Source: Nitrosospira multiformis (GTDB lineage: Bacteria; Pseudomonadota; Gammaproteobacteria; Burkholderiales; Nitrosomonadaceae). From it: a stretch of DNA of 48,107 nt. Shown piece after piece: positions 1 through 48,107 of the stretch. The stretch lies in NCBI GenBank assembly GCA_017306155.1, contig JAFKJB010000023.1, positions 1 to 48,107 on the forward strand. Reading direction: 5' to 3'. The position numbers and the translations under genes are program-made. A model generated the notes under the pieces. The model worked only from the letters and a program-made list of their open reading frames with translations. It was not told where the DNA came from and ran no database searches. Positions within the stretch are counted from its first letter, which is position 1. Every line of letters starts with the position of its first letter.

Positions 1-125
1 AATACCGGCAGCACCCAATAAGCAGCAGCCAGACCATACCCCAAATCCTCCTCTGGTACCACCCATATTCCCACTACCAGTACTTTACATACCCATAAGC
101 CCGTAAAGACTACTCCCCGTCTCAC
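1..125 (-). CDS. Possible AtpI-like (ATP synthase subunit I) N-terminal part, runs off the left edge
   Basis: Reading the minus strand from a GTG at 125 gives an open, hydrophobic frame to the window edge. It contains VRRGVVFTGLW, then a second apolar stretch ending GLAAAYWVLPV. This pattern of short hydrophobic segments, and the position just downstream of parB, fit AtpI, the small membrane protein that usually precedes the atp operon in proteobacteria. The frame stays open upstream of the GTG to about position 185 without a better start codon, and no clear Shine-Dalgarno is seen. The call rests on position and hydrophobicity only; the frame may be fortuitous. Confidence 0.3.
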   Translation of the reverse strand, partial: MRRGVVFTGLWVCKVLVVGIWVVPEEDLGYGLAAAYWVLPV

Positions 126-207
126 ACTTAAGTCAAGAAGTTTGTCAGAGGTATAGAAGTGAGCGTTTACTTCGAAAGAGACTTTGGATTATTCGGGAAC
201 CGGCGAA

Positions 208-1077
208 TTACCAGCGTGACAATATTCCATCCAGCTGTTCCAGGCTCTCGTAATGAATCAGTATGGTTCCTTTACCTTTTTTCCCAGGCGTTATCACGAC
301 CTCTGCTCCAAGTTTTGCCGAGAAATTCTCCTGCAATCGCAGCAAGTCACGGTCGCGCTGGGGATGCTGTTTTACCACTGGATGTTCGATCTGATATACC
401 AGTTTTTCTGTTTCACGTACTGAAAGTCCTTTATGCACTACAAGATTTGCCGTCTCTATCTGCTTGGCCGCGGCGAGTGATAGCAATGCGCGCGCGTGCC
501 CCATGTCGATCTTTCCTTGCATCAGCAGTTCCTGGACAGGCGCAGCCAGATTGAGCAATCTCAGGAGATTGGAAACCGCGCTGCGCGAACTCCCCAAGGC
601 TTCGCTGGCAGCTTGGTGCGTCATGCCGAATTCCCCGATGAGCCTCTGGATTCCCTGTGCTTCTTCCAGCGGGTTGAGATTTTCGCGCTGAATGTTCTCG
701 ATTAAAGACATTGCCAGCGCGGCCTCATCCGGTACCGTGCGGATTAGCGCCGGCACCTCGCCCAATCCCGCCAGTTGCGCTGCACGCCAGCGGCGTTCGC
801 CAGCGATAATTTCATAATTTCCACCACCGACGGATCGCACGAGTATTGGCTGCATCACGCCCTGGGCCTTGATGGATTCCGCCAGTTCCCCCAGCGACTC
901 CTTGTCCATGCGTGTACGTGGCTGATATTTTCCCGGCCGCAGCAGCGAGACCTTGATATTCTGGAGCGTCTCTTCCGCAACAACGTTCTTGCCGCTGCCC
1001 GCCAGCAAGGCATCCAACCCTCTCCCCAACCCTCTCATTTTCACTCTTCTTTCATCCGGCTTCATATCTTGCTTCAT
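208..1077 (-). CDS. parB: Chromosome partitioning protein ParB
   Basis: ParB/Spo0J family DNA-binding CTPase that loads on parS sites and spreads to form the partition complex next to the origin. The 289-residue protein starts with the typical basic region and GRGLDALLAG (about residues 18-27). It has the CTP-binding GERRWRAA box, ENIQRENLNPLEEA, and a helix-turn-helix around SEALGSSRSAVSNLLRLL. Length is normal for chromosomal ParB. It lies 5 nt downstream of parA on the same strand, so the two are co-transcribed. Two perfect parS sites at 4636 and 6107 are the obvious targets. In-frame ATGs at 1062 and 1038 are alternative starts; an AGAAG just upstream of 1077 supports the longest form. 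Confidence 0.95.
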   Translation of the reverse strand: MKQDMKPDERRVKMRGLGRGLDALLAGSGKNVVAEETLQNIKVSLLRPGKYQPRTRMDKESLGELAESIKAQGVMQPILVRSVGGGNYEIIAGERRWRAAQLAGLGEVPALIRTVPDEAALAMSLIENIQRENLNPLEEAQGIQRLIGEFGMTHQAASEALGSSRSAVSNLLRLLNLAAPVQELLMQGKIDMGHARALLSLAAAKQIETANLVVHKGLSVRETEKLVYQIEHPVVKQHPQRDRDLLRLQENFSAKLGAEVVITPGKKGKGTILIHYESLEQLDGILSRW

Positions 1078-1082
1078 ATCTT

Positions 1083-1895
1083 CTAGGCTTCAAGTCTCTG
1101 TTCATACTGCGGGTCCGGCACGGCACCCTCGGGAAAGTATCGGGCCACTATTTCACGCGCCAGCGCCAGGTAAGCCTGCGTACCTTTGGATAGCCTGTCA
1201 TGGTACAGCACCGGAATTCCAAAGCTGGGCGCCTCGGCTAATCGCACGTTACGGGGAATTACCGTACGGTAGACCCGGTTTCCAAAGTGCTGCTGCAACT
1301 GGTCGGAAACCTGTTGTGCCAGGATATTGCGTGGATCGAACATGGTGCGTAACAATCCTTCGATCTCCAGGGTGGAATTGAAGTGAGCACGTACTTTCTT
1401 AATGGTGTTGACAAGATCACTCAATCCCTCAAGAGCGTAGTACTCGCACTGCATCGGGATCACCACAGCCTCGGCCGCGCACAAACCATTCAGCGTGAGC
1501 AGATTGAGAGCAGGTGGGCAATCAATGAGAATAAAGTCGTATTCCCGCTCGACTTCCTGCAACGCTTCCCGCAGGCGCGTTTCCCGCCCTGGCAAATCAA
1601 TCAACTCTATTTCCGCCCCGGCAAGATCGCGGTTGGCGGGAATCAGATCATACTTGCCGCTGCTGGAGGACACTCTTACGTCCACGACGCTCTTGCTTCC
1701 CAGCAGGACCTGATAAACCGTATGCTGCAATCCGCCCTTGTCTACACCACTTCCCATGGTGGCGTTACCCTGCGGATCAAGGTCTATCAGCAGCACTCGT
1801 CGTTTCACCGCCTCAAGGCTTGCCGCCAGATTGACGCTGGTGGTCGTTTTACCCACGCCACCTTTTTGATTGGTTACTGCCAGAATTTTCGCCAT
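1083..1895 (-). CDS. parA: Chromosome partitioning ATPase ParA (Soj)
   Basis: ParA/Soj-type ATPase that forms a dynamic DNA-bound gradient and moves ParB-parS complexes apart during origin segregation. The 270-residue product has the deviant Walker A motif KGGVGKTT (residues 11-18), the DLDPQGNATMG segment, and the Walker B region FILIDCPP. There is no N-terminal helix-turn-helix, as expected for chromosomal ParA. I choose ATG 1895 because AGGAG (1905-1901) sits 5 nt upstream; the in-frame GTG at 1901 would overlap that ribosome site. The gene is followed by parB in one operon, with rsmG and mnmG upstream, the classic origin-proximal order. Confidence 0.96.
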   Translation of the reverse strand: MAKILAVTNQKGGVGKTTTSVNLAASLEAVKRRVLLIDLDPQGNATMGSGVDKGGLQHTVYQVLLGSKSVVDVRVSSSSGKYDLIPANRDLAGAEIELIDLPGRETRLREALQEVEREYDFILIDCPPALNLLTLNGLCAAEAVVIPMQCEYYALEGLSDLVNTIKKVRAHFNSTLEIEGLLRTMFDPRNILAQQVSDQLQQHFGNRVYRTVIPRNVRLAEAPSFGIPVLYHDRLSKGTQAYLALAREIVARYFPEGAVPDPQYEQRLEA

Positions 1896-1973
1896 CGCCA
1901 CTCCTAGAATCGAAATACCGGAAGCCGATCAATACGAGATGAAACACTTGGCGAAAAGCCAAGAGATCTCACT

Positions 1974-2624
1974 TTACCGTCCGGCATGCTTGAGCACAAC
2001 CAGATGACGCTTCGCCCTCAGGCCGGGAATCGCCAGCAACAATATTTTGTCGCCAATGAATGTCTCAGGTAACTGCGCAAGCTCTTCATGGGGATACACC
2101 CCTTTCATCGCCACCAACCGCCCACAGTCAGCCCCTTGCTCCTCCCCCAATGCGCACAAATGTCCCGCGAGTTTGACGAAGTCTGTCAGATCGGAAAAAG
2201 CGCGCGAAATAACGGTATTGAAGCCGGTGTTCGAACGAACGCTTTCCACGCGCTCGTCGATGATTTCCACGTTTTCAAGCCCCAATTCAATCCGCGCCTG
2301 TTGCAGGAACGCGGCTTTTTTGTGGCTGCTTTCCACCAGCGTCACGCGCCACTCCGGACGGGCCAACGCCAACGGGATTCCAGGAAGGCCGGCGCCGCTG
2401 CCCACATCAACGATGCGCGGCCCGCTGATGTGCGGCAGAACAGCCAGGCTGTCCAGCACATGCAGTGCGAGCATCGCTTCCGGTTCACGCACCGCCGTCA
2501 GGTTATGCACCCGGTTCCATTTCTGGATGAGTGCCAGGTATTGCAGGAGACGCCCCTGATTTGACTCGGAAACAGACAGTCTCAATGCCGCAATTCCATC
2601 AGCGAGTTGCGTAGCGGGATTCAC
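1974..2624 (-). CDS. rsmG: 16S rRNA (guanine-527-N7)-methyltransferase RsmG (GidB)
   Basis: SAM-dependent methyltransferase that methylates G527 of 16S rRNA; loss gives low-level streptomycin resistance in several bacteria. The 216-residue sequence carries the SAM-binding loop [15 protein letters not shown] at residues 71-85, then the [14 protein letters not shown] acidic-ribose motif and a VISRAF segment typical of RsmG. The start ATG overlaps the mnmG stop by 4 nt (ATGA), so translation of the two is probably coupled. It is the second gene of the mnmG-rsmG-parA-parB minus-strand cluster. Confidence 0.95.
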
Positions 2625-4519
2625 GCACTTTTCTTCGTATTCGCGCCGGGAAAACCGCGCTTGACATGGACCAGCAATAGCGAAATTGCCGCGGGGGTGA
2701 TTCCGGAAATGCGGGATGCCTGGCCTGCCGTTTCAGGCTTGAACTGATTAAGTTTCTGCTGGACTTCATTCGAGAGGCCGCGCACGGTTTTATAATCCAG
2801 GTCCTGCGGCAGGCAAATATCCTCATAATAAGCATTACGCGCCACTTCCTCTTTCTGGCGCTCGATGTATCCCTGATACTTCGCCTGGATTTCGACCTGC
2901 TCCGCCACGGGGAAATCGGCAACAGGATTGCCTGCGCCAGGCAATGTCATGAGTTCCGCGTACGACACATTGGGCCGACGCAGCAAATCATGAAGGGAGC
3001 ACTCATGCTCGATGTTCTTCCCGATAACACGCAGTGCATCGGTTTCGGAAAGGCTTTTCGGGCTGAGCCATGTGGCCTTTAACCGGTTTTGCTCTTGCGC
3101 GATAGCCTCTTGTTTGATATTGAACGCCACCCAGCGCGCGTCATCCACCACTCCCAGCCTGCGTCCGGCTTCAGTCAGCCGTAGATCGGCGTTATCTTCC
3201 CGCAATTGCAAACGGTATTCCGCGCGACTGGTGAACATGCGATAGGGTTCAGTCACACCCCGGGTAATGAGATCATCCACCAGGACGCCCAGATAGGCTT
3301 CATCCCGGCGCGGACACCACGGTTCCCTATCCTGTGTTTTTAGCGCGGCATTGATCCCCGCAAGCAGTCCTTGTGCCGCAGCCTCTTCATAACCGGTGGT
3401 GCCATTGATCTGGCCCGCAAAGAACAAGCCTTCGATCATCCTGGTTTCAAGCGAGCTTTTCAGGGCACGCGGATCAAAATAATCATATTCGATCGCATAA
3501 CCGGGACGGGTGATATGGGCGCTTTCCAATCCTTTGATGGAACGCATCAGTTTCACCTGCAGGTCGAAAGGGAGGCTCGTGGAGATTCCGTTAGGATACA
3601 CCTCGTGGGTCGTGAGACCCTCCGGTTCGAGAAAAACCTGGTGCGATTCCTTGGCGGAGAAGCGCACGACCTTGTCCTCGATAGAAGGGCAATAACGAGG
3701 TCCGATGCTCTCGATCACACCGGAGAACAGGGGAGAGCGATCAAGACCGCTGCGAATAATATCGTGCGTCCGGCTGTTGGTATGCGTGATCCAGCAGGAC
3801 ACCTGCTTCGGGTGGGAAGCAGCATTGCCCATGAAGGAAAAAACGGGAACAGGCGCGTCGCCAGGTTGAACGGCAACAGCGGAATAATCGATGGTACGGC
3901 CATCTATGCGCGGTGGAGTTCCTGTTTTCAACCGTCCGACAGGAAGCTTCAATTCGCGCAGGCGGCCGGCAAGACTGTTGGAGGGCATATCCCCCGCTCG
4001 CCCGGCTTGAAAATTTGCCGAGCCTACGTGAGCCAGTCCAGCCAGAAAGGTTCCGGCGGTAAGAATTACAGCGCGCGCGTCAAAGCGGATGCCAAGCTGT
4101 GTAACAACCCCGGCCACACGCTCCCCTTCAAGCACGAGATCATCCACCCCTTGCTGAAACAGCCAGAGATTAGACTGATTTTCCAACCGCTGCCGGATCG
4201 CTTGCCGGTAGAGGACTCGATCGGCCTGGGCCCGTGTTGCACGGACTGCAGGTCCTTTGCGCGAGTTAAGGATGCGAAACTGTATGCCTGCCTCATCCGC
4301 CGCCTCTGCCATCACGCCCCCGAGCGCATCGATTTCTTTCACCAGATGTCCCTTGCCGATCCCGCCTATGGAAGGATTGCATGACATCTGCCCCAGAGTT
4401 TCGATATTGTGTGACAGCAATAGCGTCTTTTGCCCCATGCGAGCGGCAGCGAGCGCCGCCTCGGTGCCAGCATGGCCACCACCTATAACTATTACATCAA
4501 ATATTTCAGGAACAGTCAT
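2621..4519 (-). CDS. mnmG: tRNA uridine-5-carboxymethylaminomethyl(34) synthesis enzyme MnmG (GidA)
   Basis: FAD- and NADH-dependent subunit that, with MnmE (encoded at 6463-7818), installs the cmnm5 group on wobble U34 of certain tRNAs. The dinucleotide-binding [17 protein letters not shown] lies at the N-terminus, and the family signatures [22 protein letters not shown] and [11 protein letters not shown] are present. I prefer the ATG at 4519 ([10 protein letters not shown], 632 residues), because it begins at the conserved fold and matches the usual length of about 630. An in-frame ATG at 4564 would add 15 poorly conserved residues, and neither start has a strong Shine-Dalgarno. A parS site lies about 70-115 nt upstream. 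Confidence 0.95.
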
Positions 4520-4635
4520 GGAAGCAATCGGATAAAAATTAAAATCCTGATGGAGTAGCGCCATTCTACGGCAAAACGTGGGGCCATGTAAGAATCATGG
4601 GGAGGTCTTGTAGCAAAGGAGTTTCAGTGTCTCTT

Positions 4636-4651
4636 TGTTTCACGTGAAACA
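4636..4651. promoter_or_regulatory. parS: parS site 1
   Basis: TGTTTCACGTGAAACA is a perfect 16-bp palindrome identical to the canonical bacterial parS, the binding site of chromosomal ParB. It lies between the mnmG start and the large gene-free stretch, about 3.6 kb from parB. Confidence 0.95.
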
Positions 4652-6106
4652 AAAGCTAACGAGAAGGCTGCAGGGGAAAATCGAAAGGCCAGGGAACTAC
4701 ACTCCATAACGGAGCACTAAAATTCTTTTCCAGCTCCCTGCAGCATGCACATTATGATTTCCCACTAATTGAGCATCTTCTGGCGGCGATTGTTGGAATC
4801 ATCTTGCAGGGGATGATGCGCGCCTGTGATCAATCCACGTTGCCGCTTTAACCAGCAGCGTCGATCCAGTAAGGGTGCAAATACAATACGTCAATTGCTC
4901 GCTATGAAACACATACAGCGGCAGAAACGTTAATAGTCTTGGTAGATTGCCTTACCTCGCTTAAAATTGAACCTGTTTCGATCTGCACTAGCCACTTGTT
5001 CAATTGCTGAGGCCTCTCCAGCCCCTCTATCGAGATTTGGTTTCAGCCCATACCCATGCCCCAACTCATCCAAAATAATCGATTATAGAGCTTCTACGCT
5101 TGCCGCTTTTTTGTGCAACCGACGAATATTTCCTTTAATCCGGGCGAATGGGAGTAAGAATGGAGGTAACTATGGAGTGCCTCGTTCCCCCTGGGATCAG
5201 GTTATGTTTCCGGGAAGTTCAAAGCTGTACTCACCCTCGCTTACCCGTATCGAAGCGCTGCAGTAGACGGGATCTATCGACCCAACAAGTCCTGCTGCTC
5301 CGTGCATCGGCTCTCCAATGCTTCAAAGTCCAGAGCGAACTCCACAGGGTTATGTGAACGGAACTGAGAAAATTCACGAATGACCTCTTTGCATCGTGCA
5401 GATACTCATCCAGTCGTGCTGCCATCCCCAGGCAATAATCTAATACCTAAACTCAGACCATGATCAGATGCGGTCACGATTGTTCAAACAACGCGGCACC
5501 ACGCATTGCTTATTCGGACCTTCACGATCCAGATACAGGACGCGTCCTCTTATATTGACGCTACAGCAACATACCCCGTTGCTACTCGCCTCTCCACCGC
5601 CAAAATCTTGATCCGGGCTTCCTCATGGACGGAAACCCGATTATTTCTCCGATAAAATCTGTTATTCGCGCAACCATTCCTTGGAATGGGTTTAAAAACA
5701 GATTCCAGGGAGTTGACATGCATTTCTCACACAGCAACCTCCAAATCCTGCCATGCTGACACGCTTGGCCAGTGATAGCCATTCAGAAGCTCTCGAAAAC
5801 CTGTTTTTCACACCTATCCTGTCGATAATCCTCCTCGAATTGGAGTAACGGCAACGTGAGCGAACGCTCACTTCTGCTGTACCCCGTCTTATTCTTTTAA
5901 GAAGCTTGTTCCCAGGAGCGTTGCTGCCTGTACTTTTGAAAAATATGTACTACCATGAAACTAATCCGCGATTACGAAGTGCTCGACTTCGGAGCTTTGA
6001 TAAAAAGGCTGCACAGTATAAGCCGTGCTTGAACTGGAACCGTCTGCTGCACAGGATCGATTGCAGCCTGAAGCCAATCAAGTTCCATGAAGTAGAAACC
6101 CTTGGT
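4652..6106. other. About 1.45 kb between two parS sites without a recognisable gene
   Basis: No frame in this stretch gives a protein I recognise. The open frames are short (about 100 codons or fewer), lack convincing ribosome sites and overlap one another on both strands. A short inverted repeat (GTGAGCG, 2-nt gap, CGCTCAC) lies at 5856-5871. The area may be a decayed gene or a spacer around the partition locus. I see no tRNA, IS or CRISPR in it. Confidence 0.6.
5856..5871. repeat. Short palindrome GTGAGCG-AA-CGCTCAC
   Basis: Seven-base arms separated by two bases, in the gene-free region. The size and TGAGCGAACGCTCA core resemble operators of TetR-type repressors, but no regulator gene of that type is in the window. 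Function is unknown. Confidence 0.35.
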
Positions 6107-6122
6107 TGTTTCACGTGAAACA
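6107..6122. promoter_or_regulatory. parS: parS site 2
   Basis: A second perfect copy of TGTTTCACGTGAAACA, 1471 bp from the first. It ends 19 nt before the start codon of the small membrane protein gene at 6142, so ParB bound here would sit in that gene's 5' untranslated region or promoter. Confidence 0.95.
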
Positions 6123-6141
6123 TGATGAGAAGGAGACTAAA

Positions 6142-6420
6142 ATGAATCTACGCTCTGGCAGGGCAAACTGGTTGTTCAGCGGACTCGCTCTCGGCGCGAT
6201 CGCCATGTTTCTCCTTGATCCTGACAAAGGAAGACGCCGTCGCGCCTTGGCAAGGGATAAGATGTACAGCACTGGCGTTAAAACCCGCAAGCGCATCGAT
6301 GCAAAGTCACGCGACTTGACTAACCGTGCGAAAGGACTACGCGCCGAGGCACGCCACATGATGTCCAGCGCCGATAACCGCGACGAGAACAAAGCAAGCG
6401 AGAGTCAAGCTGAAACCTGA
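6142..6420 (+). CDS. Small membrane protein with FLDPDKGRRRR motif
   Basis: A 92-residue protein with one N-terminal membrane segment (about residues 11-24, LFSGLALGAIAMFLL). The segment is followed directly by DPDKGRRRRALARDK and then a charged, probably helical tail. The same hydrophobic-then-DPD-x-GRRRR signature occurs at the N-terminus of YtxH-like and BON-domain membrane proteins of proteobacteria, but no BON domain follows here. ATG 6142 is chosen because AGGAG lies at 6131-6135; an upstream TTG (6106) would put parS inside the coding region. Positively charged residues after the membrane segment suggest the tail stays in the cytoplasm. Function unknown. Confidence 0.7.
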   Translation: MNLRSGRANWLFSGLALGAIAMFLLDPDKGRRRRALARDKMYSTGVKTRKRIDAKSRDLTNRAKGLRAEARHMMSSADNRDENKASESQAET

Positions 6421-6462
6421 GCGGGAGGAGGAATTCCCGGAGAACAAGAGGAAAAGGTTCCG

Positions 6463-7818
6463 CTACTTCCCTATGCAGAAGCGGGAAAAAATTTCGCCCA
6501 GCAGGTCGTCCGCGCTGAATTCACCGGTAATCGAGGATAGAGCCAGTTGGGCAAGCCGTAGTTCTTCAGCAAAAAGATCGAGTTGATCCATGCTGTTTAC
6601 CAGTGCGCAAGCAGTTTCCAGATGTGCCTGGGCAGTTGTCAATGCAGAAAGATGACGTTGACGGGCCATAAAGGCTCCTTCTCCTGCTGACGGCTGCCAT
6701 CCAATCATCTCCAGCAGCCTTTGTCGCAGCAAGTCGATTCCTGCACCCGTTTTAGCCGAAACCCGGATATCTGCGGTGGCTGTGGTAGAGGGAGCGGAAT
6801 TCGGTGCCGGTTTGAGCAGATCGGTTTTGTTATGAACGACAATGAGTCGCAGACCCGCGGGAAGCGAAGCGAGGATAGCCTGATCTTCTGGCGTTACTCC
6901 TACTCGGCTGTCCACAACCAGCAGGACAATACTGGCTTTATCGATCGCGGAGCGCGTGCGTGCCATGCCCATTTTTTCGACTGCATCCTCCGTCTCCCGC
7001 AAGCCGGCTGTATCCAGAAGATGCAAGGGCACACCTTCAATCTCTATGGCTTGGCGGATAACGTCCCGTGTCGTGCCCGGGATTTCCGTAACGATAGCAA
7101 TTTCCTCTCCGGCGAGACGATTCAGGAGACTGGATTTTCCAGCATTGGGTTGCCCGACCAAAGCAATCCATATTCCTTCCCGCAGCAGGCTGCCCTGCCG
7201 GGCGGAGTTGAACACCTGTTCAAGTTGATATCGGATACGCTCCAGCCTGATTTCCAGCTCTTTTCCAGAAAGAAGCTCAATTTCCTCCTCTGAAAAATCA
7301 AGAGAAGTCTCCACAAGCATTCTCAGGTCAGTAAGTGCTTGCACTAAGGCATGAATAGTATTGGAAAATTCACCCTGGAGGGAACGGCTGGCACAGCGGG
7401 CAGCTTCCTCATTGCTGGCGTCGATAAGATCCGCCACGCTTTCAGCCTGCACCAGATCAAGTTTGTTATTCAGGAATGCACGCAGGGTAAACTCCCCTGG
7501 CTGCGCCAGCCGCGCGCCCGCGGAAAGACAACTCGACAGCAACAGGTTCATGACTGCAGGGCCGCCGTGTCCTTGCAGTTCCAGAACCTCTTCTCCGGTA
7601 TAAGATTGGGGAGCAGGAAAGTAGAGCGCTATTCCCTGATCGATAATGTGACCGTTTTCGTCACGAAATCGGGTGAGGCTGGCGCGCCGGGGCTCCGGCA
7701 CACAACCTGCGACCCTGAGAGCAAGCGATTGCAGGTTTCTGCCGGAAACACGCACCACTCCGATACCTCCCCGGCCTGGGGGCGTTGCAATCGCGGCAAT
7801 CACATCAGAATGGATCAT
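6463..7818 (-). CDS. mnmE: tRNA modification GTPase MnmE (TrmE)
   Basis: Partner of MnmG in wobble-uridine modification of tRNA. The 451-residue protein has the N-terminal folate-binding domain ([20 protein letters not shown]), a helical domain, and an inserted G domain. The G domain shows GQPNAGKS (222-229), the GTT switch (248-250), DTAGLRET (269-276) and a NKTD-type motif. It ends in FCIGK, the invariant C-terminus whose cysteine is needed for modification. It is the last gene of the rpmH-rnpA-yidD-yidC-mnmE minus-strand cluster, with an 81-nt gap after yidC. Confidence 0.97.
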
Positions 7819-7899
7819 CCTGAATTCGATGCCGCCTCACTTATAAAGACGGCGCTTATGAAGACGGGAAGGGATCGTGTCCGGCAATTCCCCTGATTA

Positions 7900-9600
7900 C
7901 TAATTTGCTTTCTTCTGTTTGCTCGTATTCGCGGCCGAACCTTCGATCATGCGCGTGATCTGCCACTGCTGCGCGATGGAAAGCACGTTGTTTACCAGGG
8001 AATACAACACCAGGCCTGCGGGAAAGAAGAAAAAGAAAACACTGAACGCCAAAGGCATGATCTGCATCACTCTCGCCTGGATGGGATCGGTCGCCGGAGG
8101 GCTGAGCCGCTGTTGCAGGAACATGGAAATGCCCATGATCACCGGCAGCACGTAATAAGGATCCGGGGAGGAAAGATCCTCTATCCATAACGCAAAAGGC
8201 GCATAACGCAATTCCACGCTCGAGAGCAGCACCCAGTACAACGAAATGAATACCGGAATCTGTACCAGGATGGGCAGGCACCCTCCCATCGGGTTGATTT
8301 TTTCCGTTTTATAAAAATCCATCATGGCTTGGTGCATCCGCTGCCGGTCATTTCCGTGCTGTTCCCGCAAACGCTGGAGCTTGGGCGTCACTAAACGCAA
8401 CTTCGCCATCGAGCGGTAACCTGCCGCAGACAGGGGAAAGAATGCAAGCTTGACTGACATGGTGAGGAGAATGATGGCCACTCCCCAGTTTCCAGTCCAG
8501 GAATGAAACAACGACAACAGCCAGAACAATGGCGCGCCGATCACCGTCAGCCAGCCATAATCCACGACGAGATCGAGGCCCGGCGCGACCGACGCAAGCT
8601 TGCTTTGCTCTTCCGGCCCCGCATAGAGGGGAACGGTGACGGTAGCGCTATTGCCCGGTTCTATCTGACCCACCGGTACGATTACACCGGCGGTATATTC
8701 GTTTTCTCCAAGGCGTTTTGCGTAATATTCGCGCGACAGCTTGTCCTTGGGCAGCCATGCGGTCAGGAAGTACTGCTGCAGCATGGCAATCCAGCCATTA
8801 TCCGCATTCTTGGGATAGGTGGCATTGCCCTTGTCCAGCGCGGAAAACTCGATTTTCTTGAATTTTTCCTCTTCGGTATAAAGCGCCGCGCCGGTATAGG
8901 TCGGGATCATGAAGAACGACCCCACGGGAGGCTGGCTGTCGCGCAGCATCTGAAAGTAGGAAAACGGCTGGATGGCGGCGTTCCGTTGATTGGTGACCTC
9001 GAAACTGACATCGATGAGATAGCTCCCGCGATGAAACGTATAGACTTTAGTCACCTGTACACCGTCGGCCTCCGGTGCGCTCAACCGTATCTGGACTTCA
9101 TCCTGCCCCGCTGCCAGCTCGTATGCGCCCGATTCCGCAGTAAAACGCGTCTTGTGGGTGGGTAAACCTTCACCGATCAATCCGGATTGTGCTACGTAGA
9201 CGCGCGCAGGATCGTTTTCCAGTAATGCGAAAGGCTTGCTTTTATCCTCCTTGGCAGGTTGATGCAGCAACTCGAGGCGGCGAATATCCCCACCCGCGGT
9301 ATCGATTTCCGCCAGCACCATGTCGGTCTTAACCGTGATTTTGTCCGCTGATTCAAGCTTGGCCGCTGCCCTGGCGGGAGCGCCGTTTTCCGCGGTTGCA
9401 CTCCTTTGCGGTACGGATGAAGCAAGCTGATCTCCTGGCACCGGAGTTTCGGCAGTATCTGCACCGGCCTGCTTTTCTGTGCCTTGCACTGCCGTTGTCG
9501 GCGCCTGGGTTGCAGGATATTGTTCTTTCTGCCACGCATCCCACAGGAATAACAGCGATGTGGCAAAAATCAGGAAGAGTACGAATCTTTGTGTATCCAT
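7900..9600 (-). CDS. yidC: Membrane protein insertase YidC
   Basis: Inserts and folds inner-membrane proteins alone or with SecYEG. The 566-residue product has the Gram-negative architecture. An N-terminal membrane anchor (VLFLIFATSLLFLWDAW) is followed by a long periplasmic beta-domain (about residues 60-345). The C-terminal 60KD_IMP core contains GNWGVAIILLT, GGCLPILVQIPVFISLYWVL and the hydrophobic FPAGLVLYSLVNNVLSIAQQW. The C-terminus is basic (KQKKAN), fitting ribosome contact. It lies 51 nt downstream of yidD in the conserved rpmH-rnpA-yidD-yidC string. Confidence 0.97.
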   Translation of the reverse strand: MDTQRFVLFLIFATSLLFLWDAWQKEQYPATQAPTTAVQGTEKQAGADTAETPVPGDQLASSVPQRSATAENGAPARAAAKLESADKITVKTDMVLAEIDTAGGDIRRLELLHQPAKEDKSKPFALLENDPARVYVAQSGLIGEGLPTHKTRFTAESGAYELAAGQDEVQIRLSAPEADGVQVTKVYTFHRGSYLIDVSFEVTNQRNAAIQPFSYFQMLRDSQPPVGSFFMIPTYTGAALYTEEEKFKKIEFSALDKGNATYPKNADNGWIAMLQQYFLTAWLPKDKLSREYYAKRLGENEYTAGVIVPVGQIEPGNSATVTVPLYAGPEEQSKLASVAPGLDLVVDYGWLTVIGAPLFWLLSLFHSWTGNWGVAIILLTMSVKLAFFPLSAAGYRSMAKLRLVTPKLQRLREQHGNDRQRMHQAMMDFYKTEKINPMGGCLPILVQIPVFISLYWVLLSSVELRYAPFALWIEDLSSPDPYYVLPVIMGISMFLQQRLSPPATDPIQARVMQIMPLAFSVFFFFFPAGLVLYSLVNNVLSIAQQWQITRMIEGSAANTSKQKKAN

Positions 9601-9651
9601 CTTGCTCTGCGAGTTATTTTTTTACGACAGGTAAAAACCGTTCAGAAACAT

Positions 9652-9876
9652 TCAACGGGATGATTCCACAGGAACCGGGTCATATCCCCCCCGGCTCCAG
9701 GGATTGCATCGCATTATCCTCCAGACGCTGAGAATGAGCCCCCGCGCGACCCCATGCCGGGCCAGCGCTTCACAGGCGTAATGCGAACAAGACGGACTGA
9801 ACCGGCATGAGGGTCCAAGGAAAGGACTCAGGCAGTATTGATAGAGCCTGATAAACGCAATAATTATTCGCGACAT
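9652..9876 (-). CDS. yidD: Membrane protein insertion efficiency factor YidD
   Basis: Small membrane-associated factor that assists YidC-dependent insertion. All 74 residues match the family layout: a short amphipathic N-terminus (IAFIRLYQYCLSPFLG), the cysteine-containing PSCRFSPSCSHYACEAL signature, then GLILSVWRIMRCNPWSRGGYDPVP. It overlaps the 3' end of rnpA by 13 nt, the usual arrangement, and precedes yidC. Confidence 0.95.
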   Translation of the reverse strand: MSRIIIAFIRLYQYCLSPFLGPSCRFSPSCSHYACEALARHGVARGLILSVWRIMRCNPWSRGGYDPVPVESSR

Positions 9877-10211
9877 TGCTGCAATTGAATCATGAGACGC
9901 CGTGCTTCCTTCGCCAACTGCACCGAACTGCGATCACTGGCACGGCAGCGCAGACGCATCACCAGATCAAGGCCCGCCATTTCCTCCTGACGTGCACGAA
10001 ACACTTCCCGCAACACCCGTTTCACCCGGTTGCGGTTTACGGCAAGCCGTTCAATTTTACCTGCCACTATCAATCCCAATCTGGAATGCAATAAACCGTT
10101 GGGTTTAGCGAAAACCTGAAGCAATTCCCCGCTCTTGGAACACCTGAACCGGATGACCGAGGAAAATTCTTCTGCCTTATGCAGGCGATGAGTTTTAGGA
10201 AAACGAATAAT
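9864..10211 (-). CDS. rnpA: Ribonuclease P protein component, probable non-canonical start
   Basis: Protein subunit of RNase P, which matures tRNA 5' ends. The conserved RNR core NRNRVKRVLREVFRA is clear. The first ATG/GTG/TTG start in frame is a TTG at 10124, which would give only 86 residues and remove FPKTHRLHKAEEFSSVIRF, the expected N-terminal region of RnpA. The frame is open upstream to the rpmH stop at 10233. Between them are only two ATT codons (10211, 10208) and a CTG (10184). An ATT start gives 114-115 residues, the normal family length, so I extend the gene to 10211. rpmH is in the same reading frame, 21 nt upstream. Confidence 0.85.
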   Translation of the reverse strand: MIRFPKTHRLHKAEEFSSVIRFRCSKSGELLQVFAKPNGLLHSRLGLIVAGKIERLAVNRNRVKRVLREVFRARQEEMAGLDLVMRLRCRASDRSSVQLAKEARRLMIQLQQCRE

Positions 10212-10232
10212 ACGGTCCCGGGTTGCGGTACG

Positions 10233-10370
10233 TTACTGCACTCCGAGACGAACTCGTCCTTTGGCGCGCCGAGCCCGGATTACCGCCGCTCCACTCGCGG
10301 TTTTCATGCGAACCCTGAAGCCGTGGGTCCGCTTTCTGCGCGTCACGGATGGTTGGTAAGTGCGTTTCAT
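10233..10370 (-). CDS. rpmH: 50S ribosomal protein L34
   Basis: A 45-residue ribosomal protein with the standard sequence [18 protein letters not shown] then RVRMKT and RRAKGRVRL. It starts at ATG 10370 preceded by a purine-rich AGGGGAAAT. It is the first gene of the minus-strand cluster rpmH-rnpA-yidD-yidC-mnmE and diverges from dnaA, the usual origin arrangement. The TAA stop at 10235-10233 is followed in the same frame by the rnpA reading frame. Confidence 0.97.
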
Positions 10371-10459
10371 TATTTCCCCTGCTCCTGATAATGATAAATA
10401 AAACTCGACATTACAACTCTTTACGACGGCTTGTGTCAACCGATATTTTTTGCTATTCC

Positions 10460-10468
10460 TGTGGATAA
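10460..10468. promoter_or_regulatory. DnaA box upstream of dnaA
   Basis: TGTGGATAA is the exact complement of the consensus DnaA box TTATCCACA. It lies in the 175-bp rpmH-dnaA intergenic region, 78 bp before the dnaA start. It could belong to oriC or to dnaA autoregulation. Confidence 0.75.
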
Positions 10469-10545
10469 GCTGTGAAGAACGGTCTAGAATATTCCGCTCA
10501 CCTCGCCTGCAACTTCCGTTTCTTCCCCAACGAGTCATTAATATC

Positions 10546-11976
10546 ATGCTTGCATCGGATACCTTTTGGCTTGCCTGCCTCGAACATTTTGAAAATGAGC
10601 TGAGCGCGCAACAATTCAACACCTGGATCAAACCGCTGCGCCTGCAACCGTCGCAAGACTCGCCTGAGCCTGCCCTCACATTGATCGCACCCAACCGTTT
10701 TGTCCTTCAATGGGTAAAGGACAATTTTTTGAGCGGCATCACGCAGATGGCGGAAAGCCACTTCGCGCGCCCGGTTCAGTTACGGCTGGAACTCGACGGA
10801 CAGGTTCCGGCCAGCGCATCTCCTTCGATTGACGGGAATAACGAAATAGGCTTGCGTCCGGCTGCCGCGGTGTTTGATGTGCCGGCAGAATCCGCACAAA
10901 AGGTGCCGAAGGATACGAAAGATACGAAGGATGCCAAGGAAAAGCAGGAAAAAAATCCAACCAGGCTGAATCCCTCTTTCACCTTCAACACTTTCGTCAC
11001 AGGAAAGGCAAACCAGCTGGCGCGTGCGGGAGCTATTCAGGTTGCGGAACGTCCCGGCGTTGCTTATAACCCCTTCTTCATCTATGGGGGGGTAGGACTG
11101 GGAAAAACCCATCTGATTCAAGCGATCGGCAATTTCGTTGTGGAACACAACCCAACTGCCAAGGTCCGCTATATTCACTCAGAGCAATATGTTTCCGACG
11201 TAGTAAGGGCTTACCAACATAAAGCATTTGATGAATTCAAGCGCTACTATCATTCACTGGACCTGTTGCTGATCGACGATATTCAGTTTTTTGGCGGGAA
11301 AAATCGCACCCAGGAAGAGTTTTTCTACGCATTCAACGCCCTGATCGAAGCGCACAAGCAAGTCATCATTACCTGCGACTCTTACCCGAAGGAAATCGCC
11401 GGCATGGAAGAGCGGCTGATTTCGCGTTTCGGATGGGGTCTGACGGTAGCGGTGGAACCTCCTGAACTGGAAATGCGCGTCGCGATTCTCCTGAAGAAAG
11501 CACTGATGGAAGACATCATCCTGGATGAAAGCGTCGCTTTTTTCATCGCAAAACACATTCGCTCCAATGTGCGTGAACTGGAGGGCGCATTGAAAAGAGT
11601 GGTTGCTTACTCACGCTTTACCGGCCATGCACTGACTCTGGATTTGGCACGGGAAGCATTGAAGGATCTGCTGGCGGTACAGAACCGTCAGATCTCTATT
11701 GAAAATATTCAAAAAACAGTGGCAGACTACTACAAGATCAAGGTTGCCGAAATGTACTCCAAAAAGCGCTCTCGCGTTGTTGCCCGCCCACGCCAAATGG
11801 CCATGGCCATTTCCAAGGAACTTACCCCTCTGAGCCTGCCCGATATCGGGGAAGCTTTCGGCGGTCGGGACCATACCACGGTACTGCATGGGTATCGAAA
11901 GATCGCCGAGTTGCGGGTTTCCGATCCTGCCGTCAATCGCGACTTCAATACCTTGTTGCACATTCTCCGCGGTTAA
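10546..11976 (+). CDS. dnaA: Chromosomal replication initiator protein DnaA
   Basis: AAA+ ATPase that binds DnaA boxes, opens oriC and recruits DnaB. From ATG 10546 the product is 476 residues. Domain I is at 1-85 ([21 protein letters not shown]), followed by a variable linker with a lysine/aspartate-rich [15 protein letters not shown] stretch (122-136). Domain III carries Walker A GGVGLGKT (181-188) and Walker B LLIDDIQF (241-248). Domain IV carries the box-recognition signature [13 protein letters not shown] (440-452). An upstream in-frame start at 10450 would add 32 non-conserved residues and read through the DnaA box, so it is rejected. Confidence 0.98.
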
Positions 11977-12195
11977 CTGCAAACTGAAAGCAAATCTGAG
12001 GTTAACAATCGGATGAATTGGGGATAACTCATCGCTTTTGTTCAGACTTTAATTCTGCTCACAAACTGTCCACAGCCCATACCTTATTGATACAGAAATA
12101 GAAAATGATCTAATATACTGATATCAGGCAAACTTTCCTAGTTTTACCGGATTTCGCCAGTTCTTATTAACTATTATTAGCTTTACAATTTAAAA
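11977..12195. promoter_or_regulatory. dnaA-dnaN intergenic region, candidate oriC component
   Basis: The 219-bp spacer contains a near-consensus DnaA box TGGGGATAA (12019-12027, one mismatch to TGTGGATAA) and a weaker CTGTCCACA (12066-12074, two mismatches to TTATCCACA). A strongly AT-rich tract follows (about 12140-12195) that could act as the unwinding element. With the perfect box upstream of dnaA, this suggests an origin split across both sides of dnaA, but the boxes are few. Confidence 0.5.
12087..12116 (+). promoter_or_regulatory. Candidate dnaN promoter
   Basis: TTGATA (12087-12092), an 18-bp spacer and TAATAT (12111-12116) form a plausible sigma-70-type promoter about 80 bp before dnaN. 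Prediction from sequence only. Confidence 0.35.
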
Positions 12196-13305
12196 ATGAA
12201 ACTGATAGAAACCGACAGGGATACATTGCTGAAACCTTTACAGACAGTGACCGGTATTGTTGAGCGACGTCATACCTTACCCATCCTTTCCAACGTACTC
12301 ATTGAACGCAAGCAGGAAAATATTTCGTTCATTGCTACCGACCTTGAAATCCAGATTACTACCTCCATTACTGATGGCGGCAAGGCAGATGAGGAATACT
12401 CCGTAACGGTTGCTGCAAAAAAACTTCAGGATATATTGCGTGCACTGCCCGAAAAGGTGCAGGTAACACTGGAAACCAACGATAGCCGGCTTCAAGCCAA
12501 AGCGGGAAAAAGCCGCTTCAATCTGCAGACACTTCCTGCTGAAGATTTTCCAAAATTTCCTGAAAGTAACGAGCCACAGGAAACAGTCAAGGTACAGCAG
12601 AAGGAATTGAAGCACCTCCTGTTGATGGTTCAATACGCCATGGCTCACCAGGATATTCGCTACTACCTGAACGGTTTGTTGTTATTGCTGGAAAACAATC
12701 AACTGAAGGTGGTTGCAACCGATGGCCATCGGCTAGCGTTCGCCCTGATGATGCTTGAGGCACCGTTGGAAAAAAAGGAGGTCATTCTTCCTCGCAAGGT
12801 GGTGCTTGAATTATCGCGGCTATTGAATGAAACCGAGGAACCGGTCACCATAGAAGTGCTCCAGAACCAGGTGCGTTTTACCTTCTCCAATGTCGTTCTG
12901 GTATCTAAAGTAGTCGATGGAAAATTTCCGGACTATAACCGCGTCATCCCCACCGGTTACCAGAAACAATTTGATATAAACCGGCTGTTGCTGCTACAGA
13001 CGCTGCAGCGCGCCGCGATCCTGTCCAATGAAAAATTTCGCGGGGTTCGTCTTATCCTCACTACCGGAAATCTTCGAATCGTTTGCAACAACAGTGAACA
13101 GGAAGAAGCACAGGAAGAGTTGGAACTTCAATACGACGGAGAAGGACTTGACATTGGTTTCAACATCACTTATCTGCTCGATGTGCTGAATAATACGGTC
13201 AGTGAAACAGTAACATGGGCATTTGGCGACGCCAACAGCAGCGCGTTGATCACCATTCCAGGTAATGACAGCTTCAAATATGTGGTCATGCCCATGCGCA
13301 TATAA
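12196..13305 (+). CDS. dnaN: DNA polymerase III beta subunit (sliding clamp)
   Basis: Forms the ring-shaped dimer that tethers polymerase III to DNA. The 369-residue length and three clamp repeats are normal. Recognisable pieces are RHTLPILSNVL near the start, YYLNGLLL and TDGHRLA in the middle, and the C-terminal VVMPMRI, whose MPMR belongs to the peptide-binding pocket. It follows dnaA on the same strand and is followed by gyrB after a 334-nt gap. Confidence 0.97.
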   Translation: MKLIETDRDTLLKPLQTVTGIVERRHTLPILSNVLIERKQENISFIATDLEIQITTSITDGGKADEEYSVTVAAKKLQDILRALPEKVQVTLETNDSRLQAKAGKSRFNLQTLPAEDFPKFPESNEPQETVKVQQKELKHLLLMVQYAMAHQDIRYYLNGLLLLLENNQLKVVATDGHRLAFALMMLEAPLEKKEVILPRKVVLELSRLLNETEEPVTIEVLQNQVRFTFSNVVLVSKVVDGKFPDYNRVIPTGYQKQFDINRLLLLQTLQRAAILSNEKFRGVRLILTTGNLRIVCNNSEQEEAQEELELQYDGEGLDIGFNITYLLDVLNNTVSETVTWAFGDANSSALITIPGNDSFKYVVMPMRI

Positions 13306-13374
13306 TGTAAATATCAGGTCATTTCACACGCTTCTGTAGCTGGGAAGCTGCGGAAGCTTTCGTCGGTGCGGTTA

Positions 13375-13383
13375 TGGTATAAT
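13375..13383 (+). promoter_or_regulatory. Candidate extended -10 promoter for gyrB
   Basis: TGGTATAAT is a perfect -10 hexamer (13378-13383) with the TGn extension. No good -35 is seen, as is usual for extended -10 promoters. Transcription from here would give a leader of about 250 nt before the gyrB ATG. That leader contains a GGGGAG/CTCCCC stem-loop at 13489-13510. Confidence 0.45.
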
Positions 13384-13615
13384 TCCTCAATTACTGCGTG
13401 GTATTTTCCGGCAGTACAGACTCAGGTGCGACCTTCGTTGAGTTTCCTTGAGCCTTTTCCGAGTGGCCTCCTGAGCCTTGATCCCCCAGGGGAGTGAAAA
13501 CCGGCTCCCCGTAGCGTTTGCTCCAGATATTTCCCGATGGCAGTCAGCAGGATTTGCAATAATTTTATTGCGAATCCATCAGTGTGGAAGCGATCGGATA
13601 TTTCGCCTCAAATAA

Positions 13616-16081
<2,466 letters not shown>

Positions 16082-16223
16082 CTCATACGTCAATCGCTCG
16101 AAGCCAATACGTGAAGACGCCGCAGGCTACCTCGCGTCATAAATGACGTCTTGACGCAATCTGACATCTCGAGATGGTAAACTCGCAGTTTTTCAATAAA
16201 AATTATTCACAGGTTTTGACAAC

Positions 16224-17474
16224 ATGCTGTCCTCACACAACACTCTCGAAAGAGTAGACCCTGATCTCTGGCAAGCCATCGAAGGCGAAATGCAGCGGCA
16301 GGAAGAATATATCGAGCTGATCGCGTCGGAAAATTATGCGAGTCCTGCAGTGATGCAGGCGCAGGGCTCGGTGCTGACCAACAAGTACGCAGAGGGTTAT
16401 CCCGGCAAGCGCTACTACGGCGGCTGCGAATATGTGGATGTCGTGGAACAGCTGGCAATCGATCGGGTAAGAGCGCTGTTCGACGCGGAATATGTCAATG
16501 TCCAGCCGCATTCCGGCTCACAGGCCAACGCCGCGGTTTATCTCACCGCCTTGAAGCCGGGGGATACCCTCCTTGGCATGTCGCTCGCGCATGGCGGGCA
16601 TCTGACACATGGCGCTTCCGTCAATCTCAGCGGCAAAATTTTCAATGCCATTTCCTATGGCCTCCGCGCTGATACTGAAGAGCTGGACTATGACGAAGTT
16701 GCGCGCCTCGCGCACGAACATAAACCCAAGCTGATCGTGGCGGGCGCCTCGGCTTACGCGCTGGTGATAGACTGGAAGCGTTTTCGCAAGATTGCCGACG
16801 ATATAGGAGCCTACCTGTTTGTGGATATGGCGCATTATGCAGGGCTGGTTGCTGCAGGATACTATCCCAACCCTGTCGGCATCGCCGATTTCGTCACGAG
16901 CACGACCCACAAGACGCTGCGCGGGCCGCGGGGCGGCATCATCATGGCTAGGGCGGAACATGAGAAAGCGCTCAATTCCGCTATTTTCCCGCAAACCCAG
17001 GGAGGTCCGTTGATGCATGTCATTGCAGCCAAGGCAGTAGCCTTCAAGGAAGCCGCCAGCGAGGAGTTCAAGGACTACCAGAAACAGGTAATCGACAATG
17101 CGCGCGTAATGGCGAAAGTGTTGCAGGAGCGCGGACTGCGCATCGTCTCGGGGCGCACTGACTGCCACATGTTCCTGGTGGACTTGCGCGCCAAGCAGAT
17201 TACCGGCAAGCAGGCCGCCGAATCGCTGGAGCTGGCACATATCACCGTCAACAAGAATGCGATTCCCAACGATCCGCAGAAACCATTCGTCACCAGCGGG
17301 ATTCGCATCGGCTCTCCTGCCATCACCACCCGCGGCTTTACCGAAATTGAATCCGAACAACTGGCGCATCTGATAGCCGATGTACTGGAAGCGCCGACGG
17401 ATTCCTCAGTCCTGACAGAGGTTGCACGCCAGGCAAAGGCGCTATGTGCAAAATTTCCCGTCTACCAAGGCTGA
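16224..17474 (+). CDS. glyA: Serine hydroxymethyltransferase
   Basis: PLP enzyme that interconverts serine and glycine while charging tetrahydrofolate with a one-carbon unit. The 416-residue protein has [14 protein letters not shown] near the N-terminus, [12 protein letters not shown], and the PLP-lysine motif [14 protein letters not shown]. The C-terminus has [16 protein letters not shown]. It stands between gyrB and nrdR on the plus strand with a 142-bp upstream gap. A GC-rich hairpin (AGCGGCG/CGCCGCT, 17486-17507) follows the stop but has no T-run, so it is not a clear terminator. Confidence 0.97.
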
Positions 17475-17605
17475 TCGCGCAATGGAGCGGCGCATCCTGA
17501 CGCCGCTTGCATGTCTCGCCATGTGGTCGACCAGGTCGACCTTCATCTGGATCAGTCTGCTTTGGCTTCAGGACTGAAGTCAGCCGACCGGGTCCAGATC
17601 GAGGC

Positions 17606-18085
17606 ATGAAATGTCCTTTCTGCAACGCGCCTGACACGAGCGTGATCGACTCCAGGGTGAGCGAGGAAGGCGACAGGATCCGCCGCCGCCGGCGCTGCCC
17701 CAACTGTGACAAACGCTTCACCACCTATGAAACAGTGGAATTGCGCTTGCCGCAGGTCGTGAAACAGGATGGTAACCGCGCTGAATTCGACCGCGAAAAA
17801 TTGCGTACCGGCTTTATGCGGGCATTGCACAAGCGCCCGGTTTCGGCAGAGGATGTGGAGGCGGCAATGAGTTGCGTCATTCAGAAGCTGCTAAGCCTGG
17901 GTGAACGGGAGGTCGCCTCGCACAAGATCGGCGAGATGGTGATGGAAGAGCTCTATAAACTGGACAAGGTCGCGTACATTCGCTTTGCTTCTGTCTATCG
18001 AAGTTTTCAGGGTGCTGCCGATTTCGATGATGCAATCCGGGAACTGCAAGGACCTGGTAGCAGGAAAGAACCCGACAAAGCCTGA
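17606..18085 (+). CDS. nrdR: Transcriptional repressor NrdR
   Basis: Zinc-ribbon and ATP-cone repressor that senses (d)ATP and shuts off ribonucleotide reductase genes. The 159-residue product begins [17 protein letters not shown] and has the paired cysteines CPFC and CPNC of the zinc ribbon, the [17 protein letters not shown] segment, then an ATP-cone (about residues 49-139). ATG 17606 is chosen because the zinc ribbon starts immediately; an upstream in-frame start would add 33 unrelated residues. In many proteobacteria it lies between glyA and ribD, as here. Confidence 0.96.
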
Positions 18086-18196
18086 TTCACAGTTCTACCC
18101 GGTATTCCGTCTCCCGGCAAATCCTGGCAGGCGGCGCGGCTGCACTTGAGTTGCAATTTGAATTTGCAGCTTCGTCTTTGAACAATGGAGTTTCCA

Positions 18197-19297
18197 ATGT
18201 TCTCGCCAACCGATTACCGCTTCATGGCCCAGGCTCTGCGGCTTGCGGAAAAAGGCCTTTATAGTACAAGCCCGAATCCCCGGGTGGGCTGCGTGCTGGT
18301 GCGCGATGGACAGGTGGTGGGTAGCGGCTGGCACGAGCGCACAGGTGAGGCGCATGCGGAAATAAATGCACTGGCTGCGGCCGGGCTGGCGGCACGCGGT
18401 GCGACCGCCTATCTCACGCTGGAGCCATGCAGTCATCATGGCCGTACTCCACCCTGTGCCGATGCCTTGATCCAGGCGGGTGTAACCAAAGTCATTGCAG
18501 CGATGCAGGACCCGAATCCGCTCGTGTGCGGCCGCGGCTGCGCCCTTCTGGAAGAGGCGGGGATAGAAGTGCAAACCGGCTTGTTGGAAGCGGAAGCGGA
18601 AGCGTTGAATATCGGATTTGTCTCGCGCATGACCCGCGGTCGTCCCTGGGTCAGGGCCAAGATTGCGGCAAGTCTTGATGGCAAGACGGCGCTCAATAAC
18701 GGGTCCAGCCAATGGATCACGAGTGAAGCCGCACGCCGTGACGGGCACCGCTGGCGCGCCCGGTCCTGCGCGGTAATGACCGGCATTGGCACAGTGTTGG
18801 CCGATGACCCGCAACTCACGGTGCGCCATGTCCATACCTCCAGGCAACCCCTGCCGGTAGTGGTGGACCGGGGATTGAATATACCGCTGGATGCCGGATT
18901 GCTGCGTGGCACAGGTGAGCTGGTTTTTACCGCTGCCGCCAGTGAAGGCAAAATTGTCGCGTTACGCGATATGGGCGTACACGTCATCCTGCTGCCGGAT
19001 GCTGCTGGCAACGTTGATCTGGCTGCAATGATGCAACGACTTGGGGATTTCCAAATAAACGAAGTGCTGGTGGAGGCAGGACGCGGCTTGAACGGTGGAC
19101 TTCTCCAGGCGGATCTGGTGGATGAGCTGGTCGTCTATCTTGCCCCCTGTCTGATTGGAAATGCAGCACGGGACATGCTCAAATTGCCAGAACTCTTGAA
19201 TCTGGAAGACAAGCGCACCCTCAAGATTCACGATGTACGCGCCGTGGGACAGGATATCCGCATTATCGCCCGTCTCGCTGACAGGAGAACTCTATAA
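18197..19297 (+). CDS. ribD: Bifunctional riboflavin biosynthesis protein RibD (deaminase/reductase)
   Basis: Performs two successive riboflavin steps, pyrimidine deamination then side-chain reduction. The N-terminal deaminase has the zinc ligands HAEINAL and PCSHHGRTPPC. The C-terminal reductase has VRAKIAASLDGKTALNNG and the EAGRGLNGGLL loop. Start: ATG 18197 has TGGAG 6 nt upstream; ATG 18185 in the same frame would add four residues (MEFP) but lacks a site. About 366 residues, normal length. It is separated from ribE-ribBX-ribH by the convergent regBA genes, so the rib genes may be in two transcripts. Confidence 0.96.
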   Translation: MFSPTDYRFMAQALRLAEKGLYSTSPNPRVGCVLVRDGQVVGSGWHERTGEAHAEINALAAAGLAARGATAYLTLEPCSHHGRTPPCADALIQAGVTKVIAAMQDPNPLVCGRGCALLEEAGIEVQTGLLEAEAEALNIGFVSRMTRGRPWVRAKIAASLDGKTALNNGSSQWITSEAARRDGHRWRARSCAVMTGIGTVLADDPQLTVRHVHTSRQPLPVVVDRGLNIPLDAGLLRGTGELVFTAAASEGKIVALRDMGVHVILLPDAAGNVDLAAMMQRLGDFQINEVLVEAGRGLNGGLLQADLVDELVVYLAPCLIGNAARDMLKLPELLNLEDKRTLKIHDVRAVGQDIRIIARLADRRTL

Positions 19298-19378
19298 CCT
19301 GGTTGATTCTTTATCCTTCAGGCCTTCATATTAAGTAAGCACACACTTACCTAGTATATGGCAAGAACGAAAGAGCCT

Positions 19379-19942
19379 TTATGTTTTCGCCGGATACTTG
19401 GTGAGCTTGCGCTGCAATGTCCGCCGGTGCATATTGAGGACGCGCGCCGTTACGGAAACGTTTCCCTTGTTCTCGTTGAGTACGCGTTGAATGTACTCCC
19501 ATTCGAGTCGCCCGACGGACAGGGGGTGGGCGCTGATCTGCACGTCTGCATCCCCGGTCGTGCGCTCGAATGCCGCCATGATCTCATGAACGTCGACCGG
19601 CTTCGCGAGGTAGTGGGTGGCGCCGAGTTTGATGGCCTCGACTGCGGTGGCGATGCTGGCATAGCCCGTGAGCATGACGATACGTGTGCCGGGATCGATT
19701 GCTTTCAGTTTTTCGACCAGGGATAATCCCGAAGGGCCGGGTAACCTGAGATCGATAACGGCATACTCCGGTGTGCAGGCCTCCGCCAGTTCCAGCGCCT
19801 GGTCCACGCTATGCGCGCAGGTCACGTTGAATCCGCGTTTGGCCATTGCATTGGCAAGAACCGTACAAAAGGTCTGGTCATCGTCCACAATCAGCAAGGT
19901 GGGACGGTCATCCATTTCGGTCATGGGTAGCGTTGTTGTCAT
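19379..19942 (-). CDS. regA: Redox response regulator, RegA/PrrA/ActR family
   Basis: Response regulator of the global redox two-component system known from RegBA/PrrBA. The 187 residues comprise a receiver domain (about 14-127) with the acidic pocket VDDD, phospho-acceptor Asp64 in VIDLRLPGPSG and the conserved Lys in LAKPVD. A Fis-type helix-turn-helix at the C-terminus contains NKGNVSVTARVLNMHRRTLQRKL, the highly conserved RegA DNA-recognition part. It overlaps the end of the sensor kinase gene by 4 nt, so kinase and regulator are translated together. The target genes are probably respiratory, carbon or nitrogen functions, but none is shown here. Confidence 0.9.
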   Translation of the reverse strand: MTTTLPMTEMDDRPTLLIVDDDQTFCTVLANAMAKRGFNVTCAHSVDQALELAEACTPEYAVIDLRLPGPSGLSLVEKLKAIDPGTRIVMLTGYASIATAVEAIKLGATHYLAKPVDVHEIMAAFERTTGDADVQISAHPLSVGRLEWEYIQRVLNENKGNVSVTARVLNMHRRTLQRKLTKYPAKT

Positions 19943-21225
19943 CTCGATGGCTGTATCAGAGGGAGTATGACCTGGGTGCAGGCTCCGCCTTCACGATTGG
20001 TCAGGCGCACCTTGCCGCCAAACCGCTCGATGTTGGCATTGGCCAGAAACAGGCCGATGCCGAAACCTTGTCCTTTTGTTTTGGTAGTGAAAAAGGGCTG
20101 GCCGGCACGCTGCGCTGCCTCTCCGCTCAGTCCTTCTCCATAGTCGAGTATCTGCAGATGCAGTTCCTGATGACTCCAGGTAACTTCTATCTCGATGTGT
20201 TTCAAGGATGCGTCCGCCGCATTATTCAGCAGATTCAAAATGGACTGGCTCAGTAATTGCGTGTTCAGAATCTGGGGAGCCGGCTGCACGCCGCTGCCGC
20301 GATAGGTGAATTGGGCGGAGGGTCGCATCAATTGCCATTTATCCAGGACCTGGCGCAAAAAAAGATCGACTGTCTGGCCACTGACATCTTCGGCGCGTGC
20401 CTGTCCCGCATCCGCCAGCAATTGCGTGAGGGTGCGCTTGCAGTGCGCGATCTGGTCCCGCAATATGCTGATATTGCCCTGAAATTCGGCGTTGTCGATA
20501 TATTCATCCTGCAATTCTCCCGTGACTATCGCCATGGTTGCCAGCGGCGTGCCCAGTTCATGCGCCGCGCCGGCGGCCAGCGTTCCGAGCGCAATGATCT
20601 GTTCATTACGCAATGCCTGCTCACGCGCCAATGCCAGGTCCTTGTCGCGCTCGCGGATCGATATGCCCATCTTGACAACAAACCATGCGATCAATACCGT
20701 GCTCAGTACGAAAGCCAGCCACATTCCGGACACGTGCATGATAAATTCGCTGCCGTGTTCTTCATGGTTATGTGGCAGGGGCACATAATAAAACAGCAGC
20801 AGCGTATAGCAACTTATGGTGATGGCTGCCATCACCCAGGTATAAGCCCAGGGCAACGCGGCCGCGGCAATGGTCAGAGGCAGAAGGTATAACGAGATAA
20901 ACGGATTGGTCGAGCCGCCGCTGAGATAGAGCAGCGTGCTTAAAGCAAGTACGTCCACCAGGAGTTGTGCAAAGAATTCCATGCTGGAAACCGGCCATTT
21001 GCGATGGAGACGTATCCAGGTCGCCAGGTTCACGACCCCCAGCAAAACAGCAACCGCAACCATTTCCGCCCACGGCAATTCCAGCTCGAGTCCCCAGTAA
21101 GCCAGTGCAAAAGTCAGGCACTGCGCCGCGATGACAATATTCCTGAGCAGGAATAGACGTTGCAGATTTTTGCGGAGGGGGGGCTGACCGGGGTTGGCAA
21201 GCATTTTTGTCGCTGATTTTCTCAT
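19939..21225 (-). CDS. regB: Redox sensor histidine kinase, RegB/PrrB family
   Basis: Membrane sensor kinase for the adjacent RegA-type regulator. Of 428 residues, about the first 185 hold six predicted membrane segments. GGSTNPF at 103-109 is the heptapeptide implicated in quinone sensing in RegB. The H-box AGAAHELGTPLAT has phospho-acceptor His222. Cys262 in HCKRTLTQLL aligns by context with the redox-active cysteine (Cys265) of Rhodobacter RegB. The ATP-binding domain has NLLNNAADAS and GQGFGIGLFLANANIERFGG. Start MRKSATKML at 21225. Both redox inputs appear intact; the alignment is from memory. Confidence 0.9.
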   Translation of the reverse strand: MRKSATKMLANPGQPPLRKNLQRLFLLRNIVIAAQCLTFALAYWGLELELPWAEMVAVAVLLGVVNLATWIRLHRKWPVSSMEFFAQLLVDVLALSTLLYLSGGSTNPFISLYLLPLTIAAAALPWAYTWVMAAITISCYTLLLFYYVPLPHNHEEHGSEFIMHVSGMWLAFVLSTVLIAWFVVKMGISIRERDKDLALAREQALRNEQIIALGTLAAGAAHELGTPLATMAIVTGELQDEYIDNAEFQGNISILRDQIAHCKRTLTQLLADAGQARAEDVSGQTVDLFLRQVLDKWQLMRPSAQFTYRGSGVQPAPQILNTQLLSQSILNLLNNAADASLKHIEIEVTWSHQELHLQILDYGEGLSGEAAQRAGQPFFTTKTKGQGFGIGLFLANANIERFGGKVRLTNREGGACTQVILPLIQPSR

Positions 21226-21299
21226 GCCGGATGAGGCGTCTTATTTGATCCGGACAGAAAAAATACTATGAATCCCGTCATTTCGGGCCTGACCTGGAA

Positions 21300-21331
21300 T
21301 CCAGCCCAAACCAATTCCAGCCCAAACCAAT
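21300..21331 (+). repeat. 16-bp perfect tandem duplication
   Basis: TCCAGCCCAAACCAAT occurs twice back to back (21300-21315 and 21316-21331) in the regB-ribE intergenic region. It is embedded in a degenerate element bounded by CGTCAT (about 21277) and ATGACG (about 21375). These outer ends resemble the common GTCATTCC...GGAATGAC intergenic palindromes. Confidence 0.6.
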
Positions 21332-21484
21332 AATGGCGCTCTTTGAACGTCACTGGGTACCGGCTTCCGCTGGTATGACGTTCGTACTGTTTGTTCGCCG
21401 AATGAATAGTAACTTCCATGGACTTCTCTAGAGGCTTCTCCAAGGCTTCGCTATATTATCCCCGAACATTAGCGTATATTGCCA

Positions 21485-21521
21485 TGCAGGGCCATGCGAC
21501 AAATTGCCGCATGGCCCTGCA
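21485..21521 (+). repeat. 14-bp perfect inverted repeat in the ribE leader
   Basis: TGCAGGGCCATGCG (21485-21498) and CGCATGGCCCTGCA (21508-21521) are perfect complements around a 9-nt loop (ACAAATTGC), 52 bp upstream of ribE. There is no T-run on either side, so it is not a standard intrinsic terminator. It does not match the FMN riboswitch consensus. It could be a leader stem, a protein-binding palindrome or a mobile repeat. Confidence 0.7.
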
Positions 21522-21573
21522 AAAGGGAAAAGGGGACAATATCGATATGGCTATTTGAAAGCAGGAAAGTCCG

Positions 21574-22197
21574 ATGTTCACAGGAATTGTCGAAGCCGTC
21601 GGTGAGATCAAAACGGCCAGTCCGCAGGAAAATGGCTTAAGCTTGCGCATTGCGCCCGGCAAGCTGGCTCTGGCAGACACAAAGGTCGGCGACAGCATTG
21701 CGGTAAATGGGGTATGCCTCACCGTTACTGCACTGGTGGACAATCTGTTATCTGTAGACGTTTCGCGCGAAACATTGCAGTGTACGCAAGGACTGGATAA
21801 ACCGGGTGGAAAGGTTAATCTCGAAAAATCGCTGCGCCTGTCGGATAGACTGGGCGGGCATCTGGTCAGCGGTCATGTCGACGGAGTTGGAGAGGTGACA
21901 AGGCTTCACTCTCTGGGCAAAAGCTGCCTGCTTGCGATCCGGTTGCCGGATCCGCTGCTGAAATATGTTGCCAAAAAAGGTTCAATTACGGTAAATGGCG
22001 TGAGTTTGACGATCAACCGGGTGGAGCGTAACGAATTGGAGATCAACCTCATCCCTCATACGCTGGCGGAAACGACGCTGAAAGAATTGAAAGCGGGCGC
22101 TCGGGTAAATGTGGAAGTGGATATGCTGGCGCGCTACGTGGAGCGCCTGCTGGCAATGGACGACAGGCACAGGAGCGAGAGCTCGATTCAGACATGA
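21574..22197 (+). CDS. ribE: Riboflavin synthase, alpha subunit
   Basis: Dismutates two 6,7-dimethyl-8-ribityllumazine molecules to riboflavin. The 207 residues show the two-fold repeat of the family: MFTGIVEAVG with VNGVCLTVT in the first half, then GGHLVSGHVDGVG and VNGVSLTINRV in the second. It overlaps the ribBX start by 4 nt (ATGA). Named ribC in some genomes. No FMN riboswitch is visible upstream, so flavin control, if any, is by another route. Confidence 0.95.
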   Translation: MFTGIVEAVGEIKTASPQENGLSLRIAPGKLALADTKVGDSIAVNGVCLTVTALVDNLLSVDVSRETLQCTQGLDKPGGKVNLEKSLRLSDRLGGHLVSGHVDGVGEVTRLHSLGKSCLLAIRLPDPLLKYVAKKGSITVNGVSLTINRVERNELEINLIPHTLAETTLKELKAGARVNVEVDMLARYVERLLAMDDRHRSESSIQT

Positions 22198-23330
22198 TCA
22201 TCAGTTCAGTTCAGGAAATCATTGCTGACATCAAGACCGGCCGCATGGTCATTCTGGTCGACGAGGAAAATCGCGAAAACGAGGGAGATCTGGTTCTGGC
22301 AGCGGATTTCATTACACCGGCAGCCATCAATTTCATGGCAACATACGGACGCGGCCTGATTTGCCTGACGCTGATGGAAGAACGCTGCCGGCAGCTCAAT
22401 CTGCCTTTGATGGTGACGGCTAACCGGTCTCCGCTCGGTACCAATTTCACGGTTTCCATCGAAGCCGCAAGCGGCGTGACCACCGGCATTTCCGCCGCCG
22501 ACCGCGCCCGCACGGTACAGGCTGCCGTGAATCGGGATGCAAAGCCAGGTGATCTCGTCCAGCCGGGGCATATTTTTCCGCTCATGGCGCAAAACGGCGG
22601 CGTGCTCGTGCGTGCCGGCCACACAGAAGCCGGTTGCGATCTGGCGCATCTGGCGGGACTCACCCCCGCCTCTGTCATCTGCGAAATTCTGAATGAAGAT
22701 GGAAGCATGGCGCGTCTTCCCGACCTGGTCGAGTTTGCGGCAAAGCACCAGCTCAGGATCGGTGCCATTGCCGACCTCATCCATTATCGCAGCCGTACGG
22801 AAAGCCTGGTGGAACGCATTGTAGAACGCCCCATCCAGACAGCGCACGGCAGGTTCCAACTCGTTGCCTACCTGGACAAAACCGCCCATACCGCCCACCT
22901 GGCGCTGGTAAAGGGAACGATCGATCCCGATGATGAAACCCTGGTAAGAGTGCATGAGCCGTTTTCGGCCATGGACCTGCTCGATCTGGAGGATGATACC
23001 CACTCCTGGAATCTGAACGAGGCCCTGCGCATCATCAGTGACGCGGAACGCGGTGTTATCGTACTGCTGCATCGCAGGGAAAGCGGGCCGGAGCTGATGG
23101 AAAGGATATTACCGGCAAAACTGCCGCACCGGCCGGCAGCCAAGGCCGACCTGCGCAATTATGGTATTGGCGCGCAGATTCTCAAGGATCTCAACGTGAG
23201 GAAGATGCGCTTACTGGCTGTTCCCCGGAAAATGCCGAGCATGGCGGGCTTCGGACTTGAAGTCACCGGCTACCTGGAGCCGGAAGATAAAAACCGGCTG
23301 GCGGAAGGCCGGCAGACGGTTTGTCGATAA
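22194..23330 (+). CDS. ribBX: RibBX: 3,4-dihydroxy-2-butanone-4-phosphate synthase with degenerate GTP cyclohydrolase II domain
   Basis: The N-terminal half (about 1-205) is an intact RibB, which makes dihydroxybutanone phosphate from ribulose-5-phosphate: [39 protein letters not shown] and GHTEAGCDL. The C-terminal half aligns with GTP cyclohydrolase II by position and the ending [11 protein letters not shown]. However, it lacks the zinc-binding cysteines and the ECLTGD catalytic region; at that place it reads [16 protein letters not shown]. Such RibBX proteins are known in proteobacteria, the X domain being catalytically dead. GTP cyclohydrolase II must therefore be encoded elsewhere. 378 residues; the ribH start lies 109 nt downstream. 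Confidence 0.9.
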
Positions 23331-23439
23331 TTTTTTTGAACCCGCAACTTAAACCTGAATCCGCTAATGGATAAGAGTCGGCGGACTGATACCTCGAACG
23401 TTTCTCCAACCTTTGCAAACAGATATTACAGGAGCGAAC

Positions 23440-23922
23440 ATGGCACGATACGAAAATATTCTTGAGCTCGAACCTAATCTCGACGGTGAAGACCTCAGCA
23501 TTGGCATTGTCATGAGCCGCTTTAATATCGAGGTAAGCGAGGGATTGCTGGGCGCATGCGTGGAGGAACTGATGAAACAGGGTGTCAACGCAGGGAATGT
23601 CGTCCTGGTTTCGGTCCCGGGGGCGCTCGAAATCCCTTTGGCGTTGCAAAAGATGGCCTTGACCGAGCAGTTCGATGCGCTGATCGCCTTGGGCGCAGTC
23701 ATACGCGGAGAGACGTACCATTTCGAAGTCGTTTCCGAGCAATCCACTAAAGGAGTCGCCGCGGTGCAACTGGACACGGGCATTCCCATCGCCAACGGCA
23801 TACTCACGACCGACACCGACGACCAGGCACTGGCGCGCATGAGCCAGAAGGGTGCTGAAGCGGCGCGGGTCGCGATTGAGATGGCTAACCTGCAAGGAAC
23901 GCTTGATGAAATGGAGCAATGA
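23440..23922 (+). CDS. ribH: 6,7-dimethyl-8-ribityllumazine synthase
   Basis: Condenses the RibD-pathway pyrimidine with dihydroxybutanone phosphate to give lumazine, the substrate of RibE. The 160 residues include [12 protein letters not shown], the [11 protein letters not shown] loop (59-69), and [12 protein letters not shown] with catalytic His94. ATG 23440 is preceded by AGGAG 5 nt upstream; an in-frame TTG at 23413 is a weaker alternative. It is the third gene of ribE-ribBX-ribH and is followed by nusB, a common bacterial order. Confidence 0.96.
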
Positions 23923-23972
23923 AGCACTGGAGCAAGGGGGCAGGATTAAGCAGCAATCAGCGAATATAGCGG

Positions 23973-24482
23973 GTGAAAGAAGCAGGGCGCGATGCAGAAT
24001 CAGATGGGAAGCGGGAAGTGAAACGGGCGGAGAAACAGGGAAGGAGTACTGCGCGAAAAAGCCGCCGGCGCCTGGCGCGTGAACTGGCTTTGCAGGGGTT
24101 GTATCAGTGGTGCGTAGCGGGGGGGAGCGCCGGTACCATCGAAGCGCAGCTCCGGGACACCGAGGAGTTCCCGAAAACGGATGAGGAATACTTCTCCCGT
24201 CTGCTCCATGGCGTGCTGACAAAAGCAACTGAGCTCGAGAAGGAAATCCAGCCTTGTCTCGATCGTCCGTTCAACGAGCTCAGCCCGGTGGAAATTTCGA
24301 TATTACTGCTCGGTACCTATGAGCTGGAGCGACATCCGGAAATACCGTATCGGGCAGTCATCAATGAAGCGGTGGAACTCGCCAAAGCCTATGGCGGCAC
24401 GCACGGCCATAAATATGTCAATGGCGTGCTCGATAAACTGGCGGTAAAGCTGAGAGCGGTCGAGATCGGGGCAAAACTGTGA
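23973..24482 (+). CDS. nusB: Transcription antitermination factor NusB
   Basis: All-helical RNA-binding factor that, with NusE (S10), binds boxA in rRNA leaders. The 169-residue product has a lysine/arginine-rich N-terminal extension, then the fold starting RRRLARELALQGLYQWCVAGG, ELSPVEISILLLGTYEL and YRAVINEAVELAKAYGGTHGHKYVNGVLDKLA. The first 20 or so residues are poorly conserved, so a later GTG near 24018 is possible. It lies 50 nt downstream of ribH, the usual neighbour. Confidence 0.94.
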   Translation: MKEAGRDAESDGKREVKRAEKQGRSTARKSRRRLARELALQGLYQWCVAGGSAGTIEAQLRDTEEFPKTDEEYFSRLLHGVLTKATELEKEIQPCLDRPFNELSPVEISILLLGTYELERHPEIPYRAVINEAVELAKAYGGTHGHKYVNGVLDKLAVKLRAVEIGAKL

Positions 24483-24568
24483 CTAAGAGGCATATCCGGA
24501 ACTGTTCGACCGTTTATGCCGCTTCTGGCGTATGTGACGACATGAACTGATTCTGCAGGCCAAGTAAA

Positions 24569-25555
24569 GTGCTGTCGGAATTTGACATCATCCGGTCTTT
24601 TTTCACCCGCTCCGCTCCCGCTACGGTATTGGGGGTAGGGGATGATGCGGCGCTCATCCGGCCTGCGCCCGGGATGGAACTGGCAATTTCGACCGACATG
24701 CTGGTTTCGGGGCGTCATTTTTTCGAAGATGTGGATGCGTACAAGCTCGGCCATAAATCCCTGGCAGTGAATCTTTCCGATATGGCGGCCATGGGTGCGC
24801 ATCCCCGTTGGGCAACCCTTTCTCTCGCGCTGCCAGAATCCATGGCACGAAAGGATGAGTCATGGTTGCGAGCGTTTGCTGACGGGTTTTTTGCGCTTGC
24901 TCATGCCCATCGGGTTGATCTGATCGGCGGCGATACCACCAATGGTCCCCTGAATATTTGCGTGACAATCATTGGCGAAGCGCCGGAAGGAAAGGCCTTG
25001 CGCCGCAGCGGTGCCAGGCCGGGTGATGATATCTGGGTTTCGGGCTGTCTTGGGGATGCCGCCTTGGCACTTGCTTACCGAAAAAAAAAGATTATGCTGG
25101 AATCGGGCTCAGTGGAAGCCCTGGAAGTGGAAGTCCTTATGGACGCGCTTGAGATGCCCACTCCCCGCGTGGATCTGGGGCAACGGCTGATTGGCCTTGC
25201 CCACAGCGCCATCGATATTTCAGACGGTCTGCTGGCTGATCTCGGACATATTCTGGAGTGTTCAAGAGTGGCGGCTGTTGTCAGAATCGATCAGATAAGG
25301 CGTTCGGCGGTGATGAAGAAACATTTTTCTCACCCTTTGGCGATAGAATGGCTGCTTGCGGGAGGAGACGATTATGAGTTGTGCTTTACCGTGCCAAGTT
25401 CGGAGCGAACAAAGGTGGAACTGCTTTCGCGCGAGGAAGGTGTTCCATTAACATGTATTGGCAGCATCGAGGAAGGGGAAGGCTTGGTCGTGCTCGATTC
25501 GTCAGGCAGAACAGTCGCTACGGAGGTCAAGGGTTATGACCACTTCCGGGCCTGA
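24569..25555 (+). CDS. thiL: Thiamine-monophosphate kinase
   Basis: Phosphorylates thiamine monophosphate to thiamine pyrophosphate, the last step of cofactor synthesis. The 328 residues have the family pieces SEFDIIRSFF, LGVGDDAALI, STDMLVSGRHF, NLSDMAAMGAHPRW, IGGDTTNGPL and AIDISDGLLADLGHI. The start is GTG 24569 (VLSEFD), since no ATG lies nearby. It sits between nusB and pgpA, the standard proteobacterial order; the pgpA start overlaps its last 20 nt. Confidence 0.96.
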   Translation: MLSEFDIIRSFFTRSAPATVLGVGDDAALIRPAPGMELAISTDMLVSGRHFFEDVDAYKLGHKSLAVNLSDMAAMGAHPRWATLSLALPESMARKDESWLRAFADGFFALAHAHRVDLIGGDTTNGPLNICVTIIGEAPEGKALRRSGARPGDDIWVSGCLGDAALALAYRKKKIMLESGSVEALEVEVLMDALEMPTPRVDLGQRLIGLAHSAIDISDGLLADLGHILECSRVAAVVRIDQIRRSAVMKKHFSHPLAIEWLLAGGDDYELCFTVPSSERTKVELLSREEGVPLTCIGSIEEGEGLVVLDSSGRTVATEVKGYDHFRA

Positions 25556-26168
25556 CAGCCGAAGCGATAATCCACCTGACCGCGAGCCTGTCGCGGCGGA
25601 ATCCAAGCCCGCGCCTTCTATCGACCAAGGGGACGAAGCCGGACGAGAAACTCTTCCGTCCCTGCCTTCTCTCCGGATCGAACGACCTGTACCTGACAAG
25701 GCATTCGTTCGCGGCAGCGCGGCACATTTCATCGCCTTCGCGGGAGGGGTCGGATTGAGTCCCGTCGCACCCGGCACAGCCGGGACCCTGGTTGCGTTCC
25801 CCCTGTTCTGGGTACTCGAATATATTTTCGGTTCCTCCGGTTTTCTCCTGTTTCTTGTTGCCGCGTTCGGTATCGGCATCTGGGCTTGCGAGGTGACAGG
25901 CCAGGCATTGAGGGATCCCGACCACGGCGGTATCGTCTGGGATGAGGTCACCGCTTTCCTGCTGGTGCTGTTCTTTACACCCAAGGGCCTGATGTGGCAG
26001 GCATTCGCATTTCTGCTGTTTCGTTTGTTCGATATAATCAAACCGGCGCCTATCCGTTACTACGAAAAAAAGATGCAGGGCGGATTCGGCGTGATGTTCG
26101 ACGACCTGCTGGCGGCTTTCTTCACACTTTTGTGTCTGGCCTTCTGGAAGGCTTATGTGACCGGTTAG
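25536..26168 (+). CDS. pgpA: Phosphatidylglycerophosphatase A
   Basis: Dephosphorylates phosphatidylglycerophosphate to phosphatidylglycerol in the inner membrane. ATG 25536 has GGAGG 9 nt upstream and overlaps the thiL end. Of 210 residues, the first 60 or so are a polar, proline-rich extension absent from E. coli PgpA. The conserved core follows: GGVGLSPVAPGTAGTL, DPDHGGIVWDEV, LFRLFDIIKPAPIRYYEKKMQGGFGVMFDDLLA, with hydrophobic membrane segments. The extension may be cytoplasmic; its role is unknown. Confidence 0.94.
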   Translation: MTTSGPDSRSDNPPDREPVAAESKPAPSIDQGDEAGRETLPSLPSLRIERPVPDKAFVRGSAAHFIAFAGGVGLSPVAPGTAGTLVAFPLFWVLEYIFGSSGFLLFLVAAFGIGIWACEVTGQALRDPDHGGIVWDEVTAFLLVLFFTPKGLMWQAFAFLLFRLFDIIKPAPIRYYEKKMQGGFGVMFDDLLAAFFTLLCLAFWKAYVTG

Positions 26169-26252
26169 CCGATACGTTCCAGCAGGCCGCTGCAGATGTG
26201 GGCATTTTTCCGGCAAGCATCGGGGAAATGGATTTCAGGAGGAGCAACCGAC

Positions 26253-26762
26253 ATGGATGATATGATGCTTCAGGACCTGGCGATGCAGGTTGGAACAGCG
26301 CTTGCCCAGCAGGAGTTGACGCTCGTCACGGCCGAATCCTGCACAGGCGGATGGCTGGGACAGGTCATTACTTCAGTCGCAGGGAGTTCGGACTGGTACG
26401 AGCGCGGCTTCATTACCTATGCTACGGCTTCGAAGCAGGAAATGCTGGCCGTGAGTAACGCCACCCTCGAGCAGTACGGTTCGGTATCGGAACAGACAGC
26501 CTCCGAAATGGCCGCAGGTGCGATTGCACGCAGCCATGCCCAGGTGGCGGTGTCAGTAACCGGCATTGCCGGACCGGATGGCGGCACCGAGGAAAAACCG
26601 GTCGGAATGGTATGCTTTGCCTGGATAATGAAAGAGGGAATGGCGCTCGCCGAAACGCGATATTTCAGCGGCAGCCGCGAGGAGATAAGGCGCCAGTCCG
26701 TGGCGGGAGCGCTGCAAGGCCTGATCGATCTGCTACACAGTATCCCGCCCGCTGTCGCATAG
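26253..26762 (+). CDS. pncC: CinA C-terminal-type nicotinamide-nucleotide amidase
   Basis: The stand-alone CinA C-terminal domain deamidates NMN to nicotinic acid mononucleotide in the pyridine-nucleotide salvage cycle. The 169 residues include LVTAESCTGGWLGQVITSVAGSSDWYERGFITY, SVSEQTASEMA and SVTGIAGPDGGTEEKPVG, all family signatures. No N-terminal molybdopterin-binding domain is fused. ATG 26253 is chosen because AGGAGG lies 9 nt upstream. It ends the thiL-pgpA-pncC run and is convergent with the next gene. Confidence 0.93.
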   Translation: MDDMMLQDLAMQVGTALAQQELTLVTAESCTGGWLGQVITSVAGSSDWYERGFITYATASKQEMLAVSNATLEQYGSVSEQTASEMAAGAIARSHAQVAVSVTGIAGPDGGTEEKPVGMVCFAWIMKEGMALAETRYFSGSREEIRRQSVAGALQGLIDLLHSIPPAVA

Positions 26763-26773
26763 CTCTCCGCCGC

Positions 26774-27421
26774 TCAATGATCGCTCTCATGTGCGCCATT
26801 ACGGGACATCAGACGGTCGCTATAGGCGATTGCAATGGCGGACAACAGGAAAACTATGTGGATTCCGGTCTGGGCCAGGATCGTTTTTTCGTCATATGCC
26901 TTGGCATTGATGAACGTCTTCAGCAGATGAATGGAAGAGATGCCGATAATAGCAGTGGAGAGCTTGACTTTCAGCACGGTCGCGTTGACATGTGATAACC
27001 ACTCCGGCTGATCGGGGTGTCCTTCCAGATTCATGCGGGAGACAAAAGTCTCATAACCTCCGATGATCACCATGATGAGCAGATTGGAGATCATCACCAC
27101 GTCAATCAGTCCCAGTACGACCAGCATGATCGTCGTTTCCCCGATCTTCTTGGGAGGAGCGGCGCCCTCGATCGAGACCGAATCCAGGGTGTGCTCCAGT
27201 GCTTCCTTGTGGCCCATCACTGCTCCGATCAGGTCGAGTAATTCCACCCAGAAGTGATAAACGTAGACGCACTGCGCAAGAATCAGCCCAAGGTACAGGG
27301 GCAATTGCAGCCAGCGTGTGGTAAATATGAAATATGCCAGCGGCTGAATCCTTCTTGACTTCCCAGGATAGAGGGTGGGAGGGGTGTCGCTGGTGTCGTT
27401 AGAGTCCTCGTTGATTTTCAT
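26774..27421 (-). CDS. UPF0114 / TIGR00645 family membrane protein (YqhA-like)
   Basis: Predicted inner-membrane protein of 215 residues with about four membrane segments: [60 protein letters not shown] and [20 protein letters not shown]. The GGYETFVSR motif after the second hydrophobic block is typical of this family. Function is not established in the family. It is convergent with pncC (stops 11 nt apart) and diverges from the next gene. Confidence 0.88.
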
Positions 27422-27572
27422 TCAATTCTGTGGATTTTGCGGTGAAAAATACCCGCTATTTTACACGCCGTCTGTTTCGTTGCGCACATCGTTCATGTGA
27501 TTTCGACAGTCCGTCGACGTAGTATGTACTATGATCTGCCGATGCCCTTCCGAATAAGCGAAGAATACGCAC

Positions 27573-29006
27573 ATGACCGTGATTTATCCTCTCGCGCTGG
27601 TGGCTCTTGCATCTGCCTCGTTTTTGCCGCTCTTGCCACGCGCCAGCGCGAAAACTCCCGAGCAGGTTTTTACGGAAGAAAGGGGCCGCATCGTGTCAGT
27701 CGATATGTTGAATGCACGAGGTGAACTGCTCGCACAGGGCAGTGGTGTGGCGCTGGGCGCGGATCAGATAATCACTACCTGCGATGTCGCCATTCGGGGA
27801 GAAAGCGCACGGGTGCTCTGGGCTGGAAAAGTATTCAAGGCTACACCAGCGCCGCTGCAGGCACATCTTAATCTTTGCCGCCTCCGTGCTGCTGGCATGC
27901 ACGCTCCGTCGCTTGCTTTAGGTGGCGCAGAAAAGCTCAGGGTAGGACAGCCGGTAAATGCAATCGGCCTGCCCCACGCAAGGCTCGGCGGCAGGTTGAA
28001 AGGAAGCAGCAGAGAGGAAGGACGGAAGGGGCAAGACAGGATTTGCCCGATGTGCGATGAGAGCAAACCCACCGGATTGCAGGAGGAACATCGACGTGGC
28101 CCGATCCTGAGCGAAGGCACGGTGGCGGCAATGCGTCCCTACGCAGGGTCCCGCTACATGAGAATCTCGGCACCTCTCCTGCCGGGTTTCAGCGGCGGGG
28201 GCTTATTCGACGAACAAGGCCGGCTGATCGGAATTCTCTCGCCGCAGCGTGTAGAAGGCGAATCGCTTGCTTTCGTGCTGCCGTCGGATTGGCTTGGCAG
28301 TCTCACTGAAATGGAAGCCCCAGGATCAATGGACCAGGGGTCAACGGATCCAGGGCATGGACTTGCCTGGCTCAATCAAACGCTGGCGCTGGAGAAGAAG
28401 TCTGAGTGGCGCAGGTTGTTGAAACTCTCGCGGCAGGAGATCAGGCGTGAACCGTCGAATGCCGCTGCCTGGTTTAACGTCGGCATTGCATCCTGCAATC
28501 TCAAGCAATATTCACAGGCGGTCAACGCATACCGGGAAGCCATTCGTCACCATGCCGGCTATGCCGATGCCTGGCATAAACTCGGGGCGGCCTACGCGCA
28601 TCTCAAGGACTACGATAACGCAAGACAGGCCTACGAGGATGCACTTCGCATGGACCCCGATAATGGCGAGGCCTGGTATGGCCTGGGCAATACTTATCAT
28701 AACCTCAAAAAATATGCGCACACCATTCATGCCTACCAGCACGCGCTCCAGATCGACCCTGAAAATTCCAGGGCCTGGTATAAGCTGGGAGTGACCTACG
28801 ATGAGTTGAAACTGCACGGCGAGGCGGTCGAGGCATATCGGAAAACAGTGGAACTCCAGCCGGAGAATGCGGATGCCTGGTACAACCTTGGAGTGGACTA
28901 TGCCATTCTGGATGAGCGCGACAGGATACGCGAGATCTACCAGACGCTGCGCAAGCTGGACTCCTTCAGGGCCGAGCGGTATTTCAACACTTATATCCTG
29001 CCATGA
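27573..29006 (+). CDS. Secreted trypsin-like pseudoprotease with five TPR repeats
   Basis: The 477-residue protein has a signal peptide (about 1-27, ending RASAKT), a trypsin-fold domain (about 35-245) and five tetratricopeptide repeats (about 295-465, each with an AW[FHY] start). The serine site GFSGGG (205-210, Ser207) is present. However, the place of catalytic His in the usual NCHVV-type motif reads TTCDVA (Asp71), and the expected Asp position reads HLNLCRL (Asn100). It is therefore probably inactive and may serve as a binding scaffold. An extra charged loop, GSSREEGRKGQDRICPMCDE (144-163), carries two cysteines. It lies just upstream of recA with no obvious functional link. Confidence 0.8.
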   Translation: MTVIYPLALVALASASFLPLLPRASAKTPEQVFTEERGRIVSVDMLNARGELLAQGSGVALGADQIITTCDVAIRGESARVLWAGKVFKATPAPLQAHLNLCRLRAAGMHAPSLALGGAEKLRVGQPVNAIGLPHARLGGRLKGSSREEGRKGQDRICPMCDESKPTGLQEEHRRGPILSEGTVAAMRPYAGSRYMRISAPLLPGFSGGGLFDEQGRLIGILSPQRVEGESLAFVLPSDWLGSLTEMEAPGSMDQGSTDPGHGLAWLNQTLALEKKSEWRRLLKLSRQEIRREPSNAAAWFNVGIASCNLKQYSQAVNAYREAIRHHAGYADAWHKLGAAYAHLKDYDNARQAYEDALRMDPDNGEAWYGLGNTYHNLKKYAHTIHAYQHALQIDPENSRAWYKLGVTYDELKLHGEAVEAYRKTVELQPENADAWYNLGVDYAILDERDRIREIYQTLRKLDSFRAERYFNTYILP

Positions 29007-29121
29007 ACGTTCCCGGTGAGTGTCCACTACAGCGGAAGAATGTTTCCGGCACGAAAAAAAAAACAGGTGCGCACTGAACACGTTGTCATTTTTCCCCTGC
29101 TTTCCCGCGGGGGTCACGTAT

Positions 29122-29129
29122 GCGATAAT
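29122..29129 (+). promoter_or_regulatory. Candidate -10 element for recA
   Basis: GATAAT (29124-29129), preceded by TG at 29121-29122, lies about 28 bp before the recA ATG. No LexA box of the E. coli type was seen nearby. Tentative. Confidence 0.3.
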
Positions 29130-29156
29130 CGACCCATCTTCAAAGGAAAAAATTTC

Positions 29157-30176
29157 ATGGACGAAAACAGAAGCAAGGCATTGGCAGCGGCGCTTTCCCA
29201 GATCGAAAAGCAGTTTGGCAAAGGCTCGATCATGCGGCTGGGCGCAAGCGACATCGGCAAGGACGTGCAGGTCGTCTCCACCGGTTCGCTGGGCCTGGAT
29301 ATTGCACTGGGAGTGGGTGGCCTGCCGCGCGGGCGGATCGTGGAAATCTATGGACCGGAATCCTCGGGCAAGACGACACTGACCCTGCAAGTGATCGCAG
29401 AGATGCAAAGAATGGGCGGCACGGCCGCATTCATCGATGCGGAACATGCACTGGATTCGCAATACGCGCAAAAACTCGGTGTCAATGTTCAGGACTTGCT
29501 GATCTCGCAGCCGGACAACGGCGAGCAGGCGCTGGAAATAGCCGACATGCTGGTGCGCTCGGGCTCGATCGATGTGGTGGTGGTGGATTCCGTCGCGGCC
29601 CTTACCCCGCGTGCGGAAATCGAAGGCGAGATGGGCGAGCCGCAAATGGGCCTCCACGCCCGGCTCATGTCGCAGGCGTTGCGCAAGCTCACCGGCAATA
29701 TCAAGCGCAGCAATACCATGGTGATTTTCATCAATCAGATACGCATGAAAATCGGAGTCATGTTCGGCAGCCCCGAAACCACGACCGGAGGCAATGCGCT
29801 GAAATTCTACGCATCCGTGCGTCTCGATATCCGTCGCACCGGTGCCATCAAGAAGGGCGAAGAGGTGATTGGCAGCGAGACCCGGGTGAAGGTGGTCAAG
29901 AACAAGGTGGCGCCTCCCTTCAGGCAGGCGGAATTCGATATTCTCTACGGAGAAGGTATTTCGCGCGAGGGCGAAATTGTCGAGCTGGGCGTGCAGCACA
30001 AGCTGATTGACAAATCCGGTGCCTGGTATGCCTACAAGGGAGAAAAGATAGGCCAGGGCAAGGATAACGCGCGCGAGTATCTGAAAGAGCATCGCGACAT
30101 TGCCATGGAGATCGAGTCGAAAATCCGGGCAGCTGTTGGAGTTTCCAACCCGGCCGAGCCTATACCCGCGGAATGA
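29157..30176 (+). CDS. recA: Recombinase RecA
   Basis: DNA-dependent ATPase for homologous strand exchange and coprotease for LexA-type repressors. From ATG 29157 the protein is 339 residues, beginning [20 protein letters not shown]. It has Walker [10 protein letters not shown] (66-74), the IDAEHALD motif, the L1/L2 DNA-binding loops ([39 protein letters not shown]) and the C-terminal domain. A longer in-frame start at 29016 adds 47 unrelated residues and is rejected; AAAGGA lies about 10 nt before 29157. recX follows, the usual partner. Confidence 0.98.
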
Positions 30177-30245
30177 TCGCGCCAAGCGGCGGAAGCAGGG
30201 TGGCGTCGCTTTTCAGATCCCGAAAGTAGATTCTCGAAGGGGCCC

Positions 30246-30698
30246 ATGACGCGCGCGCCGAGTCTCAAAACCCGGGCATTGGGTTATCTGGCCCGGCGTG
30301 AGCATTCACGGCTGGAACTGGAAAAAAAGCTTGCGCCGCACGCCGAAACTCCGGAAGAACTTTCCTCCGTGCTCGATGGGCTCGAACAGCGTGGATTTCT
30401 GTCGGCGGCTCGCCTGGTCGAACAGATCATGCACATGCGCAAGGCCAGGTTTGGCAGTTTGCGAATCGTGCAGGAGTTGCGCGAAAAAGGCGTCGAAGAG
30501 AACCTGATCATCGCGGCCCTGCCTGATCTCAGGGAAGCCGAACAGCGCAGCGCGTACGAAGTGTGGAGAAAAAAGTTCGGCGCAATGCCTGGGGATGCGA
30601 AAGCCTTCGGCAGGCAGACACGGTTTCTATTGGGACGCGGGTTCAGGCCGGAAGTGGTGCGCCGGGTGTTGCAACACCCTGATAAGGAAGAAGGTTGA
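30246..30698 (+). CDS. recX: Regulatory protein RecX
   Basis: Modulator that binds RecA filaments and limits their extension. The 150-residue product shows the helical repeat pattern of RecX: LGYLARREHSRLELEKKL, LEQRGFLSAARLVEQIMHMRKARFGSLRIVQELREKGV and FLLGRGFRPEVVRRVL. The length is normal. It lies 69 nt after recA; its stop overlaps the TTG start of the next gene. Confidence 0.93.
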   Translation: MTRAPSLKTRALGYLARREHSRLELEKKLAPHAETPEELSSVLDGLEQRGFLSAARLVEQIMHMRKARFGSLRIVQELREKGVEENLIIAALPDLREAEQRSAYEVWRKKFGAMPGDAKAFGRQTRFLLGRGFRPEVVRRVLQHPDKEEG

Positions 30699-31156
30699 AA
30701 AATCGCTTGCCTCACTTGTCCCGGTTGTCCCGGCGCACGGTTCAATTTCTACAGGCTGTGTTTCTCGTGGCCGCTCTCGGAATTTTGCTGGGCAGTTGTG
30801 ACCGTCTTCGCGCTACACCCATCAGCGAAGTCACTGTCTCCCCGGCAAATTTTGACGGGAAGGAGGTCATGCTGCATGGCGTGGTAACGGAGTTGACGCG
30901 CATCCCGCTGATCGATATGAAGTCTTTTGTATTGAAAGACGACAGCGGGCAAATCGCCATCCTCACGGATCACGATTTGCCCAAAAGCGGCCAAGAACTG
31001 AGCGTCAAGGTGAAGGTCCAAAATCTTGCAATTATTAACGGCGAACCTCTGGGAACGACCATAACGGAAATAGAAAGGCACGAATGGGCCGTCAAGGATT
31101 GGATAAACCAGACAGTAAGCCAGGCAGCAAGCAATCTGTCCCGTCTGATTAAATGA
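30695..31156 (+). CDS. Putative lipoprotein, possibly OB-fold
   Basis: A 153-residue protein of unknown function. A hydrophobic N-terminus (VQFLQAVFLVAALGILLGSC) ends in a lipobox-like LGSC, suggesting lipoprotein processing at about Cys35. The rest has the alternating beta pattern FDGKEVMLHGVVTEL, SFVLKDDSGQIAIL, ELSVKVKVQNL, which resembles OB-fold proteins exported to the periplasm. The start is TTG 30695, overlapping the recX stop (TTGA), with a purine-rich AGGAAGAAGG just before. It lies 6 nt upstream of alaS, so the three are probably one transcript. Confidence 0.65.
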   Translation: MKNRLPHLSRLSRRTVQFLQAVFLVAALGILLGSCDRLRATPISEVTVSPANFDGKEVMLHGVVTELTRIPLIDMKSFVLKDDSGQIAILTDHDLPKSGQELSVKVKVQNLAIINGEPLGTTITEIERHEWAVKDWINQTVSQAASNLSRLIK

Positions 31157-31162
31157 AGCGAG

Positions 31163-34737
<3,575 letters not shown>

Positions 34738-34875
34738 GGCGGCGAGCGGCAACAGCAGCAGGACTTTCGCATAATTTGCCAATTCACGCGCACCCTGGAG
34801 GCTTCGACGCGGTTAATATCCGGGTTATACATGACCCGAGGGGAATTGACCTGAGGGGAGTTGCACAGGACCGAG

Positions 34876-35511
34876 ATGAGACGGCGGGAAAGAAAACCTG
34901 GCCTCCATGCCACATTGCGGGCAAAAACCGTTGCCGAGGGCGATAAGCGGGAGGGAACCGTCGTCTCTATCGGGGATAATGATGCTGCCCTGTTCCGTGA
35001 CGCCGTGCGTAACGTCGTGCCCCTTTCCCCAACCGATAAAGTCATCCTTTCGGCCGGCCATCCGCCGCCCATGCCCCTTCAGTTTCAACCGGCACGACCT
35101 GCTGTCCATGACGCGCTGTCGGACGATGTCCGTCCGATGGAGCCAGGTGATGAATGGGCTTTTTTGCGTCCCGGCGTCTCGCGCCAGACCTTGCGCCGGC
35201 TACGGCGAGGCTATTGGAAAATAGAGGCGCAACTCGACCTGCACGGATTTACGCGGGAAGAAGCAAGGCTTGCGCTGGCGGCGTTCATGGATGCGAGCGG
35301 CGAAAGCGGCAAGCGCTGCCTGCGGGTGATACACGGCAAGGGGTTCGGATCGCAGAATCGGGAGCCCGTCCTGAAAACCCGGATTGGCGGCTGGCTCTCG
35401 CAACGGGAGGATGTTCTGGCTTTCTGCCAGGCAAGTCCGGCGGCGGGCGGCAGCGGCGCTGTGCTCGTGCTGCTCAGGACGCCCTCGGGCAGCCAGCCGG
35501 CAACCCCGTGA
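34876..35511 (+). CDS. Smr (small MutS-related) domain protein
   Basis: A 211-residue protein whose C-terminal Smr domain (about 117-200) carries the two hallmark motifs LDLHG (DLHG at 121-124) and HGKG (153-156), with VLKTRIGGWL after. Stand-alone Smr proteins can have nuclease activity on DNA or RNA; E. coli SmrB cleaves mRNA at collided ribosomes. The N-terminal 90 residues are charged and not conserved. ATG 34876 is chosen because AGGA lies 5 nt upstream; a TTG at 34861 in frame would add five residues. Confidence 0.85.
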   Translation: MRRRERKPGLHATLRAKTVAEGDKREGTVVSIGDNDAALFRDAVRNVVPLSPTDKVILSAGHPPPMPLQFQPARPAVHDALSDDVRPMEPGDEWAFLRPGVSRQTLRRLRRGYWKIEAQLDLHGFTREEARLALAAFMDASGESGKRCLRVIHGKGFGSQNREPVLKTRIGGWLSQREDVLAFCQASPAAGGSGAVLVLLRTPSGSQPATP

Positions 35512-35552
35512 AATATGCAGGGAGGCTGCTTAAAGCGACTTGCTTAACTTGC

Positions 35553-35948
35553 TTAAAGGGTAGGCTTGTTCTCGTGCCTGTAAGTCTTCTCATGCACTTC
35601 CTGGCAGCGTATACAACGTTGCGCAGTGGGATAAGCCAGGAGCCGCTCGAACCCTATTTCGCCGCCACAGTCGATACAATCGCCGTAATCCAGGTCCGCC
35701 AGGCGTTTTAGCGCCGCTTCCACCTCCCGCATCTCGTTCACCTGGCGATCCACGAGGTTGGCCTCCACGTCCACCAGCATATCCGCTACCGAGGCATCAC
35801 CCGGATCAGCGACACTGCCTGCCAGATCGGCATAGTGCTGGTTGCCAGAACTCTCCAGCTCATCCCGGACCTCTTCCCGCAGTTGCAGATAGCGCTGCTG
35901 CAGAACTTCCTTCAACTGCGCCAATTGCTCTTCAGTAAATTGTGCCAT
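35553..35948 (-). CDS. Short DksA/TraR-family C4 zinc-finger protein
   Basis: The family binds the RNA polymerase secondary channel and, with ppGpp, tunes transcription initiation. This member has 131 residues, shorter than E. coli DksA (151). The coiled coil spans about 5-85 and the zinc finger has Cys91, Cys94, Cys112 and Cys115 (CIDC, CIRC). The coiled-coil tip reads DPGDAS (48-53) where DksA has a DPxDxA-type motif; the alanine position is serine. ATG 35948 is used because the conserved region begins at MAQFTEEQLAQLK. It may be a DksA paralogue rather than the main DksA. Confidence 0.85.
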   Translation of the reverse strand: MAQFTEEQLAQLKEVLQQRYLQLREEVRDELESSGNQHYADLAGSVADPGDASVADMLVDVEANLVDRQVNEMREVEAALKRLADLDYGDCIDCGGEIGFERLLAYPTAQRCIRCQEVHEKTYRHENKPTL

Positions 35949-36173
35949 GATAAATTCCTTTATATCGGGATTGCCGGCTGACAAACCCTCAGGAAAGAGG
36001 AAAACAGATATTCCGCTCAAGCGAATCCACGATGCATACGATGCAATTTGCGCGCGAGGCAGGGAAAACCAGCACTCCAGGTTTGAGCGAAGGAGCAAAC
36101 CTCGCCTTCACGTCTTTCTCGCAATCGGCAGGCCATGAATTTCCATCAAATTTCCAGGCTGGAAATTCAAAAT

Positions 36174-36719
36174 TCAGAAACCATTCACCCTTTTCAAATC
36201 CTCGATCACCTCGATGGGATTGCGTGAAGAGCTTACGGATAAATAGATTTTCGCGATCCTGCCCTGGGGATCGATCAGAAAAGTATTGCGTTTGGCTAAG
36301 TTACCTGGCCTGCCATCGCCCCCCAGAGAATGGTAGCGCGCCGCTGTCTCACCCGTGGTATCCGCAAGGAGCGGGAACGAAAGAGCGTACTTCCTCGCGA
36401 AATGAGCATGGCTGGTGGAGTCATCCACGCTCACCCCCACTATCTGGGCTCTCAGGGCCGCCAGCTCAGGGATATAATCGCGAAATCCGCGCGCCTGCTC
36501 CGCGCTTTCGGGGGCGTCATCCTTCACATAGAAATACAGGACCAGCCACTTTCCTCGAAAATCCTCCAGGGTGCGGGTTGCCCCATCCTGGTCGGGCAGA
36601 CTGAAATCCGGCGCCGGTTGCCCCATTTTCAGTGCAGGAGGTGGCTCTGCATTTGCCACATGATTCAAAAAAACCAAGGCCAGCGCCATGAGCGCCGTAA
36701 TTATTTTTCCTGTTTTCAT
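36174..36719 (-). CDS. Exported peroxiredoxin-fold (AhpC/TSA, Bcp-like) protein lacking all cysteines
   Basis: A 181-residue protein with a signal peptide (about 1-24, ending VANA) and a thioredoxin-like peroxiredoxin fold: GQPAPDFSLPDQDG, LEDFRGKWLVLYFYVKDDAPE, RGFRDYIPELAALRAQIVGVSVDD, FPLLADTTGETAARY, RNTFLIDPQGRIAKIY. In Bcp/PrxQ the peroxidatic cysteine lies in a KDDTPGCT-type motif; here the matching place reads KDDAPES, and the mature protein has no cysteine at all. Thiol peroxidase activity is therefore excluded by sequence. An inverted repeat (AATTTCC/GGAAATT, 36149-36167) lies just downstream of the stop. Confidence 0.85.
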   Translation of the reverse strand: MKTGKIITALMALALVFLNHVANAEPPPALKMGQPAPDFSLPDQDGATRTLEDFRGKWLVLYFYVKDDAPESAEQARGFRDYIPELAALRAQIVGVSVDDSTSHAHFARKYALSFPLLADTTGETAARYHSLGGDGRPGNLAKRNTFLIDPQGRIAKIYLSVSSSRNPIEVIEDLKRVNGF

Positions 36720-36773
36720 AGAATCCTCACAAGGAAACCTGCGACTTCAGTCACGGGAGGAATTGCGTAATTG

Positions 36774-36799
36774 TTACAAGATTTAGGTATTTCTTGTAA
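36774..36799. repeat. Left hairpin of the TnpB element
   Basis: TTACAAG (36774-36780) and CTTGTAA (36793-36799) form a 7-bp stem around 12 nt, 10 nt before the tnpB start. IS200/IS605-family elements carry subterminal hairpins recognised by TnpA. TTAC, a known target of some family members, opens the left arm. Exact element end not proven. Confidence 0.45.
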
Positions 36800-36808
36800 A
36801 ATGCCTGA

Positions 36809-37942
36809 ATGGAAGTTAAACGCGCCTACAAATTCCGGTTTTACCCGACGCCGCAGCAAGCGGAAGTTCTTGGTAGAACGTTCGGCTGCGCGCGTTTCGC
36901 CTACAACCACATGCTTCGCCAGCGCACTGACGCATGGTTTCAGCAAATGGAGAAGGTTAACTACAACCAGACTTCCGCGATGCTCACGGCGCTCAAGAAA
37001 ACTCCTGAGCATGCCTGGTTGAATGAGGTTTCCAGCGTCCCGGTACAGCAATCCCTGCGGCATTTGCAAACCGCTTTTTCCAACTTCTTTGCCAGGCGCG
37101 CAGGATACCCGGCATTCAAGCACAAGAACGGCGCTCAGGCGGCTGAGTACACGACCAGCGCGTTCAAATGGGACGGCAAAGCACTGAAGCTGGCGAAGAT
37201 GGACAAATCTCTGAATATCCGCTTCTCGCGCACCCTCCCGAAAGCGATTGTCGTTTCCACCGTCACAGTCAGCAAGGACACGGCCAATCGCTATTTCGTG
37301 TCCATGCTTTGCACGGATCAAGTCACTGCCAAGAACAAAGCAATCGGAAAGGTTGGCATTGACCTCGGCCTGACTCACTTTGCCATCCTCTCGACCGGAG
37401 AAAAGGTTGCTTCGCCCAACACATTCCGCAGGAATGAAAGCAGACTGGCAAAGCTGCAACGCAGGCTGGCGAAAAAACAGAAAGGCTCCGCAAACCGGCG
37501 CAAGGCCAGGTTGAAAGTAGCCCGGTTGCACGCCAGGATTGCAGATTCGCGTAGGGATTTCCTGCACAAACTTTCGACACGGCTGATAAACGAAAACCAA
37601 GTGATCGCCATTGAAAGTCTCGATGTCAGCAACATGCAGAAGAGCCGCTGCCTATCGAAGTCAATCAGCGATGCAGGCTGGTCTGAGTTCGTGCGGCAAC
37701 TTGAGTATAAGGCCAGTTGGCATGGCCGGGAACTGATTGGTATTGACCGCTGGTATCCAAGCAGCAAGCGATGTGCGGACTGCGGACATACCGCAAAGGC
37801 CATGCCTTTGAAAGCGCGCGAGTGGACGTGTTCTGAATGCGGCAGCGTCCACGACCGCGACATCAACGCAGCGCGTAACGTTTTGGCCGCCGGACTGGCG
37901 GTGTCAGCCCATGGAGAAACTGTAAGTCCTGTCTGCATGTAA
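36809..37942 (+). CDS. tnpB: IS200/IS605-family TnpB RNA-guided nuclease (solo)
   Basis: TnpB proteins are omega-RNA-guided DNA nucleases that help IS200/605 elements persist and are ancestors of Cas12. The 377-residue product is full length. The N-terminal helical part is KRAYKFRFYPTPQQAEVL. The split RuvC triad is Asp185 (GIDLGLTHFA), Glu269 (IAIESLDVSNM) and Asp351 (DRDINAARN). The zinc ribbon has Cys322, Cys325, Cys341 and Cys344. All catalytic residues are intact, so it could be active. No tnpA transposase lies nearby. Hairpins at 36774-36799 and 37982-38009 may mark the element ends; the guide RNA would be expected from the tnpB 3' end into 37943-38009. Confidence 0.93.
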   Translation: MEVKRAYKFRFYPTPQQAEVLGRTFGCARFAYNHMLRQRTDAWFQQMEKVNYNQTSAMLTALKKTPEHAWLNEVSSVPVQQSLRHLQTAFSNFFARRAGYPAFKHKNGAQAAEYTTSAFKWDGKALKLAKMDKSLNIRFSRTLPKAIVVSTVTVSKDTANRYFVSMLCTDQVTAKNKAIGKVGIDLGLTHFAILSTGEKVASPNTFRRNESRLAKLQRRLAKKQKGSANRRKARLKVARLHARIADSRRDFLHKLSTRLINENQVIAIESLDVSNMQKSRCLSKSISDAGWSEFVRQLEYKASWHGRELIGIDRWYPSSKRCADCGHTAKAMPLKAREWTCSECGSVHDRDINAARNVLAAGLAVSAHGETVSPVCM

Positions 37943-37981
37943 ATGTGAATAGGCAAGGTTCTGTGAATAGATTGATTATAG

Positions 37982-38009
37982 AAGGGTAAGCAGGACTGCG
38001 CTCACCCTT
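37982..38009 (+). repeat. Right hairpin after tnpB
   Basis: AAGGGTAAGC (37982-37991) pairs with GCTCACCCTT (38000-38009) with one mismatch around an 8-nt loop, 39 nt after the tnpB stop. It may be the right-end hairpin of the IS200/605-type element, the 3' scaffold of its guide RNA, or a terminator (only a short T-run follows). Confidence 0.45.
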
Positions 38010-38110
38010 TGCATTGTACTTACCTCATCTTCCTGCAGGTCTTGAGCATTATCCCGATTCACAAGAACTTTTCCCTGCCGTTCACCCTTGAATCTGAATT
38101 CTTCGCCCCC

Positions 38111-38266
38111 CATTCGCCCTGAAACTGTCGAAGGGAGCGGGAGCGAACGGCTCAGGACAAGCCGTCAAAGGGACGAACTGTGCTCAGGACATGCTTGTCG
38201 AAGGTCGAATGGATGCATAGTAGGGCTTTTCGAAGGAATCGAACTGTGCGCAGGACAGCACAACTT
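38111..38266. repeat. Degenerate intergenic repeats (TTCGCCCTGA / CTGTCGAAGG type)
   Basis: Several imperfect copies of one unit are spread here. One is TTCGCCCTGAAACTGTCGAA near 38113. Others share CGAAC-GGCTCAGGACA (38144-38159), CGAACTGTGCTCAGGACA (38174-38191) and CGAACTGTGCGCAGGACA (38240-38257), usually followed by GTCGAAGG. They resemble the abundant short intergenic repeats with a CTGTCGAAGG core seen in many proteobacterial genomes. No gene is seen between 37943 and 38397. Confidence 0.6.
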
Positions 38267-38397
38267 CTATTCGAAAAGCAAATAAACGTATAGCAACGTA
38301 TAGCGAGTAGAGCAAAGCGCAGCCTGCTGGTGAGACTTATGGCCTGACCTGTTCGAGGTCTTGAGGGCTTCTTCGAAGCTCACCCTTCAGCCCGCAT

Positions 38398-39648
38398 TCA
38401 ATTTCTTGCCAGCAACGCCCACATCCGCAACAGCACCGCTGCTACCGCCGCCAGTCCTCCCGCGAAAAAGAACGCCGTGGCGGCACTCTGAAACTGCCAG
38501 AGAGAACCGAACAACAGCCCCGCGGGAATCGCCGCGAGTCCCACCATCAGGTGATACCAGCCAAAAGCTGTTCCCCGTTCCCGCGGCAGCGCGTAATCGC
38601 TGATGATGGCGCGCTCCGCTCCCTCGCTCATGCCGGCGCATAAACCGTAAAAAATGCTTACCGCCCATAATCCGCTGCTCCCCGTTACCTGGCCCAGCAT
38701 CAGGAACGAGAGCGAAAACGTGGACCAGCCTATCAGCATCAATGTCCCCCGCCCCAGACTGTCCGCCAGGTGCCCGCCCCAGATGGAGGTCGCGGCCTTG
38801 CAGAGACTCAATGCCGACCACAACAGCAGTAACTCCACGGTTCCAACCCCTAACTCATGTCCCAGCAGCAGGATGAAGGTTTCCGACGCGCGGGCAAACG
38901 TAAACAGCATCAATACCAGAAGATAGCGCCGCATGGGGAGGGATAAGAGCGACCAGCGCAAAGGTGGAAGCGCAGGAGGAGCCGAACGATGACCGGCCGC
39001 ATCCTCCTTATCCTGCTTTTCTTCCTTTTCTTCCTTAACCTCCTTCACCCCCGCTCCGAGCAGCAGCACGGCGATGACGCCCGGAACCGCGGACCAGAGG
39101 ATTACTTCCGTGAGGCTCAAGCCGGACCATGTCAGCACTGCCGCAGCCATCAGGCTGCCCGCAACGGCGCCGCCGTTGTCCATCGCGCGATGGTAGCCGA
39201 AGGCGTAGCCATGCATTCCCGGTGGCGTCGCATCCGCGACCAGCGCATCACGCGGCGCGCTGCGCAAACCCTTGCCTACCCGGTCGATGCTGCGCAATAC
39301 CAGAATCACGGGCCAGGAGCCCGCCAGCCCAAGCATTGGACGGGCAATGTTCGAAAGCGTATATCCTGCTACCGCAAGCCCCTTGCGCCGTCCACTCATG
39401 ATATCCGAGTGCCGTCCCGCCCACAGCTTGAGCAGGCTCGCCACCGCATCCGCAACACCCTCGATCAATCCGAGTGCTATCGGTCCTGCCGCCAGCACCG
39501 TCGCCAGCAGGATCGGAATGAGCGGAACGACGATATCCGAAGCAAAATCGTTGAAGAAACTCACCAGCCCGAGAACGATCACAGTGCGGGGCAGTTTTTT
39601 CCGGGGAACAGGTTGCTGGGGAGGTACTATCTGGTCGGGTTTTTCCAT
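38398..39648 (-). CDS. Major facilitator superfamily transporter
   Basis: A 416-residue membrane transporter with about 12 hydrophobic segments in two halves, joined by a very charged cytoplasmic loop (KEVKEEKEEKQDKED, about 203-217). The first half has the MFS loop signature KLWAGRHSDIMSGRRKGL between segments 2 and 3, and VLRSIDRVGKGLRSAPRDALVAD. The second half has GHLADSLGRG. The GKGLRSAPRDAL piece is typical of a subfamily of uncharacterised MFS permeases. Substrate cannot be told from sequence. It is divergent from tRNA-Arg. Confidence 0.88.
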   Translation of the reverse strand: MEKPDQIVPPQQPVPRKKLPRTVIVLGLVSFFNDFASDIVVPLIPILLATVLAAGPIALGLIEGVADAVASLLKLWAGRHSDIMSGRRKGLAVAGYTLSNIARPMLGLAGSWPVILVLRSIDRVGKGLRSAPRDALVADATPPGMHGYAFGYHRAMDNGGAVAGSLMAAAVLTWSGLSLTEVILWSAVPGVIAVLLLGAGVKEVKEEKEEKQDKEDAAGHRSAPPALPPLRWSLLSLPMRRYLLVLMLFTFARASETFILLLGHELGVGTVELLLLWSALSLCKAATSIWGGHLADSLGRGTLMLIGWSTFSLSFLMLGQVTGSSGLWAVSIFYGLCAGMSEGAERAIISDYALPRERGTAFGWYHLMVGLAAIPAGLLFGSLWQFQSAATAFFFAGGLAAVAAVLLRMWALLARN

Positions 39649-39680
39649 ACCCGAATATTAGCGTAAAATGCGCGGTTACC

Positions 39681-39756
39681 GCCCTGGTAGCTCAGTGGAT
39701 AGAGCGACCCCCTCCTAAGGGGTAGGTCACACGTTCGATTCGTGTTCAGGGCGCCA
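39681..39756 (+). tRNA. tRNA-Arg (anticodon CCT)
   Basis: The 76-nt cloverleaf has acceptor stem GCCCTGG/TCAGGGC, a D-arm with AGCTCAGTGGATAGAGC, an anticodon stem ACCCC/GGGGT with loop CTCCTAA (anticodon CCT, decoding AGG), a T-arm GTTCGATTC and an encoded CCA end. A -10-like TAAAAT lies at 39664-39669. A strong hairpin terminator follows at once. The sequence after the 3' end is the accessory island, so this tRNA is a likely integration site. Confidence 0.96.
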
Positions 39757-39762
39757 ATAAAC

Positions 39763-39801
39763 AAGGGGTTACAGTAAATTAAACTGTGACCCTTTTATTT
39801 T
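39763..39801 (+). terminator. Intrinsic terminator after tRNA-Arg
   Basis: AAGGGGTTACAGT (39763-39775) pairs with ACTGTGACCCTTTT (39783-39796, G-U pairs allowed) around 7 nt and is followed by a T-rich tail (TTTTATTTTT). It lies 7 nt after the tRNA CCA. Confidence 0.8.
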
Positions 39802-40020
39802 TAAAAAATGTAACCAATTTGTAACCACCATAGCCCCTATAAGGCTCAAGGCTGCGATATTTTTCCTTCAGGCAGCACGAGTACCTAACAGCACTTTTAA
39901 ATCGATTGTAGGGCTTCTGGTAGAGTCTTCATCTCTGCAAAAAAAAGAAAACCCGCCGAAGCGGGTTGCTTAATTGAATAAAAAAGCCTGTCCATTAGAT
40001 GGGCTTCCAGAATCCATTGG
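39802..40020. other. Island edge between tRNA-Arg and the TAC operon
   Basis: Apart from the terminator at 39938-39967, the stretch holds no gene. A short direct repeat GTAACCA occurs at 39810 and 39821 (TGTAACCAATTTGTAACCA). An integrase gene, which often sits here in tRNA-borne islands, is absent. Confidence 0.6.
39938..39967 (-). terminator. Intrinsic terminator of the toxin-antitoxin-chaperone operon
   Basis: Read on the minus strand, AACCCGC (39967-39961), TTCG loop and GCGGGTT (39956-39950) form a 7-bp stem. It is followed by a T-rich run (TTCTTTTTTTTG on the minus strand). It lies 54 nt beyond the stop of the SecB-like gene. Confidence 0.85.
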
Positions 40021-40527
40021 CTAAGTGGGGGATGGAGTTGATGTATTATTTATAATATTTTTATTTTGCTTTATATGCTCTACAAAATTTACTGTTGGCA
40101 AAACAACTCCTCCTTTCGCGCAGCGAGAAGTCATGATCAATACAATCTCTCGCATAGCACTATATAAGATGGAGCACCCATTAAAGACAACGAGATCCCG
40201 CCGGCGGTCAATTGGAACGTCCTCCGAAACTGTGAAATTTCCAATAGCTTCGACGCAAATGTCATATGGTGCAGGTTTTCCCTTTTTATTTTCTATTTTG
40301 ATTCCAAGCCTTATGACGAAGTCCCGTGGATCATCTTGTTGTTCCCGCACTTCCCCCACTTCAAGATTAGTGCCAATGGTAACCCCGACGAAGTCAAAAG
40401 AGTTAGTATCAAATTCGGCTGAAAGAGAGTGATCGACGCCGTTATCTGGTCTCTCTCTAACTTCTATTCGTGTAAAGAAGTATTGTTTAAGCTGCAATGA
40501 GCTCAACTTCATCTTTTGCTCCGCCAT
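40021..40527 (-). CDS. SecB-like chaperone of a toxin-antitoxin-chaperone module
   Basis: SecB is a tetrameric export chaperone; SecB-like paralogues in TAC modules (Mycobacterium tuberculosis Rv1957 is the model) protect the antitoxin from aggregation and degradation. The 168-residue protein shows the SecB pattern. SLQLKQYFFTRIEV is near the start, the strand-rich core DFVIRLGIKIEN is central, and the C-terminal part has FNGCSILYSAMREIVLIMTSR then LPTVNF, matching the SecB NILFPYAREVI...PVNF segment. It overlaps the antitoxin gene by 41 nt from ATG 40527, or 26 nt from ATG 40512. It is the third gene of the operon and is followed by a strong terminator. Divergent from housekeeping SecB. Confidence 0.8.
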   Translation of the reverse strand: MAEQKMKLSSLQLKQYFFTRIEVRERPDNGVDHSLSAEFDTNSFDFVGVTIGTNLEVGEVREQQDDPRDFVIRLGIKIENKKGKPAPYDICVEAIGNFTVSEDVPIDRRRDLVVFNGCSILYSAMREIVLIMTSRCAKGGVVLPTVNFVEHIKQNKNIINNTSTPSPT

Positions 40528-40903
40528 TAACAGGGAAAGCTTTGAAATAATCTCCTATATGCCCCTCTTGAGCTGACTGCTTGCTGACAGTAAATGAACT
40601 CTCATATTTTTTGGTTTTATAATTTTCTTTTTTCCTTTCGTTCGTCTCAATAGAAATATTGAGATCTCCACCTACAGCATGCACAAGCTTCACCATAGTT
40701 TCGATAGTGAGGTTAGTGTCTCCGGCCATTATTTTACTTATATAGGCTGGACTGCGATTGATGCTTCTCGCCAGATCAGCGAATTTCATTTCACGTTTTT
40801 GCAACAATCGGTTAAGTTCTATTACAAAACTTAGCTTTGCGGCTTCAATCAAATAATCATCTTGCTGCTCCGCTTGCCTTACAACATCAGTAAAACTTTT
40901 CAT
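40487..40903 (-). CDS. higA: HigA-like XRE antitoxin with C-terminal extension
   Basis: A 138-residue protein. A Cro/C1-type helix-turn-helix (about 38-80: MKFADLARSINRSPAYISKIMAGDTNLTIETM, positions 39-70) is the expected antitoxin and operator-binding part. The remaining residues (about 90-138) form a polar, probably flexible tail with hydrophobic HIGDYFKAFPV. In SecB-dependent TAC systems a tail of this sort (the chaperone-addiction region) makes the antitoxin depend on the chaperone; that role here is inferred from context. It starts by ATGA overlap with the toxin stop and ends inside the chaperone gene, so all three are translationally coupled. Confidence 0.82.
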   Translation of the reverse strand: MKSFTDVVRQAEQQDDYLIEAAKLSFVIELNRLLQKREMKFADLARSINRSPAYISKIMAGDTNLTIETMVKLVHAVGGDLNISIETNERKKENYKTKKYESSFTVSKQSAQEGHIGDYFKAFPVNGGAKDEVELIAA

Positions 40904-41352
40904 GGCAACTTCCTCCTGTCAGACGTCTGGATACACCCCGCTTGAACATCTGCTAAGTACATATTCCGTAATTCAATTAACCGTTTTCTATCTTCCTTGC
41001 TTGTTTTCGGATGCCTTTTCTCGATTCCATACGCACAGATGATTATTTTCTCACCCACGCCGTAGAACCAGTAAAGACGAAGAGACATTTTCCTGAACTC
41101 ATATACCTGTTGCCCACTAATAGCTTCGTGACAATAGGGTGTCCCTTTCAACGCCATCGGGCCGCTGATTTCGTACTGTAAACGCTTAATTACTGCTATT
41201 AGCGCTGAGGCAGCTTTATGTTCCTGTGTTTTCTCTGGGAAGCTGCTTAAAAATTCCAACAACTCACACTGATCATTATTCCTACCAATAGCAAAGAATT
41301 GCCATATAGGCTTCCTAGCATCTTGTTCATCACGAAGCGGGAATAGAATCAC
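40900..41352 (-). CDS. higB: HigB-like (RelE-superfamily, phage Gp49-type) toxin
   Basis: First gene of the three-gene operon, 150 residues. The C-terminal half has the RelE/HigB-type strand pattern: QQVYEFRKMSLRLYWFYGVGEKIIICAYGIEKRHPKTSKEDRKR. This includes ELR-like EFRKM, RLYWFY, the IEKRHPKT segment seen in Gp49-like toxins (usually KKTPKTP-type) and following basic residues. Such toxins cleave mRNA on the ribosome. The start is GTG 41352 without a good ribosome site, which would favour low toxin output. Toxin-before-antitoxin order is that of higBA and of the mycobacterial TAC operon. Confidence 0.78.
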   Translation of the reverse strand: MILFPLRDEQDARKPIWQFFAIGRNNDQCELLEFLSSFPEKTQEHKAASALIAVIKRLQYEISGPMALKGTPYCHEAISGQQVYEFRKMSLRLYWFYGVGEKIIICAYGIEKRHPKTSKEDRKRLIELRNMYLADVQAGCIQTSDRRKLP

Positions 41353-41362
41353 AAAGGGGAAC

Positions 41363-41378
41363 TTAACTTATAGGTTAA
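41363..41378. promoter_or_regulatory. Probable HigA operator overlapping the operon promoter
   Basis: TTAAC-TTATAG-GTTAA is a 16-bp inverted repeat with 5-bp arms, 11-26 bp upstream of the toxin GTG. On the minus strand TTGACT (41393-41388) is a -35-like hexamer, and TATAAG (41372-41367, 15-bp spacer) or TAAGTT (41370-41365, 17-bp spacer) could be the -10 inside the repeat. Antitoxin binding here would block the promoter, the usual autoregulation. Confidence 0.6.
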
Positions 41379-41549
41379 TACATCTTTAGTCAACTGTTAT
41401 TTGACAGAAATGCCAGCAAAAAATGTGCCAGTTATTTTTGTGATTGAATAAAAAGAGTAAAGATGAGAGAACCTCTGACCTATCCGTGTCGCCTGTCAAA
41501 CTCTTCGACAGGTAAGGCTTCATGCTAGAGGAGAAGCTTTACTGTAACC

Positions 41550-41969
41550 TTATTTGCCCTCATCCCATGGCCTGGCTCCAGATGCCTTGTTGGCCATTAC
41601 AGCAGCAGTCGCCGCGGTATAGCGGGATTGCTGGGTAAGTCTCAGTTTCGTGGCAAAGGTCTGAATCAAGCGCGCCTGGCGCTCGATCATTCCATGAAGC
41701 CTGTTGAGGGTCTTTAAATCTCCATCTCCATCAACCAGCTCTGCCTCGAGCGAATCGGCCTGCGAAGTTAAGAATTCATGCGAGGCGATCGATTTCACGT
41801 ATCCGCAAAGCAGTGGGGCATTTGCTCGATCAAACCAGGCTGCAGGTTTTGACAGTACGATCTCCTTCCATAATTCTTTCTGTCTGGCAGTTAGGGTTGT
41901 AGGCGGGGATAGGAGCGTGGCAACGTGAGGGGGAACAATGGAAAGACTTGCAGATGATTTCTTAGCCAT
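41550..41969 (-). CDS. Phage terminase small-subunit-like protein (P27 family)
   Basis: A 139-residue protein resembling P27-type terminase small subunits, which bind phage DNA for packaging. Visible family-like pieces are LTARQKELWKEIV near the start, FDRANAPLLCGYVKS, and LNRLHGMIERQARLIQTFATKLRLTQQSRYTAATA toward the end, closing ARPWDEGK. No large terminase, portal or capsid gene is nearby, so this is an orphan prophage remnant. The call is from pattern only. Confidence 0.65.
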   Translation of the reverse strand: MAKKSSASLSIVPPHVATLLSPPTTLTARQKELWKEIVLSKPAAWFDRANAPLLCGYVKSIASHEFLTSQADSLEAELVDGDGDLKTLNRLHGMIERQARLIQTFATKLRLTQQSRYTAATAAVMANKASGARPWDEGK

Positions 41970-42028
41970 AAAAATAGCCCAAATTGTAACGATTTATGAA
42001 CGGGACCCTCCGAGCGCGCTCTAGAGCC

Positions 42029-42316
42029 TCAAGAGGTAGAGATTTGCACTCCCCCTCCCCTAGCTGGACGCATTGAGGCTGCATCTACCTTTTGTTGAGG
42101 CGCATAACTGAATGACCATTCAGTATTAGAGTTAACATTTTTTATTGATAACTCGCCGGTTGAAATTATATCCATGCCGATTATCACATCCCACCATACA
42201 TTGCCTGGATTCTTTGAGACGACAGTCAGTTCATAGAATGTAATCTTGTCGGGAAGAGAAAGATTTATTTGATAGGCCTCACTCTTCTCGTGAATTGCCC
42301 CGGTTTTAGTAGACAC
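42029..42316 (-). pseudogene. 3' stump of a retropepsin-like aspartic protease gene, truncated by an IS
   Basis: The native reading frame from about 42290 down encodes EKSEAYQINLSLPDKITFYEL, then WWDVIIGMDIISTGELSIKN and NTEWSFSYAP. The IIGMDII...G pattern is the C-terminal half of bacterial retropepsin-like aspartic proteases. The N-terminal half with the catalytic Asp-Thr/Ser-Gly should lie upstream, but the frame is cut at 42291 by the IS3-family end. The first few residues (MSTKTGAI) come from the IS. The missing half is not found on the other side of the IS, so it was deleted. Not functional as a protease. Confidence 0.6.
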
Positions 42317-42749
42317 TCTGCAGCCGGTTGAAATACTGGTTTTCGAACTCTACCGGAGAAACACTGTTCGCATAACCATGACGTCGTTTCGAGTTGTAGA
42401 ACATTTCGATGTAGTTAAAGACATCACGCCGGGCTTCTTCCCGGTCGAGATAGATTTTGCGGCGGATTCGCTCCCGTTTTAGCAGTTGGAAGAAACTCTC
42501 GGCCACTGCATTGTCGTAGCAATTTCCCCGGCGGCTCATGCTGCCAATCATGGCTGCCATATTGGCTCCCCTGGTCAGAATGAACGATCAACGGAGTCTT
42601 CGGTTGCCGCCGTGACACGGCCGGAAGCCAAGGCGTTGATTGCCAGTTCGCTATCGATCCGGGAACGCATGGACCAACCGACCACCTGACGCGAGAACAA
42701 GTCGAGGACGACCGCTAGATACAGCCAGCCTTCGCGCGTTGGAAGTGGA

Positions 42750-45024
42750 GTAAGAGACAGGGCGTAGTCGAACTATCTCCCTGCCTCTCCTCCCCGAACC
42801 GGACATGCACCTCTCAGCGCATCCGGCTCTCCGTTCAAGCGTTGCTCATAGCGAAGGCGACATCGGCATAGCGCGACTTGATGGTGCGGCGTGTCTCGCT
42901 ACGCATGATGTACGGATTTTCCGAAGGCGAGCGCCATGTAAAGCGGCCCTTGCGGCTGGTTACGAGACGCCGAAGCGCCACCGTCCCATACCAACCTCGA
43001 CTATTCTGGCCTTGAAGTACCCATGTTCTGGCCTGCCCCGGCTCCGGTGCCCGGATATGGTCGCGCATCAGCGACCTGAAGCCGCGCCGGTACTTGCGCG
43101 CGAGCCAGTATCCGAGTTTCCAGAAAACGGTACGGTCCAGCCTGCCAAACAGGGTCGCCGTGTAGTCGGTATATTGATAGAAGGCGGCCCAGCCGGCAAG
43201 TTGCCGATTCAGGCTTTCCACCAGATCCATCCGGTTCATGCTGTAATTACCTGACAGTTGTTTGACCAACCGCCCGGCGAAGCCCCGATACTTCTCCCAC
43301 GGAATGGTCGTCACAGGCCGCATGCGGCCGCGTGGTCCACGCTTGCGGATAACACGGTGACCAAGAAAGGCGAAGCCGTCGTTCACATGCGTTATATGGG
43401 TCTTCTCCATATTCAGCGTGAGCTTCAACTCGCCTTCAAGGAATTCTCTGCACCCCTCACGTACTGCTTCGGCATGTGCCCGAGTACCCTTGACCACGAT
43501 CACAAAGTCATCTGCATACCGACAGTAGGAGATAGCTGGTTTCCACTGCCGGCTTTCTCGCACAGTAATGGGACGCTGCTTGAGAATTGCGAAGTTCCAC
43601 GCCCACCGATCCTTCCGCACTTTCCTGCTCAGGTAGTTCTTCTCCATCCACGCATCAAATTCGTGCAGCATGATGTTGGATAGCAGCGGCGAGATGACGC
43701 CGCCTTGAGGAACGCCTTCGCTGGCTGCACGAAACAGATCGCGATCTACACACCCTGCCTTGATGAACCTCCAGAGCAGGGCAAGGAAGCGCTGGTCGGC
43801 GATCCGCTTGCGGATTCCCTTCATTAGCAGACGATGATGAACCGTGTCGAAGTAGCTGGCGAGATCACCCTCGATAACCCAGCGTCCGGCAGTACTGCGC
43901 TCATCGCCGTCCTGTAGTTGAAGCTTCACCGTGCGAATTGCGTGGTGCACGCTACGGGCAGGTCTGAAGCCGTACGAAGCCGGATGGAAATCACTCTCCC
44001 AGACCGGCTCCATCGCCATCAGCATTGCCCGCTGCACGATCCGATCCCGCAGACTCGGGATGCCAAGTGGTCTGAGCTTGCCGTTTGCTTTCGGTATGTA
44101 CACGCGTCGCGCAGGCAGCGGACTATAGGAGCCCGCCAGCAACTCTTCGCGTATCGTGGCCAGTTCATGCTGGAGATTCGCTTCCAGTATGCGCTTGTCA
44201 ACACCATCCACCCCCGGCGTGCGGGCTCCGCTGGAGGCCAGCGTAATGCGAGCCGCTTCGCTCAGCCAGTCCCTGCCGGCAATCAGTCTCAGGAGTCGAT
44301 CGAACCTGCGCTCTTTGTTCTCCGTCGACCATATCGCCAGTTTGCTTTGCATTTCACTGATTATCAAAGGTCTTCACCTCACTGTGGTCAGTTAATCAAC
44401 CCAGCAAACCACTTCAACTGCCTCCCTTCGCCATGTGGCCGGCTTTCCCGGCCTCGGACTACTACGGAGGCTCCGTCAGCTTGCACATCATCGGGGACTC
44501 ACTCCCTTGGCATCTGTGCAAGCCTTCCCCAGTTCACATGCTGGACTCAACGCATGGGCGAGGCTGCCTGTCGCAGTCTTTATCCTTGCTTTCCGCAAGT
44601 CGTCGCAAACACCACGGTCTAGCTGCGCGCTTCCATGGTTCCCTGCTGCCCGGCCTACATGTCCAGACAGCATTCGTGCCGCCAGACCATACGTGTGTGT
44701 CCGGCGTCAGTCCACGTCCTGCCTATTAAGCGGTGTAGGCAGGGGTGACATTTCAACTCTCAGATGCGTTCAAACAGGTTCGTGTTCCTCAACCGTCCCA
44801 TGCTCAGCCTGGAGGCTCATCTTGGCGTAACCGCTTCGCCGCAAGCCCCGTTTCCCACGGACTTCGTCACCTTGCCAGTGCCGGCAAGTCACCGCCGCTT
44901 CGGCTCACTTCCTCTCGCAGCAGAGAAAGGGCAGGCTCGTTACTGCAACTTCCCCGAGCGCTGCATTCCACACATGCTCAAGCAGCTTCACCCCATGCAT
45001 GCGGGCTACGTTGGCTGGGCGTAC
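42750..45024 (-). mobile_element. Group II intron with reverse transcriptase, inserted in orfB
   Basis: A ribozyme-type retroelement of about 2.28 kb. The 34-nt domain V hairpin is visible on the minus strand at 42829-42796 (begins GAGCCGGATGCG, ends TGTCCGGTTC), directly after the reverse transcriptase stop. A domain VI-like stem follows. The 5' end is placed at about 45024 (GTACG on the minus strand), right after the ITY codons of orfB. The 3' end is at about 42750, where the transposase frame resumes. The 650 nt before the protein would hold domain I-III. Boundaries are good to a few bases only. Confidence 0.8.
42835..44367 (-). CDS. ltrA: Group II intron-encoded reverse transcriptase/maturase
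   Basis: Intron-encoded protein of 510 residues that splices and copies the intron. RT motifs are in order: TPGVDGVDK (50-58), RRVYIPKANGKLRPLGIPSLRDRIVQ (87-112), FDTVHHRLL, EGVPQGGVISPLLSNIMLHEFD, and the catalytic YADD at 284-287. A maturase X-domain follows (NRQLAGWAAFYQYTDYTATL). The C-terminus has no HNH endonuclease cysteines, so this is an En-minus type. No frameshift is seen, so the protein may be functional. Confidence 0.94.
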   Translation of the reverse strand: MIISEMQSKLAIWSTENKERRFDRLLRLIAGRDWLSEAARITLASSGARTPGVDGVDKRILEANLQHELATIREELLAGSYSPLPARRVYIPKANGKLRPLGIPSLRDRIVQRAMLMAMEPVWESDFHPASYGFRPARSVHHAIRTVKLQLQDGDERSTAGRWVIEGDLASYFDTVHHRLLMKGIRKRIADQRFLALLWRFIKAGCVDRDLFRAASEGVPQGGVISPLLSNIMLHEFDAWMEKNYLSRKVRKDRWAWNFAILKQRPITVRESRQWKPAISYCRYADDFVIVVKGTRAHAEAVREGCREFLEGELKLTLNMEKTHITHVNDGFAFLGHRVIRKRGPRGRMRPVTTIPWEKYRGFAGRLVKQLSGNYSMNRMDLVESLNRQLAGWAAFYQYTDYTATLFGRLDRTVFWKLGYWLARKYRRGFRSLMRDHIRAPEPGQARTWVLQGQNSRGWYGTVALRRLVTSRKGRFTWRSPSENPYIMRSETRRTIKSRYADVAFAMSNA

Positions 45025-45426
45025 TATAAGTGATATCCGTGACCCAAACCTCATTGGGTGCCTCGACATCAAAGTTCTGCTCTAGCCGGTTGTTGGCAAC
45101 GACAGACGGTTTGCCATAATGTCTGGCTTTGGGCCGGTACCCTACTTGAGCCCGTAATCCCTCCTGCTTCATGAGGCGATAAACGCGGTGCTTGCCGCAG
45201 GATTCGCCAAGATCACGCAGGTCGTGAACTATCTTGCGATAACCATAGACACCGCCGCTTTCCAGCCAGGATTGCTTGATCAGTCCCAACAAGCGCTGAT
45301 TATCCTTCTGACGTGATGAGGCAGGCTTGGACTTCCAAGCGTAGTAGCCACTGGGATGAACTCTCATCATCTGGCAGAGCCTTCGAACGGGAAACGAGGT
45401 TTCGTGTATCTGGATGAATATGTACC

Positions 45427-45705
45427 TTACCGAGACTCCTTGGCAAAGTACGCTGTGGCCTTTTTTAGGATGTCGCGCTCCTCGCTGACACGCTTCAGTT
45501 CCGCTTTCAGACGACGAATTTCTTCTGCCTGGCCGCAACGTTCGCTGCCTTCACTCTCGGGCAAACTGTAACGTTTGAGCCATGCATACAAACTATGCTG
45601 GGAAACACCAATCCTGCTAGCCACCTCCGCCACCGGATGGCCCCTCTCGGTGATTTGCTTCACCGTCTCGATCTTGAATTCTTCCGGATAACGCTTGCTG
45701 CTCAT
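45427..45705 (-). CDS. IS3-family transposase OrfA
   Basis: The 92-residue OrfA has a helix-turn-helix (KRYPEEFKIETVKQI, VAEVASRIGVSQHSLYAWLKRY) and a leucine-zipper-like coiled coil (EEIRRLKAELKRVSEERDILKKA). On the minus strand a slippery AAAAAAG lies at 45476-45470, in codons for LKKA. A -1 shift there would join OrfA to the OrfB frame (SVRYIFIQ), the usual IS3 route to the fused transposase. OrfA itself is intact, but OrfB is not. Confidence 0.9.
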   Translation of the reverse strand: MSSKRYPEEFKIETVKQITERGHPVAEVASRIGVSQHSLYAWLKRYSLPESEGSERCGQAEEIRRLKAELKRVSEERDILKKATAYFAKESR

Positions 45706-45819
45706 AACTCCTCCTTCATGCCTTAGTTTAAGGCTTCGGAGTGTCTACAGATTCAGGGGCGATTCAATTATCCGCCTCACCTATTTTAGTGCCACCGGGA
45801 ATTTGGTTCAGCTAGAAGA

Positions 45820-46185
45820 TTATTTGGCAATTTTCCTCAGTTTTAAAAAAAGCTCAACTGCGGCATCCGGCGTATCGCTTTTAGGGTTTTCTACGCAATA
45901 TCTGTCGATCCAAGTGTAAATGGTGTCAGCATCAACGACCGCAAGGACATCTTTCTTTCCACTTGAAGTTAAGTTCAGTGCTGTAAGGAAGCCGAGCACC
46001 CAAGCTTTTCCGTGCATATCCAATAGAACATCACTGACGGTCTCCCTCTTTACTGCCTTATTTCGATCATTTGTCCAAGTTTGGCAGTTGACTCCCCCTA
46101 TGGATGTGAACGTCTGACCCTTGCTTGAATAGGCTGAGAAGGAAATAGCCCATAACAAAACGGCGACTAAGCTGAATTTGAACAA
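45820..46185 (-). CDS. Predicted periplasmic protein of unknown function
   Basis: A 121-residue protein with an N-terminal signal peptide (about 1-23, FKFSLVAVLLWAISFSAYSS). The mature part has two cysteines (Cys34 in NCQTW and Cys97 in YCVEN) that could form a disulfide. It also has a central AWVLGFLTALN helix and the C-terminal TPDAAVELFLKLRKI. The layout (two cysteines, central GF helix, DxxxVxxWIDxYC) recalls small periplasmic HdeA/Rap1a-like proteins, but I cannot assign a family. It lies between the IS and the next membrane-protein gene. An AT-richer composition fits the island. Confidence 0.6.
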   Translation of the reverse strand: MFKFSLVAVLLWAISFSAYSSKGQTFTSIGGVNCQTWTNDRNKAVKRETVSDVLLDMHGKAWVLGFLTALNLTSSGKKDVLAVVDADTIYTWIDRYCVENPKSDTPDAAVELFLKLRKIAK

Positions 46186-46250
46186 TTTCTAGAAAAATCG
46201 AAACTTAAAAGTTACACCCTTCAAGAGGATTTAGCACAGGTAGCTTCGCG

Positions 46251-47294
46251 CTATTCATAAAACTGCTTTTTGGATAAAACAATCCATTCTTGAAGAACTA
46301 AATAAATTGCTTGAAGAGTCATCACAAAAACCATCAAGCCAGCGACATAAAATAAGGATGAGACTAAACTCGATTCTTCTTCCCATAATTGAACTAGGGA
46401 GTATATAAAACCTAGCAGCAGGGGTAACGTAAATAACAAGATCACGAAAGTTCTACAAATTTTATGGATCGTTCTATTGATTTTAGAATTTTTAATTTCA
46501 TCTTTCCTTGATTTGATCAACTGTAGTTCTCTGTGAATCTTAAAATTCACTGGTAGAGCATTTAATACATGTGGAAATGCCAGCTTATAGTCCTCTAGGT
46601 TAGCGATCATGACTAACTCGCGTTGGCGAGTCATATACAAGGCTCCAAGCCATCCTACAATCAGGGGTGCTAGAGCAATTGCTACTGCGCTAGACAAAAA
46701 CCCGAAGGGAAATTTGTAATCTAATCCAGCATATTGCACCTGCAGTATACGTGGCGTTTGAATTCCCCATACGGTCGTCGGGGCATCTTCAAGGGTCTTT
46801 AATTGTTGCCTGAGAGACAAGATCAGTTCGTTTGGTTGTTTGGTCGAATCGACATACCTTGCAAAATCTAATCGGTGAGCCAAGTGTTTTTCTCCAAGCT
46901 CGTTAACTATCTGTTCTAAAGCTTCCTTGTATGTGGTGATTTTCGGAGATACCTCAGGTGAATTCGGGAATGGTCGCGGAGGCAAACCAAGCAATTTGCG
47001 AGTTTGGTCTACAGTTATTTCCTTCTGCCTAGTTTTCGCATTATTTGGGACGGGAGAAGTATTTAACTCTGATTTGGCTTGAAACAAGTCGGCCAAGCGG
47101 GATTCTTCTGATTCTAGCCGTTTTAAAAGACCGGCGATCGTACTTACAGAATGGTCTTCAAGAAACTGTTTATTCGCTGTCGTTAAGTAGGCTTCGACGA
47201 AGCACAGAACAACAAGCAAAATTCCACCCAAAAAAAGACGCTCTACTCGACGACCCAGGAAGAAAAGCGCGTCGATATTCGGTTTGCCAGCCAT
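46251..47294 (-). CDS. Hypothetical membrane protein
   Basis: A 347-residue protein I do not recognise. Predicted membrane segments are near 18-35 (LFLGGILLVVLCFVEAYL), 195-220 (FPFGFLSSAVAIALAPLIVGWL), 285-308 (TFVILLFTLPLLLGFIYSLV) and 315-340. Between the first and second is a long soluble, charged region (about 36-190), probably periplasmic. Another soluble stretch (about 222-280) is basic and probably cytoplasmic. It is complete and not frameshifted. The 256 bp upstream (47295-47550) hold no gene that I can see. Confidence 0.6.
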   Translation of the reverse strand: MAGKPNIDALFFLGRRVERLFLGGILLVVLCFVEAYLTTANKQFLEDHSVSTIAGLLKRLESEESRLADLFQAKSELNTSPVPNNAKTRQKEITVDQTRKLLGLPPRPFPNSPEVSPKITTYKEALEQIVNELGEKHLAHRLDFARYVDSTKQPNELILSLRQQLKTLEDAPTTVWGIQTPRILQVQYAGLDYKFPFGFLSSAVAIALAPLIVGWLGALYMTRQRELVMIANLEDYKLAFPHVLNALPVNFKIHRELQLIKSRKDEIKNSKINRTIHKICRTFVILLFTLPLLLGFIYSLVQLWEEESSLVSSLFYVAGLMVFVMTLQAIYLVLQEWIVLSKKQFYE

Positions 47295-47564
47295 AAGTAG
47301 TTGTTTCGTTCGGACGCTTAATAGCTAACCTAAGCCAGCATCATTTTTGGTAAAATATTGACCAGAGATTTCATATAGTTAAGCCATTATACTCTTTCAC
47401 TCCTCTCTGGACTGTCTGAATAACTCACTACAGCCTCAAATCGCATGGCAAAGAGCCTAAGATTCCCACCTGATTATCTTCTAAGATACTTTCCTTTACG
47501 GCGTAAAACCGCTGTCGGTTCAGTTGCCCAGATAAATAATGTTTACTTTTTGGAGTTGCCCCTA

Positions 47565-47789
47565 TTAAAGCGGACAGGATGCGGTTAGTAATTGGCTGCG
47601 GATGAATTGCCGTGGCAACTTCATCTTGAGCCCCTTGTGAGGATGGTATTCATTGTAATCCTCGAACCATTGGTCAAGCTGTGACATGACTGTTTTTGCA
47701 TCGGGCCGATTGTTGACATAGACATACGGCTTCATCCGCTCCATAAGATGGGAGCGCGCAACACCCATCGTATCTGCAATCGCTTTCAT
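47565..47789 (-). pseudogene. IS2-like OrfB remnant with the catalytic core deleted
   Basis: The 74-codon frame joins the start of OrfB (MKAIADTMGVARSHLMERMK) directly to its far C-terminus (NNRPDAKTVMSQLDQWFEDY, then NEYHPHKGLKMKLPRQFIRS). About 200 residues of the DDE integrase core are missing without breaking the frame. It overlaps the orfA stop by 4 nt. If translated it would have no transposase activity. Confidence 0.8.
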
Positions 47790-48107
47790 GGCAAATCGTC
47801 CTGTGGCAGCAAGGGCATGCGCGAGATCAGTTTTTTTTCATGGGCAAGCTTCACCGCTTCCGTGAGAATCTCGTTCTCCAGGGTCTTCTTGCCCAGCACG
47901 CGCTCAAGCTCCCGAATTCGCTTCTTCAACTCGCGCACCTCAGCCGCAGACACTACCACCTCATCACACCGTATGGCTTCCTTGCCTCCCTCAGACATGA
48001 GCTTTCTCCAGCGGAATAACAAGCTTGGAGCAATACCATACTTTCGCGCAACATACGAGACACTCATGCCAGATGAGCGCGTTTCCTCAACAGCTTTTAA
48101 TTTCTCA
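47786..48107 (-). CDS. IS2-like transposase OrfA, partial (runs off the right edge)
   Basis: The open frame continues from the window edge (EKLKAVEETRSSG) into MSVSYVARKYGIAPSLLFRW, a helix-turn-helix of the IS2 OrfA type. A coiled coil follows (AAEVRELKKRIRELERVLGKKTLENEILTEAVKLA). ATG 48067 is internal; the true start is outside the window. It ends MPLLPQDDLP, overlapping the orfB remnant by 4 nt. Confidence 0.85.
   Translation of the reverse strand, partial: EKLKAVEETRSSGMSVSYVARKYGIAPSLLFRWRKLMSEGGKEAIRCDEVVVSAAEVRELKKRIRELERVLGKKTLENEILTEAVKLAHEKKLISRMPLLPQDDLP

Follow-up and report, generated by a model that had tools for sequence, protein, structure and literature searches.

A probable HigBAC-type toxin-antitoxin-chaperone operon beside a tRNA-Arg gene of Nitrosospira multiformis

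Toxin-antitoxin-chaperone (TAC) modules have recently been recognised as phage sensors, and the manner in which an antitoxin becomes, and remains, addicted to its chaperone is a question of importance. The locus described here raises it in a particular form. Within a stretch of 48,107 nucleotides from Nitrosospira multiformis (contig JAFKJB010000023.1; hereafter the window), a set of minus-strand reading frames lies between a gene for a phage terminase small subunit and a tRNA-Arg gene. A preliminary description made from the sequence had read these frames as a toxin, an antitoxin and a SecB-like chaperone. Are the three proteins what they were taken to be, what would such a module do at this site, and why does the antitoxin frame end within the first codons of the chaperone gene? 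On the evidence presented below, the module is very probably a HigBAC-type TAC operon in which the chaperone would guard the antitoxin, and abortive phage defence is its likeliest role. TACs of this kind are already known, and the window provides a further example.

Operon layout and the three encoded proteins

The features of the locus are listed in Table 1. As had been described, the toxin, antitoxin and chaperone frames are intact, co-oriented and mutually overlapping, and they form a three-gene operon. The toxin stop and the antitoxin start share four nucleotides (ATGA). A ribosome-binding site, AGGAGG, lies 8 nt 5' of the antitoxin ATG, and no clear site was seen before the GTG start of the toxin. 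The chaperone frame opens with an ATG at 40527, but the second ATG, at 40512, is preceded by GGCGGAG at 6 nt, and the N-terminus that it yields, MKLSSLQLKQYFFTRI, aligns with those of relatives such as MSQTPLRLEHYFFTRV. On the basis of this spacing and of the fit with the family alignment, position 40512 is most likely the true start, so that the protein has 163 residues and its gene shares 26 nt with that of the antitoxin. The operon is followed by a single good terminator, again as described. The single operator that had been postulated fared less well: a scan of the intergenic region for consensus promoters found none, and the one candidate palindrome was equalled in 87 of 1000 shuffled sequences.

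Table 1 Features of the module and its immediate surroundings (positions in the window)
Feature	Position	Strand	Remarks
tRNA-Arg(CCT)	39681..39756	+	islands of the genus attach here
Intrinsic terminator	39950..39967	-	3' of the chaperone gene
SecB-like TAC chaperone gene	40021..40512	-	163 aa from the second ATG
Antitoxin/chaperone overlap	40487..40512	-	26 nt; antitoxin Ala-Ala-stop is chaperone L6-Q7-L8-K9 in another frame
higA-like XRE antitoxin gene	40487..40903	-	138 aa, ends ELIAA; helix-turn-helix spanning roughly residues 30-82, C-terminal tail of some 50 residues
higB-like toxin gene	40900..41352	-	150 aa, GTG start; modelled RelE/HigB (Gp49-type) fold; predicted ribosome-dependent RNase
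Imperfect 16-bp palindrome	41363..41378	.	7/8 pairs; weak operator candidate
Phage terminase small subunit gene	41550..41969	-	139 aa; phrog_12559, E=5.9e-21; 197 bp upstream of the toxin gene, same strand

The toxin sequence by itself matched nothing in Pfam or NCBIfam and gave no useful match in the PDB. Indeed, PF05973 (Gp49) is matched by four of five aligned toxins, that of the window being the exception. A profile of the five retrieved the HigB structure 6af3 with E=8.9e-6. The AlphaFold model of the toxin (pLDDT 93.0) matched Streptococcus pneumoniae HigB in a Foldseek search (6af4, E=2.5e-6) and, more weakly, Mycobacterium tuberculosis HigB1 (7nbu, E=1.2e-3). The toxin as modelled has the HigB/RelE fold expected of a HigBAC-type TAC, in keeping with its first description as HigB/RelE-like. 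Residues G64, R92 and K112 are retained and are invariant in all 42 aligned relatives, and F96, likewise retained, is present in 41 of these 42, near-duplicates being included in both counts. In the model K112 is positioned between the strand formed by residues 103-111 and the last helix. The available portion of a study of HigB-TAC places K95 and other catalytic residues in the region between a strand and the last helix (PMC9098466), and the surroundings of K112 may be the equivalent region. The loop EKRHPKTSKED deviates from the family consensus, which resembles KK-x-QKTP, and the activity of the toxin is therefore uncertain.

The chaperone is a remote relative of SecB. Its Pfam score against the SecB family (PF02556; E=0.0012, 19.1 bits) falls below the cutoff of 26 bits, so that by this test it is a divergent member at best, and six of ten aligned chaperones match the same family at E<=0.1. 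The sequence alone gave no useful match in the PDB. A profile of 10 homologues reached Haemophilus influenzae SecB (1fx3) at E=4.2e-5 and Escherichia coli SecB at E of about 8e-4, and its match to Rv1957 of M. tuberculosis was not significant (E=0.92); in the alignment underlying the first chaperone profile, two rows (L004 and L009) were truncated at points other than a start codon. The AlphaFold model, calculated for a single chain and with uncertain loops, has a pLDDT of 79.8. With Foldseek it matched SecB (E=2.2e-5), from both E. coli and H. influenzae, and Rv1957 (E=9.3e-5), and together these two account for 17 of 18 hits with E<=0.001, with moderate TM-scores (0.42-0.59 by query). Profile and model together argue for a SecB fold and for profile-level homology to SecB. 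The SecB-like protein of the preliminary description, whose account depended on such a fold, is thereby upheld. The sequence also matched the PADLOC model PD-T4-9_C (E=1.7e-5). Canonical export SecB was considered as its identity and rejected: the host genome encodes a separate canonical SecB elsewhere (E=1.4e-57), and the divergent copy is therefore probably not an export chaperone. The longer frame, 40021-40527, additionally matches phrog_21664, a phage family of unknown function, with E=6.7e-12.

Recurrence of the operon and the end of the antitoxin

A scan of genome contigs with an alignment of the antitoxin yielded 53 loci. A SecB gene lies directly 3' of the antitoxin homologue in 40 of them, which speaks against a chance juxtaposition of the three genes; 12 have none, and in one the contig ends too early. 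Since the search was made with the antitoxin, the SecB-less loci became available as a comparison group. An iterated SecB profile found no SecB among their same-strand reading frames within 900 bp downstream. A toxin match lies upstream in all 40 SecB loci; it spans at least 81 residues in 39 of them and 55 residues in the remaining one, L037. Four of the 40 operons (those of genomes G262, G314, G327 and G420) had served to build the profiles, and 36 are independent of them. The hosts of the 53 loci, as labelled, are gamma-, beta- and delta-type proteobacteria with a few members of other phyla, and two loci (L019 and L037) are labelled Nitrosomonas. At L037 (2079-3383, N. nitrosa) the antitoxin and SecB frames are open and the toxin-like frame comprises only 55 residues. 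When the pairwise distances of toxin, antitoxin and chaperone are set against one another, r is 0.69-0.76 for 37 operons and 0.40-0.62 for the 29 left after thinning, with none of 2000 permutations reaching any of these values, in a calculation that ignores species phylogeny.

Among 60 sampled relatives no chaperone was found at E<=0.001, and the module is thus not conserved in its lineage. Across 369 genomes of the class, the host's own included, the chaperone was matched in seven and the toxin in six, and the two coincide in the host, G262, G314 and G327; G420 also carries the operon, its chaperone having first been recognised by eye. No chaperone relative was found on viral contigs, no toxin or antitoxin match in the plasmid collection, and no match of chaperone or antitoxin by tblastn in the phage collection. 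The preliminary description had seen novelty in the occurrence of this gene order in a different bacterial group. That part does not stand, inasmuch as TACs of the HigA, MqsA and HicB types have already been described across bacteria (PMC5105189, PMC4257090).

The antitoxin matches HTH_3 with E=1.3e-5, and the chain continues beyond residue 82 or so as a tail of roughly 50 residues, as had been noted. A helix-turn-helix antitoxin with such a C-terminal extension is what a HigBAC-type TAC would contain. The tails of 41 TAC antitoxins were compared with those of 13 SecB-less antitoxins. Removal of near-duplicates by the last 35 residues (L034, L048, L050, L060 and L061) left 36 of the former; L043, in which the contig ends inside the antitoxin, was left out of the counts, and L068, with two antitoxins, contributes one to each group. 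Tryptophan occurs within the last 35 residues of 24/36 TAC antitoxins versus 1/13 of the SecB-less relatives. The chain ends in Ala-Ala in 20/36 versus 1/13, and an alanine is found within the last two positions in 30/36 versus 3/13. In control sets, Ala-Ala ends were observed in 3/144 neighbouring reading frames of at least 150 residues (mechanically called), 0/51 toxins and 0/40 SecBs. The Ala-Ala contrast is weaker when the comparison is confined to the eight SecB-less relatives with a toxin (p=0.03), and these statistics, like those on the overlap given below, ignore shared ancestry. The earlier proposal that the tail acts as a chaperone-addiction region is thus borne out in part: tryptophan and alanine-rich ends are common with SecB and rare without it, and this comparison supports a putative addiction region, but the window's own tail has no tryptophan, only an aromatic stretch (DYFKAF).

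The Ala-Ala end is predicted to be a ClpX-type degron. The idea of a degron in TAC antitoxins is not new, and the count of Ala-Ala ends is what the present analysis adds. According to the text available, the degron of M. tuberculosis HigA1 is Val-Ala and lies within the addiction region (PMC8165232), and CmdA, which ends in LAA, is degraded via ClpP once a phage capsid protein occupies the chaperone (PMC11618068).

A plain degron signal does not account for the Ala-Ala ends by itself, for part of the signal proved to be shared with the chaperone frame. In 34 of the 37 operons retrieved, with start positions assigned by script, the antitoxin and chaperone frames overlap. A count after thinning, from which L020, L065 and the TAC antitoxin of L068 are absent, places the antitoxin stop at a single codon of the chaperone alignment, with identical phase, in 17/33 operons, that of the window among them. 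Twelve of these 17 antitoxins end in Ala-Ala, and the letters of Ala-Ala-stop also spell L-[R/Q]-L-[E/K/D] of the chaperone. The Ala-Ala end of the window's antitoxin is therefore not independent of the chaperone sequence, and it could be argued that the end is a by-product of the overlap with a conserved chaperone start and no degron. Codon usage tells against this. Both chaperone codons at this place end in G in 13/17 overlapping operons versus 1/17 others, with about 1.3 expected from their own codon usage. Part of the contrast reflects amino acid choice, as 8/17 of the other operons have isoleucine at the first position. A comparison restricted to leucine at that position was added because the first test mixed codon choice with amino acid choice, and there the codon ends in G in 15/15 overlapping versus 0/7 other operons. 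Moreover, where the stop lies elsewhere, 6/16 antitoxins still end in Ala-Ala (p=2.7e-5 against the 3/144 of the neighbours, p=0.074 against the SecB-less relatives). On these grounds the by-product explanation is unlikely. The preference for G-ending codons favours selection on the antitoxin end, with the caveats that the operons share ancestry and that both codon tests are post hoc, having been designed after the overlap was seen.

We put forward, as a tentative proposal that stands somewhat below an even chance, that in one group of HigBAC-type operons, the window's included, a protease tag of the antitoxin is written in another frame inside the first codons of the chaperone and is kept there by selection on the chaperone codons. 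The tag could not then be lost without touching the gene of its protector, and the addiction to the chaperone would, if this is true, be locked genetically. In the window the result would be a phage alarm that a mobile island carries next to a packaging gene. A literature search on gene overlap, degrons and SecB-like antitoxin chaperones revealed no report of such an overlap, as judged by titles.

The value of the module lies in this overlap of degron and chaperone codons, which can be addressed by simple codon changes, and in a natural comparison set: its group offers many HigBAC-like variants with a predicted degron together with related SecB-less antitoxins.

The island at the tRNA-Arg gene

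The module lies between the terminase small subunit gene and the tRNA-Arg gene. The former, recognised by its PHROG family, has a weak match to NCBIfam sm_term_P27 (E=0.054) and none in Pfam. To the left of the module, an MFS gene and the tRNA-Arg(CCT) gene are conserved in the genomes compared, and in five of five relatives similarity at this locus ends 0-15 bp past the 3' end of the tRNA. Of eight further stretches, six show the same limit, whereas in the other two the similarity extends to about 70 bp beyond the tRNA. Synteny with genomes labelled Nitrosomonas also suggests that the host is a nitrosomonad. The module had been called tRNA-associated, and for this junction the term is apt. 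Of 22 other genomes of the genus, eight contain a second copy of the last 45-46 bases of the tRNA, and in six of these eight the two copies share a contig and are 4.6-42 kb apart. No second copy was found in the window's own genome, and the presumed far end of the island bears only a degenerate trace of the attachment repeat.

Genome G007 has other genes at the tRNA site, one of which is found, with its surrounding DNA, on contig C29 of the window's genome. The final 144 bases of the window recur as the beginning of contig C29, whose similarity to G007 resumes at base 1248. The shared 144 bases look IS-derived, and a join between the right end of the window and C29 is therefore likely, short of proof. 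If it is right, the island measures about 9.4 kb. Seven of its reading frames outside the IS-like pieces were scanned, five of them from the window and two from the initial 1.2 kb of C29, and no integrase was found among them. The reading frames on C29 resemble a DUF927-type helicase by eye, and Pfam did not support this assignment. A full phage-inducible chromosomal island (PICI) was likewise considered and rejected: the scanned frames include no integrase, regulator or replication module, and there is no second attachment copy. The partly assembled island does carry terS. PICIs are reported to include terS in some cases and to have room for accessory genes at the end of the element (PMC6092414).

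Several other elements were observed in the window. Between 42306 and 45705 a group II intron with a reverse transcriptase (42835-44367; Rfam match at 42745-42831) apparently lies inside an IS3-like transposase, pieces of which, identified as IS3 by eye, flank it. A 347-residue reading frame of the island (46251-47294) could not be placed convincingly in any Pfam, NCBIfam or PHROGs family. Outside the module on the other side, a TnpB-like transposon gene of 377 residues (36809-37942) was recognised by eye only.

Four stretches between tRNA repeats were read in relatives, three of them (L113, L114 and L115) being scanned in part and the fourth, L116, left out of the scan. At the tRNA-Arg site L114 holds a type I restriction system with an integrase, L115 a GmrSD-like gene with an integrase, and L113 an SNF2 helicase and a terminase small subunit. 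In genome G012 this tRNA-Arg is followed by a reverse transcriptase gene (L071:22-969; RVT_1, E=9.3e-23), which is, by eye, possibly retron-like.

Role of the module and related systems

The proposed mechanism is as follows. The chaperone would bind the antitoxin tail, let the antitoxin fold and hide its C-terminal degron from ClpXP; the antitoxin would in turn hold the toxin and repress the operon. A better chaperone substrate, for which a freshly synthesised structural protein of a phage is the likeliest candidate, would release the tail. The freed antitoxin would then be degraded and the toxin would cut mRNA on ribosomes, so that growth stops. Phage defence and island stabilisation had both been suggested as roles, and either may be envisaged. 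Because the module is carried by a tRNA-Arg island and lies beside a phage packaging gene, phage-triggered abortive infection, possibly to the benefit of the island itself, seems the likeliest.

The same parts might instead form a working TAC that stabilises the island or confers stress tolerance, the toxin being freed by loss of the island or by unfolded proteins that divert the chaperone. The location at a tRNA attachment site is consistent with this, and release under stress has been proposed for the M. tuberculosis TAC in the accessible part of PMC8165232. The precedents among related systems point the other way: for E. coli HigBAC the reported trigger is the lambda major tail protein (PMC11980606, PMC12593503), for CmdTAC it is the T4 capsid protein (PMC11618068), and MqsRAC has been reported to give protection against T2 (PMC9519451). 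The type I restriction, GmrSD-like and reverse transcriptase genes at the same tRNA site in relatives also suit defence better, as do the neighbours of TAC operons elsewhere. When 97 neighbouring reading frames of 35 operons were scanned with PADLOC, the 25 commonest of 148 families included restriction genes of types I and IIG, a methyltransferase of the DrmMI type and the BREX genes BrxL and PglZ, with one or two matches each. Ordinary metabolic genes are also common among the neighbours. These scans cover the 25 commonest of 99, 148 and 87 families, with families not tied to individual neighbours, and since there was no control set, no enrichment of defence genes is claimed. Stabilisation or stress tolerance is a possibility of some substance, then, if a doubtful one.

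Less probable still is that the island is a remnant and the module its decaying, no longer functional cargo, the toxin being weakened and retained only on account of the repression that the antitoxin still exerts. Such a history would agree with the scanned island frames, which include no integrase, with the IS3-like element split by an intron, with a second attachment repeat of which only a degenerate trace was seen, at the presumed far end, and with the deviating toxin loop. Yet all three frames are intact, the antitoxin and chaperone genes have good translation signals, and the toxin keeps the residues that are invariant in its 42 relatives in a model of high pLDDT. Abortive phage defence by a chaperone-guarded antitoxin accordingly remains the reading that we prefer.

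A HigBAC of E. coli C496 was reportedly described by Mets et al. in 2024. Like the window's module, it combines a HigB RNase toxin, a HigA antitoxin and a SecB-like chaperone, HigC, in the accounts available (PMC11980606, PMC12593503). The window's copy differs in its location on a tRNA-Arg island, and the likeness is drawn from descriptions, not sequences. With the HigB1-HigA1-Rv1957 operon of M. tuberculosis the window shares the gene order, and the SecB fold (5mtw) and the HigB1 fold (7nbu) are both matched by the models. This likeness is one of structure only, the identities in the Foldseek alignments being 16% for the chaperone and 15% for the toxin. HigA1, as far as the available text of PMC8165232 shows, likewise has a tail with a C-terminal ClpX-type end, but the Trp-containing addiction motif given for it in the accessible part of PMC5105189 is absent from the window's tail. 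CmdTAC (PD-T4-9) of E. coli also has a SecB-like chaperone and an Ala-Ala-ended antitoxin, in the part available of PMC11618068. Its toxin is an RNA ADP-ribosyltransferase, whereas that of the window is of the HigB type, with a HigB fold in the model, and CmdTAC was rejected as the identity of the module.

The only two relatives of the chaperone in the plasmid collection, with 36.7% and 32.0% identity, belong to MqsA-SecB operons on plasmids of Thiodictyon (L014) and Cupriavidus (L015). In each the SecB gene lies downstream of an annotated MqsA antitoxin, which is of another family than the window's, and the gene before the antitoxin is annotated as hypothetical. On the Thiodictyon plasmid (L014:4331-9037) the annotated MqsA-type antitoxin and SecB are positioned directly upstream of the DISARM gene drmA.
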